Shown here: positions 1 to 64,000 of the stretch, piece after piece | Position numbering within the stretch: the stretch's first letter is position 1 | Layout of the letters: each line of letters begins with the position of its first letter | Assembly (NCBI RefSeq): GCF_000980815.1 | Contig: NZ_CP011311.1 | Span: 2,256,773 to 2,320,772, forward strand | Reading direction: 5' to 3' | Length of the DNA stretch: 64,000 nt | From: Corynebacterium camporealensis | GTDB lineage: Bacteria > Actinomycetota > Actinomycetes > Mycobacteriales > Mycobacteriaceae | The notes under the pieces: model-generated | What the model was told of the DNA's origin: nothing | The model's input: the letters and a program-made list of their open reading frames with translations, nothing else | The model's database searches: none | Translations under genes and position numbers: made by a program

Positions 1-542
1 GCAGCTTCCAGCGGCGACAGGCCAAAGAATTCGGCATCAAAGCTGGCGATGTCCTCTATATAACCGCCATCGGTGTTCTGCTGAGCGATCTTCTCGCTCA
101 TGGTGGGATCGCTGGCGTACTCGGACCAGCGGCCCATCGGCAGCGGGCCCGTACCGGAACGACCTTCCACCAGCATGTCCCAGAACTCATCGGCGTTTGC
201 GGCACCTGGGAAACGACCAGCCAGGCCAATCACAGCGATATCCGGACGCGGTCCCGCAGGTGAGGTGGGTACCTCAGCATCTGCTTCAGGTGCAGTGTTG
301 TGCTGGGCTGCACCGTTGATGAGGCGATCAGTCAGCAGTGCAATAGTTGGGTACTCGTAGGCGACAGTCGCCTCGAGCTTGACGCCGAGCAGGTCTTCCA
401 GTTCACCTGAAAGTACAACGGCGTCACGGGAAGACAAGCCGTAGTTTTCCAGCGGAGTCGTTTCAGTGATCTCCGCAGACGACAGGCCAGTGGTCTGGGC
501 TACCCAGTTCTTAAGCCAATCGCGTAGCTGCTCAGTGGTCAT
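1..542 (-). CDS. pks13: Pks13 mycolate condensing polyketide synthase, N-terminal part (runs off the window)
   Basis: Pks13 condenses the activated meromycolate with a carboxylated acyl chain to form the mycolic acid backbone in the cytoplasm. Only about the first 180 residues are present. They start with an acyl carrier domain, whose phosphopantetheine site lies in the motif NYGLSSRDAVVL at about residue 30. The beginning of the ketosynthase domain follows (IAVIGLAGRFPG, about residue 100). An N-terminal carrier domain before the ketosynthase is typical of Pks13. The ATG at 540-542 was chosen because the carrier domain begins directly after it. fadD32, which loads this enzyme, lies upstream on the same strand. 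The rest of the gene is outside the window. Confidence 0.95.
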   Translation of the reverse strand, partial: MTTEQLRDWLKNWVAQTTGLSSAEITETTPLENYGLSSRDAVVLSGELEDLLGVKLEATVAYEYPTIALLTDRLINGAAQHNTAPEADAEVPTSPAGPRPDIAVIGLAGRFPGAANADEFWDMLVEGRSGTGPLPMGRWSEYASDPTMSEKIAQQNTDGGYIEDIASFDAEFFGLSPLEA

Positions 543-710
543 AAAGTAAGGATTCCTTTGTTGGAGGATTATTTCTTCACAGGTGGAAGCGGCGCACCGT
601 CCTTAGGTCTAAAGGCCTAGGCACAGTAACGCGTGAACGAAACTTTTATCGTTTTATTGTGGCACTCTGTTAACACTGTTGCATAACCGACATGCCTCTG
701 GGATCGCCAA

Positions 711-734
711 TGCCCCGGCGCGCTGGCCGGGGCA
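711..734 (-). terminator. GC-rich hairpin between fadD32 and pks13
   Basis: Perfect 8-bp arms TGCCCCGG (711-718) and CCGGGGCA (727-734) enclose an 8-nt loop, 12 bases past the fadD32 stop. There is no T-run, so it may be a weak terminator or an mRNA-stabilising stem that sets the fadD32/pks13 ratio. The remaining roughly 170 bases up to pks13 hold no gene and probably contain the pks13 promoter. Confidence 0.5.
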
Positions 735-745
735 AAGATAGATCT

Positions 746-2596
746 TTAGTTGGCCAGGTAACGTTTCTTGGCCAAACGGCGAGCAATCTTCGCAGAAGAA
801 GTACGCACAATTTCGTGCGGTGCCTTCCACACAATTTCAGACGGGGTAATGCCGTGGTGCTTGGAGACTGCCGCGCGAATAGCTTCGGTGGCAGCGGCAT
901 CGCCATCTTCGCTGGTATTATCGGCGCGCTCAACCAGCAGGACAAGATCCTCGGTACGGTCGCCTTCCACGGAGAACGCCGCGATGGAGTCCGGGCGGAC
1001 GTGATCGGAGGCGGCCTGCACGGTGCCCTCGATGTCCTGCGGGTAGTGGTTGCGGCCGGCAATCACAATCAGATCCTTGAGGCGGCCAGTGATGTAAAGC
1101 TGGTTGTCGATGATGGTCGCCAGGTCACCGGTAGCCATCCAGTAGTCATCTTCCGGGGCCTTCGGCACGCGGGTATTCTCCAGGCGCTCACCCAAAGTGT
1201 TGCGGAAGGTGGCCTGAGTTTCTTCTGGACGGTCCAGGTAACCAGAAGCCATGTTGGCACCGTGCACCCAGATTTCACCGATGCGGCCGTCTTCTACCTC
1301 AGCGCGGGTCTCTGGGTCGACGATGGTCAGCTGCTGTGCAAGCACGGTCTGACCGTTGGACGCGAAAGCAACGCTGCTATCGGACTTCTCCACGATGGTG
1401 GCCTTGCCCTCTGCCAGGTCCTCGCGGTCGAAGTGCTTGATGAGCGGACGCTCTTCGGTCTGCGGGGTGGAGACAATAAGCGATGCCTCCGCCAGGCCAT
1501 AAGACGGGCGCAGTGCAGACGGGTTCAAGCCGTACTCGGTGAAGGTATCCAAGAAAGCATTCACAGCGGTCTCGGTGACCGGCTCGGAACCAATGATAAG
1601 CCCCTCGACGTTGGAGAGGTCGAGTTCTTCGCCTTCTGCCGGGCGGCCGTAGCGGGCAGCCAGCTCGAGTGCGAAGTTCGGGACCACGCCGTAAGTGCCG
1701 GCGAGTTTCTCATCGCCGTCGCGGCGCTTAATCTGGTCGATCCAGCGCTTCGGGTGCTGGACGAAGTCGCGCGGAGTCATCAGTTCCAGGTCAATGCCCA
1801 GTAGGGTCACGAAAGCCACCAGGATGATACCCATGTCGTGGTGCATCGGCAGCCAGGAGACCACGCGCGGTGGGGTCTTGATCTGTACACCAACGAAAAT
1901 CTGCAACACGTTGGTGAGCATTGAGCGGTTGGTCAGTGCCACGCCTGCCGGGGTGCGGGTGGAACCAGAGGTGTACTGCAGGAAGGCCGGCCAATCCAGC
2001 GGTGGCTGGGTGGCGTTGCGTGCCAGGGCCTGGCCTTCTGGGGTCTCCAATGGGTTGACCCAGGACTCGGCGAGGCTGTCCGGCAGGGCGTCGACAGACA
2101 GGATGCGCGGACGCTCGCGGGCCGGCAGGTCCTTGAAATAGGAGCGCACTGCACCAGCAGAAATCTTGTTGGTCAGCACGACAGGTGGGTTGGCATCGCC
2201 AAAGACGGCGCGCAGGTGTTCGCTGTGGCCCGGCTCGTTCGGATCATAGAGCGGAATCGGGGTCATGCCTGCGTACAGGGCACCGACGAAGCCGAAGATG
2301 TATTCCGGGGAGTTACCTGCGAGAATAGCCACGCGGTCGCCGACCTTGGCCACCTGCTGCAGTCGAGCAGCGACGACCTTGATGCGGGTATTGACTTCTT
2401 TGCGGGTCAGATCACGCGGGACACCGTTGCGGTCCTCGCTGTAGACCCATTGGCGCAGCACCGGTCGATCCGGAATGCCGGCCTGCTGCTCCAGCTGGTA
2501 GAAGTGCTCTCCCAATCCTGCGAGCGTCAGGTGCGGCGGCAACGTGACGTTGCCTTCCTTGTCAATAAAATTACCGATCAGCGCTGCCAGATCCAT
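746..2596 (-). CDS. fadD32: FadD32 long-chain fatty acyl-AMP ligase
   Basis: FadD32 activates the meromycolic acid as an acyl-adenylate and transfers it to the N-terminal carrier domain of Pks13. The 616-residue length fits the fatty-acyl-AMP-ligase (FAAL) subfamily. The P-loop motif YTSGSTRTPAGV is at residues 208-219. A later adenylation motif (YWMATGDLA, followed by a GRLKDLIVIAGRN-type hinge) lies near residues 490-525. The gene is directly upstream of pks13 in the standard order for mycolate producers. The ATG start is followed by a normal FAAL N-terminus. In front of it is an inverted repeat, TTAACTttAGTTAA, at 2606-2619, which may affect expression. Confidence 0.96.
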   Translation of the reverse strand: MDLAALIGNFIDKEGNVTLPPHLTLAGLGEHFYQLEQQAGIPDRPVLRQWVYSEDRNGVPRDLTRKEVNTRIKVVAARLQQVAKVGDRVAILAGNSPEYIFGFVGALYAGMTPIPLYDPNEPGHSEHLRAVFGDANPPVVLTNKISAGAVRSYFKDLPARERPRILSVDALPDSLAESWVNPLETPEGQALARNATQPPLDWPAFLQYTSGSTRTPAGVALTNRSMLTNVLQIFVGVQIKTPPRVVSWLPMHHDMGIILVAFVTLLGIDLELMTPRDFVQHPKRWIDQIKRRDGDEKLAGTYGVVPNFALELAARYGRPAEGEELDLSNVEGLIIGSEPVTETAVNAFLDTFTEYGLNPSALRPSYGLAEASLIVSTPQTEERPLIKHFDREDLAEGKATIVEKSDSSVAFASNGQTVLAQQLTIVDPETRAEVEDGRIGEIWVHGANMASGYLDRPEETQATFRNTLGERLENTRVPKAPEDDYWMATGDLATIIDNQLYITGRLKDLIVIAGRNHYPQDIEGTVQAASDHVRPDSIAAFSVEGDRTEDLVLLVERADNTSEDGDAAATEAIRAAVSKHHGITPSEIVWKAPHEIVRTSSAKIARRLAKKRYLAN

Positions 2597-2695
2597 CGAA
2601 GCTCCTTAACTTTAGTTAACTTTTGTTACTCAAAATATCAAAAGGAGTGTGGCATTCGTTACGCCTCACCCAAATTTCTTATGCTCTGTGACGCT

Positions 2696-3622
2696 TTAGG
2701 CCGCAGCCGCATCAATCGTCTGCTTGGCCCAGTCTATAACCCACAAGTTTGTAGTGGTGCCATCAAAGACAGAATCGTTATACGCATACATCGCGTGCAC
2801 ACCGTTGGCCTCGATAAGATCCATGGCACGCTCTAGGCCATTAACGATGCCGCGCGGGGCATCACAGATGGCATCGTTTGGCGCACAGATTTCGTAGGTA
2901 CGGTCGGCCAATTCACCGAATCCAAACTCGCGCTCACCGCGCATGGAGGCACCCGGTACGACTGCTTGGATCAGCCCCTCGACAGGCTGCAAAGCAATTT
3001 CTGCACCAATGCCGTCGACCTCGGCACCAGGGTTGATACCCACGCCTGGCTGACGACGACCGTCGGCAATGATGGCTACGCCGGCAACGGCATCGGCAGG
3101 CACGACGCCCTGACCGCCGCCAATGCGGTCAGCAACGTCACCGACGATGACCGCACCCTGGGAAAAGCCCGACAGAATGAACTTAGTCATCGGGCAGTTG
3201 TCATGCATGTAGCTCAACTCCTCCTCCAGGCGGGCAGTGCCCTCCTCGCGGGAGTCGTCGTAGCTCATCTCATGTTGGGCGTTGAGGTTTTTAAACTGCG
3301 CCGTGTACGGCAGGGTCCACACCTTGAGCTGATCTTCCGGGTAAGCCTCGCGCAGCGGGTTCGTAATAGACAGCATGAACGAGCGCGGGTTGGCTTGGGG
3401 ATTTTCCGGATCATCATCCTTGGCGGACTCCCACGTACCAGGCGCGGAGATAAACTCCACCGCCGGGCACCATTCCGGTTGCGCTGGTCCAATGGGGCCG
3501 GGTTCGTCAGTCGGTTGCTCCGCCTGATCGGAGGTGCGCTGGTTGTTTAAAAACTCCACTGCACCTGCGCCAATAACGCCGATGAGGACCACAACAGCCA
3601 GAATGGTGAGAAATTTACGCAT
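2696..3622 (-). CDS. elrF: ElrF/Rv3802c-like secreted cutinase-family lipase
   Basis: This envelope lipase belongs to the cutinase superfamily. The mycobacterial orthologue Rv3802c is an essential phospholipase/thioesterase, and the C. glutamicum orthologue (ElrF) links heat stress to mycolate content. An N-terminal membrane anchor or uncleaved signal covers about residues 5-24. The nucleophile motif GFSQGA places Ser154. Candidate Asp and His residues lie in NDAICDAPRG and in GVHAMYAYND near the C-terminus. The 308-residue length is usual for the family. It sits in its conserved place between fadD32 and the mycolyltransferase genes. The symbol is assigned by synteny and motif only. Confidence 0.85.
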   Translation of the reverse strand: MRKFLTILAVVVLIGVIGAGAVEFLNNQRTSDQAEQPTDEPGPIGPAQPEWCPAVEFISAPGTWESAKDDDPENPQANPRSFMLSITNPLREAYPEDQLKVWTLPYTAQFKNLNAQHEMSYDDSREEGTARLEEELSYMHDNCPMTKFILSGFSQGAVIVGDVADRIGGGQGVVPADAVAGVAIIADGRRQPGVGINPGAEVDGIGAEIALQPVEGLIQAVVPGASMRGEREFGFGELADRTYEICAPNDAICDAPRGIVNGLERAMDLIEANGVHAMYAYNDSVFDGTTTNLWVIDWAKQTIDAAAA

Positions 3623-3666
3623 GAATATGTTTTACCTTGTGCGACAGCCAATTGACTGCGTGCGAA

Positions 3667-4155
3667 CTAGCAATACGCTGTGCGTGCTTGGTCCTCGAGA
3701 AGTCCAGTGAGCTCCTCGAAAGGCATGTCCGTGCGGCCCTGCTCAATGAGCTGGCCAGCTACTGCCTGCACGGTGACATTGGACTCACTTTCGCACGAAC
3801 CTTGTGCAGCGCTGATGACCTGATCTTCGACACCGTCGGTATCGAGTCCGGCATCAGACAACGCGCCTAAGAACTTTGCATCCGGAGTATCGGTTTCTTC
3901 CTCCGGCTCCGGGATAGCGGAGACCTCACGGGCCCCACGGTCCTGTGCGGCCTGCTCGGAGCCGCCTTCCGACGACTCAGAATCGGCTTCCGAGGAGGTC
4001 GACTCACTCGAGGATTCTTCCGTTGACGCTTCTGCTGATTCACGTTCCAGCGGTGCGACTGAGGTCGGTTCCTCGTTATCAACCGTTGCGGAACCGCACG
4101 CAGCCAACACCGTGGCAGCACCAGCTGCCAAGGCGCTGAGAATTACGCGGCGCAT
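3667..4155 (-). CDS. DUF732-type secreted lipoprotein
   Basis: This is a 162-residue lipoprotein of unknown function. The signal peptide ends in the lipobox LAAC, which makes Cys20 the lipidated residue. Residues 30-75 form a low-complexity Ser/Glu linker. The last 70 residues contain two conserved-looking cysteines (SCESE and a terminal Cys) in a segment that resembles DUF732, a small exported actinobacterial domain. The start codon lies one base past the cop1 stop codon, so the gene is co-transcribed and probably translationally coupled with the mycolyltransferase. This suggests a helper role in outer-envelope assembly, but nothing in the sequence shows a reaction. Confidence 0.75.
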   Translation of the reverse strand: MRRVILSALAAGAATVLAACGSATVDNEEPTSVAPLERESAEASTEESSSESTSSEADSESSEGGSEQAAQDRGAREVSAIPEPEEETDTPDAKFLGALSDAGLDTDGVEDQVISAAQGSCESESNVTVQAVAGQLIEQGRTDMPFEELTGLLEDQARTAYC

Positions 4156-4156
4156 A

Positions 4157-6100
4157 TTACCTTTCCTCTACTCGAATACGACCCATGACCTCGCTGATGC
4201 GGCCATTCTCGAATTCCTGAGTCAGACCACCAGCAGCGATTTCGGAGAAGTCCTTCGTCGGGAAGCCCAGCTTGCCAGACTCCCAACCACGCTTGCCCCA
4301 CTCGTTGTAGATGTTGCCCTTCATCACGTAGTGCGCACCGGTACGAGCCGACCAGTAGATGTAACCGTGCTCAAATTCCTGCATGCGGCCATTACGTGGG
4401 ACCGGACGCTCCTCAGCGACCGGGAAGCCCAGCGCGGACTTCGCACCGTCGAGCTCCTTGTACTTAGCGCCAATAGCGCCGTACACGGTGTAGTTGTTGT
4501 TGTCCGGGTTGCGGGTAATCACACCACCCTGGAAGAACTGCTGCAGGCCGCGGCCCACGCTCTGCAGACTGGAAGTCGGGTACTTGAAGGTGCCCTGCTC
4601 CCATTTAGTTGCGCCCCACTTGCTCATAATGTCACGGGGGACCTCCCATGCACCGGTCTGCGGCGACCAGTAGATAGAGCCATTCTCGAAGTGGACGAAA
4701 CGACCCTTCCCATCCGGGGTGGTCAGCTCAGAGGTCTTCGGGAAACCCAGCCAGGAGCTCGGGCCACCGATTTCGGAGTAACGAGCGCCAATGCGGCCCC
4801 ACAGGGCGTGCGCGCCGGTATCCGGGGACCAGTACACAGCGCCGCCACGGAAGTCCTGTGCCTTACCATCTTCGGCGTCATACTCATTGTTCAGGCAGGT
4901 ACCCAGGTCCTTGTACTTCGCTGCCTCAGCCTTGATAGCACCGATCGGGGTGCATTCTGCACCGCGGTCTTCCTTCGCAATGTCAAGGGAGTCAGCGATG
5001 TCAGACCAGGCCTGGTTCATTTCGAACTGCCAGTACTCCCAGGAGTGCACGCCGGAAGGACGGAACTTAGCAATCGGCTTCACGCCTGCACGGTCAGCGT
5101 ACTTCAGGAAGGTCTGGGTGGACATACGGGAGATGACCTCCAGGCCCATGCCGGCCAGGTTAGCCGGACCCTTAGCCACGGACTCGGGGTCGCCGAAGTC
5201 ATCCTTACCGGAACCAGAGGAGACGTAGACCGTCATGTCCTTGAGGTTCTCAATACCCAGCTTCGGGTCGTGGTCGATCCAATTCTGGGAACCAATCGGG
5301 CCCCACATGTTGGTCGAGCGGTATCCACCGGCATCCAGCTGTGCAGCCTGGATGGCCTGCGGCATGCCCTGAGTGGTGGTGTCCAAGTAACCGGAGAAGG
5401 AACCCACGAAGTCAAACAGTTGCGGGTTGCGCTCAGCCAGGTTGATAGCAGCGGTACCGCCCATGGAAATACCAGTCAGTGCACGCTTCTGATTGGAGCG
5501 GAACTGCTTGTCCAAAATCGGGATGAGCTCCTTGGTCAGGAAGGTCTCCCACTTGTAGTGCTTGCCCTGGTCTGGCTTTTCCCAGTCAGCGTAGAAGGAA
5601 GACTCGCCGCCGACCGGCATAATCAGGTTGACGTTACGGTCAGCGTACTGGTCCTCGATGTTGGTCTCGATGGTCCAGCCGGACTCGTCGTCACGTGCGC
5701 GCAGGCCATCCAGTGCCCAGACCTCCGGGAAGGTCTTGTCCGGGTTGGCGTACCAGTCACGGGCCAGCTGAATCTGGACCTTCATGTCCTCGTTCGGCAT
5801 CGCTGCGGACTGGATATAGACCATCAGGTTGCGATTGGTCAGGTATTCCACACGCTTGATGTCGACGCCCTCGGGCAAGCCTTCAACGTCCGGGTACTCA
5901 GTGTTAATCGGAGTACGCTTCGGCGGATCCTGCGGTGCGATTGCATCCGACAGGCTCGAGTTGGAGCTCAAATCACCTAGGGACGACTGTGCGGCCGCGC
6001 TCGGCAGCAAGGCCAAGCCCACGGCAACGGCGGTTGGAAGTGCGGCAACGGTCAGGCCCTTACGAGCCCGCTGGGAACGTAGAGACGCATTTTTAGGCAT
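4157..6100 (-). CDS. cop1: Mycolyltransferase with C-terminal LGFP repeats (Cop1/PS1 type)
   Basis: This secreted mycolyltransferase of the antigen 85/PS1 family transfers mycolates onto trehalose monomycolate and arabinogalactan. The ATG at 6100 is preferred over the longer frame because AAGGACT lies 7 bases upstream and a signal peptide (about residues 1-38) follows at once. The esterase domain has the nucleophile motif GISMGGTAA with Ser212, and a likely catalytic His in GVHSWEYW. The C-terminal third holds several LGFP repeats (cores WLGFP, ALGFP, KLGFP), which bind the cell wall. This two-part layout is typical of corynebacterial Cop1/PS1; the 646-residue length fits. Confidence 0.93.
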   Translation of the reverse strand: MPKNASLRSQRARKGLTVAALPTAVAVGLALLPSAAAQSSLGDLSSNSSLSDAIAPQDPPKRTPINTEYPDVEGLPEGVDIKRVEYLTNRNLMVYIQSAAMPNEDMKVQIQLARDWYANPDKTFPEVWALDGLRARDDESGWTIETNIEDQYADRNVNLIMPVGGESSFYADWEKPDQGKHYKWETFLTKELIPILDKQFRSNQKRALTGISMGGTAAINLAERNPQLFDFVGSFSGYLDTTTQGMPQAIQAAQLDAGGYRSTNMWGPIGSQNWIDHDPKLGIENLKDMTVYVSSGSGKDDFGDPESVAKGPANLAGMGLEVISRMSTQTFLKYADRAGVKPIAKFRPSGVHSWEYWQFEMNQAWSDIADSLDIAKEDRGAECTPIGAIKAEAAKYKDLGTCLNNEYDAEDGKAQDFRGGAVYWSPDTGAHALWGRIGARYSEIGGPSSWLGFPKTSELTTPDGKGRFVHFENGSIYWSPQTGAWEVPRDIMSKWGATKWEQGTFKYPTSSLQSVGRGLQQFFQGGVITRNPDNNNYTVYGAIGAKYKELDGAKSALGFPVAEERPVPRNGRMQEFEHGYIYWSARTGAHYVMKGNIYNEWGKRGWESGKLGFPTKDFSEIAAGGLTQEFENGRISEVMGRIRVEER

Positions 6101-6193
6101 GGATGAGTCCTTGTAGGTATGTCGAGGAGGCATCTCACGTTCCGAAGGTTCCCCTCCTCCGGACACCAGGATGCGGTGGCTGTCTATTGTGCG

Positions 6194-6216
6194 CTCAAGT
6201 TTAAGTTCAACTTGAG
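6194..6216. terminator. Inverted repeat between pdxT and cop1
   Basis: Arms CTCAAGTT (6194-6201) and AACTTGAG (6209-6216) flank a 7-nt loop in the 156-bp gap. It lies 40 bases past the pdxT stop and could end the pdxST transcript, or could be an operator in front of cop1. There is no T-run. Confidence 0.35.
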
Positions 6217-6256
6217 GGTTTGGACAGGCGACACGCCTAAGCTCACATACTTTGCC

Positions 6257-6961
6257 CTAGCTACATTCCTGCAACCACGCCGCATGCACTCTCTCATCAC
6301 CGTTTTCTTCCGGATGAAAGCTCAGCGCCCACACATTGTCTTGCCTCACACCGACGGTGAACGTGTCCTCACCGTCCACATCACCGAGACCGCCACCAGC
6401 AACCCGTGCGATCACGTCGACACCCTCACCAACTCGCGTGACTATAGGCGCCCGGATAAACGACGCCTCCACGGTAAAAGGAACTTCCACCGCGGCAGAA
6501 ACGTCACCTGGGAGGTCAATAGGAACGGTTCGTTCTGTGGAAAAGCGCTGGTTGCCAAAGGCATTACGACGCACCGTCGCATCCAGAATGCCGAGGGTCT
6601 GTTGCCCCGGCGCGGGATTCTCTATTTCCTTAGCGGAATAGATGAGACCTGCGCAGGTAGCCAGGACCGGCAGCCCTTTTCTCTCTGGCCTTTCGGTCCT
6701 TGTCTGGCTTCTCTCCCCTTTGTCTTTCTCACTCTGCACTGGGAGGATAGCCCGGTACAGCGGTTCGGCTAAGCCAAGAGTGCGGGCAAGCTTGTCGATG
6801 GTGCTTGATTCCCCGCCCGGCAGCACAATCCCGTCGAGGCCCTCTAAGTCACCGGGTAAGCGCACCCGGCGCACGGTGGCGCCGAGAGATTCGAGGATGG
6901 TGGCGTGTTCTTCCACGCCACCTTGCAGGGAGAGGATGCCAATCAGTGGTGAACCCACCAC
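6257..6961 (-). CDS. pdxT: PdxT glutaminase subunit of PLP synthase, with an insertion
   Basis: PdxT releases ammonia from glutamine and feeds it to PdxS for pyridoxal 5'-phosphate synthesis. The glutaminase triad is visible: Cys103 in ATCAGLI, and His216 and Glu218 in SFHPE. Further family motifs are LQGGVEEH and LPGGESSTIDKL. The protein is 234 residues, against roughly 190-200 usually. The excess is a charged segment at about residues 74-95 (rich in Lys, Arg, Glu) just before the nucleophile strand. The GTG start overlaps the pdxS stop by one base (TAGTG), so the two subunits are translationally coupled. Confidence 0.93.
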   Translation of the reverse strand: MVGSPLIGILSLQGGVEEHATILESLGATVRRVRLPGDLEGLDGIVLPGGESSTIDKLARTLGLAEPLYRAILPVQSEKDKGERSQTRTERPERKGLPVLATCAGLIYSAKEIENPAPGQQTLGILDATVRRNAFGNQRFSTERTVPIDLPGDVSAAVEVPFTVEASFIRAPIVTRVGEGVDVIARVAGGGLGDVDGEDTFTVGVRQDNVWALSFHPEENGDERVHAAWLQECS

Positions 6962-7851
6962 TACCAGCCACGCTCAGCAAGACGATGCGGAGCAGGCACA
7001 TCAGCGACATTGATACCCACCATGGCCTCGCCCAGGCCACGGCTGATGCGGGCCAGTTCAGCTGGCTGGTCGTAGAGGGTGGCGGCCTGCACAATGGCGG
7101 CGGCACGCTTGGCTGGTTCCCCGGATTTGAAAATGCCGGAGCCCACAAAGACACCTTCGGCGCCCATCTGACGGACCAAGGCGGCATCGGCAGGCGTTGC
7201 CACACCACCGGCAACGAACAGGACCACTGGCAGCTTGCCGGTCTCAGCGACTTCCGCCACCAAGTCATAAGGTGCCTGCAGTTCCTTCGCTGCGACGTAG
7301 AGCTCATCTTTGTCGAGGTTTCGCAAACGCGCGATCTCGCTGCGAATGGTGCGCAGGTGCTTGACGGCTTCCGAGACATCGCCGGTACCGGCTTCGCCCT
7401 TGGAACGAATCATGGCGGCACCCTCAGTAATGCGGCGCAGGGCCTCGCCTAAGTTGGTCGCACCACAGACGAAAGGAACCTCAAAGTCCCACTTGTTGAT
7501 GTGGTTGACGTAGTCGGCCGGGGAGAGCACCTCCGACTCGTCGATAAAGTCGACGCCGAGTTCGGCCAAGATCTGTGCTTCGACGAAGTGGCCGATGCGG
7601 GACTTCGCCATCACCGGAATGGACACCGCATCCACGATGCCTTCGATGAGGTCCGGGTCGGACATGCGGGCCACACCACCTTGGGCGCGGATATCGGCAG
7701 GCACCCTTTCCAGTGCCATGACGGCAGCCGCACCGGCATCTTCTGCAATGCGGGCTTGTTCGGGAGTAACGACGTCCATGATGACGCCGCCTTTGAGCAT
7801 GTCTGCGAGTCCGCGCTTCACGCGGGTGGTTCCAATCTTGTTGTCAGTCAT
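6961..7851 (-). CDS. pdxS: PdxS synthase subunit of PLP synthase
   Basis: PdxS condenses ribose 5-phosphate, glyceraldehyde 3-phosphate and ammonia from PdxT into pyridoxal 5'-phosphate. The 296-residue protein has the family motifs [18 protein letters not shown] near the N-terminus, [10 protein letters not shown] (catalytic lysine) and [14 protein letters not shown] (phosphate-binding loop). The ATG at 7851 is chosen because the family starts at this point; an in-frame extension to 7887 would add unrelated residues. The gene is divergent from pdxR, which is expected to activate it. Confidence 0.97.
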
Positions 7852-7871
7852 GCGAGATATCTTGAACCGAC

Positions 7872-7920
7872 AAATGGACCAAGACAAGAGCCATTTCTAC
7901 GCGATACGATTAGACCACTT
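7872..7920. promoter_or_regulatory. Candidate PdxR binding sites in the pdxS/pdxR gap
   Basis: The 80-bp divergent gap holds AAATGGACCA at 7872-7881 (plus strand) and AAGTGGTCTA on the minus strand at 7911-7920. From memory, the C. glutamicum PdxR motif is close to AAAGTGGW(T)CTA, which both sites resemble. A further inverted repeat pairs AAATGG (7872-7877) with CCATTT (7891-7896). The position is right for activation of pdxST and self-control of pdxR. Confidence 0.55.
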
Positions 7921-7931
7921 ATGATGAGCGC

Positions 7932-9254
7932 ATGCCCCTTCGCCTTGAACCAGACGTTTCCCGTGCCTTACCCATCCAGATTGCTGAGGCAATACGCGGC
8001 CAAGTCACGAAGGGAATTCTGCTGCCCGGTGAACGCGTTCTGTCCACCCGTGCACTCGCCACGCAACTAGGTGTTTCCCGAGGTAGCGTCGTTACCGCCT
8101 ACGACCAACTCACTGCCGAGGGCTACCTCACTGCCGCGGTCGGGTCGGGCACGGTCATCAACCCGCAACTGCCGCATGCACAGGCCCCGGAAACCCCCGG
8201 CCCGCTTGCGAACAAGCGTGCATCGACAGGACTCACACTGACTCCGGGGCTGCCCGACACCGCTGGCATTCTTACCCCCGAATGGCGGGCCGCATGGCGG
8301 GAGGCAGCCAATCATCCGCTGTCTGATACCACCGAACTTCCCCGCGAGATCGCCCATCATCTGCGACACATGCGCGGGCTGAAAGTCGACCCGCGGCGCA
8401 TTGTGGTCACCGCCGGCGCCCGCGATGGACTTACGCTCCTTCTCCGCGCCATTGGCGGGCACCTGCGCATTGGCGTGGAATCACCCGGATACCCGAGCCT
8501 ACGACGCATCCCAGCCGCCTTGGGCCACGACCTTATCGAAGTCCCGACTGACCACGACGGTGTCACGGTCCCTGGTGTACTCGACGCGCTCATCGTCACG
8601 CCCAGCCATCAGTACCCTTACGGCACCTCCCTGCCAGCTGCACGCCGGGCCGCACTCGTTGAGTGGGCACGCGATCACGATGCCCTCATCATTGAAGACG
8701 ACTTCGACTCTGAACTGCGCTATGTTGGCCAGCCTCTGCCCGCCCTGACAGCCCTCGGACCCGAACACACTGTCTTGCTCGGCACGTTCTCGTCAGTGAT
8801 TTCGCCGTCGATTGCCTGTGGCTACGTTGTTTTACCCGAACGACTCCTGGAACCAGTGGCGGATATCCGTCGCATCTTTGGCCAACCCGTCGGTGCCATC
8901 CCCCAAGCAGCTTTGGCGCACTACATGGCCAGCGGTGCTTTGCGACGCCACACCGGCCGCATGCGCAGAGCCTACAAGCGCCGCCGTGATGTGGTGCAGG
9001 ACATACTTTCCGATGTCCCTGGCGCCACCCTGCTTCCCATCATCGGTGGCCTGCACGCGGTGTTGCTCTGTGACGAAGCTGTTGTGGAACGCGCTGCCGA
9101 CAATGGGCTAAGCCTGAAACCCCTCCGTGACTACTGGGGTGGTGCTGCCGCAGAAGAAGGCATCGTCTTGGGCTTTGGCCACTTAAGCGATGAAGAACTG
9201 CGCAAGGCGCTCGAAATTCTCCGGTCAGCGCTAGAGCAGCCCTCGCACGACTAA
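7932..9254 (+). CDS. pdxR: PdxR, MocR-type (GntR/aminotransferase) regulator lacking the PLP lysine
   Basis: MocR-family activator of the PLP synthase genes. Residues 10-75 form a GntR winged helix (STRALATQLGVSRGSVVTAY). Residues 105-435 form a fold-type I aminotransferase-like sensor domain. The pyridine-contacting Asp is kept in IIEDDFDSELRY. The strand that normally carries the Schiff-base lysine (GTFSK in GabR-like proteins) reads GTFSSVISPSIACGY here: Ser288 replaces Lys, and Ala295 replaces the phosphate-binding Arg. It may therefore bind PLP non-covalently or sense another ligand. The 440-residue length and the divergent placement next to pdxS support the name. Confidence 0.9.
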   Translation: MPLRLEPDVSRALPIQIAEAIRGQVTKGILLPGERVLSTRALATQLGVSRGSVVTAYDQLTAEGYLTAAVGSGTVINPQLPHAQAPETPGPLANKRASTGLTLTPGLPDTAGILTPEWRAAWREAANHPLSDTTELPREIAHHLRHMRGLKVDPRRIVVTAGARDGLTLLLRAIGGHLRIGVESPGYPSLRRIPAALGHDLIEVPTDHDGVTVPGVLDALIVTPSHQYPYGTSLPAARRAALVEWARDHDALIIEDDFDSELRYVGQPLPALTALGPEHTVLLGTFSSVISPSIACGYVVLPERLLEPVADIRRIFGQPVGAIPQAALAHYMASGALRRHTGRMRRAYKRRRDVVQDILSDVPGATLLPIIGGLHAVLLCDEAVVERAADNGLSLKPLRDYWGGAAAEEGIVLGFGHLSDEELRKALEILRSALEQPSHD

Positions 9255-9255
9255 T

Positions 9256-9280
9256 GCCGCCCTCCCTAAGGGAGAGCGGC
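9256..9280 (+). terminator. Hairpin after pdxR
   Basis: GCCGC and CTCCCT (9256-9267) pair with AGGGAG and GCGGC (9269-9280) around a single-base turn, with single mismatched bases between the blocks. It follows the pdxR stop directly and lies between convergent pdxR and cmt, so it may act in both directions. There is no T-run. The sequence GTTGTTACGT is repeated just after it (near 9287 and 9301). Confidence 0.55.
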
Positions 9281-9318
9281 AGAAGTGTTGTTACGTAAGC
9301 GTTGTTACGTCGAAGCTA

Positions 9319-10341
9319 TTACCAGGCGTTCATCACGTTGAGAACCTGTGGCTTGGAGCGCTCCAGCTGGTAGCCGAACTGCTTCCAGTTGTGCAGGCCC
9401 TGGCCCGGGTAGTTGGTGGTGACGTTGACGCCCTGTACGCGGGCACCGACCTCGAATGCGCGGGTGGTGACGTTGGCGAAGCCCTCCAGCACGGCACCAG
9501 ATGCGCGGTGCTGCGGCAGGTAGCTTGCATCGCCCGGACCCGGGATACCGGATGCTGCAGAGATGTAAACGTCAGTGTTGCGCAGGTTCTGGATCTGCAT
9601 GAACGGATCGTTTTCGAAACGCTGCGGGCTGATCATGGTGCCGTACATAGCGTTGATGTTGTATCCGCCAGCATCCAGCAGTGCCAGACGCATGAAGGTG
9701 TGAGCACCCGGAATGGAGGTGGTCAGGTAGCCGGAGTAGGACAGTGCCTGACGGAACTGGTTCGGGTGCTTGCCAGCCAGAGTGATTGCGGCGGTACCAC
9801 CCATGGACAGACCAGCAATGGAGTTGTTGTTGCGAGCAACACCGAAGTTGCGCTCCAGGTAGCCTGGCAGCTCGCTGGTCAGGAAGGTCTCCCACTTGTA
9901 GTTAACCGGGTTAACCAGGTCGTAGGTCGCCGGACCGCGCCAGTCCTGGTAGAAGGAAGCCTCGCCGCCCACTGGCATCACGAGAGTGATGTTGTGGTGC
10001 TCGTAGGTCTTAGCGGCGTTGACGTCCTTGACCCATGCGTTGGTGTCGTTGCGAGCACGCAGACCGTCCAGGAGGTACAGACCAGCGTTGCCGCCGTTCT
10101 TAGCCGGCTGAATCTGGACCGGGATGTGGCGGCCCATAGACTCCGACCAGACGTCACAGCGCTGGACGTAGTACATAACCGGATCCCAGGTGCACATGCC
10201 GTTGGAATCATGGCGCAGGTAGTCACGCGGGGCAGCCTGTGCCTGCGGGGTGCCTGCGACATATGCCATGCCCATTGCAACTGCGATAGCGGTCAGCACC
10301 GCAAGGACGCGGCTCTTCAGCGCAGAAGTCGATGCGTTCAT
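9319..10341 (-). CDS. cmt2: Secreted mycolyltransferase (Cmt type, no LGFP repeats)
   Basis: Antigen 85-like mycolyltransferase acting outside the membrane on trehalose monomycolate. The ATG at 10341 is preferred: GGAG lies 6 bases before it, and a clear signal peptide (about residues 1-37, ending in AQAAP) follows. The nucleophile motif GLSMGGTAAI puts the catalytic Ser at residue 179 of 340. A likely His is in GLHNWKQFGYQ. Unlike Cop1 it ends after the esterase domain. It lies directly before aftB on the same strand, as cmt2 does in C. glutamicum; the number in the symbol rests on this synteny. Confidence 0.9.
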   Translation of the reverse strand: MNASTSALKSRVLAVLTAIAVAMGMAYVAGTPQAQAAPRDYLRHDSNGMCTWDPVMYYVQRCDVWSESMGRHIPVQIQPAKNGGNAGLYLLDGLRARNDTNAWVKDVNAAKTYEHHNITLVMPVGGEASFYQDWRGPATYDLVNPVNYKWETFLTSELPGYLERNFGVARNNNSIAGLSMGGTAAITLAGKHPNQFRQALSYSGYLTTSIPGAHTFMRLALLDAGGYNINAMYGTMISPQRFENDPFMQIQNLRNTDVYISAASGIPGPGDASYLPQHRASGAVLEGFANVTTRAFEVGARVQGVNVTTNYPGQGLHNWKQFGYQLERSKPQVLNVMNAW

Positions 10342-10490
10342 GTCGCTCCATTCACTTGTAGAAAGGTAAGTCTTTTGGTCATATCGCGCGACCAACCAAA
10401 ACCGTTAACATCACGGTTCCGTAACAACATTGGCTAATAGCCTAGCCTACCTGTCAACAAAACACCGCACGCAAGTCGTTAAAGCTGGGG

Positions 10491-12212
10491 TTAGCGCAGG
10501 TAATCATAGGGATCTGCCAACAATGTAAGGGTGCGCCCCTCAGTCAGGGAAAATTTAATGTTTTCCCAGAAACGCCCGGCTGTGAGCGGATCCCGATAGC
10601 TGGCGAACAGCTCCTGGAACTGCGGTTGCTGCAATGCCTCGCGCGCAGCTTCCACCTTGTCATCATCGACCCAGGCCGGAATATCGTCCGGATCGGTACC
10701 GGAATCGGCGTACCACCACTCGATTGGCAAGAACTTATCGTGACCAATACGACCGTCCTCCAGGCGCGGCTGACGCGCTGCCATCGGCGTGGCCAGACCA
10801 ATCGGATCCAGCACGCGCACATTCAGAGGTGCGTTCATCGATGTCATACCGAGGTTCATGAAGTACAGCGTCGGCGGTTCAGTCGTTCCTTCCGCAGGCT
10901 TGCTGGTCCACCAGTTGAAGGTCTTCGGCTCCTCGTTTTCGAGGTAACGGGTAGCAAAAGCATCGCCAGCGTCAAGCTTCTCGACGGCCTCCGGGTATCC
11001 ATTCATGCTCAGTGCAGGGAGGAAGTCCTCAGCAGTCTTCGGGGCATCGCCTTCTTCGCGGAAAGTAATTTCCGTCCAGAAGTCGCGTTCATCGACCACT
11101 GCAAGTTCCTGGTCGTAGTCCTGGTCCTCATAAGGAGAAGAAAACAGCACAACGGCCACAGCCCAAACTGCACAGAATGCGGAAGCCACCGCAGTAATCC
11201 AGTTGCGCCACGGCAGCACAAAGAAAGGCAGCAGGATGGCGAATAGCGGAAGCAACAGCATGCGACCGTGCATGAAGTCACCGCCGACGCGCAGGACGTA
11301 GAGGGTATGCAGCACACCTGCACCGATGAGCAGGTAGGTCACCGTCGGCATGCTGCGCAGCTTCTGCGGTACGACCCACATGCCAGCGGCCACCAATGCA
11401 ATCAGCGGCAGATACAGCGCGTAAGGCTGCACCAAGTCCACCAGGTAGTTCCAGCCGGAGCCCCAAGCGCTCTCCGATGCCGATTTCGCCACCGCCGTGT
11501 GCGGTGTTAGCAGGCCGTAGTAGCCCATACGGAAGATTTGGTAGGCCAGCGGCACCGGCAGAGCGGCACCGAAAATACCGAGCCACTGCCGCCAATTGCG
11601 GTGAGCGGCCAGCAGCAGTATGCCGGTCAGCCCGCCATACAAAGCGAGTTCTGGGCGCACCAGCCAGGACAGCCCGGCCCAGAAGGCCAGGATGTAAGGA
11701 CTCCAATCGGTGCTATAGCGGTTGCTATCGCCCCAGCGCAGCAGCAACAGCCACAGCATCGCCAGGTAGAAGATCGACAGGCCCCACTCCAGACCGGAGG
11801 TAAAAAAGTCGCGGGCGGGCGAAATAGCAATGTAGACCAGTGCACCGGCTGGCAGCACAATATGGCCGCGGCCCAGGCGGGTTGCAGTCGCCCAGGTGCC
11901 AACAACTAATGCGGCGACAGAAAGCAGAAGGCCTAACCAAATGGCAATGCCTTCGAGCGGAGCGCCCGTAATCACGCGGACGATGTAGATGAGGTACTGC
12001 CACAGCGTCGAAGTGTTTGCCTCGACGCGCTCGCCCACATTGAAAACCGGGCCGTTGCCGGCTTCTAAGTTGCGGACAGTACGCAGGACAATGAGGCCAT
12101 CATCCGACATCCAGCGGCGGGTGAAACCACCCCAAAACGCCAGAACACCGATAACAATGACGCTTCCTAGCGCGACGCGCTGCTGCGTAATCTTGTTATC
12201 GGTGTTAAACAC
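10491..12212 (-). CDS. aftB: AftB terminal arabinofuranosyltransferase
   Basis: AftB adds the terminal beta-1,2 arabinofuranose residues of arabinogalactan, which carry the mycolates, using decaprenyl-phosphoarabinose outside the membrane. It is a GT-C enzyme. The acidic motif DDGLIVLRTVRNLEAGNGP sits in the first periplasmic loop (about residues 37-55) and is followed by about nine hydrophobic segments and a C-terminal extracytoplasmic domain. The 573-residue length is somewhat short for the family. The GTG start lies 31 bases past the ubiA stop, and no Shine-Dalgarno is visible, so coupling to ubiA is likely. Its neighbours cmt, ubiA, PAP2 and glfT2 match the conserved Rv3804c-Rv3808c order. 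Confidence 0.92.
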   Translation of the reverse strand: MFNTDNKITQQRVALGSVIVIGVLAFWGGFTRRWMSDDGLIVLRTVRNLEAGNGPVFNVGERVEANTSTLWQYLIYIVRVITGAPLEGIAIWLGLLLSVAALVVGTWATATRLGRGHIVLPAGALVYIAISPARDFFTSGLEWGLSIFYLAMLWLLLLRWGDSNRYSTDWSPYILAFWAGLSWLVRPELALYGGLTGILLLAAHRNWRQWLGIFGAALPVPLAYQIFRMGYYGLLTPHTAVAKSASESAWGSGWNYLVDLVQPYALYLPLIALVAAGMWVVPQKLRSMPTVTYLLIGAGVLHTLYVLRVGGDFMHGRMLLLPLFAILLPFFVLPWRNWITAVASAFCAVWAVAVVLFSSPYEDQDYDQELAVVDERDFWTEITFREEGDAPKTAEDFLPALSMNGYPEAVEKLDAGDAFATRYLENEEPKTFNWWTSKPAEGTTEPPTLYFMNLGMTSMNAPLNVRVLDPIGLATPMAARQPRLEDGRIGHDKFLPIEWWYADSGTDPDDIPAWVDDDKVEAAREALQQPQFQELFASYRDPLTAGRFWENIKFSLTEGRTLTLLADPYDYLR

Positions 12213-12243
12213 GAGACACGAGTCTACAGTTTCGAGGGTCTAA

Positions 12244-13239
12244 CTACAACGCAGGGATGATGTAGACAGCCATAGCGATACACGCCAGCCATGCCAGGGC
12301 GAGAATCTGCAGGACACGGTCCTCTAGTGCGATTTCATCCGGTGCGCCACCATGACCGCGGTCGACGTCAGCGGCATAGCGCAGAATCGCAATGGTAAAC
12401 GGAACCATGGAGACCTGGTACCAAACAGCCGCGGCACCAACAGCAGAGTTGGACAGCTCAAAGCCCCACAGCGAATACGACATCACCACGGCCGTAGCGG
12501 CCAGAGTCCAGACGAAACGCAAGTAGGTCGGGGTGTAGCCCTCCAGGGACTTACGAATTTTCGCGCCGGTGCGCTCTGCCAGGAGGATCTCCGAGTAGCG
12601 CTTACCGGAAGCCATAAACAGCGAACCAAAGGCTGCCACCAGCAAGAACCACTGGGACAGCTCAATGCCTGCAGCGACACCGCCGGCCATCGTACGCAGC
12701 ATAAAGCCAGAAGACACCAGTCCGATATCAATCACTGGCAGGTGCTTCCAGCCGAAGCAGTAGCCCAACTGCAGCGCAATGTAGACGGCCATCACGATAG
12801 CCAGCGAGACACCGTCGGTAGCCAGGAAGGACAGACCAATCGACGCCACAATGAGCGCCACAGTCATGGCATAGGCCAAGCCCACCGGCAGCACGCCTGC
12901 GGCAATCGGGCGGAAGCGCTTGGTCGGGTGCTCCCGGTCGGCCTCAACGTCCTTGGCATCGTTGATCAGGTAGATCGAGGACGCGCCAAGGCAGAAGACG
13001 ATAAACGCCAGCAGGACGTCGAGAAGCACTCGGCTGTGGAAGAGCGCATCAGCACCCGCAGCTGCCGGAGCAGCCAGCACGAGGACGTTTTTGACCCACT
13101 GCTTCGGGCGCAGCGCCTTGACCATGCCATCGGCGAGGTTCTTCGGTGGCTTGCGCTTGCGACCGGTGTCAATACCGGACGTGTGAGGTTCGGAGTGGAA
13201 GACGCGTTGGCTACCGTCGTCTGGTCTCAGATCGCTCAT
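12244..13239 (-). CDS. ubiA: Decaprenyl-phosphate phosphoribosyltransferase (UbiA family, Rv3806c type)
   Basis: Transfers phosphoribose to decaprenyl phosphate, the first committed step toward the arabinan donor DPA. The UbiA prenyltransferase fold is shown by the motif LINDAKDVEADREHP (NDxxDxxxD, two metal-binding acids) and about eight to nine membrane segments. The ATG at 13239 is supported by AAAGGAAG 6 bases upstream; an upstream in-frame start would run into the PAP2 gene. It overlaps the PAP2 stop by 4 bases (ATGA), so the two consecutive enzymes of the pathway are translationally coupled. The protein is 331 residues. Confidence 0.93.
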   Translation of the reverse strand: MSDLRPDDGSQRVFHSEPHTSGIDTGRKRKPPKNLADGMVKALRPKQWVKNVLVLAAPAAAGADALFHSRVLLDVLLAFIVFCLGASSIYLINDAKDVEADREHPTKRFRPIAAGVLPVGLAYAMTVALIVASIGLSFLATDGVSLAIVMAVYIALQLGYCFGWKHLPVIDIGLVSSGFMLRTMAGGVAAGIELSQWFLLVAAFGSLFMASGKRYSEILLAERTGAKIRKSLEGYTPTYLRFVWTLAATAVVMSYSLWGFELSNSAVGAAAVWYQVSMVPFTIAILRYAADVDRGHGGAPDEIALEDRVLQILALAWLACIAMAVYIIPAL

Positions 13240-13754
13240 GCGTACTTCCTTTCTAGTTGGTAAATCGTTTCTGCAGTCGCCATGCCCAGTGCGGCACCGC
13301 ACGCGGTATCAGAGGGGTAATGCACCCCGAGAACCATACGCGAGGCCATCATCACCGGCACACCCAACAGCGGTGCGGAGTTGCCCGTCATGCGTGCCAC
13401 TGCATAGAGGAACGCTGCAGTCGAGGTCGAATGCGAGGACGGGAAGGAAAGCTTAGACGGAGTACCCACGCCAATGCGAACGTAGGAATAATCCGGACGG
13501 CGACGACGCACCACGCGCTTTAAAATCACGCTGGCAGCATGCGCGCTGAAGGCAGAAAAGCCCACTGCAGCCCACCGGCGGCGCCGACGCTTATCGATGC
13601 CCGCTCCCAACGCAGCCAGACCCATCCAGCCCAAAGCATGCTCACCAAAATGGCTTAAGCCCCGTGCGGTGGGCAGAACGCCCGGGACGTCGAATGCTGC
13701 CTGCTGGATGTTTTCCAGTACGTGTGACTCTGCAACGGAGAGCTTATTGGGCAT
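13236..13754 (-). CDS. PAP2-family phosphatase (Rv3807c type)
   Basis: Probable decaprenylphosphoryl-5-phosphoribose phosphatase, following UbiA in the arabinan donor pathway. All three PAP2 motifs are present: KRVVRRRRPDY, SFPSSHST and a downstream HYPSD segment. The chain has 172 residues and several hydrophobic helices. The ATG at 13754 has AGAAGG 6 bases before it and overlaps the glfT2 end by 11 bases, so translation is coupled. The assignment to the pathway rests on motif and synteny with mycobacteria. Confidence 0.85.
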   Translation of the reverse strand: MPNKLSVAESHVLENIQQAAFDVPGVLPTARGLSHFGEHALGWMGLAALGAGIDKRRRRRWAAVGFSAFSAHAASVILKRVVRRRRPDYSYVRIGVGTPSKLSFPSSHSTSTAAFLYAVARMTGNSAPLLGVPVMMASRMVLGVHYPSDTACGAALGMATAETIYQLERKYA

Positions 13755-15714
13755 CGAAGACCTTCTTCCAGGACTCACGTGCGGTCAGCTCCGGCAGGGC
13801 CTCGCGGTACTTCTCGCGCAGGTCATCGAAGTTGTCCTCGATTTCCTTGAGCAGCTCGCGGGTCTGCTTGACCAGGTCGCGAGCCAGCTCGCGGTCGCGC
13901 TTGCGGAAGGCCACGCCAGTGCCACCTGCGGTGGACACGGTCGCCGAATCGAGCTGGGACAAGGTAAACCAGCGGGCCTCATTCGCGGTGAGGTTCAGCT
14001 GCGGTGCTTCGTGGTGAGCCGGGTCTTCCTTGCTCAGCATGTTCTTCAGGCCCTTGGCGGCCCAGCGCAGCTTGCGGACCTTGCCCAGTGCGCCACGGAC
14101 GTTCTTGGTCGGAACGCCCGGCGCGCCGGTCGGTGCCGGCAGCTCGTCTGCAGAGTCGATGACGACCGCATCAGAGTATTCCGAGCGAATCTTGTTGATG
14201 CGCGGCAGGGAGGTCTCCAGGATGTCGAAGAGCTGGCCTGGTCCGCGCAGGAAGTCACGCATGGCTTCGAGCTGGATAGCCATGGTGGAGTATTCCATGC
14301 ACATGGTGTGCTTGAGCGTGGACTTGAAAATCGACTTCGAAATTCCAGCTGGGTCACCGTCGTGGTAGAGCGCGGCGACAATCAGGCGGTTGCGCAGGTG
14401 GAAGTAGGCCTGCCAGTCAATGGCGTCGTCCTTGTCGGTCCAGGCCATGTGCCAGATGGCAGCGCCTGGCCAGGTCACCGTCGGGAAGCCATTCTGCGCT
14501 GCACGCAGGGAGTACTCGGTGTCATCCCACTTAATAAACAGCGGCAGTGGCTGACCGTTGGTCTCTGCGACTACGCGTGGGAAGAGGCACATCCACCAGC
14601 CGTTGTATTCCACATCGACGCGACGGTGCAGGTCACGCGAGTTGTACTTGGTCGGATCCTTGTGGGCTTCTTCGTAGCCGATATCGCGACGGGATGCGGC
14701 ATCGCCCAGATCATTTAGTGGGTGCTCGGCAAAGTCGTGGTCGTAGACGGCATTTTCTGCGGCACCCCACATGAAGTCATGGCGGTGAACCTTTTCACCG
14801 GAGGTGCGCAGCTGCGAGCGCTCCTGCAGGTTAAGCATCTGACCACCAACGATGATCGGCGAGGCAGCGTAGCGGGCTACCTGAACAGCACGCAGGATGG
14901 AATCCGGCTCAATCGCGATGTCATCGTCCATGTAGAGGATGAACGGCGAGTCGGTGTTTTCCAGTGCTTCATACATGATGCGGGAGTAACCACCGGAACC
15001 GCCCAGGTTGCCCTGGCGGAATTCGCGGAAACGCTCACCGAAGTGCGCGACGGCCTCGTCGTAGCCTGGGTAATCAGCCGGGTGCTGGTTGCCCTGGTCC
15101 GGCATCAGTACGTAGTCGATGATCTCGTCGACGACCGGGTCCTTTTGCAGTGCCTGCAGTGCGGCAACAGCATCAGCCGGACGGTTAAAGGTCGGAATGC
15201 CGACAGCCACGCGCTTCTCTGCCGCCGGCAGCTCGCTGCCATCGGGAAGCGTCTGCGCCTGCGGGGCGTGCGGCGCACACCAGGCAGCATTCGAGACGAT
15301 GGTTTCTTTTTCTGCAGTGACGTCGAACCACAGCAGACCGCCGTCTTCGAAGTTACGCAGCGGGATCTCAAACTCATGGGTGCCGCTGTCCACCAGGTGG
15401 TTGTCTACGCTGATGCGTTGGCCATTCTGGTTGGAGCGGTAGATGGACACGTTCGCCAGGCCGTCGATGTCCATGGCCAGGACCACGGAATCGAGCTGGG
15501 ACCAACGGCGCCAGTAGGACGCCGGGAAAGAGTTGAAGTAGGTCTGGAAGGAAACTTCCTCGCCAGCCGGGATGGTGACGCTGGAACGGTCGGACCAGCG
15601 CAGGCGCTCACGGTTCTGCTCCGCTTCGATCAGGTAGAGCATGCGGACATCGAAAGGCTCGCCGCGCTTCGGCAGCAGGATGCGTGCAAGCGGCTCTCGC
15701 GTAGAAGTAGTCAC
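13744..15714 (-). CDS. glfT2: GlfT2 galactofuranosyltransferase
   Basis: Processive GT2-family polymerase that extends the galactan with alternating beta-1,5 and beta-1,6 galactofuranose from UDP-Galf on the inner membrane face. Residues 1-150 form the beta-barrel-like N-terminal domain. The GT-A domain has the metal-binding DDD at residues 263-265 (YMDDDIAIEP) and the catalytic WDDTEYSLRA motif near residue 375, followed by a conserved IWHMAW segment. The 656-residue length is as expected. The start is GTG with AAAAAGGAG 5-8 bases ahead. It is the first gene of the glfT2-PAP2-ubiA-aftB run. Confidence 0.96.
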   Translation of the reverse strand: MTTSTREPLARILLPKRGEPFDVRMLYLIEAEQNRERLRWSDRSSVTIPAGEEVSFQTYFNSFPASYWRRWSQLDSVVLAMDIDGLANVSIYRSNQNGQRISVDNHLVDSGTHEFEIPLRNFEDGGLLWFDVTAEKETIVSNAAWCAPHAPQAQTLPDGSELPAAEKRVAVGIPTFNRPADAVAALQALQKDPVVDEIIDYVLMPDQGNQHPADYPGYDEAVAHFGERFREFRQGNLGGSGGYSRIMYEALENTDSPFILYMDDDIAIEPDSILRAVQVARYAASPIIVGGQMLNLQERSQLRTSGEKVHRHDFMWGAAENAVYDHDFAEHPLNDLGDAASRRDIGYEEAHKDPTKYNSRDLHRRVDVEYNGWWMCLFPRVVAETNGQPLPLFIKWDDTEYSLRAAQNGFPTVTWPGAAIWHMAWTDKDDAIDWQAYFHLRNRLIVAALYHDGDPAGISKSIFKSTLKHTMCMEYSTMAIQLEAMRDFLRGPGQLFDILETSLPRINKIRSEYSDAVVIDSADELPAPTGAPGVPTKNVRGALGKVRKLRWAAKGLKNMLSKEDPAHHEAPQLNLTANEARWFTLSQLDSATVSTAGGTGVAFRKRDRELARDLVKQTRELLKEIEDNFDDLREKYREALPELTARESWKKVFDAQ

Positions 15715-15826
15715 GGTTCTCCTTTTTAGGCAGATTTCAGATGCCTAAGTTTAGTTCCTCAGGCCAACCCTGCAGAGTTGCCACGGGCGGGAGCCCTAAC
15801 ATCCAGCAACTTTTAATAAAATTGCC

Positions 15827-15841
15827 TACACTTCTAATCCA
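15827..15841 (+). promoter_or_regulatory. -10 element for a leaderless DUF5129 mRNA
   Basis: TACACT at 15827-15832 stands 8 bases before the ATG at 15841, and there is no Shine-Dalgarno. Transcription would start at or next to the A of the start codon, a common arrangement in corynebacteria. Confidence 0.5.
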
Positions 15842-17118
15842 TGCTCCCCCTACTCCTGTCCCTTTTTGCAGTCCCTGCTGCAGCAGCGGAACCGGCGGAG
15901 GTCTTGGTCTACGATTACGCCGAGGTGCTTACTCCGCAGCATGAAGCCATGTTGCGCAGCGAAACCGCGCGTATTGAGTTCCCTACCGACATCGAGCGTG
16001 TCGTCTACACCAGCTACGTCGAAAACACCGAAGATCTCACCGAAACCTTTCGGTTGGATTTTCGTCACAACAACCCGGAGCTGCTTAACGACGACGAACT
16101 TAACGACGGCACCTTAGTCCTCGGCGTGGGCCTGGATCCACGCACTATGGCCGTGGATTGTTCCCCAGATATCTGCGAGGACTTAAACATCACAGGCCCG
16201 GGGCGCACCACGGGCATCCTGGACCAGATAGCCGCGTCGATTGAGAACAATATGTATGAAATCGGCTTACTCAATGGTGCGAAGGCAGCGGCTAACCCAG
16301 AGATTCGGCGGGAGTCTGCCGAAGGTGCACAAACCTGGCAGATTTTCGTCGTGGCTAGCTTATTCCTGCTGCTTATTGTGGGCGCAGTCTTTTTCTGGAT
16401 GCGCACGCGCTTGCTCCACGAGTTAGTAGCCAAGCAAGCATTCCTGCATGCCCGGCTCCCGGAGTTACAACAGCTCAAAGACCGCGGCGACTACAACATC
16501 GCCTCTCTCGATGGCCCGCTGTCCCCGCCGGAGATTAAGAGGGACTGGGCCGGAATCAAGACTGAAGTTGAGCATCTCACCCCAGAAGTACGCCACATCA
16601 GTCGCCTCGATATAGAAGCTCGAGCCAGCCAACTCTATAGTCTCTCTTCCGAGGTCCGGACTTGTCATGCTGCGGTGATGAAGTTGATCAATGCAGTAGA
16701 AAACGTCGAAGTGCTCAACCGCATTGAACGCAACGACGACTATCTGTGCATGCGGGAGCTGAATTACTTCATTGATGACGTCGCAGAAGCCCGCACGCGT
16801 GTCGCCCGCAGCGGTGGCGGCATTGCGAAGCGACTCGACAGCATTATTGACCGTGCGCAGGATCTGCACAGCGGGCTGAATGATTTTAGTGCCCGCTTTG
16901 CAGCACTGATGCGCGAGTATCACTCAGTTCTAGCCACCCTGCCTGACAGTGCATACCAGCGCTCACGTCATTCCGATGCCCTGCCGACGCTTGGCGATGC
17001 GCACTGGCACCCGGGCATTGGCAGCCACTACATGCCCTTTGTCTACGCGTGGGAGTGGGCCCGAAAAGGCGGAAGCCACCGGGATGCTTTCCCAGTGGCT
17101 TCAGATGTGGACGCGTAA
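15841..17118 (+). CDS. DUF5129-like exported membrane protein
   Basis: Function unknown. A signal peptide (about residues 1-16, ending AAAAAEPAE) is followed by an extracytoplasmic domain that resembles a TPM/DUF5129 fold (VYDYAEVLTPQHE through LVLGVGLDP). One membrane helix lies at about residues 166-186 (WQIFVVASLFLLLIVGAVFF), then a 230-residue cytoplasmic, mostly helical domain that looks coiled-coil. The protein has 425 residues. It is divergent from glfT2, a position where C. glutamicum also has a predicted secreted or membrane protein, which suggests an envelope-related role. The start appears leaderless. Confidence 0.75.
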   Translation: MLPLLLSLFAVPAAAAEPAEVLVYDYAEVLTPQHEAMLRSETARIEFPTDIERVVYTSYVENTEDLTETFRLDFRHNNPELLNDDELNDGTLVLGVGLDPRTMAVDCSPDICEDLNITGPGRTTGILDQIAASIENNMYEIGLLNGAKAAANPEIRRESAEGAQTWQIFVVASLFLLLIVGAVFFWMRTRLLHELVAKQAFLHARLPELQQLKDRGDYNIASLDGPLSPPEIKRDWAGIKTEVEHLTPEVRHISRLDIEARASQLYSLSSEVRTCHAAVMKLINAVENVEVLNRIERNDDYLCMRELNYFIDDVAEARTRVARSGGGIAKRLDSIIDRAQDLHSGLNDFSARFAALMREYHSVLATLPDSAYQRSRHSDALPTLGDAHWHPGIGSHYMPFVYAWEWARKGGSHRDAFPVASDVDA

Positions 17119-17727
17119 TTACGCGTCGACGGACTCGCGTTCCGTAATCGGCTCAATGCCCAGGCGGTTGAGCATGTAGAGCACGCGGGCCTCGAGGTCA
17201 TCGGCCAGATCGCGGGTCTCTTCCAGGCTTTCTGCCTGTGGGATATCCCAGATCTTGATGTCCTTGCCGGCCTCATCGCGCGGCAGTTCGCGGCCTAAGT
17301 AAACGATGAAATCCGGCATAGACACGGTACGTACCTCGTCGAGGTAATTGCGGTCTTGCTCGCCCATGCCACGCTCGCCGAGAACGTGGGCCATGTGGCC
17401 TTCCTCGGTGTGCTCCGGGTGAGCCACAGCAGCGTCGACGTGCAATGCGTTACCAGCGTGCTTGCGGGTTAGCGCCACTGCAGCCTGTGCCAGGGAGTGG
17501 TTGGTACCAGCCGAGAAACGCACGTGCATGCGGTGCTCGCCGAAGTAATCCTTAACCTCGCGTTCCACCATGACGGGAACGTATTCTTCCAGCGTCGCGC
17601 TGGCGGTGTGCTTCGCAATAACCTCATCAAGCTTGGCATCAATTTCTTCTGCCGAGTAGCTCTGGCCATAAGAAGCGTGCAGATCCTTGCGGATGGTGTC
17701 GAACTTGCGCTCGTTTGCGTTAATCAT
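17119..17727 (-). CDS. ArsC/low-molecular-weight phosphatase-like protein without catalytic cysteine
   Basis: Residues 25-65 resemble the N-terminal three-helix bundle found in actinobacterial arsenate reductases. Residues 66-195 follow the low-molecular-weight phosphatase fold, best seen in the C-terminal part (IWDIPQAESLEETRDLADDLEARV), which parallels ArsC ends of the DWDLPDP...LEEVR type. The expected CX5RS phosphate loop reads FSAGTNHS (71-78), and the whole 202-residue protein has no cysteine. It cannot work by the usual cysteine chemistry and may be a binding or scaffold protein. It ends tail-to-tail with the DUF5129 gene; a perfect 16-bp palindrome at 17111-17126 covers both stop codons. 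Confidence 0.7.
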   Translation of the reverse strand: MINANERKFDTIRKDLHASYGQSYSAEEIDAKLDEVIAKHTASATLEEYVPVMVEREVKDYFGEHRMHVRFSAGTNHSLAQAAVALTRKHAGNALHVDAAVAHPEHTEEGHMAHVLGERGMGEQDRNYLDEVRTVSMPDFIVYLGRELPRDEAGKDIKIWDIPQAESLEETRDLADDLEARVLYMLNRLGIEPITERESVDA

Positions 17728-17921
17728 CGCGGAGCTCCTTTACTTTCAACCTCTGTTGTTAACCTAACGTTAACCTTAGCAAAACGCTAGGCGGTGTCAA
17801 ATGTTTGGGATATACCCAGCGATTTTTACGCTCGATTTGTCATGTTAATGCAGGTAGGCACGCATGTGCGGCACGACACACCGAGTTTTTGGGCGGAAAA
17901 CCCCACGCGTCACAGCGAAAA

Positions 17922-17943
17922 GTTAACTCTCCGTTCACCTAAA
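17922..17943 (+). promoter_or_regulatory. Direct repeat resembling an actinobacterial PHO box
   Basis: GTTAACTCTCC (17922-17932) is followed at once by GTTCACCTAAA (17933-17943), giving two 11-bp units like the PHO box (GTTCACC-type) known from streptomycetes. The site lies in the 362-bp divergent gap between the ArsC-like gene and tetR. The rest of that gap holds a GTTAAC cluster near 17757-17775 and no gene. Confidence 0.3.
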
Positions 17944-18018
17944 AGACACCGAAGGTTTCTTAACCAGCCCCTCAGTACCACCCGCTATATCAGTGCGGAA
18001 TTGCGCCATCTTGCTTGA

Positions 18019-18046
18019 TGTACATTTGTACGTGTACGTTTGTACG
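18019..18046 (+). promoter_or_regulatory. Tandem 14-bp operator in front of tetR-MFS
   Basis: TGTACATTTGTACG (18019-18032) and TGTACGTTTGTACG (18033-18046) are exact head-to-tail copies except for one base, and each contains two TGTAC half-sites. The block ends 43 bases before tetR, in the promoter zone, and is probably the site where the TetR protein represses its own operon. Confidence 0.65.
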
Positions 18047-18089
18047 CTAATAGAAATGACCAGCTCATCATGGAAGGGAGGGGTTAGCC

Positions 18090-18668
18090 ATGGAGGAATC
18101 ACCCGCAGCCCGCAAACGCGACCCGCAAGCTCGTATTCGCGCAATCCGCAAGGCGGCCAGCGACATCATCGTTGAAGATGGCGCGGAGGCATTAACCCAC
18201 CGGGCCGTCGCAAAGCGTGCAGGCGTCGCCGTAGGAACGACCACCAAGTACTTCAAGACTTTGGACGACTTACGTGTGTCAGCTTTAGAGCTGATGCGTG
18301 AAGAATCAGAACAAGAATTGGATTACATCGCCGAGGGAATGGCAAAAGCTGACGATGAAGCTGCATTCCTCGCAGGCATGTTGGACGACTTCTACAGCGA
18401 CCCCCGTCGCAGCCACGCGGATGCGGCAATGGCTTACGCCGAAATCTTCAATGAAGACATTCATGACCTCGGCATGCACTGGTCATCGCGCTTCAGCGAA
18501 ATCCTTGACCCTTACATTGGGTCGACTCGCGCTCAGACACTGATGCTGCTTCTCCACGGCTATGTCATTGACGCCGCTGTGCATAACAAGCAGCTCCCCC
18601 GCCCGACCCTGGAAGCAATTATCCGGGGAATTCTAAACATGCCTGTTTCTGAAGGAGATGAAACGTGA
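18090..18668 (+). CDS. TetR-family transcriptional regulator
   Basis: A 192-residue repressor. Residues 15-62 form the TetR helix-turn-helix (ALTHRAVAKRAGVAVGTTTKYF), followed by a helical ligand domain typical of drug-responsive regulators. GGGAGGGG lies 6-8 bases before the ATG. It overlaps the downstream exporter by 4 bases (GTGA), so regulator and transporter are one operon. The tandem TGTAC repeat upstream is the likely operator, with the exporter substrate as probable inducer. The substrate is unknown. Confidence 0.88.
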   Translation: MEESPAARKRDPQARIRAIRKAASDIIVEDGAEALTHRAVAKRAGVAVGTTTKYFKTLDDLRVSALELMREESEQELDYIAEGMAKADDEAAFLAGMLDDFYSDPRRSHADAAMAYAEIFNEDIHDLGMHWSSRFSEILDPYIGSTRAQTLMLLLHGYVIDAAVHNKQLPRPTLEAIIRGILNMPVSEGDET

Positions 18669-20212
18669 CCACTCTGACCAAGGACGTGCAGCAGCAACCG
18701 CAGTTGTCTCGTCCCCGGCGCTGGGCCGCACACTTTGTGCTGAGCTTCGCGCTCATTGCCATTACTACGGATATGACCATCCTGAACGTGGCTATCCCGC
18801 AGATCAGTGCGGATATTCAGCCCACCAGCACCCAGCAGCTGTGGATTATTGATGCTTACTCGCTGGTAATGGCCGGCATGCTGATCTCCATGGCATCCAT
18901 TGGTGACCGCTGGGGACGCCGTCGCATGCTCAAACTGGGTTACTTCATTATCGGCTTGGCCAGCTTCCTGGTGATTTTCGCTGAGTCCGCGGCCTTCCTT
19001 ATTGCCCTCCGTGTCATGCTGGGCTTTGGCGCCGCCATGGTCATGCCATCAACGCTGTCGATGATTCGTGTCATCTTCACCGATGGCAAAGAACGCGCCG
19101 CTGCGCTGAGCATCTGGGCTGCCGTAGCCGGGCTGGGCGCCGCCGTCGGTCCGCTGCTCGGTGGCATCTTGCTGGATAACTTCTCCTGGCAGGCCGCCTT
19201 CCTCATCAGTGTTCCGTTCATGGTTTTGGCTCTCATCGGTACCTTGCTGTGGGTTCCTGAATCCAAGGTGCCTAACCCTGGTCGTTGGGACGGCTTTGCC
19301 GCACTGTTGTCCCTGGTGGGCATGGTCGCCCTGGTCTGGGCCATCAAGGAATTCGGCAAGCAAATTAGCTTTGCTGTTCCTTCCGCCTGGATTGCTGGTC
19401 TGTTCGGGCTTGCCCTGCTGACCTGGTTCGTCTTGCGCTGCCTGCGCAGCGATGCCCCACTCATTGAGATGCGCCTGTTTACCTACCGCGTCTTTAGCGC
19501 CGGCATTGTTGCAGCACTGACCGCTAGCTTTGCGATGTCCGCAGCCCTTCTCCTGCTGGCCCAATGGCTCCAGCTGGTCAATGGCGCTACTCCTTTCGAG
19601 GCAGGCCTACAACTAATGCCACTTGCGCTGGCAGCTGCGGTTTCTTCGCTCGGCGCACCGCCATTGGCGCAGTCCATCGGCACGCGTGCCACTATCGCAC
19701 TGGCCTTGGTCTTTGGTGGCGCAGGACTGTTCTACGTGGGAATTCAGGGCGAAGACCTGGTCATCGCGGATATCTACATCGCGTTGGTCCTGGTTGGTGC
19801 TGGCATGGGTGCACTAGCGGTGGGCTCCGCGATGATTCTGGGCGGTGCTCCAGTGAGCAAGGCCGGCAATGCTTCTGCAATGGAAGATACCGCCTACGAA
19901 TTTGGCGCTTCCTTGGGCATTGCCATCCTGGGCAGCATTTCTTCGCTGATGTACCGCAACAACTTAGAAGAGCGCCCCTCCTTCCTGGCATTGCCGAACG
20001 ACATCATCGAAGCCGCCGAGGATTCCCTGGGCAGTGCCGTTGCCGCCGCAGAAGCTCTGGACCTGCCACAACTGCAGCAATTTGCGGGTGAAGCATTCAC
20101 CGAGTCGCTGTCTATGGCCGGCCTAGTCGGCGGCACCATCCTGCTGGCCGTTTCCATTGTGGTGTTCTTTATGACGCCCAAGGGCACAGACATCACCAAG
20201 CTCGGCCACTAG
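18665..20212 (+). CDS. DHA2-type MFS multidrug exporter, 14 membrane segments
   Basis: Proton-driven exporter of the major facilitator superfamily. The N-terminal motif TDMTILNVAIPQI matches the LDxTVxNVALP signature of DHA2 (14-TM) pumps such as LfrA and QacA. Motif A is present (SIGDRWGRRRM), and the antiporter motif C region (GLGAAVGPLLGGILLD) follows. The 515-residue length fits 14 segments. The GTG start overlaps the tetR stop and has GAAGGAGAT 6 bases ahead. Cationic drugs or dyes are the likely substrates by family; the sequence does not show which. Confidence 0.88.
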   Translation: MTTLTKDVQQQPQLSRPRRWAAHFVLSFALIAITTDMTILNVAIPQISADIQPTSTQQLWIIDAYSLVMAGMLISMASIGDRWGRRRMLKLGYFIIGLASFLVIFAESAAFLIALRVMLGFGAAMVMPSTLSMIRVIFTDGKERAAALSIWAAVAGLGAAVGPLLGGILLDNFSWQAAFLISVPFMVLALIGTLLWVPESKVPNPGRWDGFAALLSLVGMVALVWAIKEFGKQISFAVPSAWIAGLFGLALLTWFVLRCLRSDAPLIEMRLFTYRVFSAGIVAALTASFAMSAALLLLAQWLQLVNGATPFEAGLQLMPLALAAAVSSLGAPPLAQSIGTRATIALALVFGGAGLFYVGIQGEDLVIADIYIALVLVGAGMGALAVGSAMILGGAPVSKAGNASAMEDTAYEFGASLGIAILGSISSLMYRNNLEERPSFLALPNDIIEAAEDSLGSAVAAAEALDLPQLQQFAGEAFTESLSMAGLVGGTILLAVSIVVFFMTPKGTDITKLGH

Positions 20213-20231
20213 AGCGGTAGGCTGAAATGCT

Positions 20232-21014
20232 ATGAGTGATAGCCCGCACGTCATTAACCGCGCCGCCGCCATTTTGGAGGCAGTGGCGTCGGCAGGCGCT
20301 GCGGGCGCTCGTCTACTTGATCTGGCTGAACAAACCGGGATTTCTCGTCCCACTGTGCATCGTATGCTCACCAGCTTGCGCAAGGTCGGCTACATCGAGC
20401 AGCTCGACACTAAGCGCTATATCCTTGGCCAGCAACTCGCTCTTCTTGGGCTCGCGGCCCCACCGCCGTTGTTGCGGTTCACTGAACTGCACACCGTAGC
20501 CCAAGAACTCGCCGACAAAATCGGCGATACTGCCTACATCAGCGCCCGCTATTTCCACGGCACGTACTACCTCGCACGCGCGCATGGCAGCTTCCCCGTC
20601 CGCATGGAATCCGTCGAAGTCGGTGAAATCATGCCGCTGACCTCCACCTACAGCGGCATCGCATTAATGAGTCAGCTGCCCGAGGAACAACAAGAATCCC
20701 TCCTAGAGCGCATGGAACACACCGTGCGCAAAGAGTGGACAAAGATCGTCACCCCTGAGCACAAAGACACCGTGCGCGCCGCGATCCGCCAGTGCCAGGA
20801 ACACGGCTACCTCTACGGCGAGGAATATGTCCTTCCTGGACTTACCGGCGCCGCCATCCTCGCCCCACCCGTAGCCGGCATGCCACAGGTCGTCGTCAGT
20901 ATCTCCGCGATCAAAAGCCGCATGCCCGAACAGCGCAAGGACGAAGTCCTCACCGCGCTTTCCGATGCCGCACAGCACGTCCAGGCAGTCCTGGAACGAC
21001 GCAACACCGACTAG
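20232..21014 (+). CDS. IclR-family transcriptional regulator
   Basis: A 260-residue regulator. Residues 5-65 form the IclR winged helix (LLDLAEQTGISRPTVHRMLTSL). The C-terminal effector domain (about 80-255) shows family features such as SYIG-like DTAYISARYF and MPLTSTYSGIALMS. It follows the MFS gene after 19 bases and could be co-transcribed with tetR-MFS, or could control the nearby monooxygenase/hydrolase/dehydrogenase genes, since IclR proteins often govern catabolic clusters. The target is not visible. Confidence 0.85.
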   Translation: MSDSPHVINRAAAILEAVASAGAAGARLLDLAEQTGISRPTVHRMLTSLRKVGYIEQLDTKRYILGQQLALLGLAAPPPLLRFTELHTVAQELADKIGDTAYISARYFHGTYYLARAHGSFPVRMESVEVGEIMPLTSTYSGIALMSQLPEEQQESLLERMEHTVRKEWTKIVTPEHKDTVRAAIRQCQEHGYLYGEEYVLPGLTGAAILAPPVAGMPQVVVSISAIKSRMPEQRKDEVLTALSDAAQHVQAVLERRNTD

Positions 21015-21379
21015 CGTTTACGCATCCGCCAGGCGGTACCGCTGCTTCGGGCTACGCAGTGGCTCGTCGTATCGCCTCCCCAGAACCACGCCGCCAGAAA
21101 CTGATTACGTGAGCCAGTTACTCGAAAATTTCCCAGGCTATCCCGAGTCGCTGGACCGAATAGGCCACCAGGATTCACTACTTCCAATCGGTCCGCATAT
21201 TCCGAGACACAGCCTGCACGGTCTGATCAACCAGTAACCTGGAATAAAATAGAACACCCCACTAACTCCACACACAACATCACATGTACTGCGGTGTTGA
21301 AGGTGTTTAGTGAGGTGTTCGCTGTGGTGTTGAGGGCGGCATCGTCAAGCGTGTGCTCTGCCTGCCCTCAGGCCACTGC
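21015..21379. other. 365-bp region without a supported gene
   Basis: No reading frame here resembles a protein. The only clear structure is a long inverted repeat at 21252-21320, listed separately. The AT content rises toward its right half. It may hold degraded DNA between the iclR gene and the convergent monooxygenase gene. Confidence 0.6.
21252..21320. repeat. 14-bp inverted repeat with a 41-nt loop
   Basis: GAACACCCCACTAA (21252-21265) pairs with TTAGTGAGGTGTTC (21307-21320), 13 of 14 positions. GGTGTT recurs several times between and after the arms. It sits between the converging iclR and monooxygenase genes, so a bidirectional terminator or the relic of a small element are both possible. 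Confidence 0.5.
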
Positions 21380-22858
21380 TTAGGCCGGCACAAGGGTGTC
21401 GAAGGTGTAGCCCTCCGGGGTGAAGGTGCCGTTGTGGTCGCGGAAAGCGTAGGCGAAGTCCGGGTAGATGAGGGTCAGGCGACCGGAGCGCTGATCCAGG
21501 TACCAGGAGTTGCAGCCGCCATCGAGCCACACGGTGCCCTTAGCGTTGCTCTGTAGCTGGTCAGCGTAGCCTTCTTCAGCTTCTTCGGTTGGCTCGAGCG
21601 TGGCGATCTGATTCTTCTCGATGTAGTCGTAAGCACCGAGCACGTAATCAATCTGGGCTTCGATGATGTAGACAATCGAGTTGTGGCCCAGCGAGGTGTT
21701 CGGACCGTTGATGGAGAACAGGTTCGGGAAGTTTGCCACGGTGATGGACTGGTAAGCCTGCATGCCCTGAGACCAGTACTCAGACAGGTTCAGGCCATCG
21801 TGACCGTGGATGAGCTCCGCGTATGGTGGCTCGGAAGCCTCGAAGCCGGTGGCGAAAATCAGTGCGTCGAGCTCGTATTCTTCACCGGAAGCAGCCACTG
21901 CCTTAGAACCATCGACGCGCACCAGGGCGGAGTCTTCCAGGGTGGTCTTCTCCGAAGCGATGGCCGGATAGTAGGTGTTGGAAATCAGCACACGCTTGCA
22001 GCCTGGCTCGTACTTCGGGGTGAGCTTCTCGCGCAGCTCTGGGTCTTCAACCTGGTTAGCCAGGTGATCCAGAGCAACCTTGCGGTTTTCCTCCAGGAAG
22101 CGCGGGATGCCCTTGCGTGCAGCGAAGCCATTCTCACCGGTCCAGAACAGCGTTGCGCGCAGGTTCGGAATGGCATCAGGGTCGCGCTGGAACTGGCGCT
22201 TTTCGCCCTCGGTGTAGGTGTGCTCCATACGCGGAGTCACATAGGACGGGGTGCGCTGGAAGACGACGAGCTCAGAGGCAATCTTTTCCATGTCCGGTAC
22301 CAGCTGGATAGCGGAAGCACCGGTGCCAACGACGCCAATGCGCTTGCCCTCGAGGTTCTTGCTGTGGTCCCAACGCGCGGAGTGGAACTTGTCGCCCGGG
22401 AAAGTATCCAGCCCCGGAACATCCGGGAAAGCCTCATCAGCCAGGTGGCCAGTGCCAGTAATGAGGAACTGTGCGATGTAGGTGGTATCCGGAGTGGTGA
22501 CGTACCAGCGGCCCTCCTCGTCGTTCCAGGAAGCATCGGCCATGTTCGCATTGAAATCGATGTGCGGGTACAGGCCCTCTTCCTCAGTTACGTCCTTGAG
22601 GTACTGATGAATCTCCGGGCTCTTGGCGTAGAACTGCGACCAGTTCGGATTCGGACGGAAAGAGAAAGAGTACAGGTGGGAGGGCACATCGCACGCCGCG
22701 CCTGGGTAGGTGTTGTCGCGCCAGGTGCCACCGACTTCGTCGGCACGTTCAATGATGATGAAGTCATCGTCGCCGCGGCGCTTGAGCTGGGCACCCATGC
22801 CCAGACCGGCAAAGCCGGTGCCAACGATGACAGTGCGAGTCTTCTTAGTTTCAGTCAT
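21380..22858 (-). CDS. Baeyer-Villiger-type flavin monooxygenase
   Basis: FAD/NADPH-dependent monooxygenase expected to insert oxygen next to a ketone carbonyl, giving an ester or lactone. The FAD-binding GTGFAGLGMG is at residues 13-21. The BVMO fingerprint FxGxxxHxxxWD is at 153-164 (FPGDKFHSARWD). The second Rossmann motif (GVVGTGASA) is at 175-183. GGTWRDNTYPGAACD near residue 43-57 is also typical of the class. The protein has 492 residues. It is followed upstream, 18 bases away, by an alpha/beta hydrolase that could hydrolyse the ester formed. The substrate is unknown. Confidence 0.88.
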   Translation of the reverse strand: MTETKKTRTVIVGTGFAGLGMGAQLKRRGDDDFIIIERADEVGGTWRDNTYPGAACDVPSHLYSFSFRPNPNWSQFYAKSPEIHQYLKDVTEEEGLYPHIDFNANMADASWNDEEGRWYVTTPDTTYIAQFLITGTGHLADEAFPDVPGLDTFPGDKFHSARWDHSKNLEGKRIGVVGTGASAIQLVPDMEKIASELVVFQRTPSYVTPRMEHTYTEGEKRQFQRDPDAIPNLRATLFWTGENGFAARKGIPRFLEENRKVALDHLANQVEDPELREKLTPKYEPGCKRVLISNTYYPAIASEKTTLEDSALVRVDGSKAVAASGEEYELDALIFATGFEASEPPYAELIHGHDGLNLSEYWSQGMQAYQSITVANFPNLFSINGPNTSLGHNSIVYIIEAQIDYVLGAYDYIEKNQIATLEPTEEAEEGYADQLQSNAKGTVWLDGGCNSWYLDQRSGRLTLIYPDFAYAFRDHNGTFTPEGYTFDTLVPA

Positions 22859-22876
22859 GATGTGGTCCTTACTTTC

Positions 22877-23731
22877 TTATGGTCGCGGGGCAGGGATGAT
22901 GTCGCCGGCGGCGTACTTGTCCGGAGTGTCCATGAACTCCTGGATGTGGTGGGACAGCTCCGAGGGGCGCTCGATGACAACACCGTGGCCGGTGCCGATT
23001 TCAGCGAAGCGGGCGTCAGGGATGGCACCGAACAGAGCCTTTTGGTGGCGAATCGGCACCATGATGTCGTGGGTGCAGCCCACCACGAGGGTGCGTGCCT
23101 GAATCTTTTCCACATCAGCTGCGATATCGATGTGGCGATTGAGCTCCATTTGCTGGTCAATGAAGGAGTTGAAGACAAACACACCAAGTCCGGCTTCAAT
23201 CTGGTCTGGGGTAGCGAATGATAGGTAGGGCCCACCCAACGCGCAGAACACGGAGTACTCGCGCAGGGCACGGTCATCGGGCGCCTGGCGCAGCGCCTGC
23301 CACACACTGTTGCGCAGCTGCTGTTGCTGGTCGGTACGTGCCCAGCCGCACACGAGCAGGAGGCGCTCGACGAGGTCCGGGGCATCGGCAGCAATCTTGG
23401 CCGCTACGACTGCGCCCAGGGAGTAGCCCAGGAGTGCAATCTTCTTGCCCGGCAGAATCTGGTCGATGGCGCCACGGCACTGGTTGACCAGGTCGTCCAG
23501 CTCCAGATCCTTGTCCTCGCTGATCTGTGCCCAGTCAATAGCAACCACGCGCTGGCGCGATGCCAGTACCGGGAAGAGGAAACCGAAGTGCGCTGCGGTA
23601 TTGCCGCCAGTGCCGTGGATGAGCACCAGCACATCGTCAGGATGGTTCCGGGTGTCCTCGGAATCGTAGTAGGTCACCTCGCGACCATCCACGGTCACGG
23701 TGCGGGGGATCATCACTTCTTCTGCAGCCAA
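22877..23731 (-). CDS. Alpha/beta hydrolase (candidate esterase)
   Basis: Hydrolase with the nucleophile motif GYSLGAV, an oxyanion segment LIHGTGGN, and a C-terminal GTGHGVVIERP that supplies the His. A TTG start at 23731 is proposed because AGGAG lies 7 bases upstream; an ATG at 23713 and a longer frame to 23770 (also TTG) are alternatives. From TTG the protein is 284 residues. It is transcribed just before the monooxygenase, a pairing known from ketone-degrading actinobacteria, where the esterase cleaves the Baeyer-Villiger product. The specificity is inferred from context only. Confidence 0.8.
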   Translation of the reverse strand: MAAEEVMIPRTVTVDGREVTYYDSEDTRNHPDDVLVLIHGTGGNTAAHFGFLFPVLASRQRVVAIDWAQISEDKDLELDDLVNQCRGAIDQILPGKKIALLGYSLGAVVAAKIAADAPDLVERLLLVCGWARTDQQQQLRNSVWQALRQAPDDRALREYSVFCALGGPYLSFATPDQIEAGLGVFVFNSFIDQQMELNRHIDIAADVEKIQARTLVVGCTHDIMVPIRHQKALFGAIPDARFAEIGTGHGVVIERPSELSHHIQEFMDTPDKYAAGDIIPAPRP

Positions 23732-24156
23732 GGCAGTACTCCTCTTCTGTTCGTCGGACAGCGTCCACAAGTGAGTTCATTGAGTAAACTTTTCATCCAC
23801 CTTCAAGGTGATGGCGATCACTTGCGTTAGCAACGAAGCCTAGGTCACAAAACTAAACAGTGCAAGTATTTTGCCCATTCCAAATCGTTATCACCCCCGA
23901 AGTCCACGGGATACAGGCTTTAAACTGCCTAAAGCTCCCAGGTTTAAGGGCTCGCCACTAAGTTCATTTATTGGACTTTGAGAAATCATCCAAATTCAGG
24001 TGAATAGATAGACAAAATAAGTTGTTGCCCATTCTTGCGCTAATGGTATTTGCGCAGGTAAGTCCAGATAAACTCGAGCCAATATTGCGTTTAGCAGGGG
24101 AATTTCTGAGCCATACCTCATTGCCAGAACGCCCAAGCAGCGCTATACAGGGGGCC
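23732..24156. promoter_or_regulatory. 425-bp divergent control region, hydrolase/aldehyde dehydrogenase
   Basis: No gene is seen. The region separates the divergent hydrolase-BVMO and ALDH genes and should contain both promoters. TTGCCCATTC occurs twice (23871-23880 and 24025-24034), and TTGCGC twice near 24035-24055. These may be activator sites. An in-frame extension of the ALDH frame to 24022 is not used because it has no family similarity. Confidence 0.5.
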
Positions 24157-25563
24157 ATGAGCACATTCGCACTACAGAACCCAAACACCGGAACTTCCGA
24201 AGAAGAATTCACCCGCATCGACGACTCCGAGCGCGACGGCATCCTCGAGCGTTCGACTGAGGCTTTTAAGTCCTGGCGCCAGACCACCATCGATGAGCGC
24301 GCTGCCATCTTGAACCGCACCGCGGATATTTACGAAGAGCAGGCAGACCAGCTCGCCGAGCACATCGGCCGCGAGATGGGCAAGCTTACCCGCTGGGCTA
24401 AGGCTGAGGTACAGATTGTCGTAGATATTTACCGTTGGTACGCCGAGCACGCACACGAGCTGCTTGCCGACGAGCACCTGCCCGCCCAGGGCGCCGACCA
24501 CACCTTCGTCCGCAAGGAGCCACTCGGCCCACTGCTGGGTGTTATGCCGTGGAACTTCCCCTACTACCAGGTCGCCCGCTTTGCAGCGCCGAACCTGCTG
24601 CTGGGCAACACCATCGTGCTCAAGCACGCTTCCATTTGCCCACTCTCCTCCCAGGCATGCCAGGACATCCTGGAGCAGGCCGGCTTGCCGGAAGACGTAT
24701 ACATCAACGTCTACGCTTCCGGCTCCCAGATGGACGACTTCGTTGCTGACTCCCGAATCAAGGGCGTCTCTCTTACCGGTTCCGAGGGCGCTGGTTCTGC
24801 CGTCGCTAAGACTGCTGGTGAGAACTACAAGAAGTCCGTTCTGGAGCTGGGTGGCAACGACCCATTCCTGGTTATCGACGATGAGAATCTGCAGTGGGTA
24901 CTGGATCAGTTCGCCCTGATTCGCATGTACAACACCGGCCAGGCCTGCAACGCCCCGAAGCGTCTTATCGTTCTCGAGGACTTCTACGACCGCACCGTCG
25001 AGTACCTGGAAAAGGTCATCGGCGACATGAAGGTCGGCCCGTACAACGATGAGGACGCCGCCATTGGCCCGCTGTCCTCCATCGAAGCCCGCGATGAAAT
25101 CGTGGAACGCCTCGACAAGGCCAAGGAAGAAGGCACCGCCACCATTCGCGTGGGCGGCAACAAGGTCGACCGCGATGGCGCCTACATGGAGCCAACCCTG
25201 CTTACCAATGTCGACCCGAACGCCGACATCGGCTGCAACGAAATCTTCGGCCCAGTTGCTGTCATCTACAAGGCCAAGGACGTCAACGAGGCCATCGAGA
25301 TTGCCAACAACTCCGATTACGGCCTGTCCAGCTCCGTCTGGTCCACCGACATCGAAGCAGCCACCAAGGTTGCTACCCAGCTGCAGGACGGCATGACCTT
25401 CGTCAACGAGCACGCCGTCACCGGCGCTGGCCTGCCTTTCGGCGGCATCAACCGCTCCGGTTACGGCCGCGAGCTCGCCCGCTGGGGCGTTGGCGAATTT
25501 GTCAACGAGCACCTCTACCGCGTTAGCGACCAGTCCTCCCCCGGACTCTCCCCAGCTAGCTAA
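24157..25563 (+). CDS. NAD(P)-dependent aldehyde dehydrogenase (succinate-semialdehyde dehydrogenase-like)
   Basis: Oxidises an aldehyde to the acid. The catalytic Cys264 is in NTGQACNAPKR and the general base Glu230 in LELGGNDPF; the NWxxP-type motif PWNFPYYQ is at about 131-138. At 468 residues it fits the short Sad/GabD-like succinate-semialdehyde group. The ATG at 24157 is preferred: GGGGG stands a few bases upstream and the family N-terminus begins here. Divergent from the hydrolase and monooxygenase genes, it could oxidise the alcohol-derived aldehyde of the same pathway. The actual substrate is unproven. Confidence 0.88.
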   Translation: MSTFALQNPNTGTSEEEFTRIDDSERDGILERSTEAFKSWRQTTIDERAAILNRTADIYEEQADQLAEHIGREMGKLTRWAKAEVQIVVDIYRWYAEHAHELLADEHLPAQGADHTFVRKEPLGPLLGVMPWNFPYYQVARFAAPNLLLGNTIVLKHASICPLSSQACQDILEQAGLPEDVYINVYASGSQMDDFVADSRIKGVSLTGSEGAGSAVAKTAGENYKKSVLELGGNDPFLVIDDENLQWVLDQFALIRMYNTGQACNAPKRLIVLEDFYDRTVEYLEKVIGDMKVGPYNDEDAAIGPLSSIEARDEIVERLDKAKEEGTATIRVGGNKVDRDGAYMEPTLLTNVDPNADIGCNEIFGPVAVIYKAKDVNEAIEIANNSDYGLSSSVWSTDIEAATKVATQLQDGMTFVNEHAVTGAGLPFGGINRSGYGRELARWGVGEFVNEHLYRVSDQSSPGLSPAS

Positions 25564-25601
25564 GCTCCCACCAGCGTTGAGCTAAAGGTTCACGCACCAT
25601 C

Positions 25602-25638
25602 AAACGCCCGGCTCGACTTATTCTCGAGGCCGGGCGTT
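25602..25638 (+). terminator. Strong hairpin after the aldehyde dehydrogenase
   Basis: AAACGCCCGGCTCGA (25602-25616) pairs with TCGAGGCCGGGCGTTT (25623-25638) with one bulged base and a 6-nt loop. It lies 39 bases past the stop codon and before the phased repeat array. Confidence 0.8.
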
Positions 25639-25648
25639 TGGCGATCTC

Positions 25649-25782
25649 AAACAACCTAAAACAACTCGAAACAACTACAAACAACCATTTTAACCTGCGT
25701 ATACGCTAAATCTGCCCCACAGAAACCATCCGAGTTGTTTTGAGGTTGTTTTTGAAATCGCTTTTATTTTATTGCAAACAAC
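25649..25782. repeat. Upstream phased AAACAAC array of the Schlafen/AlbA_2 gene
   Basis: AAACAAC occurs at 25649, 25659, 25669 and 25679, exactly every 10 bp, so all copies face one side of the helix. The reverse form GTTGTTT follows at 25734 and 25745 (11 bp apart). One more AAACAAC is at 25776-25782, inside the promoter of the next gene. The pattern looks like an operator for cooperative binding, most likely by the product of the adjacent gene. A near-identical block lies after that gene. Confidence 0.8.
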
Positions 25783-25802
25783 TTCTTGGGGTTATGTAGA
25801 CT
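25772..25802 (+). promoter_or_regulatory. Promoter of the Schlafen/AlbA_2 gene
   Basis: A -35 like TTGCAA (25772-25777) is followed by TATGTAGACT (25793-25802), which offers -10 choices TATGTA or TAGACT. With TAGACT the transcript would start at or near the ATG (25810); no Shine-Dalgarno is present. An AAACAAC unit overlaps the -35/spacer, so binding there should repress. Confidence 0.5.
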
Positions 25803-25809
25803 CACAAGT

Positions 25810-27540
25810 ATGATTCCCGAGCCCCCATGGCCGCTGCCTGCCCACATCAAGGAGGCACTAGCTTCCATTAGCGCTGGCTCCACTGCCGATGCCGTGGAGT
25901 CTGCTGTCTTGGAGTTCAAAGAAGACCGCTCGCAGAGTTCTCATACGGCGAAGGGAAATCCTAAAGCGGAATTAACCGAAAAGCTCATCGACGAGGCAAT
26001 ATGCTTCGCCAACGCTGATGGTGGAACTGGATACATCATCATTGGTGTGAGCGATAAAACACCCGGCCGCCCTGCCTTCACTGGCACGCAATTCGACACT
26101 GATTACATCGAAGACAAGGTCTTCAAAGGAACCAGGCCAAACTTGCACGTAGAGGCTACAGAATGCATCTACAACGAGGTTCGACTGGTCATCGTCAGGG
26201 TCCCTGAGGGAAGAACCCTATATACCCGAACACAGGGACAAGCTAAACGCAGGATCGGCACACACTGCAAAGCATTAACAGAAGAAGAGCGCCAAGCCAT
26301 TATCTCTACACGCGCTAATACTGACTTCTCTAACCGGACCTCTACTCGCAAAATCGAAGATATTGAGCTTTCTTCCCTCTCCGAGGCACGCCGCCTTTTG
26401 CGAAGCAAACGCGAACGCTCCGGCGAAGGCAATCACGTCCCCGACACAACCCCAGGATTATTACGTGAGCTGGGACTAGTTACTTTCGATGGCCAGCTCA
26501 AGCGTGCAGGAGAGATTCTTCTACTTCCGCTCGAAATTCCCGAAGTGAGTATCCGTCACCTCTGGCGTGCAATGCCGGGTTCTGAGCCTAAAGTCACAGA
26601 ATTTAGCGAGCCCATCATTGCCGCACTCCCTAGACTTCGGCGGCTCATCGCTGAGCGGAGCGATCAAGAAATTGATCGAGTACAGTTCTCAGATGGTCAA
26701 GAAGTACCGATTCCCCGATTCCCAGCCCAAGCAATTGATGAGGCTGTCACCAACGCAATTATCCACCGTGACTGGCAAATAACTCGGCCTATCGTTATTG
26801 ACCAATCGCCTCGAACTCTAAAGATTACTTCTCCAGGAGCACTTCCCCCTGGGGTGTCACCCCATCGGCTTCTAACCACTCAATCGATCCCACGCAATAA
26901 CCGCTTGATGGCCAGCATGCGTGCGCTTGGCCTTGCGGAAGAATCTTCGCGCGGCTTCGACCGCATGTGGTCCGCAATGATTAACTCCGGACGCAATGTC
27001 CCAACCGTCATTGCGGAAGACACCTACGTGGAGATCATCATGGCGGCAGGGCAGCCCGATACCAACTTCATTCGCGGACTTCACAACTTATCCCAGACCA
27101 AGGGCGCTGACGTTACTGGCAACGTCAATACTCTTATCGTCTTGTGGCACCTATGGCACTCTCCACTCATCACCTTTAACCAGGTAAAAGAACAAACCCA
27201 AACGTCGCCAATTGAAGTTGATGAACTCATGAATGTCTTGCAAGACTACGGCATTGTTGCCCCGGTACGCGACGCAAAGGAATGGGTTCTCACAGACGAA
27301 GTACGGAAAACCATGGGGATGGCCAATGCCGGAGAACTATACATAATCAGCGTTCAAGAATGGATTGAAGAAAAGCTCCATGCCGGGGAGCAGCTCCATG
27401 CTTCTGAGCTAGCTAAAGAAACTGGCCTCGGCCGAAAAGAAGTCACGGACATTTTGCGCCATCTGCGCACCCTAGGACGCGCGCAGATCGATCCCTCAGG
27501 CCCTAGTCGCGGCCCAAACACCAGGTGGATAACAACCTAA
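25810..27540 (+). CDS. Schlafen/AlbA_2 domain ATP-binding regulator
   Basis: The 576-residue protein has three parts. An N-terminal AlbA_2/Schlafen-like nucleic-acid-binding domain (about 25-165) shows VLEFKEDRS and ICFANADGGTGYIIIGV. A GHKL-type ATPase domain of the HATPase_c_4 kind (about 290-410) shows IDEAVTNAIIHRDW, LKITSPGALPPGV and GLAEESSRGFDRM. A C-terminal winged-helix region (about 440-575) follows. Members of this class are annotated as putative transcriptional regulators, and some sit in defence loci. Bracketing by two copies of a phased AAACAAC array, the last overlapping its own stop codon, points to autoregulation and possibly to acquisition as a unit. ATG 25810 is preferred over the 8-codon longer frame. 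Confidence 0.82.
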   Translation: MIPEPPWPLPAHIKEALASISAGSTADAVESAVLEFKEDRSQSSHTAKGNPKAELTEKLIDEAICFANADGGTGYIIIGVSDKTPGRPAFTGTQFDTDYIEDKVFKGTRPNLHVEATECIYNEVRLVIVRVPEGRTLYTRTQGQAKRRIGTHCKALTEEERQAIISTRANTDFSNRTSTRKIEDIELSSLSEARRLLRSKRERSGEGNHVPDTTPGLLRELGLVTFDGQLKRAGEILLLPLEIPEVSIRHLWRAMPGSEPKVTEFSEPIIAALPRLRRLIAERSDQEIDRVQFSDGQEVPIPRFPAQAIDEAVTNAIIHRDWQITRPIVIDQSPRTLKITSPGALPPGVSPHRLLTTQSIPRNNRLMASMRALGLAEESSRGFDRMWSAMINSGRNVPTVIAEDTYVEIIMAAGQPDTNFIRGLHNLSQTKGADVTGNVNTLIVLWHLWHSPLITFNQVKEQTQTSPIEVDELMNVLQDYGIVAPVRDAKEWVLTDEVRKTMGMANAGELYIISVQEWIEEKLHAGEQLHASELAKETGLGRKEVTDILRHLRTLGRAQIDPSGPSRGPNTRWITT

Positions 27541-27633
27541 AACAACTTGAAACAACTACAAACAACCACCTTGAGCTGCATAAACACCCCGCCACAGACC
27601 CCACATAAGCAGATAGTTGTTTATGAGTTGTTT
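27530..27633. repeat. Downstream copy of the phased AAACAAC array
   Basis: Units start at 27530 (TAACAAC, one mismatch), 27540, 27550 and 27560, again exactly 10 bp apart. GTTGTTT follows at 27616 and 27627, again 11 bp apart. The gap from the last forward to the first reverse unit is 56 bp here and 55 bp in the upstream array. Intervening bases partly match too. The first unit lies within the last codons and the second begins on the last base of the stop codon. The two arrays are direct repeats about 1.88 kb apart. Confidence 0.8.
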
Positions 27634-27780
27634 TACGCCACCGCCTACCGCTATCACTAGTGAATTCAGACATTCACGTGGCTCTCCTAAATAATAAATC
27701 CGCTCATTCCAAAATTAGGATTCACCACCAAACTTGGAAAATGGGAAAACCGAATCTACTCCACACTCCCTAACCTGCAA

Positions 27781-27801
27781 TTCCAACTTTGAAAGTTGGA
27801 A
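27781..27801. repeat. Perfect 21-bp palindrome
   Basis: TTCCAACTTT and AAAGTTGGAA are separated by one G. It resembles the AAACTTGGAA family clustered at 28160-28242, and AAACTTGGAAA also occurs at 27730-27740. Confidence 0.7.
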
Positions 27802-27983
27802 TTTCCGTGTGGAGCACCCCTATTGTCACCATGTTCCCTTACCAGCGGAGAAACAACCGCCAAGCTCGGTCTTGGAACGCGAGCAGCGATGCCAGTCCAC
27901 ACGCATTAAGAACCCTCGTAGCTCACACAAAAACCGATGAGGATGAGACTTAGGCAGGGAAATCCATATAGTCACGTGGCATA

Positions 27984-28025
27984 ATGCGTACAGTGCTTCT
28001 CGGCATGCGTGTTGAGGAGAAGTAA
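27984..28025 (+). CDS. Putative 13-codon leader peptide
   Basis: ATG at 27984 opens MRTVLLGMRVEEK and stops at TAA 28023-28025. TATAGT at 27967-27972 is a fair -10. The stop codon overlaps the first arm of a stable hairpin (28024-28064). This is the layout of an attenuator or of a short regulatory transcript. No amino acid is enriched enough to suggest a sensor, and there is no clear Shine-Dalgarno, so this remains a guess. Confidence 0.25.
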   Translation: MRTVLLGMRVEEK

Positions 28026-28064
28026 ATCCCGGGAGATCCCACCGGACGATGGGGCCCGGGATTT
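28024..28064 (+). terminator. Hairpin with 10-bp perfect arms after the leader ORF
   Basis: AAATCCCGGG (28024-28033) pairs with CCCGGGATTT (28055-28064) around a 21-nt loop that can pair further (GATCCC with GGGG). It may end a short transcript from the promoter near 27967 or act as an attenuator before the ybaK gene. Confidence 0.5.
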
Positions 28065-28159
28065 GCATTATCTAAATCAGGTACAAAGTAGATTTTCAGC
28101 GATAAACCTAAAGAACTCAGGTGTACCGCACCTAGCATCAACAACTGCCCCACAAAAGG

Positions 28160-28242
28160 AAACTCGGAATCAAAGTTTGGAAACTTGGAATTTTTCCCAG
28201 TTAAACTTGGAAATCCAAGTTTGATTACGAGTTTCCAAGTTT
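28160..28242. repeat. AAACTTGGA / TCCAAGTTT repeat cluster before the YbaK gene
   Basis: Units are AAACTCGGAA (28160), AAACTTGGAA (28181), the palindrome AAACTTGGA-AA-TCCAAGTTT (28203-28222) and TTTCCAAGTTT (28232-28242). The last ends 18 bases before the YbaK ATG. The cluster may be an operator for that gene or a footprint of an element. The protein that binds it is not evident. Confidence 0.65.
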
Positions 28243-28260
28243 CGGTCGGACAGGGCAAGG

Positions 28261-28749
28261 ATGAATAAGCACGAGGTCTACGCGCTCCTGAAAGAACGCG
28301 ACTTCTGGTTCGAGGTCACCGAGCATGAGGCCGTCTATGACATGGACGCGCTCACCAATATTCAGATGCCGTACCCCGATTCCCAGGCGAAGAATCTCTT
28401 CATTCGCGATGACAAGAAGCGCAACTTCTATCTGGTGTCTGTCCAGGGCGATAAGCGTGTGGACTTGAAGGCATTCCAAGAACAGCACGGTACGCGGCAC
28501 TTAAGTTTCGCCAGCGAGAAATACCTCCACAACATCCTCAATCTCACCCCTGGTGCAGTCACTCCGCTGGGCCTGCTTAACGATGCCGATTGCACCGTCC
28601 AATTCTTCCTCGATGAAGACTTGCTGGCTGAACCTGGCGTTATCGGTGTGCATCCCAACGACAACACCGCGACAGTGTGGATGAAGACCGCTGACCTGAT
28701 TGAGCTCATCGAAGATCACGGCAACGCGGTCACGGTGTTCGCTGCGTAA
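28261..28749 (+). CDS. YbaK/ProX-type aminoacyl-tRNA editing protein
   Basis: A free-standing trans-editing deacylase related to the insertion domain of prolyl-tRNA synthetase, expected to hydrolyse mischarged tRNA (Ala-tRNA(Pro) or similar). The 162-residue length fits the ProX branch. Supporting features are the N-terminal VTEHEAVYDMDAL, the core AKNLFIRDDKKRNFYLV with paired lysines, and the later GVHPNDNTATVWM. AGGGCAAGG precedes the ATG. The gene is downstream of a dense palindrome cluster, which is unusual for this family and suggests control by an unknown factor. Confidence 0.85.
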   Translation: MNKHEVYALLKERDFWFEVTEHEAVYDMDALTNIQMPYPDSQAKNLFIRDDKKRNFYLVSVQGDKRVDLKAFQEQHGTRHLSFASEKYLHNILNLTPGAVTPLGLLNDADCTVQFFLDEDLLAEPGVIGVHPNDNTATVWMKTADLIELIEDHGNAVTVFAA

Positions 28750-28798
28750 GTTTCATCGTTCTCCCAACCTGATATTGAGGTGGTGCCACACGCTCTCA

Positions 28799-28840
28799 AG
28801 GTAGGAAAAATTATACTTGTATTACTAGATGTTCCTACCT
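28799..28840. promoter_or_regulatory. Inverted repeat around the abrB-ABC promoter
   Basis: AGGTAGGAA (28799-28807) and TTCCTACCT (28832-28840) are 24 bp apart and enclose a -10 like TATACT (28812-28817). The second arm runs into the Shine-Dalgarno of the AbrB-like gene. It is a likely autoregulatory operator for the encoded swapped-hairpin protein. Confidence 0.55.
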
Positions 28841-28850
28841 AGGAGGCACC

Positions 28851-29093
28851 ATGAGTCCAGAATCCCTGCCGCCACTTCCCGGAAAGTTTGCCGCCACCGT
28901 CAAGGTCGGCCCGAAAGGCCAGGTAGTGATACCGAAGGTTGCGCGTGACCTCTTCGATATTGAGCCTGGTGATTCACTGCTGCTTTTAGCGGACAAGGAC
29001 CAGGGCATTGCGATCATGCCGCAGGAATACCTCGATGAACTGATCACTAAGTCCATGCCGGACATGCCACCCACGATGGGTGGAAACGACTAA
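28851..29093 (+). CDS. AbrB/SpoVT-family DNA-binding protein
   Basis: An 80-residue swapped-hairpin protein. The core KVGPKGQVVIPKVARDLFDIEPGDSL (about residues 18-43) matches the AbrB/MazE N-terminal fold. It has AGGAGG 5 bases ahead. Its stop overlaps the start of the ABC ATPase gene (TAATG), so it is the first gene of a three-gene operon. No toxin gene follows, so it is probably a repressor of the transporter operon and not a MazE-type antitoxin. Confidence 0.85.
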   Translation: MSPESLPPLPGKFAATVKVGPKGQVVIPKVARDLFDIEPGDSLLLLADKDQGIAIMPQEYLDELITKSMPDMPPTMGGND

Positions 29094-30019
29094 TGGCCGC
29101 CATTGTTCGAGCCAGCAATATATCCCGCCACTTTGGGTCAGCGCGTGCGCTCGACGGGGTGGACCTTGAGGTCCGAGAGGGAGAAATCTTCGGCATCGTC
29201 GGCCCTAATGGTGCCGGTAAGACGACGCTGCTCAACCTCTGTGAAGGACTAGATACACCCACCTCAGGGACCGTCGAGGTCTTTGGCCTCAACCCGGCAA
29301 CCTCCTGGGATGAGCTTGCCTCACGCGTTGGTGTGCAGATGCAAAGTTCCGCGCTACCGCCACGTTTAAGGGTAGGAGAGGCGCTGGAGCTGTACTCGGC
29401 GCTCTATCCGGAGGTTCGTCCCTGGAAGGACGTGCTAGAGGAGTTAGGGATTGGGCATAAGGAGGATGCGCGCATCGAAAAGCTCAGCGGTGGCGAGCGG
29501 CAACGCGTGTTTATCGCACTGACTTTGCTGCACAAGCCGGAGCTGGCGTTTTTGGATGAAATCACCACAGCCCTCGACCCACAGTCGCGCCGCGATATGT
29601 GGGAAACCGTCAAGCACGTACGCGATAACGGCGCCACGGTGGTGCTGACCACCCACTACATGGAAGAAGCTGAATATCTCTGCGACCGGGTGGCGATTAT
29701 CGACCAAGGACGACTGGTCGCGTGCGATTCGGTGCCCAACCTTATCGCTGCACACGGCGGGCAGTCCGCAGCCAAAGTGGAATTCGCAAGAGCTGTACCC
29801 ACCAACCTGGAGTTACCGGGGGTGAAAGTCACGAAGGTCTCCGGTCGAACTATGGAATTGCAGGGTTCAGGTGACTACTTGCCAGAGCTTTTCGATGCCC
29901 TGCGCACCCAAGACTTACGCGTGATGAACATCAATACGCGCAGTGCGGGGCTTGAAGATGTCTTCTTGTCACTGACGGGCAAGCGCATTGCTGAAGCGAA
30001 TGCAGAAGGGAAGTCCTGA
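29093..30019 (+). CDS. ABC-2 transporter ATP-binding protein
   Basis: ATPase that drives the adjacent permease. The Walker A motif is GPNGAGKTT (about residues 37-45), the signature LSGGERQR (about 130-137), Walker B LAFLDEIT (about 151-158), and the H-loop lies in VVLTTHYMEEAEY. The C-terminal 80 residues resemble the extension found in DrrA/NatA-like exporters. The protein has 308 residues. Start and stop overlap the genes on either side by one to four bases. The export substrate is unknown; drugs or lipids are typical for the group. Confidence 0.92.
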   Translation: MAAIVRASNISRHFGSARALDGVDLEVREGEIFGIVGPNGAGKTTLLNLCEGLDTPTSGTVEVFGLNPATSWDELASRVGVQMQSSALPPRLRVGEALELYSALYPEVRPWKDVLEELGIGHKEDARIEKLSGGERQRVFIALTLLHKPELAFLDEITTALDPQSRRDMWETVKHVRDNGATVVLTTHYMEEAEYLCDRVAIIDQGRLVACDSVPNLIAAHGGQSAAKVEFARAVPTNLELPGVKVTKVSGRTMELQGSGDYLPELFDALRTQDLRVMNINTRSAGLEDVFLSLTGKRIAEANAEGKS

Positions 30020-30765
30020 TGTATTCCACGCTTGTTCGCACGTTATGGCGTTCCCAGCGGCGTGAGCCGGTTGGTCTGTTCTTCCAGTTCGCCTTCGCGC
30101 CCATGATGGTGCTGTTGTTAGGGCTGCTCTTCGGCAACGACGCCCAAGCTGAATTCGGCGGCATGACCATGCTGGAAGCTACTTTGCCTGGTTTCGCCTC
30201 GTTGTGCTTAGCGGTCACAGGTTTGCTCCAGATGCCTTTGACGTTAATCACGCTGCGAGAAAGCGGCGCTTTGCAACGTCTTCGCCTTACCCCGATGCAC
30301 CCGGGCGCCTTTATGGCAGCAAATCTGACCGTGCACTTTTTGGTTGCCCTCGCCGGCATGCTTTGCGCACTGACACTGGGTGTGGTGGTCTTTGGCGTTG
30401 AGCTACCCGAAAACCCCGTTGGTGTTCTGGGTACCTGCGTAGTTGGCCTCGCTGCGTTTCTTGCACTGGGTTATCTCTTAGCGAGTATCTTTCCCAGCGT
30501 TGGTGCAGCCACCGGCATCGGCAACGTTTTGATGATTGTCATGATGATGACCTCCGGTGCCTTTGGGCCTTTGTCGGCTATGCCGCAGTTAATGCAGGAC
30601 ATCATTGAGTTCTCTCCGCTGCGATGGTTCATTCGCCCCACTCAAGAACTGTGGTACGACGGCTCACTCGGTGATACCTGGCCGCAGTTAATTGCGTTGA
30701 TTGTTCTACTTGTCGTGTGCGCGGTGTTGGGCCAGAAACTATTCCGTTGGTCACCGAAGAGCTAA
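30019..30765 (+). CDS. ABC-2 transporter permease
   Basis: A 248-residue membrane protein with six predicted helices of the ABC-2 type. Hydrophobic segments lie near residues 22-40, 55-75, 103-125, 135-155, 165-185 and 222-240. The short LRESGALQRLRLTPM segment between helices 2 and 3 is characteristic of such permeases. The start overlaps the ATPase stop (TGATG). Together they make one half-size exporter that probably works as a homodimeric complex. Confidence 0.9.
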   Translation: MYSTLVRTLWRSQRREPVGLFFQFAFAPMMVLLLGLLFGNDAQAEFGGMTMLEATLPGFASLCLAVTGLLQMPLTLITLRESGALQRLRLTPMHPGAFMAANLTVHFLVALAGMLCALTLGVVVFGVELPENPVGVLGTCVVGLAAFLALGYLLASIFPSVGAATGIGNVLMIVMMMTSGAFGPLSAMPQLMQDIIEFSPLRWFIRPTQELWYDGSLGDTWPQLIALIVLLVVCAVLGQKLFRWSPKS

Positions 30766-30785
30766 AAGGCATGCGCTAAACCACT

Positions 30786-30822
30786 ACTCCCCGCCTCGCC
30801 ACGAACTGGCAAGACGGGGAGT
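30786..30822. terminator. Bidirectional hairpin between ABC permease and amtB
   Basis: ACTCCCCGCCTCGCCA (from 30786) pairs with TGGCAAGACGGGGAGT (to 30822) with one mismatch or wobble and a 5-nt loop. It lies between two convergent genes and probably terminates both transcripts. Confidence 0.7.
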
Positions 30823-30854
30823 ATCAACAAGGAGGTGTGACTTTTAGTTCAGTA

Positions 30855-32231
30855 TCAGACTTCGTCTTCTACTGGACCAACTCGCTTCGGAGCAGCACCG
30901 GCGTGGACCGGGGTTGCGCCCTCTTCCGGGTTTTCAAAGTCGTAGGAGGATTCGTGGTGCTGTGCTTCGTCGATACCGCTTTCCTCGGAATCGGAATCGA
31001 TGCGCCAGCCCATAACTGCTTTGAGGATGTAGCCCAGGATTGCGGTAACCACTGCGGTAAACACCATCGCGACCAGTGCGATAACAACCTGAACGATAAG
31101 TAGCTGGAAGCCGAAACCGAAGTCATCGGTAAGCATGCCGCCCTCGCTGGCGAAGAATGCCAGGCCGATGGTGCCCCACAGACCAGCAACCAAGTGGACG
31201 CCGACCACGTCGAGGGAGTCATCGAAGCCGAACTTGTACTTCAGGCCAACGCCCAGGCAAGCCAGGGCACCACCGATAGCACCCAGGAGCAGGGAGGTCA
31301 CCGGGGTCATTGCGCCAGCGGCCGGGGTGATGGTGACCAGACCAGCAACCACACCAGACGCCGCACCCAGAGAGGTAGCGCGCTTATCGCGGATGGACTC
31401 AATGACAATCCAGCCAATCATTGCCGCAGCGGTAGCAGCGGTGGTGTTCAACCAGGCCATACCTGCCAGGCCGTCAGCGGCAAAGGCGGAGCCACCGTTG
31501 AAGCCGAACCAGCCGAACCACAGCATTGCCGCACCCAGCATCACCAGCGGGAGGTTGTGCGGACGTGCCTGGGACTTCATGAAGTCGTAACGCTTACCCA
31601 CAATCAGAGCCAGCACCAGTGCTGCAGTACCTGCGGAGATGTGAACCACGGTGCCGCCTGCGAAGTCGATTGGTGCAACAGTTGCTTCGCCATCGGTCAG
31701 ACCGAACATCATCGCTGCCAGGGAACCCTCGGTGTGGGCCAGCAGGCCGCCACCCCAGACCATGTGTGCCAGTGGGAAGTAGCAGAAGGTTGCCCACAAG
31801 CCGGAGAAGACCAACCAGGTGGAGAACTTCACGCGACCAGCCAGTGCACCGGAAATAATCGCGGTGGAAATCACTGCGAAGGTCAGCTGGAATCCGATAT
31901 CAATCACGTTGGCGTAACCGGATTCACCCTCGACGTAGGCACCCGCATCATCGGTAATCTGTCCCGACAAGCCGAACATCTCAAACGGATTCGCGAAGAC
32001 GCCGGCTACCGACTGCGTGCCATAGGACATCGACCAGCCCCACAAGATGTAGACGATGGAGACCACACCCAGAGTGCCGAAAGACATCATCATCATATTC
32101 ACCGCGCTGCGGCGTCCCGTCATGCCACCGTAGAACAGTGCTAGGGCCGGAGTCATCAGAAGCACCAGTGCTGCTGACATCAACATCCACGAAGCATTGC
32201 CTGACGCGGCAAGCATTTGATCGTCAGTCAT
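30855..32231 (-). CDS. amtB: AmtB-type ammonium transporter
   Basis: A 458-residue Amt channel with about 11 membrane helices that takes up ammonium at low supply. Family segments include LALFYGGMTGRRS, FGWFGFNGGSAFAADG and VHLVAGLWGTIG, which carries a pore histidine. The C-terminal tail (from about residue 405) is longer and more charged than in E. coli AmtB. AGAGGATGAGG precedes the ATG. Two perfect AmtR boxes upstream show that it belongs to the nitrogen-starvation regulon. No glnK is adjacent. The symbol amt would also be valid. Confidence 0.93.
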   Translation of the reverse strand: MTDDQMLAASGNASWMLMSAALVLLMTPALALFYGGMTGRRSAVNMMMMSFGTLGVVSIVYILWGWSMSYGTQSVAGVFANPFEMFGLSGQITDDAGAYVEGESGYANVIDIGFQLTFAVISTAIISGALAGRVKFSTWLVFSGLWATFCYFPLAHMVWGGGLLAHTEGSLAAMMFGLTDGEATVAPIDFAGGTVVHISAGTAALVLALIVGKRYDFMKSQARPHNLPLVMLGAAMLWFGWFGFNGGSAFAADGLAGMAWLNTTAATAAAMIGWIVIESIRDKRATSLGAASGVVAGLVTITPAAGAMTPVTSLLLGAIGGALACLGVGLKYKFGFDDSLDVVGVHLVAGLWGTIGLAFFASEGGMLTDDFGFGFQLLIVQVVIALVAMVFTAVVTAILGYILKAVMGWRIDSDSEESGIDEAQHHESSYDFENPEEGATPVHAGAAPKRVGPVEDEV

Positions 32232-32254
32232 GACCTCATCCTCTTTATCTTTAT

Positions 32255-32268
32255 CTATAGATCGATAG
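32255..32268 (-). promoter_or_regulatory. AmtR box 1 (amtB-proximal)
   Basis: CTAT-AGATCG-ATAG matches the corynebacterial AmtR consensus CTATN6ATAG exactly. It starts 24 bases before the amtB start codon. Confidence 0.85.
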
Positions 32269-32285
32269 GTACGAAATAAGAGTAA

Positions 32286-32299
32286 CTATCGGTCTATAG
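32286..32299 (-). promoter_or_regulatory. AmtR box 2 (distal)
   Basis: CTAT-CGGTCT-ATAG is a second perfect CTATN6ATAG site. The two centres are 31 bp apart, about three helical turns, so two AmtR dimers can bind the same face. Confidence 0.85.
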
Positions 32300-32506
32300 A
32301 AAGAAAACCGGTGTCATGCACGTCTACCTGCAGGAATTGTTGAGCAATCCTTATTGAAAATCCCCTGAACTGGAAGTTTTAACGACTTACTTTTGGCGAA
32401 CTCAGCGTTTTTAGTGACAGATGTCACTCTATTTGAGGTGAATTTTTTACACTGTTGGGGCTGTTGGGGTGGTGAGAAAGGCATCGCCAAGCGCTGCAAA
32501 ACAACG

Positions 32507-32540
32507 AAACGTGCGCACCCAGCAAGGGTTACGCACGTTT
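32507..32540 (-). terminator. Terminator of glf
   Basis: AAACGTGCG (32507-32515) pairs with CGCACGTTT (32532-32540), with an inner ACCC/GGGT stem. On the minus strand the stem is followed by a T-rich run (TTTCGTTGTTTT). It lies 15 bases after the glf stop. Confidence 0.75.
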
Positions 32541-32555
32541 AGTTAAGGCGTGGTT

Positions 32556-33887
<1,332 letters not shown>

Positions 33888-33942
33888 TTAACAGGCAGGC
33901 CCGTTTACAGGCTTACATTGCGCAAAACCTAGGGAGAATGCA

Positions 33943-36015
33943 GTGCAACTACGACGTCGACTAGTTCCGACGCGGTCCAAGTGGCCGACCCCCGTGATCG
34001 CCGCGGTTACTTCCGTAGCGTTGGTCGCCGCTGCCGCTTTCGGTGGCAACCAAGTCCTTAAGACCCAAAGCCAAGGCTCCGGCCCTATCGATGCGACCAC
34101 GGCTAGCTCTGGCTTCGGCGACGGCGAAACCATCGTCGTCGACGACCCCGCTATCGCTACCCAGGGTGGCGGCGAAGCTTCCCGTGCCGTCAAGCAGTTC
34201 CACCGCGACGAGCAATTCTCCATGTTCGCTATCACCTGGCCGGGCCAGCGCGACATCAATGCTTTCGTCCGCGCCAAGCAGGAGGACGGCTCCTGGTCCC
34301 AGTGGTACGAGATGGACACCCTTAAAAACGAAGCTGAGGGCACCAGCGGTACCGAACTGATCTGGGTTGGCCCCACCAACGACGTCCAGGTCAACGTCGG
34401 CAACGTCGATCTCTTCGAAGGCACCAACCTGGATTCCGCCGAAGCAGAATCTGGCGACGCCCCAACCGAGGTCCCCGTTGAAGAAGGCGACGAGAATGCA
34501 GCCGCAGACAACTCCCCTGCTGCTGAGTACTCGGCGGACATCGACACGCCGGATGCTTCCCAAGAAGAAGCATCCAACGATGAGGGAACCAACGAGGACT
34601 CCGAAGCTAACGACGGCGCTGTTGCTCCGTTGAACACCAACTACGGTGACATCGCTCCGGTTGCAGAGACCGAGAACACCGGTGGTACCGGTGTTGACGA
34701 TCTCGAGGCAGTCTTTATCGATGGCAACGCCCAGGAAGGCGAGGTCATCGAGCCGACCGCGTTTAGCCCGAATGCACCGCGCGTTGTCTCCCGTGCTGGT
34801 TGGGGTGCGAACGAAGGCCTGCGCTGCCAGAACCCGACCTACGACCGTGGCGTGAAGGCACTGACCCTGCACCACACTGCGGGTAACAACAACTACACCC
34901 CAGCGCAGGCTCGTGCACAGTTGCGCGGTGACTACACCTACCACGCACGCACCCTGGGCTGGTGCGATATCGGATACAACGCCATCGTGGACCAGTACGG
35001 CACCATTTACGAAGGCCGTTACGGTGGCCTGGACAAGGCTGTCCAGGGCGCTCACGTCGGTGGCTTTAACTCCAACACCTGGGGTATTTCTATGCTGGGC
35101 AACTTCGAGGTCGCCCAGCCTCCGCAGGAAATGCTGAACTCCGTGGCTGAGATTGCCGGCTGGAAGGCTGCTATCTCCGGTTTCGATCCAAGCGGTCGCG
35201 CTAGCCTGCGTTCCGGCGGCTTCAGCGGCGCCCGCTATGGTGCTGGCGTTGTCGCCAACGTTCCGGCCTTCCACGGTCACGCTGACCTTCATTACACCGC
35301 CTGCCCGGGCCGCAATGTCATTAGCAAGTGGCCACAGATTCGCCAGGCCACTAAGGCTAAGTACGACGCGGTGCGCTCCGGTAGCAACTCCGGTGGCATC
35401 AACTGGGGTGACCAGAACTCCCAGCCGAGCCAGCCGTCGCAGCCATCTCGCCCGCAGCAGCCGAACCAGCCGCAGCCAGCTACAGCGAACTCCTCTGTGG
35501 GCAACGTGGACATCCCAATGCCGGTTATCCAGGCCCTGACTGTCATCGCTGGTGTCGTCTTTACCGTGCTGGTCCGCAACGACCGCATCGAGACCCCGGA
35601 TCCTGACGAAGAGGTCATCGGTGGCCTGACCGTCGGTGAGATCCCGAACATCGTGTCCCGGATTGTCACCCTGACCGGTAACCCGAACCTGGAGAAGTCC
35701 TGGACTACGGCACTGAATGCCTTCGGCCCAGCACTTGGCCTGTCCGTGGGAGGTCCTGAGGTCGACGACGAATCCGGCATCATTTCCCAGATCTTCGAAA
35801 ACGGCGTCATGCTCTCCTCCGAGGAGACCGGCACCCACGCCCTGATTGGTGAAATCGCCAAGGCTTGGGCCAGCGGTGAGAATGCTGCCGAGCTGGGTCT
35901 GCCAACCTCCGGTGAGGAACTGACCGGCAACGGCCAGGAGGTCAAGGTTCAGTTCCAGGGCGGCGAAATCGCCTACGACCCAGAGTCTGAAACCGTCAAC
36001 GTCTTCACCGATTAA
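33943..36015 (+). CDS. Secreted peptidoglycan amidase-like protein with PGRP/amidase domain (Rv3811 type)
   Basis: A 690-residue exported protein. A signal or anchor helix lies at about residues 15-36. Residues 75-260 form an acidic, low-complexity region containing a beta-rich segment (FSMFAITWPGQRD). The amidase_2/PGRP domain at about 280-465 has the zinc-type residues in LHHTAG, HGHADLHYTACPG, and YNAIVDQYGTIYEGR. A Pro/Gln linker follows at about 488-515. The C-terminal part ends in an LGFP-like wall-binding unit (AELGLPTSGEEL). GTG is the start, with AGGGAG 8 bases upstream. Next to glf, it is the equivalent of mycobacterial Rv3811. Confidence 0.87.
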   Translation: MQLRRRLVPTRSKWPTPVIAAVTSVALVAAAAFGGNQVLKTQSQGSGPIDATTASSGFGDGETIVVDDPAIATQGGGEASRAVKQFHRDEQFSMFAITWPGQRDINAFVRAKQEDGSWSQWYEMDTLKNEAEGTSGTELIWVGPTNDVQVNVGNVDLFEGTNLDSAEAESGDAPTEVPVEEGDENAAADNSPAAEYSADIDTPDASQEEASNDEGTNEDSEANDGAVAPLNTNYGDIAPVAETENTGGTGVDDLEAVFIDGNAQEGEVIEPTAFSPNAPRVVSRAGWGANEGLRCQNPTYDRGVKALTLHHTAGNNNYTPAQARAQLRGDYTYHARTLGWCDIGYNAIVDQYGTIYEGRYGGLDKAVQGAHVGGFNSNTWGISMLGNFEVAQPPQEMLNSVAEIAGWKAAISGFDPSGRASLRSGGFSGARYGAGVVANVPAFHGHADLHYTACPGRNVISKWPQIRQATKAKYDAVRSGSNSGGINWGDQNSQPSQPSQPSRPQQPNQPQPATANSSVGNVDIPMPVIQALTVIAGVVFTVLVRNDRIETPDPDEEVIGGLTVGEIPNIVSRIVTLTGNPNLEKSWTTALNAFGPALGLSVGGPEVDDESGIISQIFENGVMLSSEETGTHALIGEIAKAWASGENAAELGLPTSGEELTGNGQEVKVQFQGGEIAYDPESETVNVFTD

Positions 36016-36037
36016 AGTCGCCGACGCGACTTTAATC
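36010..36037 (+). terminator. Hairpin overlapping the amidase stop codon
   Basis: GATTAAAGTCGC (36010-36021) and GCGACTTTAATC (36026-36037) pair perfectly around CGAC. The TAA stop lies inside the first arm. Confidence 0.65.
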
Positions 36038-36084
36038 GGGAGGGGGGTAACCCCTTCCAGCGACTTCCGTGGGTTTGCGGAAAC

Positions 36085-36117
36085 AAGCGCTCTAGATTCC
36101 CTAGGTCTAGAGCGCTT
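36085..36117. terminator. Rho-independent terminator between amidase and HAD gene
   Basis: AAGCGCTCTAGA (36085-36096) and TCTAGAGCGCTT (36106-36117) form a perfect 12-bp stem with a 9-nt loop, followed by TT on the plus strand. It serves the amidase and possibly the convergent HAD gene. Confidence 0.85.
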
Positions 36118-36165
36118 TTCCTGTGTTTATGACGCTGTTGGTCTGTTTGTTTTACCGCTGGTTCG

Positions 36166-37002
36166 TTAGAACCAGCGCTCGAGGACGTTGGCCACACCGG
36201 ATTCGCTGTTGGGTGTGGTGACGAAGTCGGCGGCTTCTTTAACTGCGGGGGCTGCATTGCCCATGGCGACGCCGGTACCGGCCCACTGCAGCATTTCGAT
36301 GTCGTTGGGCATATCGCCGAAGGTGATGGTTTGCTCGGCGGTGACGTTGAAGTGCTGTGCGACAGCATCCAGGCCCTTGGCTTTGGTCACACCAGGGGCG
36401 GCGACTTCGAGGATGCCTTCGTTCATGGAGTAGGTCACGTGTGCTTTGTTCTGGTCCACGTGTGGGGCCAGCACGTCGTACATTTCTGGTGCGGATAGAT
36501 GCAGGTTGCGCACCAAGAGTTTCACCGCAGGTACGGAGACGAGATCATCGAGGGCGGCGATGCCGAAGCCATCAAAGACGGGTTCTTCGGAGTAGGAATG
36601 GTCCACCACGAAGAGTTCATCGAGGGGATCGCGCACGCTTTTGCCAGCGCGTTCGACGGCGAAGGAGACCCCGCCGTGGGGTGCAAAAGCTTGTTTGGCG
36701 ATGTCGACTACGTGGGACAAAACGCCGGGTGCGACTTCGTGGGCCTCCAGTACGTTGTCGGAGTCGGCATCGTAAAGCACTGCCCCATTGGCGGTCACAC
36801 ACAACGGGCGCAGCGGAAGCTGATCGAGTACCGGGGCAATCCAGCGGTGGGGCCGACCCGTGGCCAGGACAAAGTGCGTCCCGGCCTGGTGCGCGCGCAA
36901 CACCGCATCACGGTTTCTCTTGCTCACTCGGTGGTTCGGGTCGAGAAACGTGCCATCAATATCACTAGCGATTAGCCGCGGTGCCGGCGCAGAGTCGAAC
37001 AT
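36166..37002 (-). CDS. Cof-type HAD-superfamily hydrolase (Rv3813c type)
   Basis: A 278-residue phosphatase-like protein of HAD subfamily IIB. Motif I is SDIDGTFLD (Asp16 and Asp18), motif II VLATGRP, and motifs III/IV lie in VTKAKGLDAV and TFGDMPNDIEML. The substrate is probably a sugar phosphate or nucleotide but is not predictable. Homologues occupy the same place beside the glf region in mycobacteria. The ATG is used as start; the frame closes 21 bases before glpK ends, so it follows glpK in the same direction. Confidence 0.88.
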   Translation of the reverse strand: MFDSAPAPRLIASDIDGTFLDPNHRVSKRNRDAVLRAHQAGTHFVLATGRPHRWIAPVLDQLPLRPLCVTANGAVLYDADSDNVLEAHEVAPGVLSHVVDIAKQAFAPHGGVSFAVERAGKSVRDPLDELFVVDHSYSEEPVFDGFGIAALDDLVSVPAVKLLVRNLHLSAPEMYDVLAPHVDQNKAHVTYSMNEGILEVAAPGVTKAKGLDAVAQHFNVTAEQTITFGDMPNDIEMLQWAGTGVAMGNAAPAVKEAADFVTTPNSESGVANVLERWF

Positions 37003-37023
37003 AGCCTTCCATTTTAGGGATGT

Positions 37024-38571
37024 TTAGAAGACGTCGTCGCCTTCTGGTGCTTCCTCCCAGTCCAGGGAGCGGCGCACGGCGCGCTTCCAGTCCTTGTAGA
37101 GGGCATCTACTTCTTCTTGTTCCATTTTTGGCTTCCAGATGGTCAGGTCGCCGCGCTGGTTGGCGATGGCCTGCAGGTCATCCCAGAAGTTGGCACCAAT
37201 GCCGGCTGCAAAAGCCGCACCGGTCGCGGTGGTCTCCACATTCTTTGGACGGTGGACTTCCACGCCAAGGATGTCGGCCTGGAACTGCATGAGCAGCTCG
37301 TTGTGGGTCATACCGCCGTCCACGCGCAGTTCCTTGATGTCCACGCCGGAGTCCGCCACCATCGCATCGGCAACATCGCGGGTCTGGTAGGCGGTAGCTT
37401 CAAGCACCGCGCGGGCGAGGTGGTTGCGGTTGGCATAGCGGGTCAGGCCCACGATGACACCGCGGGCATCCGGGCGCCAGTAGGGAGCAAACAGACCCGA
37501 GAATGCCGGGACGATGTAGACGCCACCGTTGTCTTTGACCTCGCGGGCCATGTTCTCCACAGAGGCGGCGTTCGGGATGAGCTGCAGGTTATCGCGCAGC
37601 CACTGCACCAGGGAACCGCCCATGGAGACCGAACCCTCGAGTGCGTAAACCGGGCGCTCGCCTTCACGCTGGAAGCAGACAGTGGTCAGCAGGCCGTTGT
37701 CAGAGAACTTCGGGGTGGTGCCGGTGTTCAGCAGCAAGAACAGGCCGGTGCCGTAGGTGTTCTTCGCCGAACCGGAGCGGAAGCAACCCTGGCCGAACAT
37801 GGCGGCTTGCTGGTCGCCCAAGATGGCGCGAATCGGGACACCCGGCAGCGCACCACGCACGCGGGCAGTGCGGAAGTCGGCCATGGAAGGACGGATTTCC
37901 GGGAGCATGGACATCGGAATGCCCATGGCTTCGCACAGTTCCTCGTCCCACTTGAGGGTCTTGATGTCCATCATCAGGGTGCGAGAAGCGTTGGTGACGT
38001 CGGTGGCGTGCAGGGCCTCTTCGCCGGCATCGCCATCCGCGCCGCCGGTGAGATTCCACAGCAGCCAGGAGTCGATGGTGCCAAAGAGCAGGTCGCCCTT
38101 CTCAGCGCGTTCGCGAGCACCCTCGACATTGTCGAGGATCCACTTCACCTTTGGGCCCGCCGGGTAGGAGTTAATAACCAGGCCGGTGCGCTGGCGCCAC
38201 TTGTCCGGGCCTTCGTCGCCAGCTAACTCCTTGCAGATGCCGGTGGTGCGGGTGTCTTGCCAGACGATGGCGTTGTAGACCGGCTCACCAGTGTTTTTAT
38301 CCCACACGACGGTGGTTTCTCGCTGGTTGGTGATACCCACAGCAGCGATGTCTTCAACGTTGATGTCGCCGCTGGCCATGGCCTCACCGACTGCGCGGCG
38401 GGTGTTGTTCCAAATTTCCATCGGGTCGTGTTCGACCCAGCCACGCTCGGGGAAGATCTGCTCGTGCTCAAACTGGCCGGAGCAGACCGGATCGCCGTCG
38501 TGGTTGTAGAGGATGCAGCGCGTCGAGGTGGTGCCTTGGTCGATCGCTACGACGTATTTCTTAGCGGTCAT
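37024..38571 (-). CDS. glpK: Glycerol kinase
   Basis: Phosphorylates glycerol to glycerol 3-phosphate. The ATP-site motif [10 protein letters not shown] is at about residues 9-18. Both FGGY signatures can be seen in the C-terminal half ([16 protein letters not shown], and [21 protein letters not shown]). The 515-residue length is slightly above the usual 500 through a small insertion near [16 protein letters not shown]. It is the third gene of the glpD-glpF-glpK operon, 56 bases after glpF. Confidence 0.97.
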
Positions 38572-38627
38572 AGTTTTTCTCCTGTGTCTTTAAAGGATGC
38601 AGTAGGTGATGCTGTGGCTTATAGGAC

Positions 38628-39365
38628 TTATAGCGCTATGGACAACAGGCCCACGGCGACAGCGGACAGCAGCGGGGCTACCACCGGCACCCAGGCATAG
38701 TTCCATTGTGCGCTTCCTTTGTCCTTAATGGGAAGGACAAACGCATACATCAGGCGCGGGCCCAGGTCACGCACCGGATTAATCGCGTAACCAGTTGGCG
38801 TACCCAGCGACAAACCGACTGCGACGACGACGAAAGCAACACCGAAGTAGCTCAGCGGGCCGAGTTCACCACCGGCAGGGCCGAAGGCGATGAACATCAA
38901 CAGCACGGTTGTGGCGATGAACTCCGTGACGGCATTCCATCCGTTGTGCGGATGTGCCGGGGAGGTAAAGAAGATGCCGCCGGTGTCTTTGTTGGCACCG
39001 GTGACGTTGCCGGCGTCGTCGTAGTTGTTGGCATCGAAAAGCTGCTTGAATGCAGCCCAGGCCAGGAATGCACCCAGCATCGCGCCGAGGATTTGGCCCA
39101 AGAAGTAGAAGGGCACCAGGCCCCAGTCGAGGTCGCCGTTGACGGCCAGCATCACGGTGACCGCTGGGTTGAGGTGACCACCGGTGGGGTCCGCAACACT
39201 GGCGCCGACGAAGACGCCCAAGCCCCAGCCCAAGGCAATAACTATCCAGTCAGAGCCTTTCGCGCCAAAGGTGCGCAGGTTAACCAGGGCGCACACACCG
39301 TTACCCAATAACAGCAGCAGTGCGGTGCCGATGAACTCCCAGAGACAAGCATCAGTTCCAGTCAT
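38628..39365 (-). CDS. glpF: Glycerol facilitator (MIP-family aquaglyceroporin)
   Basis: A 245-residue channel of the major intrinsic protein family that admits glycerol. The two half-helix motifs are GGHLNPAVTVM (NPA) and GYAINPVRDLGPR (NPV in place of the second NPA, followed by the Arg-Asp pair). Asp after Arg in the selectivity region favours glycerol over water. It lies between glpD and glpK with short gaps. The NPV variant may change pore shape. Confidence 0.93.
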   Translation of the reverse strand: MTGTDACLWEFIGTALLLLLGNGVCALVNLRTFGAKGSDWIVIALGWGLGVFVGASVADPTGGHLNPAVTVMLAVNGDLDWGLVPFYFLGQILGAMLGAFLAWAAFKQLFDANNYDDAGNVTGANKDTGGIFFTSPAHPHNGWNAVTEFIATTVLLMFIAFGPAGGELGPLSYFGVAFVVVAVGLSLGTPTGYAINPVRDLGPRLMYAFVLPIKDKGSAQWNYAWVPVVAPLLSAVAVGLLSIAL

Positions 39366-39389
39366 GAGGCTGTACCTTTCCCGCGGGGA

Positions 39390-41102
39390 TTATGCCTGCT
39401 GTGCCCGGGAAGCACGGACGATGATGTCGTTAGCTTCGCGGTCAGTCAGAGCAGCTTCAGCCTGGAGCTCGGCGTCGACGAAGTTCTTGAAGTCGGCAAC
39501 CTCCTTCTCACGCTGTGCATCGCCCCAGTCCAGCAAAGGTGCCACGAATTCGGCGATGGCGTCTGCGGAATCCACACCGCGGTCGCCGTACTCGATGGCC
39601 ACGCGGAGGCGACGGTTAATGATGTCGTCGAGGCGCTGTGCACCCTCATGTGTCACGGCGTAGCGGACCTCAGCCCACAGGTAGGACTCGGCGTTCGGGA
39701 CGGTCTCGAGCAAGGAGGCATCGTCAGCAGCAGGAGCCAGCACCTCACCAATCAGGGAGCCGTAGCGGCCAAGTAGGTGCTCGATGGTTTCTTCGCTCAG
39801 GCCATAACGCTGCGCCAGGGTTGGCACCTGGTTGGCCAGGGCGTGGTAGCCATCGGCGCCCAGAATCGGGGTGTTTTCGGTGACGGATTCTGGGACCTCA
39901 CGCTTGAGTTCCTTGGCTGCCAGGTCCACGGCATCCTTACCGATGACGCGGTAGGTGGTGTACTTACCACCGGCGACCGAAACCATGCCCGGGGCGACCT
40001 TGGCCACAGCGTGGTTGCGGGAAAGGTTGCTGGTGGAGTCGGACTTACCGGACAGCAGCGGGCGCAGACCGGAGTAGACGCCAACGATGTCGTCCTGGGT
40101 GATCTGGCGCTCGACGCGCTGGTTGACCTCATCCAGGATGTACTTGATATCGGCCTTGGTCGGTGCTGGCTCTGGCAGGTCCAGGCCCTTTTCCCAGTCG
40201 GTGTCGGTGGTACCGATGATCCAGTACTCACCCCACGGAATGACGAAGAGCACGGACTTTTCGGTGACGAAGCACAGTGCGGCCTCGCAATCGAGGGCAT
40301 CCTTCGGCACGACGATGTGCACGCCCTTGGAAGCGTGAACGGTGAATTTGCCCTGGACACCGGCCATGTCCTGGATCTTGTCGTTCCACACGCCGGTGGC
40401 GTTGATGAAGGACTTGCCGTGAATGACGGTCTCGCGGCCGGTGGCGGTATCACGGACCTTGGCACCGGTGATGCGGCCGGAGCGGTTCTTTTCAAAGCCG
40501 ATGACCTCGGTGTGCGGGCGGACGCTGGCGCCGTACTCGGCTGCGGTACGCAGCACGGTCATGGTGTGGCGAGCATCGTCGACCAGGGTGTCGAAGTAAC
40601 GAACGCCACCGACGACGGCATCGTCCTTTAGACCCGGTGCGCGCTTGAGCACGCCCTTGCGGGTGAGATGCTTTTGCATCGGCACGCTCTTAGCACCACC
40701 CATGAGGTCATAGAGGGTGAAGCCGCCGAACATCATGACACGCTCCCACACGTGGTGGGTCAACGGGAAGATGAACCGCAGTGGCTTGACCAGGTGCGGT
40801 GCCAGGGTGGACATGTTGAGTTCGCGCTCGTGCAGGGACTCAGCGACCAGGCGGAAGTCCAACATCGCCAGGTAACGCAGGCCGCCGTGGAACATCTTGG
40901 AGGAACGCGACGAGGTACCAGAAGCGAAATCGCGGGCCTCAATGACTGCGGTCTTCAGGCCGCGGGTGGCTGCGTCGACTGCAGCACCAGCGCCGACGGA
41001 ACCGCCGCCGATGATAACGACGTCATATTCCTCGTTCTCGTAGTTGTTCCAGGCATTGTCGAAGTACTCATTGTTAAAGCCGTGATTGCTTAGCTTGGCC
41101 AT
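39390..41102 (-). CDS. glpD: FAD-dependent glycerol-3-phosphate dehydrogenase
   Basis: Oxidises glycerol 3-phosphate to dihydroxyacetone phosphate and passes electrons to the quinone pool at the membrane. FAD-binding IIGGGSVGAGAAVDAATRG starts near residue 30; GTSSRSSKMFHGGLRYL is the family's substrate region. The C-terminal domain (about 400-560) has the usual LLGRYG motif. The ATG at 41102 is preferred over one 12 bases upstream because GAGG stands 8 bases before it. The 570-residue length fits. It is the first gene of the glpDFK operon. Confidence 0.96.
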   Translation of the reverse strand: MAKLSNHGFNNEYFDNAWNNYENEEYDVVIIGGGSVGAGAAVDAATRGLKTAVIEARDFASGTSSRSSKMFHGGLRYLAMLDFRLVAESLHERELNMSTLAPHLVKPLRFIFPLTHHVWERVMMFGGFTLYDLMGGAKSVPMQKHLTRKGVLKRAPGLKDDAVVGGVRYFDTLVDDARHTMTVLRTAAEYGASVRPHTEVIGFEKNRSGRITGAKVRDTATGRETVIHGKSFINATGVWNDKIQDMAGVQGKFTVHASKGVHIVVPKDALDCEAALCFVTEKSVLFVIPWGEYWIIGTTDTDWEKGLDLPEPAPTKADIKYILDEVNQRVERQITQDDIVGVYSGLRPLLSGKSDSTSNLSRNHAVAKVAPGMVSVAGGKYTTYRVIGKDAVDLAAKELKREVPESVTENTPILGADGYHALANQVPTLAQRYGLSEETIEHLLGRYGSLIGEVLAPAADDASLLETVPNAESYLWAEVRYAVTHEGAQRLDDIINRRLRVAIEYGDRGVDSADAIAEFVAPLLDWGDAQREKEVADFKNFVDAELQAEAALTDREANDIIVRASRAQQA

Positions 41103-41264
41103 TACTGACCTCATCTCCTCTCGCTAGCGGCTGCGACTCCATTCGCGGCGGTACTTCTGGTACCCCAGACGCAGCTGGTAGCTGGTTTGGTGTGCCCCTG
41201 TTCTAGTGGCAAGGCAGCGAAGAAATTTTCTCCTTATCCTTATGGTATGTTTCTCAGCCTGGCA

Positions 41265-41279
41265 TAACCTGTGAGGTTA
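41265..41279 (-). promoter_or_regulatory. 15-bp palindrome upstream of glpD
   Basis: TAACCT-GTG-AGGTTA is a perfect inverted repeat about 165 bases before glpD. GGTTACG (41275-41281) also pairs with CGTAACC (near 41300). It looks like a regulator site for the glycerol operon. The remaining part of the 320-bp gap is non-coding. Confidence 0.45.
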
Positions 41280-41382
41280 CGCACCCGTAAGTTTCCCTAG
41301 CGTAACCAGGCAATTTTGCAAGTTTCCAAAGCCAAACAAAAAGGCAAACTACCCCAATTAGGGGGAATTAGGGATCGAAAAA

Positions 41383-41407
41383 GGGCGCCCCGCTACGCGA
41401 GACGCCC
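41383..41407 (-). terminator. Terminator of the PlsC-HAD gene
   Basis: On the minus strand GGGCGTCTCGC pairs with GCGGGGCGCCC (two G-T wobbles) around GTA and is followed by TTTTT. It lies 15 bases after the stop codon. Confidence 0.85.
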
Positions 41408-41421
41408 GAACGGACTGGTTA

Positions 41422-43251
41422 TTACTTCTTCTTGTTCTGCAGCCTAAACATGGCTTCCAGCACCTCTGCAATGCCGTTCTTATCAGCCGAATACGTCACA
41501 GATTCTGCATTCTTCACCACATCAATCGGTGCGGTTTCTAGTGCCACGACGGTGGCTTCCGTCATGAAGGTCTCATCGCCTGCTTCGCCGGCAAAGACCA
41601 ACGCGTCTTCTTCTGCAGCTTCCAGGTTCTCCAGCACAACTGCGGCTGCCTTCAAGCGGGAGGCGGCAGTAATGACGACGCCGTTGACATCGTCGTTAAG
41701 CTGCAGGCCCTCAGCAGACTCACCCAAGGCTTCCCGTACGCCGTCGACGGTGCCGACTGCCAGGCCCGCTACGAGCTCATCACCTTCGGTCGACCACTCA
41801 ATCTGCAGGTCAGCAGCCTCAGCCGCGGCTTTGATGGCCTCGACCTGCGCGGCATCAATGCCATGTACAGCAATGACATCGCCACCTTGGCGGACGACAG
41901 CGCCGTTGTGCTCAATACGCCACAGGGCCTGCGGAATATCGGCGCCGATGGTGTCATCGTCATGCGCGGCAGCATGGGCAGACATCACGACGAGGACCTC
42001 TGCGGTCGGGTAGACATCCTCAAGCGCCTGGCGCAGACGGGAGTTGAGCTGGCCATCCTTAAACAACAACGCGGTCTCATCGACTGCCAGCACGCGCGGG
42101 ATGTCCGAGTAGTTGGCCTTCATCCGGTGCGGCAGGCGGGAAACAATCAGACGCGACTGAGTTGCTGCTGAGAGTAAGCCCTGCTCCAGCGGGGAGCCGG
42201 CGAAGATTTCCTTGCTGCTCGTCGACAGCGAGGCCTGGGCTTCCGCGATGTCCGCTTTGACCGAGTTCATAATTTCGGTGACCTTGCCACGGGTTTCATC
42301 AATGCCACGGTTGGCCTCCTCAACTACTGCGTTGAGGTTGTCCTTGATCCACTCCAGGGTCTCCGGCGCGGTGCGCTTGACCTCTTCTACCTGGGCCTTC
42401 GCTGGAAGGGCCAGGCGCTCATGCACCAATTCCGAGGTGGTCTGGGAAATGCGGTCGCGCAGACCGATCAGGTCATCGCGCAGGTGACGCTCGCGGTAAC
42501 GCTCAGCCTCAACCTCGCGGTCAGCAGCTTCAGCTTCCTCCAGGGTCGGCGCACCGCCGCCTAAGCGGGCCGGCACCCAGAACTCACCCTTGGGCATCTC
42601 GCCAAACTCGGCTTCGTAGAGGCCCCAAAGCTTTTCAATGCCCTCCTGCATCCGCCGGCGCAGCTCCGCTGTATCGGCCTCTGCATCACCGGTGGGGTGG
42701 AAAGGCTCGAGCGCCTCAATGAAAATCGGGGTCTTAGACGGCTTAAAGTTCTTCTTCTGCCCCTTGGTCCAGATGCGCTGGGAGCCAAAGATGACCTGCG
42801 GAACAATCGGCACGCCGGCTTCATGGGCAATGCGGGCAGCACCGGTGCGCATGGAACGAATCTCAAAACTGCGCGAGATAGTGCCCTCCGCGAAGACACC
42901 CACCAGGTGTCCGGCGCGCGCGAGGTCCACCGCGTTGTAGAAAGACTCGGAACCATCCACGCGGTCGACCGGGATATGGCCCATCGCGCGCATGGCAGCA
43001 CCGACACCTTTGACCTCAAAGATGCCGACCTTGGTCAGATAGCGCACCAAGCGGTTTTGCAGTAGCGGAATGAACCCGCCGAAGGCGAAGTCCATGTAGC
43101 CGGTGTGGTTAATGACCACCACGGCACCGCCCTTGGTGGGGATGTTGTCCTCACCACTGGTGCGAATCTTCCAGCCTTCTAATGCGACAAAGACGCGCGC
43201 GAGTTCAACGACGCCACGGTAGAAGAGATTTTGAAAAACGTTGATTTTCAC
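41422..43251 (-). CDS. PlsC-like acyltransferase fused to a degenerate HAD domain
   Basis: Residues 1-230 form a 1-acylglycerol-3-phosphate acyltransferase domain with the catalytic HX4D (His49, Asp54 in INHTGYMDF) and FAEGTIS as the EGT motif. Residues 240-375 are charged and helical, likely amphipathic or coiled. Residues 388-605 resemble a HAD phosphatase of the IIB type, but motif I reads AVDETALLF: the second Asp of DxD is Thr, so phosphatase activity is doubtful. The protein has 609 residues, well above the 230-290 of a lone acyltransferase. It follows serS by 28 bases on the same strand. A lipid-synthesis role with a regulatory HAD module is plausible. Confidence 0.85.
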   Translation of the reverse strand: MKINVFQNLFYRGVVELARVFVALEGWKIRTSGEDNIPTKGGAVVVINHTGYMDFAFGGFIPLLQNRLVRYLTKVGIFEVKGVGAAMRAMGHIPVDRVDGSESFYNAVDLARAGHLVGVFAEGTISRSFEIRSMRTGAARIAHEAGVPIVPQVIFGSQRIWTKGQKKNFKPSKTPIFIEALEPFHPTGDAEADTAELRRRMQEGIEKLWGLYEAEFGEMPKGEFWVPARLGGGAPTLEEAEAADREVEAERYRERHLRDDLIGLRDRISQTTSELVHERLALPAKAQVEEVKRTAPETLEWIKDNLNAVVEEANRGIDETRGKVTEIMNSVKADIAEAQASLSTSSKEIFAGSPLEQGLLSAATQSRLIVSRLPHRMKANYSDIPRVLAVDETALLFKDGQLNSRLRQALEDVYPTAEVLVVMSAHAAAHDDDTIGADIPQALWRIEHNGAVVRQGGDVIAVHGIDAAQVEAIKAAAEAADLQIEWSTEGDELVAGLAVGTVDGVREALGESAEGLQLNDDVNGVVITAASRLKAAAVVLENLEAAEEDALVFAGEAGDETFMTEATVVALETAPIDVVKNAESVTYSADKNGIAEVLEAMFRLQNKKK

Positions 43252-43279
43252 AAGCGCGCCTTCAAAGATCGACTGCGTT

Positions 43280-44539
43280 TTACTTCTTCGGGGTCAAGAC
43301 ATCCTTGCCCACGAATGGGCGCAGTGCTTCCGGAACCACGACAGAGCCATCGGCCTGCTGATGGTTTTCCAGAATAGCCACCAGCCAGCGGGTGGTAGCC
43401 AAGGTGCCGTTCAGCGTGGCGGCAGTCTGAGCCTTGCCATTTTCATCGCGGTAACGGATGGACAGACGACGTGCCTGGAAGGTGGTGCAGTTCGAAGTCG
43501 AGGTCAGCTCACGGTAGGTGCCCTGCGTGGGGACCCATGCCTCGTTGTCGTACTTACGTGCTGCGGAATCACCCAGGTCACCACCAGCGATATCGATGGT
43601 GCGGTACGGCAGCTCCATGGCAGCGAGCATGTCCTTTTCCATCTGCAGCAGCTGCTGGTGCTGCTCGGCTGCATCTTCTGGCTTGCAGTAGACAAACATC
43701 TCTAGCTTGTCGAACTGGTGCACGCGCAGGATGCCGCGGGTGTCCTTACCGTGCGAGCCTGCTTCACGACGGAAGCAGGAGGACCAACCGGTGTAGCGCA
43801 GCGGACCATCAGACAGATCGATGATCTCGTCCTTGTGATAACCAGCCAGAGCAACCTCGGAGGTGCCGACCAGGTAGAGGTCATCGGCAGGCAGGTAGTA
43901 GACCTCGTCGGAGTGCTGACCCAAGAAGCCGGTGCCCTGCATGATGTCCGGGCGGACCAGGACCGGCGGAATCATCAGCTGGAAACCAGCCTCGCGCGCC
44001 TTCTGCGCAGCCAGCATCAGCATGCCCAGCTGCAGGAAGGCACCGTCGCCGGTGAGATAGTAGAAACGTGCGCCGCCCACCTTGGCGCCACGCTTGACGT
44101 CGATAAGCCCCAGCGACTCACCCAGCTCCAGGTGATCCTTCGGCTCAAAGTCGAATTCTGGAATCTCGCCGACTTCTTCAACGAGCACGAAGTCATCCTC
44201 GCCACCCGCCGGAGCGCCCTCGACCACGTTGGAGAGCATGTACTGCAGGCGAGTGACCTCAGCTTCAGCGGCGTTCTGAGCCTCTTCAGCTTCTTTGACC
44301 TTGGCCTTGAGCTCGTTAGAGCCCTCCAGCAGCTTCGGGCGATCTTCCGGTGCGGCCTGACCAATCTTCTTGCCAAAGGCCTTCTGCTCGGAGCGCAGCT
44401 CATCAGCCTTCTGGATGGACTGGCGGCGGGATTCGTCGGCAGCCAGCAGCTGATCGACGATAGCCGGATCCTCTCCCCTGTTGACCTGGGAGGCTCGTAC
44501 AACGTCTGGGTTTTCGCGGAGGAACTTTAGATCAATCAC
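43280..44539 (-). CDS. serS: Seryl-tRNA synthetase
   Basis: Charges tRNA(Ser) and tRNA(Sec)-type substrates with serine. The N-terminal coiled coil (about residues 25-105, rich in Glu, Lys and Ala) and the class II core are clear: motif 2 in [22 protein letters not shown] and motif 3 in the C-terminal segment [18 protein letters not shown]. The GTG at 44539 (protein starting [10 protein letters not shown]) matches the family N-terminus. No Shine-Dalgarno is present; TAGGCT, 7 bases upstream, fits a leaderless mRNA. The protein has 419 residues. Confidence 0.97.
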
Positions 44540-44568
44540 GCAGTAGAGCCTACCCCACACCCAATTCC

Positions 44569-44605
44569 TTGTACTGGTAATAACCTGCGATTTAAAATAT
44601 GTATA
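44569..44605 (+). promoter_or_regulatory. Promoter of the GntR gene, leaderless
   Basis: TTGTAC (44569-44574) and TAAAAT (44593-44598) have an 18-bp spacer; the predicted start site falls on the ATG at 44605. GGTAATAACC (44576-44585) in the spacer could be a GntR half-palindrome for autoregulation. Confidence 0.6.
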
Positions 44606-45357
44606 TGCCCACCTCGCACGAACTCCCACCGCACCCAATTCACGACGGACCTATCCCCAAACACGCGCAGCTGCGAGACATTCTGGAGGAGTTGTGTGAG
44701 ACCACCTTGCAGCCCGGCGATTTACTGCCCGGTGAGCGCGTTTTGGAAGAAACCTACGGCGTCTCCCGCATCACTGTCCGGCGCGCCATAGGTGACCTCG
44801 TAGCCGCGGGCCGCCTGCGACGCGTCCGCGGCAAAGGCACCTTCGTCGCCCCGAATCCTTTGGTCTCGCGCCTGCACTTGGCCTCTTTTTCTGACGAGAT
44901 GGGTGCGCAAGACGTGCATGCCTCCTCCAAGATTCTGCTCGGTGGGCGGGCAAATGCTCCGGAGGAGGTCACGCAGTTTTTCGGCACCTCTGCCAACACC
45001 ACACATACGCACTTGCGACGCCTGCGTTTAGGCGATGACGTTCCTTATTCCATCGATGATGGCTGGTATAACTCCCAGTTCGTTCCCAATTTGTTGGAGA
45101 ATGACATTTATAATTCGGTTTATGCGATTTTGGATACCCGCTTTAACGTTCCGATAACCGAGGCCGATCAAACAGTAACGGCCGTATCTGCGGATGCGGA
45201 TATGGCAGAGCTTCTCGATGTCGCCGAGGGCGATCCACTGCTGCACATCGTGCGCCAATCCCGCAGTGGCGATAAGCCGGTTGAGTGGTGTTCTTCGGTG
45301 TACCGCCCCGACCGTTACCACCTAAATACCCGGGTCAGCCGGGCAATGGAGATGTAG
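44605..45357 (+). CDS. GntR-family regulator, HutC/UTRA type
   Basis: A 250-residue regulator. Residues 20-85 form the GntR winged helix ([23 protein letters not shown]). The C-terminal UTRA sensor domain (about 95-245) contains [10 protein letters not shown] and [18 protein letters not shown]. Such proteins bind sugars, sugar phosphates or related effectors. The ATG at 44605 is chosen because the promoter predicts transcription starting there; an ATG six bases upstream is possible. It is divergent from serS. Targets are unknown. Confidence 0.87.
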
Positions 45358-45390
45358 GAACCAGGACAATAAGGCTAGGATAGGAGCCCT

Positions 45391-46455
45391 ATGAATAACT
45401 CCACCGCGTGGCGCTCCGCCGCCGCAATGCGCATCCTTCTCGTGGCAGCCCTGGCTGCCGCTGCCTTTTTGGGCGCCTTTGCGTATTTCAGCGGCAACAC
45501 GTCGACCTCCGCTGACGGCAACGGAGACCCCGCCAATCCGGAAGAAACTGATGCTCAGGTCATTTCCTTTACCACTGCTGATACCGGGTCCTGCCTGACT
45601 TGGGGGCACAACCCACAAGGTGAAGTCACCAACTTTGAGACCACCTCCTGCGAGGACGAGCACCGCTTTGAGGTCTCTACCCGCGAGGACTTGAGTACCT
45701 TCCCGACCAGTGAGTTCGGCCCGGATGCCGCCATGCCAGATGTGGAGCGCCAGAACGCGCTTCGCGATGAGCTCTGCCAGGCCGCCACCGTGCGCTACTT
45801 AGAGGGCAAGTTCGATCCTTCCGGTAAGTACGACATTGCTTCTATCCTTCCGCCGGCTGCGGCCTGGGAGCAGGGCGATCGCACCATGCTCTGTGGCCTG
45901 CAGACCACCGATATCAACGGTGAACCGCAGCTGACCACCGGCAAGGTGGCCAACGTCGACCAGGCTCTCGTTGCTGAACCGGGTACCTGTTTGGCCCTGG
46001 AGGACAACCAACGCGGCCTGCCGGTCGATTGTGCCGAGGACCATCAACTCGAAACCGTCTCGATTATCGACTTGAACGAGCGCTTCCCGGATGGCTACCC
46101 CTCGGATGAGGACATGGATAACTTCCTAGATGAGACCTGTACCGCCAACGCGGAGGAATACCTCGGCGGCGAGGAACAGCTCTACCAATCCACGCTGCAA
46201 CCCTTCTGGGGCTCGTTGAGTGAGACCTCCTGGAACACCGGTTCTCGTTCGGTGAACTGCTCGCTTATCCACACTGATGGCGACGGCTTCTCGACGATTA
46301 CCGGCACCGCCAAGGACGGCCGCGACGGCCTGCGCATCAACGGCGAATCACCAGAAGAGCGCCCGGAACGTAACCCGCTGCGCAGCGAGCAGGACAACAA
46401 CACCGACAACACCCCGGCAGCACCGACGCCTGCTGCGCCTGCACCGGCTGCTTAA
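45391..46455 (+). CDS. Septum-formation-family membrane protein (Rv3835 type)
   Basis: A 354-residue protein with a membrane anchor at about residues 13-33 and a large outer region. Two similar cysteine-bearing units follow, beginning GSCLTWGHN and GTCLALEDN, each with a SCEDEHRFEV or DCAEDHQLET segment. This is the pattern of the Septum_formation (PF13845-like) domain. A short Pro/Ala tail ends it. The equivalent Rv3835 also lies between serS and a small zincin gene in mycobacteria. Its molecular function is unknown; an envelope or division role is suggested by the family name only. Confidence 0.82.
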   Translation: MNNSTAWRSAAAMRILLVAALAAAAFLGAFAYFSGNTSTSADGNGDPANPEETDAQVISFTTADTGSCLTWGHNPQGEVTNFETTSCEDEHRFEVSTREDLSTFPTSEFGPDAAMPDVERQNALRDELCQAATVRYLEGKFDPSGKYDIASILPPAAAWEQGDRTMLCGLQTTDINGEPQLTTGKVANVDQALVAEPGTCLALEDNQRGLPVDCAEDHQLETVSIIDLNERFPDGYPSDEDMDNFLDETCTANAEEYLGGEEQLYQSTLQPFWGSLSETSWNTGSRSVNCSLIHTDGDGFSTITGTAKDGRDGLRINGESPEERPERNPLRSEQDNNTDNTPAAPTPAAPAPAA

Positions 46456-46802
46456 TGTATAGCGTCAGCGAAGAGCGCTTTGACGAGATGGTCAATGCTG
46501 CGCTGGACAAAATCCCCGATGAGTTTGTCCACCAGATGCGCAACCTGGTCATCATGGTCGAAGATTACAACCCCGACCAGCCCCAACTACTGGGGCTGTA
46601 TGAGGGCGTCTCGCTGACCGAGCGCACCCACGATCACACTGGCTTTCTCCCCGATGCCATCTTCATCTACCGCCACGCGCTGCAATCCATCTGCCACAGC
46701 GAGGAGGAACTCGCCCACGAAGTAGAGGTCACCGTCTTCCACGAACTAGGCCACTACTTCGGCTTTGAGGAAGACCGCCTCCACGAACTCGGCTGGGGCT
46801 AA
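46455..46802 (+). CDS. Small zincin-like metallopeptidase family protein (Rv3836 type)
   Basis: A 115-residue protein with the zinc-binding motif HELGHYFGFEEDRLHELG near the C-terminus (HExxHxxGxxE-type), as in the actinobacterial family formerly called DUF1025. It starts on the stop codon of the previous gene (TAATG) and so is translationally coupled. Its 3' end overlaps the convergent phosphatase gene by 4 bases. A proteolytic substrate is not known. Confidence 0.85.
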   Translation: MYSVSEERFDEMVNAALDKIPDEFVHQMRNLVIMVEDYNPDQPQLLGLYEGVSLTERTHDHTGFLPDAIFIYRHALQSICHSEEELAHEVEVTVFHELGHYFGFEEDRLHELGWG

Positions 46803-47461
46803 CGCCGCGGCAAGTCCAAGTCCGCCCAGCGACGCAGCTCCCACTGACCGAAGTCTTTCCCGCGCGGTTCCATCACGGTCATTCCGCAATTTGGCATGTA
46901 TCCGGAGAACGCAAAATCTGCATCCACGCCAGTGGCATGCTTGCTGACGATGCGGATGGCCGCACCATGACTGACCACGACGACATCCTCGTCATCGCCA
47001 AGCCCGGCCGCGAGATTCTCCAACGCCGGCTGGTAGCGTCCCAGCAGGTCAACGTAGGATTCCCCGCCCTGCAAACGGGAGTCCGGATTGCTATCAAAAC
47101 AGCCGCGCAGCACCATCATGTACTCGCGATGCGCATCCTCGCTGCCATCCATCTCATAGTTGCCGGCATAAATCTCATGCACGCCGTTAATGACTTCCAC
47201 CGGATAAGAAAAGCGCGGGTGACCAGTAACTTCTTCATAGGAACGCGCGGCCAACTGCGCGGTCTGCTGGGCACGCAATGCCACTGAGCAGTACATGCGC
47301 AACTTACGCTCACCGACGTACTCGGCAATCTCCCGCCCGGCGCGCACCGCTTGGTCGCGGCCGCGTTCGGTCAGCTCGGCTCCTGGGGGACGAGTATCCA
47401 GCAGGCGTTCAATATTGGAAAAGGTCTGGCCGTGGCGCAGGAGAATGATTCTTCCGGTCAT
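46799..47461 (-). CDS. Histidine phosphatase (phosphoglycerate-mutase-like, Rv3837c type)
   Basis: A 220-residue member of the histidine phosphatase superfamily. The nucleophile His is in LLRHGQTFSN at about residue 9; the second His is in VVVSHGAAIR near residue 165. The 2,3-bisphosphoglycerate-dependent mutase function is not assured; many such proteins are broad phosphatases. The gene follows pheA by 9 bases on the same strand and overlaps the zincin gene end-on by 4 bases. Confidence 0.87.
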   Translation of the reverse strand: MTGRIILLRHGQTFSNIERLLDTRPPGAELTERGRDQAVRAGREIAEYVGERKLRMYCSVALRAQQTAQLAARSYEEVTGHPRFSYPVEVINGVHEIYAGNYEMDGSEDAHREYMMVLRGCFDSNPDSRLQGGESYVDLLGRYQPALENLAAGLGDDEDVVVVSHGAAIRIVSKHATGVDADFAFSGYMPNCGMTVMEPRGKDFGQWELRRWADLDLPRR

Positions 47462-47470
47462 GGTTTTAGA

Positions 47471-48382
47471 TTATTGCCCCCGTTGCAGGCGCGCTACCCA
47501 TTCCTCGGCCTCTTGCAGCCGCTCCACATCACGCGGTGAGTCAGCCAATTCAGTCGCGGAAGGCCACGACCCTACGAAGCGCAGTTCCGGTACACGCAAC
47601 CACAGCGCACGCAGTGCTTCTGCCACCAGCTGATCATCAATGTGCCCCACCAAATCCACATGGAAACGGTAGCTGCCCAGGCCCTCCCTAGTCGGGCGGG
47701 ATTCAATACGCGCCATATCCACACCACGGCTAGCGAATTCCTGCAGGCACGATACAAGCGAGCCTGGCACGTTCGGAATAGTAAAAATCACCGACGTCCT
47801 ATCCGACCCAGTGCGCGCCGTCGGCTTACCCACGGGTCCGACCAACACGAAACGCGTGGTGGCCTCAGCAACATCGGCAATGCCAGTCGCCACCGACTCC
47901 AAGCCATAAATCTCTGCCGCACGCGCCGGTGCCGCCGCCGCATCAACCTCACCGCGGGAGACTGCCTCCGCCGCCGCACCATTGGAGCTCGCCGGCACGA
48001 ATTCCACCTCGCCGAGGTTCTTCTCCAGCCACTCCCGCACTTGCTGATAGGCCACCGGGTGGGTCGAGAAAGTCCGCACCGCCGACTGCTGCGTTCCCGG
48101 ACGGACCATAATGTCGAAGACCACCGGCAGGTCCACCTCGGAGTAAATCTGGACCGGCTCGCCTTCCATCAAGGCATCAAAAGTCGCGGTGACTGCACCA
48201 TCCACGGAATTTTCAATAGCCACGCAGGCAAAATCCGCACGCCCGGAACGCACTGCGGCCAGCGCCTGCGACGGCGAATTCACAGCCAGCGGTTCAACCT
48301 CACCCATGTCCTGGGCAAAGCGCTGCAGCGCTGCCTCGGTGAAGGTACCAACGGGTCCAAGGAAGGCGATCGTGGTGCTCAT
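47471..48382 (-). CDS. pheA: Prephenate dehydratase
   Basis: Converts prephenate to phenylpyruvate in phenylalanine synthesis. The N-terminal catalytic domain opens with FLGPVGTFTEAAL and carries the conserved TRFVLVG near residue 190. The C-terminal ACT domain (about 205-285) has IESRPTREGLGSYRFHVD, the site of feedback inhibition by phenylalanine. The protein has 303 residues and no chorismate mutase domain, as expected for corynebacteria. On the minus strand TATGTAGGCT lies 8 bases before the ATG, suggesting a leaderless mRNA. Confidence 0.95.
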   Translation of the reverse strand: MSTTIAFLGPVGTFTEAALQRFAQDMGEVEPLAVNSPSQALAAVRSGRADFACVAIENSVDGAVTATFDALMEGEPVQIYSEVDLPVVFDIMVRPGTQQSAVRTFSTHPVAYQQVREWLEKNLGEVEFVPASSNGAAAEAVSRGEVDAAAAPARAAEIYGLESVATGIADVAEATTRFVLVGPVGKPTARTGSDRTSVIFTIPNVPGSLVSCLQEFASRGVDMARIESRPTREGLGSYRFHVDLVGHIDDQLVAEALRALWLRVPELRFVGSWPSATELADSPRDVERLQEAEEWVARLQRGQ

Positions 48383-48440
48383 AAGGCTTTAGCCTACATA
48401 GTTAAGCCCACATTGTTCTTCCGCACTAGACTGTGGCGCC

Positions 48441-49175
48441 ATGACCACTACCCGGCCGCAGCGCCTGCGCGCGGAAATCCTCATCGTCCTTGCCGTTACC
48501 TTCGGCATCTCGGGACTGCGCGCCATCCTGCGGCTGATCAACGCCCTTGCTGCCCCGGAAGCACTCAACGACCAATCCGTCACCCTCAATGCCAGCCAAT
48601 CAACCCTTGCCTGGGTCGATATCGGCTTACAGCTCTGCTCCGCCATCGCTCTTTTCGCCTACGGCGCACTCGCACTCTTCCTGCTAGCTGGCGATGGTAT
48701 CCGCATGCCCGGCTGGAAACGCGGCGACCTCCTGCACGGCATGGGCCTGGCCGCCATCATCGGCATCCCCGGCCTCGCCCTTTATGTCACCGCACTCCAG
48801 CTCGGCCTGACCAAGGAAGTCGTCCCCACCGACTTCGACAACACCTGGATCGAACTTCCCGCCCTGCTCCTGCACTCGGCCGCCAACGCATTCGGCGAAG
48901 AAGTCGTCGTGGTCTTCTGGTTACTTACCCGCCTGCGCACACTCGGCTGGGGCCTGCCCGCCGCCCTTGCCGCCTCATCAATCCTGCGCGGCACTTACCA
49001 CCTCTACCAAGGTGTTTCCGCCGGCTTCGGCAACATCATCATGGGCCTGCTCTACGGCTACTACTTCCACCGCACCGGCCGGGTGTGGCCACTGGTCATC
49101 GCCCACTTCCTCATCGATGCCGTGGCCTTTACCGGCTACGCGCTTATCGATGACATCTCCTTCCTCGGCCTCTAA
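48441..49175 (+). CDS. CPBP-family intramembrane protease-like protein
   Basis: A 244-residue protein with about seven membrane helices. The family core is present: NAFGEEVVVVFWLLTRL (Glu-Glu pair), a His in RGTYHLYQG, and HFLIDAVAF near the end. In place of the usual EExxxR, the sixth position is Phe and the Arg comes later, a variant seen in other actinobacterial members from memory. Prenyl-protease or bacteriocin-immunity roles are known for the family; here the substrate is unknown. It is divergent from pheA. Confidence 0.83.
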   Translation: MTTTRPQRLRAEILIVLAVTFGISGLRAILRLINALAAPEALNDQSVTLNASQSTLAWVDIGLQLCSAIALFAYGALALFLLAGDGIRMPGWKRGDLLHGMGLAAIIGIPGLALYVTALQLGLTKEVVPTDFDNTWIELPALLLHSAANAFGEEVVVVFWLLTRLRTLGWGLPAALAASSILRGTYHLYQGVSAGFGNIIMGLLYGYYFHRTGRVWPLVIAHFLIDAVAFTGYALIDDISFLGL

Positions 49176-49312
49176 ACCTCCACCAGCTCCCCACACCAGA
49201 CCGACGCCACACTCACTCAGCCTGAAGGGCACGACCGTGGTCGCTGTGACTTTCCTGCAAGATTGCCGCACAGCTCGGGGCCTTAAGGAGGCGACATTGT
49301 AAGGTGTAGCGC

Positions 49313-50671
49313 ATGGATAATTCAGGACGGAATCCGGAGAGGGAGTCCCGGCGCGCCGATGACTTCGTTCTCGGCTCGGACGGAAAGCCGCTACGCGATC
49401 GCTACGGCCGCCCCGTTCGCCGCCATCCCCGGAACAACGATCCTGGACGAAGCACGCGCAACCAAGGTTCACAGCGTGCCCAGGGCACCAGCCGCCCTTC
49501 GGATAACACGCGCCTTCCCCACCCGGATGAGGTCCAGCGCCGTCCGCGTGCGGACTACACCCGGCAGCTGCCACCGGAAGAACAATTCCAGCGCCCGCAG
49601 CAACAGCAGCCGCGCTACCCTAGCCAGTTCCGCGCGATGCAGCAGCGCCAACAGCAACCGCAATATCAGCAGCGCTATGCCCAGCAACCACAGCGCGCTG
49701 CGGTACCGCGCAACTACCAACCAACCCCCGGCCGCGCGCAGCGCCCCCATCGTCGCCGCAAGCGTGTTAGCCCAGTCAAGCGTTTCTTCGGCTGCTTCGG
49801 TTGGTTTATCGCCATCTTGTTGGTCCTTGCCCTGGCCATTGGCTTCTGGGCTGATACGCGTCTGACCCGCGTGGACGCGATGCCGGAAGAACAAGTTTCC
49901 AATACTGCTGGCACTAACTGGTTGCTCGTTGGCTCTGACTCCCGTCAAGGACTAACTGAAGAAGACCAGGCCAACCTGGGTACCGGCGGTGATGTCGGCG
50001 TGGGTCGTACCGATACGATAATGGTTCTGCACATGCCTACCTTCGGCAAGGCACGTATGGTCTCTATCCCACGTGATAGCTACGTCGAGGTACCTGGCTT
50101 CGGCATGGACAAGATTAACGCCTCCTTTACTTACGGTGGCCCGCAGCTGCTGACCCAAACCGTCGAATCGGCAACTGGCCTGCACATTGACCACTACGCC
50201 GAAATCGGCATGGGTGGCCTGGCTAACGTGGTCGACGCCGTGGGCGGCGTGGAAGTCTGCCTGGACGAACCCATCAACGATCCACTCGCCGCCATCGACC
50301 TGGCTGCGGGTTGCCAGGAACTCGACGGACCAAACGCCCTGGGCTACGTGCGAACGCGTGCCACCGCCATGGGCGATCTGGACCGCGTGGAACGCCAGCG
50401 CGAGTTCTTCTCCGCACTTCTTGGCGAAATCACGTCCCCGATGACGTTTATCAACCCGGTGCGTGCCATCTCCCTGGTCAACAACACCGCCTCGGCTTTC
50501 ATCGTCGACAACGGCGACCACATCTGGCACCTACTGCGCGTCGCCCTGGCCATGGGCACCGGCGTGGAAACCGAAACCGTCCCCATCGGCAGCTTCCAAG
50601 ACACCGCCGTCGGCAACGTCGTGGTCTGGGACGAGGCCGAAGCTGCCCAGCTCTGGGAGTCCATGAAGTAG
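49313..50671 (+). CDS. lcpB: LytR-CpsA-Psr (LCP) family wall polymer ligase
   Basis: LCP proteins transfer lipid-linked glycopolymers (here probably arabinogalactan) to peptidoglycan. Residues 1-150 form a cytoplasmic, Arg/Gln/Pro-rich, disordered tail. One membrane helix lies at about 160-182 (FGWFIAILLVLALAIGFWAD). The LCP domain (about 200-375) includes NWLLVGSDSRQG, GRTDTIMVLH, SIPRDSYVEVPGFG, KINASFTYGGP and GYVRTRATAMGDLDRVERQ, with the conserved phosphate-binding arginines. It is next to the pheA region, as C. glutamicum lcpB is; the symbol relies on that. Confidence 0.87.
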   Translation: MDNSGRNPERESRRADDFVLGSDGKPLRDRYGRPVRRHPRNNDPGRSTRNQGSQRAQGTSRPSDNTRLPHPDEVQRRPRADYTRQLPPEEQFQRPQQQQPRYPSQFRAMQQRQQQPQYQQRYAQQPQRAAVPRNYQPTPGRAQRPHRRRKRVSPVKRFFGCFGWFIAILLVLALAIGFWADTRLTRVDAMPEEQVSNTAGTNWLLVGSDSRQGLTEEDQANLGTGGDVGVGRTDTIMVLHMPTFGKARMVSIPRDSYVEVPGFGMDKINASFTYGGPQLLTQTVESATGLHIDHYAEIGMGGLANVVDAVGGVEVCLDEPINDPLAAIDLAAGCQELDGPNALGYVRTRATAMGDLDRVERQREFFSALLGEITSPMTFINPVRAISLVNNTASAFIVDNGDHIWHLLRVALAMGTGVETETVPIGSFQDTAVGNVVVWDEAEAAQLWESMK

Positions 50672-50684
50672 CTAAGGAATGAGC

Positions 50685-50891
50685 GTGAGCGATAAGTCTT
50701 TTCACTACAAGTTTGGCCTGTTCGTAGCCATCTGTGGCGTGCTGCTGCTCCTGTTCCGAATCGTCATCCAAGACTTTTCGGTCCTAGGAATCCTCTCCCC
50801 CATTTTCATCTCCATAGGTGGCCTTCTCTTGATGCGCGGTAAACCTGAGGAAAGCGAAAAGAGTCCCTCCATGTCCTCCAGAAGCTCGTAA
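50685..50891 (+). CDS. Small two-helix membrane protein, copy 1
   Basis: A 68-residue protein starting MSDKSFHYKFG from GTG at 50685, with AAGGA 6 bases ahead; an ATG two codons upstream is possible but too close to that site. Hydrophobic stretches at about residues 9-27 and 33-52 should cross the membrane. It is closely similar to the gene at 50970, sharing DKSF-YK-G and GVLL, so a tandem duplication is likely. No function is known. It follows the LCP gene by 13 bases and may be co-transcribed. Confidence 0.65.
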   Translation: MSDKSFHYKFGLFVAICGVLLLLFRIVIQDFSVLGILSPIFISIGGLLLMRGKPEESEKSPSMSSRSS

Positions 50892-50969
50892 CCCTCGATG
50901 ACGATCGCACAACGCGCGTGAGCTGACATTATGTGTTAGAAAACTAAACAACGAATGGAGGCAGCGCGC

Positions 50970-51146
50970 ATGAAGGACAAGTCTTTCCGCTATAAGTTGG
51001 GTTTCGTCATTGCTGCTGCCGGCGTTCTGCTGTGTTTCAGGGAGATTGTCCGCGACGACACCTCAATGGAGGTCGCTCTCGCATGGTTCGCACTCAGCAT
51101 TGTGGGTCGACTCATCATGCGCAGCGAGGAAAAGCACACTAAGTAA
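50970..51146 (+). CDS. Small two-helix membrane protein, copy 2
   Basis: A 58-residue protein, MKDKSFRYKLGF, from the ATG at 50970 with GGAGG 9 bases upstream; this start aligns with that of copy 1. Two hydrophobic segments (about 10-24 and 34-50) are predicted. It lacks the Ser-rich tail of copy 1. The gene is followed by a strong terminator, which closes the LCP operon. Function unknown. Confidence 0.65.
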   Translation: MKDKSFRYKLGFVIAAAGVLLCFREIVRDDTSMEVALAWFALSIVGRLIMRSEEKHTK

Positions 51147-51156
51147 ACGCACAAAA

Positions 51157-51196
51157 GCCTGCCCAATAGGAAGTTTCTCGAACTTCCTGGGCAGGC
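51157..51196 (+). terminator. Strong terminator after the small membrane genes
   Basis: GCCTGCCCA (51157-51165) pairs with TGGGCAGGC (51188-51196), with an inner GGAAGTT/AACTTCC stem. CCTTTGTTTTT follows. Confidence 0.9.
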
Positions 51197-51208
51197 CCTT
51201 TGTTTTTC

Positions 51209-51268
51209 TGCTGCGTCCCTTTTAGGCCGCTGCGTTTCCTTGTGGCGCTGCTGCGTTCCTTCTAGGTA
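51209..51268. repeat. GCTGCGT short tandem repeats
   Basis: Three copies of GCTGCGT-x-CC-TT with partial TTTTAGG or TTCTAGG tails lie at about 51210, 51229 and 51249, between two terminators. The same GCTGCG begins the palindrome at 51269. No function is evident. Confidence 0.5.
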
Positions 51269-51296
51269 CGCTGCGCTAAGTGAACTTAGCGCAGCG
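51269..51296. terminator. 28-bp palindrome over the DUF5926 stop codon
   Basis: CGCTGCGCTAAGT (51269-51281) and ACTTAGCGCAGCG (51284-51296) are perfect 13-bp arms around GA. The TAA stop of the minus-strand gene is inside. It is probably the terminator of that gene, without a clear T-run. Confidence 0.6.
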
Positions 51297-52212
51297 TGAC
51301 CTGGCGGGACTTAATGTTTTGCAGCTGCTTGCGCTCGTCGGCGGTCAGCTGTGCGTCGTTGCTGAGTTCTTCGGTGAGTTCCTTGGCGACGCGGACGAGT
51401 TCATCTTCGTAGGAATCGTGGGCGACTTCTGGTTGCAGGTCGAAGACTGGGGCAATCAGGCCGTGGGTGCGGAAGACACCGGCGAACTTGGTGTTCTCAC
51501 CAAGGTTCAGGTCGCCGCGGGCGGCCACGCGGGCCAGGGCGTTGAGCAGGGCGGACTCGTTGTCGTGCGGGAAGACCCAGCGGATGTGTGCCTTGCCGCC
51601 GCCAGCGTTAGCCCAGAATGCGGTGCCCGGGAATTCATCCGAGTGACCAACTTCGTGGGATTCGATGACGGAATCGTTGGCAGCCTGCAGCGACTGTGCG
51701 ATTTCCGGGGTGATCTGTGCACCTTCTGGCATCCACCAGGCGAAGTCCTGGTGTACGTCGATATCCAGGATGGCGTCGGTATCCAGCAGTTCCTTCAGTT
51801 CCGGCTGGGAACCATCCGCAGCAGTGGACTGCAGGGTTGCACCCGGCTCACTGTTCTTAACCCAGTTCAGGGCGTATGCCAGGTCGCGGTTCGGGTTGTG
51901 GGTGTGGTTTTGGACCTGCAGTGCGACGAAAGCTGCACCGCCGGCCTGCTCATCACGAATCATTGCAGCAGAAGCACCCGGCAGGACGGTGGTGACATAG
52001 ACGTCGCGGTCGATGTCTTTCACGTCCAGCTTGGCAAGTGCCGAAGGCACGAACTCCTGCAGTGCGATGAGCTGGGATTCAGCGGCGAAACCGGAGTAAG
52101 GGCGCGGGTCCTTTTCCAGGGCGGCGCGCTCTGCGGCACGAGCGGCGAGCTTGGCCTGGCGGCGGGACATGCCCTCCGGCAGCTGTTCATTCTTCTTTTT
52201 CTTCTTGGCCAT
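51286..52212 (-). CDS. DUF5926-family protein
   Basis: A 308-residue soluble protein of unknown function, conserved in actinobacteria. It opens with a lysine run (MAKKKKKNEQLPEGMSRRQ) and then an Ala/Arg-rich helix; the run is the reason such proteins are sometimes mislabelled as SecA-related. The body (about 45-300) looks like an alpha/beta domain with no recognised catalytic motif. It ends inside a palindrome shared with the terminator and precedes, on the same strand, nothing obviously related; ugpQ is 21 bases upstream. Confidence 0.8.
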   Translation of the reverse strand: MAKKKKKNEQLPEGMSRRQAKLAARAAERAALEKDPRPYSGFAAESQLIALQEFVPSALAKLDVKDIDRDVYVTTVLPGASAAMIRDEQAGGAAFVALQVQNHTHNPNRDLAYALNWVKNSEPGATLQSTAADGSQPELKELLDTDAILDIDVHQDFAWWMPEGAQITPEIAQSLQAANDSVIESHEVGHSDEFPGTAFWANAGGGKAHIRWVFPHDNESALLNALARVAARGDLNLGENTKFAGVFRTHGLIAPVFDLQPEVAHDSYEDELVRVAKELTEELSNDAQLTADERKQLQNIKSRQVTLR

Positions 52213-52233
52213 GCCCCCTAAAATACCGGGTTG

Positions 52234-52941
52234 CTACAGCTCGATGGCGTGCAGGGCCCGCTCCGGTTCATTGGTTGCCAAGATGTTCACACCGTTAGAC
52301 CAGGCCCACTTCATGTCCTCGTCTTTGTCGACGGTCCACATGTACGTCGGCAAGCCATGCGCGCCAATGGCATTGGGCTGGATCTTCGCACGCAACAGCG
52401 ACATGCCCAGGCCCGTCGGGCGCGAGAGCAGCATGTCGGGTTTGTTGATGTGGCGTTCCCAATCGCGACGCAGGTAGATGCGGTCAGTATCCGGTGCAAG
52501 CCGCTGCATGACGCGGGTCGCGCGGTGGGAAAAGGAAATGACGTGCACGCGGGGATCGCCCAGCATTCCGGCGTAGCGCAGACGCAGGACCAGCTGTTCT
52601 TCCAGCATGTCGCCGTGGCAGCCGGGGTGTTTGGTCTCAATGTAGAGATGGTGATCGGGATAGTCCTGGGACATCTCCAACAAATCATCGAGAAGCATCA
52701 TGCGCTGCCCGCGGCCGATATCGAGCTGACTCAGTTCAGACCAATCCATCTTGGATACGCGGCCATGACCATCCGTGGTGCGATCGACGGTGGGGTCATG
52801 GTGGATGATGACCCGGCCGTCTTTAGACAGACGAATATCGCACTCCACGCCGTGAATGGGCAGCTCAAATGCCTTCTCAAAGGCGAGGTGTGACAGCTCC
52901 GGGTATTTGGCGGAATATCCTCTATGCGCGACGATCTTCAC
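52234..52941 (-). CDS. Glycerophosphodiester phosphodiesterase
   Basis: Hydrolyses glycerophosphodiesters to glycerol 3-phosphate and an alcohol. The family motif AHRGYSAKYPELS opens the protein, followed by VECDIRLSKDGRVIIHHDPTVDRTT, which carries the metal-binding Glu and Asp and the second catalytic His. Later motifs are HLYIETKH and a C-terminal MWTVDKDEDM. The protein has 235 residues, cytoplasmic by the absence of a signal. The GTG start overlaps the ldh stop (TAGTG), so translation is coupled to ldh. The UgpQ-like class fits. Confidence 0.92.
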   Translation of the reverse strand: MKIVAHRGYSAKYPELSHLAFEKAFELPIHGVECDIRLSKDGRVIIHHDPTVDRTTDGHGRVSKMDWSELSQLDIGRGQRMMLLDDLLEMSQDYPDHHLYIETKHPGCHGDMLEEQLVLRLRYAGMLGDPRVHVISFSHRATRVMQRLAPDTDRIYLRRDWERHINKPDMLLSRPTGLGMSLLRAKIQPNAIGAHGLPTYMWTVDKDEDMKWAWSNGVNILATNEPERALHAIEL

Positions 52942-53888
52942 TAGCCGAAAAACTCTTCCTTGATATCGCTAAGCGTCTTCGCCGAGGCAGCAAAGCGCTC
53001 CTTTTCGTGGTCATTGAGCTGCAACTCCACCGGGCGGACGATGCCGTTGCGGTTAATAATCGCTGGCGTGCCGATGTAGAGGTCTTCCACCCCGTATTCC
53101 CCTTGCAGGTAGGCAGAAACCGGCAGTGCGACATCCTGGTTCTGAATCACCGCGCGAGTAATGCGCGCCAGGCCCATGCCGATGCCATAGGACGTCGAGC
53201 CCTTGGCATCAATGATGCGGTAGGCCGCATCGCGGGTGTTTTCAAAGATTTCCTCGATGCGCTCGGCATAACCAGGGTTCTCTTTGAGCTGGCGAGACAG
53301 CGGCACACCAGCAATATTCGCCGTGGAAACGACGGGCAGCTCCGAATCGCCATGCTCACCGACGATGTACGCGTGCACCGACATCGGCGAGACGTCTTCG
53401 AGTTCGCCCAGCATATAGCGGTAGCGGGCAGAATCGAGCACCGTGCCCGAACCAATCACGCGGTGATGGTCCAGACCTGAGGCCTTCCACACCGCATAGG
53501 TCAACACGTCCACCGGATTGGTAGCCACGAGGAAAATGCCGTCGAAACCATTGCCCATGACATCATCGACAATGCTGTTCATGATCTTGATGTTCTTGCC
53601 CACCAGGTCGAGGCGGGTCTCGCCAGGCTTTTGCGCAGCACCAGCACAGATGACCACGAGATCCGCATCCCGGCAGTCCTCATAGGTGCCTTTGGTCACG
53701 CGGGTGCGCGACGGCGCCCAGACCACGCCATGGTTTAAGTCCATGACGTTGCCTTCCAACTTCTTTTCGTCAATATCAATGATGGCCAGATGGTCTACGA
53801 TTCCCTGGTTAACCAGGGAGAATGCATAGGCAACGCCGACATCACCGGCGCCGATTAGGACGACTTTGTTTCCAACATGGTTTGCCAT
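52941..53888 (-). CDS. ldh: L-lactate dehydrogenase
   Basis: Reduces pyruvate to L-lactate with [20 protein letters not shown] is the nucleotide-binding motif at the N-terminus. The active-site His is in [11 protein letters not shown], and [14 protein letters not shown] and [14 protein letters not shown] carry substrate-binding residues. The ATG at 53888 ([10 protein letters not shown]) fits the C. glutamicum protein start; a much longer frame to 54401 is only the antisense of the next gene. The protein has 315 residues. A glycerophosphodiesterase gene follows, overlapping by one base. Confidence 0.96.
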
Positions 53889-53976
53889 GGTTTCCATTGT
53901 GCGCTGTTTTGGCCCTTTTCGCACCACAGAACGCTCGCGCTGCGGGCAGGTCACTTCTTTGGGATAATCGCGTGTC

Positions 53977-55722
53977 ATGAAACGGTTACTGGCGCGCGCA
54001 GTCCTAACCGGCTTAGGCGTGCTCAGTGACATCACCCCTGGCCTGCGCATGACTCGCAAGCGCACCCTTCCACCGGAGATGTCCGCCGGCATCCTTGGCG
54101 CGGAGCTGGCCACCTGGGCTGCGGTATCGCCCTCTCTGCTTCCGCGTCCTTGGTGGGTGACTGCCGCCAACGTCGCCATTGGGCAAGGTGTGGGCCATCT
54201 CGGTGCGGCGACGGTGGCGTTTACCCTCAACCGCATCGGCAAGCGCCCGCAAGACCGCTTAGGCCCTGGACACCGGCAGATTCTGCACGCCGCCATCGGT
54301 GCGGGCACCATCCTCAATGTTGCACGTTCCCTGCGCAACCAGCGCATCCAAGCCGGGTTCGTTGGCAAGGAAATCGTCCGCGGACCTGCCACCGCCGCCA
54401 TTGGTTTAAGCGCTGGTACCGCCGGTTATGGCGTACTGCTGTTGCTGGGTGAGGCCACCCAATTCACTGCCACGCGGCTCTCCCGGCAACTGGGCCGCTG
54501 GGTTCCTGCACTCCTGGCCTGGCCATTGGTGACCGCCGGCATGACGCTTACGGCAGTATTCCTGTCCAACCGTGTGGTGCTGCGCCGCTGGATTCGCCAT
54601 CTTTCTGCCCGTGCCCAGCGCATCAACAAGCTCGTCTTTCCTGGCACGATGATGCCCTGGGAACCCGAACGCTCCGGCAGTCCCTGGTCTTATGAACCGT
54701 GGTCGGCGCTTGGCCAGCAGGGCCGCCGCTTTGTCTCCAATGGTCCGCGCGCCCGCGACATCCAAAAGGTCATGGAGTGCGACAGCGCCCATGAACCCAT
54801 CCGCATCTACGCCGGCTTGGTCCCTGGTCGTCCCATGCGCCATGCCGCCCGCCAAGTTCTAGCGGAAATGGAGCGCACCGGCGCTTTCCGACGCAACACC
54901 CTCGTCATCCAAATGCCCGCCGGCTCAGGCTGGCTCAGCAATTGGAGCGTGTCCGCCTACGAGTTCCTCACCCGCGGCGATTGCGTGACCGTGACCGTGC
55001 AGTATTCCTACCTGCCCTCGGTGTTTTCTTATGTCGTCGACAAGCAAGCTCCCAAGGAAGCCGCCCGGGAGCTCATCCACGCCATCCAGCGTCGCTTAGA
55101 AGACCTGCCGGAAGAAGACCGCCCACGCGTCTACTTTGCCGGTGAGTCCCTGGGCGCTTACGCCATCATGGACAACTACGAGGACCTCGATAGCCTGCTT
55201 GCTGACTGCAATGGCGCGGTCTTTACCGGCCCGCCACGCATGACGCACTTTACCCAGAACCTGCAGCGTGACACCGGTTCCATGGAGCGCCTACCGCTTA
55301 TCGATGGCGGCCGCCACGTCCGCTTCGCCACCGTTCCTGCGCATACCCGGCACGATGCTTTCGGCCGCAGCTACACCCATGTCTGGAAGCGCCCGCGCAT
55401 GCTGGTGGCCCAGCACGCTTCCGATGCCATCGTCTGGTGGGATATGAACCTAGCGTTTACCCGCCCCGGCTGGATGCGCGAACCCCAACCCGATACCTTG
55501 TACGCCGATACCTTCCCCCGCCTGAACTGGGCACCGCTGATTTCCTTTTGGCAGATAGGCCTCGACCAAATCAACTCTCTGAACGTCCCCGGCGGCCACG
55601 GCCACAACTACTTCTGGGAGAACTTCTGGTACTGGGACGAAGTCTTAGGCTCCCAATCCCGCAAGCCACTAAACCCACGCATCGCAGAGCGCATGCGCAG
55701 GTTCGTCAGCAAGGACGCCTAA
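53977..55722 (+). CDS. Integral membrane alpha/beta hydrolase (Abhydrolase_9 type)
   Basis: A 581-residue protein with an N-terminal membrane half (about five to six hydrophobic segments within residues 30-200) and a C-terminal alpha/beta hydrolase domain (about 255-560). The nucleophile motif [13 protein letters not shown] is near residue 390; a possible His is in [12 protein letters not shown]. This layout is that of the actinobacterial family with PF15420 and PF10081 domains. Substrate and role are unknown, though its membrane location and genus suggest envelope lipids. It is divergent from ldh. Confidence 0.83.
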
Positions 55723-55771
55723 TAAACTGCGTAAGTTTCCAACAGGCACGTGAGGTGCTGCTAGCAGCACC

Positions 55772-56422
55772 TCACCCGCACTTGACGCCCGTGCTGTGGT
55801 GCGGGCAGTAGCCGTGAGGATTTTTGTACAGGTACTGCTGGTGTTCGTCTTCGGCGAGGTAGTACTCGCCGGCGTCGGTATCACTCAGTAACTTCAGTTC
55901 GGTAGTCGTCTCGCCAAAACCGTTGTCTTTGAGCTTGTCCGCGTAAGAGTCGACGATGTCGCGAATCTCGTCGAGTTCCTCTTGGGTGCGTGGGTAAAAC
56001 GCCGAGCGGTACTGCGTTCCTACGTCATTGCCCTGGCGGAAACCTTGGGTGGGGTCGTGTGCTTCCAATGCGATGACCACGAGGTCGCGCAGGGAGACTT
56101 GCTCCGGGTCGTAGGTGATTTCGACGACCTCTGCGTGATTCGTCAGACCGCGGCAGACTTCGTAGTAGGTCGGGTTCGGTGTTGTACCACCGGCGTAACC
56201 GACGGAGGTCGATTCGACGCCTGGGGTCTCCCAGTACATTTTCTCCGCACCCCAGAAACAACCGATGCCAACGACCAGGCTGCGTTGGTTGTCCTTCCAC
56301 GGACCAGTAATTGGGGTGCCTAACACCGCATGGGGACGGGGATTTAAGACAGGTTCTTCCCTGCCAGGCAGGGCCTTATCGGCACTGACCAATTGCGGGG
56401 TGGGACGGAATAGAAACGACAT
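55772..56422 (-). CDS. msrA: Peptide methionine sulfoxide reductase A
   Basis: Repairs oxidised methionine (S-sulfoxide). The catalytic Cys is in [13 protein letters not shown] near residue 52, with [16 protein letters not shown] downstream. A C-terminal [12 protein letters not shown] segment supplies resolving cysteines. The ATG at 56422 is preferred, with AAGGAG 8 bases before it. The protein has 216 residues, with an N-terminal extension of about 40 residues that is usual in actinobacteria. Divergent from sodA, it forms an oxidative-stress pair. Confidence 0.94.
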
Positions 56423-56514
56423 GCTTCTGGCTCCTTTCTGCGGTGTGCGTGGGTCCAGACTACTTCCATTTTGTGCAGCTGCCAGCACTTTTATTTATTT
56501 AGCACATACAATCG

Positions 56515-56542
56515 TTGCGAATTTAGAAAACGTGCCTATGAT
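56515..56542 (+). promoter_or_regulatory. sodA promoter
   Basis: TTGCGA (56515-56520) and TATGAT (56537-56542), with a 16-bp spacer, lie 31 bases before the sodA ATG. Confidence 0.6.
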
Positions 56543-56573
56543 GGGCGGCGTACCCGAAGAAAGGATTAGAACT

Positions 56574-57176
56574 ATGGCTACTTACGAACTTCCGGAGCTC
56601 GACTACGCATACGACGCACTGGAGCCGCACATCTCCGCAGAGATCATGGAGCTGCACCACTCCAAGCACCACGCTAACTACGTCAGCGGTGCAAACGCTG
56701 CACTCGAGGCTCTCGAAGAGGAGCGCAACGGTGAGGCTAACGCCGACCGTATCCGCGCATACACCAAGAACCTGGCGTTCAACCTGGGTGGCCACACCAA
56801 CCACTCCATCTTCTGGAAGAACCTGTCCCCGAACGGTGGCGGCGAGCCGACCGGTGAGCTGGCTGAGGCCATCAACCGCGACTTCGGTTCCTTCGAGAAG
56901 TTCAAGGCTCACTTCTCCGCAGTTGCTACCGGCCTGCAGGGTTCCGGCTGGGCAGTCCTGGGCTACGACCATGTTGCTGGTCGCCTGATTGTTGAGCAGC
57001 TGACCGATCAGCAGGGCAACATCTCCGTTAACTTCACCCCGCTGCTGATGCTGGATATGTGGGAGCACGCTTTCTACCTGCAGTACAAGAACGTTAAGGC
57101 TGACTACGTCAAGGCCGTGTGGAACGTCTTCAACTGGGACGACGTTGCAGAGCGTTACGCTGCAGCCACCAAGTAA
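56574..57176 (+). CDS. sodA: Superoxide dismutase (Mn/Fe type)
   Basis: Removes superoxide in the cytoplasm. Metal ligands are seen in [17 protein letters not shown] and [13 protein letters not shown] (Asp and His). GGAWGW-type residues appear as [11 protein letters not shown], which with the Gln/Gly context favours manganese. The 200-residue length is typical. The ATG at 56574 has AAAGGA about 8 bases upstream and [19 protein letters not shown] as the family N-terminus. It ends at a strong terminator. Confidence 0.97.
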
Positions 57177-57194
57177 TCCTTAATCAGGATTAGC

Positions 57195-57219
57195 AAGCCG
57201 CCCTTCGGGGCGGCTTTTT
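57195..57219 (+). terminator. sodA terminator
   Basis: AAGCCGCCC (57195-57203) and GGGCGGCTT (57208-57216) pair around a TTCG tetraloop, followed by a T-run. Confidence 0.95.
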
Positions 57220-57284
57220 GTTCTTCCCTTGGCCGAACTTCCCCGCAAAACTTTTCTCACTAGCGATTGCCGAGGCTGAACGTC

Positions 57285-57603
57285 CTATGCAGAATTGGTC
57301 TGATCGCCTTCTCTTTTCTGCCTCTTTTCCCATAACGATCTACGCACTAGGAAAATAGGCAACACCAGAACGTAATAGAAAATCAGGAACGGCACGACGA
57401 AGGAAACTATTCCGTCAGACGTTACTTCGCTCCAGGGAACACCTTCTGTATTAGGGAAAACTAAGCCTCCCCCAACCCGTCCTTTGGCTTACATAGAATT
57501 CCGCGACAACCATCAGCGGCAACACAATGAAAGAGAACCACCAGGGCGGAACCCATGGCCCTCCATCTTTCTGCCGTTTATATAAAGCTTCACCGAACCC
57601 CAT
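57285..57603 (-). pseudogene. Small membrane protein gene with a frameshift
   Basis: The first part reads MGFGEALYKRQKDGGPWVPP from ATG 57603, then a membrane helix (FIVLPLMVVAEFYV) and QRTGWGRLSFP with a stop at about 57451. Removing one G from the run of five (near 57475) joins it to a second open segment. That segment continues GLVFPNTEGVPWSEVTSDG, then a second helix (IVSFVVPFLIFYYVLVLPIF) and ends at 57285-57287. The intact product would have about 105 residues and two helices. The break may be a true mutation or a sequencing error in the homopolymer. No family is recognised. Confidence 0.6.
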
Positions 57604-57827
57604 TACAGTTCCCGCCCTTCTAGGTTCGCTACTCACAGAGCACACAACAACCTGCGTGATGAACAAGCTATCCATAGTCAGTCGCTAACGTTTGCAGCAA
57701 TGAAGAATGCTAGTAAAGGACCTAACCGACCGGCCAAACCATATGAAAGTCGGGACTTTTGTACACACCCATATCGGTGTGCTGTTGCTTCACAGTTCGA
57801 AAGCTCGAGTGTTTCGATCCCCTGAAG

Positions 57828-58700
57828 TCACATTTGCTTGTTTCTCTCGCTCATGATGAAGTCACGGAACTGCTTAATTGGTGGTGCATCGTCTCCGGGG
57901 CGCCACACTAGGCCGAGTTCACGGTAGGCGGCTGGTTCCAGGGGGATGAGGTTGCCGGTCTGTAGGTAGGGGTCGTCTAGTGGCAGTAGTGCGATGCCGA
58001 GGCCTGCTGCGACCATACCGGAGACTGTCGTAAGTTCCATGGACTCGAAGACGAGGTGTGGGGTGAATCCGGATTTTTCTGCCAGCGAATCCAGCAGCAT
58101 GCGGGTGCCGTAGCCGGGCAGCATGCCGATGAAGTTTTCTTCGGCGCATTCGGCGAGGTCGATGCTGTCGCGTTGGGCGGCCCAGTGTCCTTCCGGGACG
58201 GCGAGGCCTAGTTTTTGTAGTTTGAGCAGGTGCCAGCCGACCTCGGCGTTTGGTTTCGGGCCGACCAAGGCGAGGTCGGACTCGCCGCGTTGAATTCTTT
58301 CGACAAGTTCGCGCGAGGCACCCTGGTGCAGGCGAATATCGACCTGCGGGTGCTGGGCGCGATAGGACTTAATTAGATCCGGGACTAACCACGTGCCCAA
58401 CGAGTGCATGAAATCCAAGCGCACGGTGCCGTGTTCCGGGTCCATGAGGCGAGAGACTGCATCGCGAGCGGCGGTCTCGCTGCGCAGTATGTGGCGGGCA
58501 TGTTCCACGAATGCGCTTCCCCGGGCGTTGAGCATGAGTGTGCGCCCGGCGCGCTCAAAAAGGTTGGCGCCAAGTTGCTGCTCGACGCGCTGGATGCGCC
58601 TGCTCAGTGCTGATTGGGAGATGCCTAAGGCATCGGCAGCAGCGCCCACCAGCCCTAAATCAGCGACGGTGACGACGCCGCGGATGTCCTCTAGATTCAT
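57828..58700 (-). CDS. LysR-family transcriptional regulator
   Basis: A 290-residue regulator. The N-terminal winged helix (residues 1-60: LGLVGAAADALGISQSALSRRIQRVEQQLGANLFERAGR) is followed by the two-lobed effector domain. The ATG at 58700 is preferred, with GGAG 6 bases upstream. It is divergent from the MFS gene at 58788 and probably controls it. The 17-bp inverted repeat in the gap is a candidate binding site. The effector is unknown. Confidence 0.88.
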   Translation of the reverse strand: MNLEDIRGVVTVADLGLVGAAADALGISQSALSRRIQRVEQQLGANLFERAGRTLMLNARGSAFVEHARHILRSETAARDAVSRLMDPEHGTVRLDFMHSLGTWLVPDLIKSYRAQHPQVDIRLHQGASRELVERIQRGESDLALVGPKPNAEVGWHLLKLQKLGLAVPEGHWAAQRDSIDLAECAEENFIGMLPGYGTRMLLDSLAEKSGFTPHLVFESMELTTVSGMVAAGLGIALLPLDDPYLQTGNLIPLEPAAYRELGLVWRPGDDAPPIKQFRDFIMSERNKQM

Positions 58701-58725
58701 GCTTTCTCCAAACTGCACCTATTAA

Positions 58726-58742
58726 CATGCACAATACGCATG
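58726..58742. promoter_or_regulatory. Candidate LysR site in the lysR/MFS gap
   Basis: CATGC (58726-58730) and GCATG (58738-58742) are 7 bp apart, giving a T-N11-A type dyad. TGCAC is also repeated directly (58714 and 58728). Confidence 0.45.
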
Positions 58743-58787
58743 GAAATACTATCTTTTAGACATTTTACTCATGAGAGCAGGAAGAGC

Positions 58788-59969
58788 ATGCTTAATGCCA
58801 TGAGTAGAACGCAGCGCGCGACCATCGCCATGCTCTTTGCGGGCCTGGCGATTTTCTCAAGCTTGTATACCACCCAGGCCATCCTGCCGACCTTGGTCGA
58901 TGAGGTAGGACTGTCCTCCATTGAGGCCGCCATGACGGTCTCAGCTGCCACGGGTGCGCTGGCCATTTGTGTGGTTCCGGCATCCATCCTGTCGGAACGC
59001 TACGGGCGCGGTCGCTTGCTCATTATTTCTGCTATCGCTGCCACGGTGGTCGGCATGTTGGTTCCCCTGGCAGACAACGCCTGGCAGCTCATCGCCTTGC
59101 GTGGCCTGCAGGGCGCACTGCTGGCCGGCGCACCCGCGACCGCAATGGCGTGGCTGTCTGAGGAGCTGGCCTCCAAGGCCCTGTCCCGCGCAATGGGGCT
59201 GTATATCGCCGGTACCTCGATTGGTGGCCTGACTGGCCGTCTGGTCCCGACCGGCATGCTGGAATTTAGTAACTGGCGCTGGGCGCTGTTTGTGTCTGCC
59301 TGTGTGACGCTGCTGTTCGCCATCATTGCGGTCATTTTGCTGCCTGCTCAGCAAAACTTCCGCCCGAAGGAACTGCACTTTGCCAGCGAAGCCCGCGCGG
59401 TATTTGGCCATATTAAAACGCCGGCGCTCGCGTTGTTGTACCTGACAGCCTTTTTGGCCATGGGTTCGTTTGTGTCCATCTACAACTTCTTAAGCTTCCG
59501 CCTTATCGACCACTTCGGCATGGCACCGAGCATCGCCGGCCTGGTCTTCCTCTTCTATCTATCTGGCACCTGGTCTTCGGCCAAGGCTGGTTCCATGGTC
59601 AGTCGCTTCGGCCATGCACCCACGATGCTGGGCTCCGCGTTGCTCTTCGCGGTCGGCATTGCCTTCTGTGCCGGTCCGTTTCCTATGGTCCTCCTCGGCA
59701 TCCTTGCGCTGACCATTGGCTTCTTCGCGCTGCATTCCACGGCGTCTGGTTGGGTCGGCGCCTTGGCTGACCACGACCGCGCTGAGGCATCCAGCATGTA
59801 CGTCTTTTGCTACTACCTGGGCTCCTCCATCGTCGGCGCGGCCGCCGGCATCATCTTCGATGGTCTGTCTTGGGCCGGATTCATCGCAGTCTACACCGGC
59901 ATTGCGCTGCTGCTCTCCGCTGTGACCTGGCAGCTGCACCGTGTGACCAAGGAACGCCAGTACGACTAG
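58788..59969 (+). CDS. MFS transporter, 12 membrane segments (YnfM-like)
   Basis: A 393-residue transporter of the drug:H+ antiporter-1 group. Motif A-like SILSERYGRGRLL lies after helix 2, and GLQGALLAGAPATAMAWL follows in helix 4. Two halves of six helices can be traced. The ATG at 58788 has GGAAGAG just ahead; the ATG at 58800 is an alternative, and the frame upstream to 58740 lacks family similarity. The divergent LysR gene suggests substrate-induced export, as with arabinose- or drug-efflux members. The substrate is unknown. Confidence 0.85.
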   Translation: MLNAMSRTQRATIAMLFAGLAIFSSLYTTQAILPTLVDEVGLSSIEAAMTVSAATGALAICVVPASILSERYGRGRLLIISAIAATVVGMLVPLADNAWQLIALRGLQGALLAGAPATAMAWLSEELASKALSRAMGLYIAGTSIGGLTGRLVPTGMLEFSNWRWALFVSACVTLLFAIIAVILLPAQQNFRPKELHFASEARAVFGHIKTPALALLYLTAFLAMGSFVSIYNFLSFRLIDHFGMAPSIAGLVFLFYLSGTWSSAKAGSMVSRFGHAPTMLGSALLFAVGIAFCAGPFPMVLLGILALTIGFFALHSTASGWVGALADHDRAEASSMYVFCYYLGSSIVGAAAGIIFDGLSWAGFIAVYTGIALLLSAVTWQLHRVTKERQYD

Positions 59970-60002
59970 GTTCCCGCAATTTCAACGACTAAACTCGGTT
60001 TT

Positions 60003-61289
60003 ATGACTGAGGATAAGTGGTCCGCCCGCACCTGGCACCGTCGCGCTTCCAAGCCCGTCACCATCTGGATGATCATCTTCATCGTCTGCGGTGTCGGCCA
60101 TATCCTCATCCCCAACTACCGTTGGGTACTCATTCACCTGTTTACCCTGGGCATTTTGAGCAATGCCATTCTGGTTTGGTCGCAGCACCTTACCGAAAAG
60201 TTCGTCCAGCAACGCCTGCCTGATTCTGCTCGGCCGAAGCAGTTGGCCCGGATTTATATCTTTAATCTCGGTGTCATCATTGTCCTAGCCGGGCAAATAC
60301 TTATCGATGCCTGGTCGCAACACTGGATCCTAACTCTCACCGGTGCAGCCATTATTTCTGCCATGGTGGCCTGGCACGGATTCGTGTTATTTACACAGTG
60401 GAAGTCCGCTGCCAATAAACGTTTCCGCCCGGTGGTTGCTGCCTATGTCTTTTCCGCACTGTGTTTGGCAGTCGGTGCATTCTTTGGCGGTTTCTTGTCG
60501 CTTAATCCTGGCAACCCGCAGCTGTTATTGGCCCATATTGGCGCCAATGTCGGTGGCTTTGTCGGCCTGGCCGCCGCCGGATCACTCACCATTTTGTTCC
60601 CGGCTATCTGGCGCAGCAATGGCACGAATCGCTACATGAATACCAGCTTTATTCTGCTGGCTGTAGGCGTACTCGGCACCAGTATTGGTTCCCTTATGGG
60701 ATTCCCGCAGGCCGGTCTGGTGATTTACGTCGTGGGTTGGGTATTAAGCCTCCAGCAATGGCTGGGCACCGCTCTGCGCTCGCGCACTCCGCTGACATAT
60801 CCTTCGGTGTCCGTCCTGTTGGCCGTCGTCTGGCTGGTTGGCGCGCTCACCTACTACACGGTCCAACACTTCCTCACCGAAGAGCCTGCTTTGCCGACGT
60901 TGGCGCTGCTGGTTGGCTTTGCCGCACAATTGCTCATTGGCGTGATGAGCTACCTCTTGCCGACGACCATGGGGGGTGGCCCAGCAGCCGTCCGCGCAGG
61001 CCTGCAGAAGCTCAACGGCATGGGCTTGTTCCGCTCCACGCTGATTAACCTCGGTTTGCTGGCCTGGATTACCACGGACATTTCCTGGTTGTCCGTGGTT
61101 ATGTCGATGTTGAGCCTCGGCGCTCTGGCCGTGTTCCCCATCCTCATGGTGCGCGCGGTCAAGGCACAGCGCGCAGTCATTACCGGCAAAGCTGAGGGCC
61201 CACCGCCGCAGGAGTACACCCCGTGGGATCAGGTCGCCGCAGGTATCGCCATCATTGCCGCTATTTGCGTGCTGTTTTTAAGGGCTTAA
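60003..61289 (+). CDS. Polytopic membrane protein, possibly haem-copper-oxidase/NnrS-related
   Basis: A 428-residue protein with about 11-12 membrane helices. Histidines recur within helices (HLFTLGILSNAILVWSQH, VAWHGFVLF, LLAHIGANVGGFVGL, VQHFL), as in haem-binding oxidase or NnrS-like proteins, and some corynebacterial copper oxidases carry a similar membrane part. There is no cupredoxin or catalytic domain here, so the function is open. It follows the MFS gene by 33 bases and its 3' end overlaps the convergent nuclease gene by 29 bases. Confidence 0.6.
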   Translation: MTEDKWSARTWHRRASKPVTIWMIIFIVCGVGHILIPNYRWVLIHLFTLGILSNAILVWSQHLTEKFVQQRLPDSARPKQLARIYIFNLGVIIVLAGQILIDAWSQHWILTLTGAAIISAMVAWHGFVLFTQWKSAANKRFRPVVAAYVFSALCLAVGAFFGGFLSLNPGNPQLLLAHIGANVGGFVGLAAAGSLTILFPAIWRSNGTNRYMNTSFILLAVGVLGTSIGSLMGFPQAGLVIYVVGWVLSLQQWLGTALRSRTPLTYPSVSVLLAVVWLVGALTYYTVQHFLTEEPALPTLALLVGFAAQLLIGVMSYLLPTTMGGGPAAVRAGLQKLNGMGLFRSTLINLGLLAWITTDISWLSVVMSMLSLGALAVFPILMVRAVKAQRAVITGKAEGPPPQEYTPWDQVAAGIAIIAAICVLFLRA

Positions 61290-62700
61290 CTCCCGGCGCG
61301 CCCTGGTCCATCCACTCGCGCACCACGGCGGTGGCCTGCACATCGCCGCGGTTGTACTCAAGGAGTTGCTCGCGGACGTCTTCATCACCAGCGAGGGCAT
61401 CACGACGTGCGTTCACGGCTTCTTCGCCGTCGAAGTCCTCGTCCGGCCAATGAAAGCCCGCCACTGGTGCAACGACCTTAAGGCCGAGTCCGCCAGAACC
61501 GGCGAAATTGCGCTTGACCTCGACGAAGAGGTCGACCCACTCGTCAGAAGAAATGAACTCTTCTACTTCCTTGAGACTCACGCCATGGAAACGCTCGGCA
61601 CTGCGACGCATCCAGTGGTTCTCGCCGTGGGCGGAATAGCAATAGGCAGCAAACGTCTTGCCCTCGGCGTGGGCTTTAGCGCGGATGTCCATAAGCCAGG
61701 ACCAAAAGGCTTCGAAGTTCTCTGCTTCAGCGCGACCACCGAGCGGTTCCCAGGTGACGAAGGGATGGTATTCGCCTTCATACCAGGCACCCCACAGATA
61801 TGCGCCCTGGTCGAGGTAGGCCTCCATGTCGACATCGACTTCAACGTCGGCGCGGGTGACTTTAATGGGACCGCGCGCGAGCAGCGGGATGTCCTCGCGC
61901 CAGGCGGCGGCGAGTTCGGAAGGTTCGCCCAAGTTGGCATCGATAAGCCCTTGCACCGTATGGATACCGCGCTCCCGGAAGGGACGGGCACGGTCGCCGG
62001 GCAGGAAGAGTGAGATTTCATCGACAGCTTCGAGCTCCGGTCCGCAGACCTCCCAGAAGCGACAGGTGGCACACTCTTTCACCCGGCGCGGACCACTGGG
62101 CACGGGCTGTTGCAGGGCAGATTCGACGTCGAAACGCGCGGTATCGGTGAAGAATGCGCGCGAGCGGTCCTGCCCAATCGCAGCGCCGCGACCAGAGTTG
62201 AGCCCCATGTCCTCCAACGCACGGGCGGCAAAAGCGAGGCGATAACCATCCACGGCGTGGTGACGCAGTTTGTAGCCGACCTCAAGCGGCTCACTCAGCC
62301 CCAGACGATGCGTGGGCACGGCAAGCGTCTTCTTGGTGGAGTGCGGACGCGCCACACGGTGATTGGAGACAATAATCGGGGTGTACTTATCACCTTCACG
62401 CAGTAGAAGGTCTACCTCTACTTGCCAGGTATCAGTACTAAAGACCGCGCCGGTGATGTGCGTGTAGCCATAGGCCAGCGCCTCGAGGGTGGCCATGGAG
62501 CGCTCCCACGCATCGCCTTCCAAGTCGACGCGGCGGAAACGGCCCGGCGCTTTGCGAGGCAGCAGGTCAAGGACATGATCGACAGCAGCCGCATGGCGAC
62601 GCGCCCGGGCTTGAGAAGCATGTGTGCGCGGAATTTCTGGGTGCGCGCGACGCTGGACCTGCCGGTACTGACAACCGACAAGGTCCCCTGCCACGATCAC
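61261..62700 (-). CDS. TM0106-family RecB-like nuclease
   Basis: A protein of about 480 residues with a RecB-type nuclease N-terminal part (AGDLVGCQYRQVQRRAHPEIP, then Asp/Glu/Lys residues around VEVDLLLREGDKY) and a cysteine cluster (CATCRFWEVCGPE), which may hold an iron-sulfur group. A C-terminal RNase H-like domain shows VDVDMEAYLDQGAYLWG and ends in LEYNRGDVQATAVVREWMD. This is the TM0106 layout. Start codon choice is uncertain: GTG at 62700 fits the family N-terminus, while 62709 and 62694 are alternatives. It is divergent from the DUF6474 gene. Confidence 0.8.
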   Translation of the reverse strand: MIVAGDLVGCQYRQVQRRAHPEIPRTHASQARARRHAAAVDHVLDLLPRKAPGRFRRVDLEGDAWERSMATLEALAYGYTHITGAVFSTDTWQVEVDLLLREGDKYTPIIVSNHRVARPHSTKKTLAVPTHRLGLSEPLEVGYKLRHHAVDGYRLAFAARALEDMGLNSGRGAAIGQDRSRAFFTDTARFDVESALQQPVPSGPRRVKECATCRFWEVCGPELEAVDEISLFLPGDRARPFRERGIHTVQGLIDANLGEPSELAAAWREDIPLLARGPIKVTRADVEVDVDMEAYLDQGAYLWGAWYEGEYHPFVTWEPLGGRAEAENFEAFWSWLMDIRAKAHAEGKTFAAYCYSAHGENHWMRRSAERFHGVSLKEVEEFISSDEWVDLFVEVKRNFAGSGGLGLKVVAPVAGFHWPDEDFDGEEAVNARRDALAGDEDVREQLLEYNRGDVQATAVVREWMDQGAPGVKPLKTARK

Positions 62701-62776
62701 TTCTCTCACACCGCGTGAGCTTAATAGAACAGCAAGGTAATGTTGAATCCAGACGTAATCGACGTGAGGAAAAACT

Positions 62777-63409
62777 TTGAGCATTGTGAAAAAGATTCGC
62801 AAGGCCCGCGCAGAAGCCCGCGCGCAGGCAAAGGCAGCGAAGGCGCGTGCCCGCGCTGAGGTTAAGGCCAACTCTAAAAATGAGCGCCGCCAGCAGAAGC
62901 TGTTGGCTAAGCAGGAAAAGGATCTGCTGAAGTCTGAGCAGAAGGGCCTGAAGAAGCGCCGTAATCACGAGTACAAGATGGCCAAGAATGAGCTGGAGCG
63001 AATCCGCCAGGGCCGTTTTAACTCGGATAACGTCAAGCGCTACGCCAGCGCCGCTCGTACTGCTGCGCCGCTGCTGCTGCCGCTGATTTACCGTGGCTAT
63101 GTTGCACTGCGCGATAAGAACGAAAAGCGCCAGGCAAATAAGGCCGGTGTTACCCAGGAACAGATGTCTAAGTTTGCCGGCCACGGTGCGGATCTCAAGG
63201 CCCGTACTGCCGGTATTCGTAACTCCCTGGAAAACACCGATCTTCCTGCCGGTTTTAAGCGTGACGTGCGTGAACGCCTCGATGAGCTGGACGCAGCTAT
63301 CGATAATGCAGAGTTCATGACCCCACAACAGCGCCGTCAGGCGCATAAGGCCATCAACTCTGAGATTGACAATACAACCGCAGAAATTCAGCAGCGTATT
63401 ACCGAGTAA
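62777..63409 (+). CDS. DUF6474-like basic helical protein
   Basis: A 210-residue protein of unknown function. Residues 1-75 are an Arg/Lys/Ala-rich helix (RKARAEARAQAKAAKARAR), a likely coiled coil or nucleic-acid-binding tail. A short hydrophobic stretch (TAAPLLLPLIYRGYVAL, about 95-111) may touch the membrane. The C-terminal third is helical and polar. The start is TTG, with GAGGAA about 8 bases upstream; a GTG three codons later is possible. It resembles an actinobacterial DUF6474 family from memory. Confidence 0.65.
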   Translation: MSIVKKIRKARAEARAQAKAAKARARAEVKANSKNERRQQKLLAKQEKDLLKSEQKGLKKRRNHEYKMAKNELERIRQGRFNSDNVKRYASAARTAAPLLLPLIYRGYVALRDKNEKRQANKAGVTQEQMSKFAGHGADLKARTAGIRNSLENTDLPAGFKRDVRERLDELDAAIDNAEFMTPQQRRQAHKAINSEIDNTTAEIQQRITE

Positions 63410-63431
63410 TACAACTTAAATCTGCATCCAT

Positions 63432-63459
63432 AAAGCCACAGTTTTTACACTGTGGCTTT
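63432..63459 (+). terminator. Terminator after the DUF6474 gene
   Basis: AAAGCCACAG (63432-63441) and CTGTGGCTTT (63450-63459) pair perfectly around an 8-nt loop, followed by TTCTTTT. Confidence 0.92.
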
Positions 63460-63509
63460 TTCTTTTATATTGGCTATATTGGAAGTGGTAATCCCAACTC
63501 GGAGGTAAC

Positions 63510-63821
63510 ATGGCACGCCGCGAAGTAACTCAGTTTTTTGACGATCTCGATAACTCACCCATCAACGAAGAGGACCTGGAAGTTGTCCGCTTTGGCGTAA
63601 ATGGAAAGAACTACATCTTGGACCTTTCTCACGCGAATGCGGAGAAGTTCCACGCCGCACTAGCACCGTATATTGAGGCCGCACGCCCGGCCCAGGCCAC
63701 CACGCCGAAGCGCACCGACCCACGCGAAGTGCGCGAGTGGGCAAAGAAGCAAGGCATCGAGGTTGCCAAGCGCGGCAAGATCCCGTCTGAAATCATTGAC
63801 GCCTACAACAAGGTGCATTAA
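63510..63821 (+). CDS. lsr2: Lsr2-type nucleoid-associated protein
   Basis: A 103-residue xenogeneic silencer that bridges AT-rich DNA. The N-terminal dimerisation part (residues 1-60) has EVVRFGVNGKNYILDLS. The C-terminal DNA-binding part (about 68-103) has REWAKKQGIEVAKRGKIPSEIIDAYNK, with an RGK in place of the usual RGR AT-hook-like motif. GGAGG lies 5 bases before the ATG. Silencing of AT-rich accessory DNA such as that at 25.6-28.3 kb would be a natural role. Confidence 0.9.
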   Translation: MARREVTQFFDDLDNSPINEEDLEVVRFGVNGKNYILDLSHANAEKFHAALAPYIEAARPAQATTPKRTDPREVREWAKKQGIEVAKRGKIPSEIIDAYNKVH

Positions 63822-63832
63822 TTCCTGACACT

Positions 63833-63854
63833 ACTATTTCACCAACGAAATAGT
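63833..63854 (+). terminator. Hairpin after lsr2
   Basis: ACTATTTC (63833-63840) and GAAATAGT (63847-63854) pair around ACCAAC and are followed by TTT. Confidence 0.7.
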
Positions 63855-63876
63855 TTTGGAGCCGCATAATCGGCAG

Positions 63877-63939
63877 GGCCTGGGCAGAGGTACAACTACT
63901 GTTCAATTTTATTGAACGTAGGAGCATTTCTCCCAGGCC
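63877..63939 (+). ncRNA. Nested hairpin, possible small RNA or second terminator
   Basis: GGCCTGGG (63877-63884) pairs with CCCAGGCC (63932-63939). Inside, CTAC and GTTCAAT (to 63907) pair with ATTGAAC and GTAG (63911-63921) around TTT. GTTCTATTTTT follows the outer arm. This is more structure than a simple terminator needs. No known RNA family is recognised. Confidence 0.35.
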
Positions 63940-64000
63940 GTTCTATTTTTCATGCTGGGTCCAGTCAACGAGGCTTCTGTTTGCTTTGGAAATCCCTACA

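What the first reader, a model, noticed from the sequence alone, without database searches (positions are those of the whole stretch)
25649..27633. Schlafen/AlbA_2 regulator gene bracketed by two copies of the same phased repeat array
The same composite block occurs before and after the gene: four AAACAAC units spaced exactly 10 bp, a gap of 55 or 56 bp, then two GTTGTTT units 11 bp apart. Two conserved blocks 1.88 kb apart in direct orientation are hard to explain by chance. Possible readings are a self-contained cassette acquired by recombination between the repeats, or a two-operator loop formed by the encoded protein across its own gene. The gene type is found in some defence loci and the patch is AT-rich.
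Basis: partly seen in the sequence, partly recalled or inferred. Interest (0 to 1): 0.85.

Follow-up and report, generated by a model that had tools for sequence, protein, structure and literature searches.

The report
Schlafen gene between two operator arrays
A bacterial Schlafen gene, a type linked in print to phage defence, sits between two direct copies of its own repeat array; this layout recurs in many Actinobacteria at unrelated sites, and some relatives keep one array with the gene gone, like the solo repeats that retrotransposons leave behind.

Summary
Window 25650-25752 and 27531-27634 are direct copies (84/96) around a 576-aa gene: SLFN_AlbA_2, GHKL ATPase, two winged helices. In 242 Corynebacterium genomes, 37 of 63 orthologue loci pass a strict test for flanking direct repeats, against 2 of 457 neighbouring ORFs (one of the two itself an AlbA_2 gene). 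So do 6 of 13 sister-family loci and 7 of 36 genes sampled across the phylum (2 of those 7 doubtful); 11 of 20 relatives outside the genus pass a looser one.

In 40 of 52 loci the two copies match each other better than any other locus, while the motif changes between lineages. The 5' copy is followed by a -10-like box and an in-frame start (44 of 51); the 3' copy hardly ever (5 of 51). The loci fall into 27 neighbourhoods. Three species comparisons show two arrays against one at the same place. Orthologues without the C-terminal winged helix have no arrays.

Best reading: an LTR-like one-gene cassette whose terminal repeats double as operators. Precise excision (or its reverse) is shown by comparison; operator function is inferred; entry into new sites is unexplained. 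My literature searches found no description.

The parts
25650..25752 (+). 5' array (direct-repeat copy 1): four AAACAAC at 10-bp steps, core ..TTTAACCTGCG.., two GTTGTTT 11 bp apart
   Evidence: 84/96 identical to the 3' copy
25776..25782 (+). fifth AAACAAC unit, just upstream of the -10-like box, 5' side only
   Evidence: a counterpart AAACAACTTCCTGGGGAAATG is seen in several relatives
25797..25802 (+). -10-like box TAGACT seven bases before the ATG (leaderless arrangement, inferred)
   Evidence: sequence; a TANNNT box plus in-frame start follows the 5' copy in 44 of 51 loci
25810..27540 (+). bacterial Schlafen gene, 576 aa from this ATG (open frame from TTG 25786): SLFN_AlbA_2, HATPase_c_4/GHKL, winged helix about 439-500, winged helix about 515-576
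27531..27634 (+). 3' array (direct-repeat copy 2); begins inside the last codons

Best explanation
This is a one-gene, LTR-like cassette. Its gene encodes a bacterial Schlafen: an N-terminal Schlafen-type domain, a GHKL ATPase and two winged helices. Its terminal direct repeats are two copies of the array that the protein itself most likely binds. The 5' copy probably is the operator of a leaderless promoter; the 3' copy is a promoterless duplicate. Recombination between the copies removes the gene with one array and leaves a solo array; run backwards, a solo array can receive the cassette. Shown by comparison: two copies per genome that resemble each other, changing motifs between lineages, solo arrays at the same places, many different sites. 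Inferred: binding by the C-terminal winged helix, autorepression, homologous recombination as the agent of excision, phage defence as the payload. Unknown: how the cassette first enters a new site.
For: Flanking direct repeats (score 45 or more) in 37 of 63 Corynebacterium orthologue loci, 6 of 13 sister-family loci and 9 of 13 chosen outside loci; by a looser test 11 of the 20 non-Corynebacterium loci printed; 7 of 36 HATPase_c_4 genes sampled across the phylum, 5 if a tRNA-end repeat and a short palindrome are set aside; control 2 of 457 neighbouring ORFs, one of them itself an AlbA_2 gene. In 40 of 52 loci the best partner of the 5' copy is that locus's own 3' copy. Motif classes differ by lineage. 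Solo array against full cassette: L114 against L096/L058, L121 against L057/L091, L120 against L103. 27 neighbourhood groups for 63 loci; a short gap instead of the cassette in seven genomes for L102. The 5' copy is followed by TANNNT plus an in-frame start in 44 of 51, the 3' copy by TANNNT plus any start in 5 of 51. C-terminal winged helix absent together with arrays. Wing RGR in 10 of 10 AATTGTT/GATATC-class proteins and in 0 of the other 44 listed with this domain, two origins on the tree.
Against: 26 of 63 orthologue loci fail the two-copy test: 7 lack arrays altogether, 2 are borderline (L082, L090), 17 have 5' array(s) only or a 3' remnant. All three solo-array comparisons belong to one protein clade and at most three sites; in L103 the gene is broken. 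No short target-site duplication: 5 of 52 share a 6-mer across the boundaries, 6.3 expected. No recombinase domain in Pfam, and only distant plasmid and phage matches. Loss of arrays with the C-terminal domain is a single event. The two other HATPase_c_4 genes of this genome have no two-sided repeat. L051 may score through a 151-bp duplicated host segment rather than through its arrays.
Confidence: 0.6

Rival explanations
1. Regulatory pair only. Both arrays are kept because the protein must bind on both sides of its gene (loop or roadblock); the copies are kept alike by gene conversion, and the gene spreads like any other accessory gene.
For: The 5' array abuts a -10-like box; motif and C-terminal winged helix change together; 10-bp phasing suits cooperative binding on one face of DNA (inference).
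Against: 11 open orthologue genes have only 5' array(s), one of them with a 3' remnant; the copies agree over spacers too (for example L080 166/168, L088 108/108); solo arrays remain where the gene is gone; both arrays persist in L105, where the gene is destroyed.
Confidence: 0.2
2. Relics of tandem duplication. Array-gene units duplicate in tandem and lose the second gene, leaving array-gene-array; no mobility is needed.
For: Tandem double 5' arrays (L050, L060, L081, L097, L099); L107 has a solo array after what reads as a gene 3' end.
Against: The repeat ends sharply, with no homology beyond it (mean 2.6 matches per 10 bases leftward, 2.4 rightward, 51 loci); does not explain 27 neighbourhoods; no intact tandem pair was seen in the loci read.
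Confidence: 0.1
3. A true transposable element whose Schlafen/GHKL protein acts at the arrays as its own recombination factor.
For: Ends bound by the only encoded protein (inferred); many sites; presence in Rothia, Actinomyces relatives and Planctomycetota MAGs; three loci with 23-151-bp host duplications around the element.
Against: No recombinase or transposase domain in Pfam; no constant target duplication; in the three genomes with two orthologues (G008, G218, G246) the copies belong to different branches, not to a recent burst.
Confidence: 0.07

Closest known systems
Bacterial Schlafens: Schlafen-family RNase fused to a minimal histidine kinase and wHTH (PMC12839542, passages seen; it cites a preprint on anti-phage defence that is not held)
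   Same: Same domain order: SLFN_AlbA_2, GHKL ATPase, winged helix
   Different: Described there as BREX-linked backup effectors; the passages seen mention no flanking arrays. BREX genes were not searched for here; the neighbours listed do not read as BREX genes by eye
C. diphtheriae DIP2311 (PDB 3LMM)
   Different: 24% identical over the aligned part; sister-family repeats are mostly AGATTAG-type
LTR retrotransposons and solo LTRs (recalled)
   Same: Direct terminal repeats, alike within one element; a single repeat left behind
   Different: No reverse transcriptase found, no constant target duplication, repeats made of protein-site-like units
Integron cassettes and IS26 translocatable units (recalled)
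   Same: Gene plus one recombination site as the unit that comes and goes
   Different: No integrase or transposase domain found; the repeat is noncoding and lies at the gene's own promoter

Membership tests
Bacterial Schlafen (SLFN-GHKL-wHTH) | SLFN_AlbA_2 domain above the Pfam cut-off | tested here: met
Bacterial Schlafen (SLFN-GHKL-wHTH) | GHKL ATPase and C-terminal winged helix | tested here: met
   HATPase_c_4 46.7 bits, cut-off 26; GHKL folds over 241-416, winged helices at 431-503 and 511-576
Bacterial Schlafen (SLFN-GHKL-wHTH) | Acidic nuclease residues of Schlafens | tested here: inconclusive
   E30 invariant and D82 nearly invariant in 26 sequences, E or D at 35; the Asp motif of the sister family aligns with SLFN11; catalytic assignment recalled, not superposed
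Bacterial Schlafen (SLFN-GHKL-wHTH) | Anti-phage activity by RNA cleavage | not testable with these tools
Known defence system in PADLOC | Strong match to a defence model over most of the model | tested here: not met
   Only weak partial matches: pAgo 2.1e-9, two Aga_SIR2 models 3.3e-7 and 2.4e-6, PDC-S50 3.9e-4, PDC-S69 4e-3
Insertion sequence or transposon | Encoded transposase or recombinase | tested here: not met
   Only SLFN_AlbA_2 and HATPase_c_4 in Pfam
Insertion sequence or transposon | Short target-site duplication | tested here: not met
   6-mers shared at boundaries in 5 of 52 loci, expected 6.3
LTR-like element (structure only) | Direct terminal repeats, alike within one element | tested here: met
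LTR-like element (structure only) | Solo repeats at places occupied in relatives | tested here: met
   three species comparisons

The most novel reading that the evidence does not exclude
A new class of prokaryotic mobile unit: a single Schlafen-type gene whose own operator arrays serve as direct terminal repeats, with the protein's C-terminal winged helix and the terminal repeats changing specificity together, spreading across Actinomycetota and beyond, integrating and excising at arrays and leaving solo arrays behind.
Probability: 0.3. Interest if true: 0.9.

Novelty: new variant of a known kind. Interest (0 to 1): 0.72.

Why it matters
Bacterial Schlafens are being drawn into the defence repertoire, but how stand-alone copies spread, and how they are kept quiet, is not described in what I could read. 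If the arrays are both operator and terminal repeat, the same feature would explain silencing, spread and clean loss of a potentially costly nuclease gene. It would also give a sequence signature (private phased array on both sides, or a solo array) for finding active and lost copies in any genome, and a ready system to study how a DNA-reading domain and its site change together.

Tried and rejected
Empty site of the window's own cassette: the left neighbour (aldehyde dehydrogenase) has relatives at up to 83% identity over its length; in the six that I compared the right flank of the cassette was not found, so the insertion point in this genome could not be dated. Short target-site duplications: none above expectation. 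Longer host duplications: 28 bp (L038), 151 bp (L051), 23 bp (L083), above the 99% level of cross-locus controls; three of 52 loci, cause not settled. L092 looks like an insertion that cuts off the last codons of its left neighbour compared with L056, but a later deletion between short repeats explains it as well, so I do not use it as proof. L077 has relatives without the cassette, but a second, unexplained stretch of about 1 kb beside it blurs the boundary. A search for relatives of the L080 site gave no usable empty site. Plasmid and phage collections: only distant or partial matches. Viral contigs were not scanned. Idea that the 3' array is the next gene's promoter: rejected as a general rule. 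Idea that two-sided repeats occur only in Corynebacterium: rejected. Of the seven phylum-sample hits, L240's repeat ends in a tRNA gene and L232's is a 43-base palindrome, so these two may be something else. The VIA-align table lists no recombinase fold, which excludes nothing. One search failed while writing a file and on a record name; both were repeated with the same method.

Sampling limits: one genome per species; of 64 orthologue loci fetched, L059 was dropped for lack of flank; broken genes are included in the 63. One search kept the best 80 of 277 relatives; of the 65 loci read, I printed 23 (3 of them Corynebacterium); the 13 outside loci were picked by me from these; L210-L223 were not looked at. 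The neighbour-ORF control dropped ORFs under 900 bases and those within 800 bases of the gene, and its windows were shorter than those. Class counts cover 60 open, near-full-length proteins; the tree used 55 of them, leaving out five near-copies.

Full report
What is in the window. Two direct copies of a composite array flank one gene: 25650-25752 and 27531-27634, 84 of 96 aligned positions identical. The units stand 10 bp apart on the left side and 11 bp apart on the right side of each copy. The first copy has four exact AAACAAC units, the second three exact and one with a mismatch. The double-unit pattern occurs nowhere else in the 2.45-Mb genome. The gene reads from ATG 25810 to 27540; a -10-like TAGACT lies seven bases before that ATG, so the message is probably leaderless (inference).

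The layout recurs. A protein search of 242 Corynebacterium genomes matched 88 at E 1e-12. Of 63 orthologue loci with enough flank (64 fetched), 37 have an up/down direct repeat of score 45 or more; of 13 sister-family loci 6, with five more showing weaker repeats above their shuffles (L071, L073, L074, L129, L136). Of the 20 non-Corynebacterium loci printed, 11 have repeats above shuffles, among them Rothia nasimurium 160/167, a Trueperella MAG 159/165, Actinomyces bowdenii 162/174 and two Planctomycetota MAGs (66/69, 58/72); L199 among them may be something else. In a phylum-wide sample of HATPase_c_4 genes (45 of 246 genomes had one) I tested 36 different genes and found 7 with score 45 or more (L232, L233, L240, L244, L246, L258, L269). 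L240's repeat ends in a tRNA gene and L232's is a short palindrome, so 5 are array-like or long. This is a lower rate than among close relatives, and the two other HATPase_c_4 genes of the window's own genome have no two-sided repeat. The control, neighbouring ORFs of the same loci, gave 2 of 457, and one of the two is itself an AlbA_2/HATPase_c_4 gene.

Where it is missing. 26 of the 63 orthologue loci fail the test: 7 (L065-L070, L076) have no array on either side, 2 are borderline (L082, L090), and 17 have 5' array(s) only or a 3' remnant; of these 17, 11 code for an open, near-full-length protein in the listing.

The two copies resemble each other. In 40 of the 52 loci with repeats the best partner of the 5' copy is that locus's own 3' copy; in most of the 12 exceptions the better partner belongs to a close relative. 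L051 in this count may score through a duplicated host segment, though arrays are visible on both sides. Copies agree over spacers as well as units (L088 108/108, L077 132/133, L080 166/168), while the motif changes between lineages: GTTGTTT, AATTGTT, GATATCTTT, TTTCGAC, GTTTCCG, AAGAAC. The repeat ends sharply: beyond it matches fall to 2.6 per 10 bases leftward and 2.4 rightward. Direct duplication or recombination must therefore act on the pair.

5' and 3' copies are not equal. After the 5' copy comes TANNNT plus a start codon in frame in 44 of 51 loci; after the 3' copy TANNNT plus any start codon in 5 of 51. The 3' copy is thus not usually a promoter.

Solo arrays. At one site C. tuscaniense (L096/L169) and C. 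meitnerae (L058/L170) have gene and two arrays, and G296 (L114) has a single 124-bp array. Its left side continues into the left flank of L096 (558/600) and its right side into the right flank (546/597); the full form spans 2019 bp. L121 against L057/L091 and L120 against L103 show the same; in L103 the gene itself is broken. All three comparisons belong to one protein clade, and the first and third may go back to one ancestral site beside the same neighbour gene. Since L114 is nearer to L096 than either is to L058, loss is the simpler direction there. Other arrays without the gene were seen at further places (for example L107, L108, L113, L117), some with gene remnants, some possibly chance (L119 lies in ribosomal RNA sequence, as I read it). 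L105 keeps both arrays (155/168) around a gene broken by what reads as a transposase gene.

Different places. The loci form 27 neighbourhood groups (63 loci with at least four neighbours), the largest with 21 members from regions where links chain; the sister family has 11 groups for 13 loci. For L102, whose gene is broken, seven genomes show the same flanks with 73-157 bp unaligned between them and no cassette. Rothia nasimurium branches inside a clade of 20 otherwise made of Corynebacterium loci (100/100).

Who reads the array. Six array-less open proteins of one group (L065-L070) lack the last roughly 75 residues, the second winged helix, and a seventh, L076, stops at the same point; this is one event. 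Within the rest the wing sequence is RGR in 10 of 10 AATTGTT/GATATC-class proteins and in 0 of the 44 others listed (33 P, 7 S, 3 A, 1 L). The tree needs two origins of that class, the 9-row clade and L097, whose place is unsure because of its long branch. This points to the C-terminal winged helix but does not prove it.

How it most likely works. Steps shown by comparison: pairs of arrays, alike within genomes; solo arrays; many sites. Steps inferred: the protein binds its array, represses its own leaderless promoter, and is released or activated on infection; recombination between the arrays removes the cassette. Not known: the route into a new site. There is no short target duplication.

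Literature. Searches of the open-access library for Schlafen/AlbA_2 with mobility, COG2865/HATPase_c_4, AAA-4 with direct repeats, prokaryotic Schlafen defence, Corynebacterium single-gene elements, bacterial Schlafens, Schlafen with direct repeats, DIP2311 and LTR-like bacterial elements (listings only, plus passages of two papers) gave no description of this arrangement. Subscription papers and preprints are mostly not held, so it may still be in print.

Noticed in passing
window 27730-27805 and 28158-28242: A second family of AAACTTGGAA/TTCCAAGTTT units just right of the cassette, without a gene; 4 of the 6 occurrences of AAACTTGGAA in the genome lie here. Possibly orphan arrays of another lost gene.
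   Followed up: partly
window 21083-21208 (-): Short HATPase_c_4 remnant (28.3 bits, 71-aa frame) about 4.5 kb left of the cassette.
   Followed up: no
L261 and L262 (same genome, outside the window): Two further HATPase_c_4 genes without two-sided repeats, each with its own upstream repeats, for example CGTTTCATACTT before L262.
   Followed up: partly
L121:4760-5110: Two solo arrays of different motif in tandem: a CGATAG/ATCGAGCTATCGA type and the AAACAAC type, both with a TGACCTGC core.
   Followed up: partly
L063:4690-6399 (-): Another AlbA_2/HATPase_c_4 gene near an orthologue, flanked by its own direct repeats, score 199.
   Followed up: partly
L041, oriented 11637-12840: A gene that reads as an AAA-type ATPase, flanked by direct repeats, score 121.
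   Followed up: no
L240: A HATPase_c_4 gene flanked by a repeat that ends in a tRNA-SeC gene, like the att sites of integrative elements.
   Followed up: no
arrays of several relatives: A core TGACCTGC or TGAGCTGC in the middle and CCTGGGGAAATG at the right end stay alike while the repeat units change.
   Followed up: no
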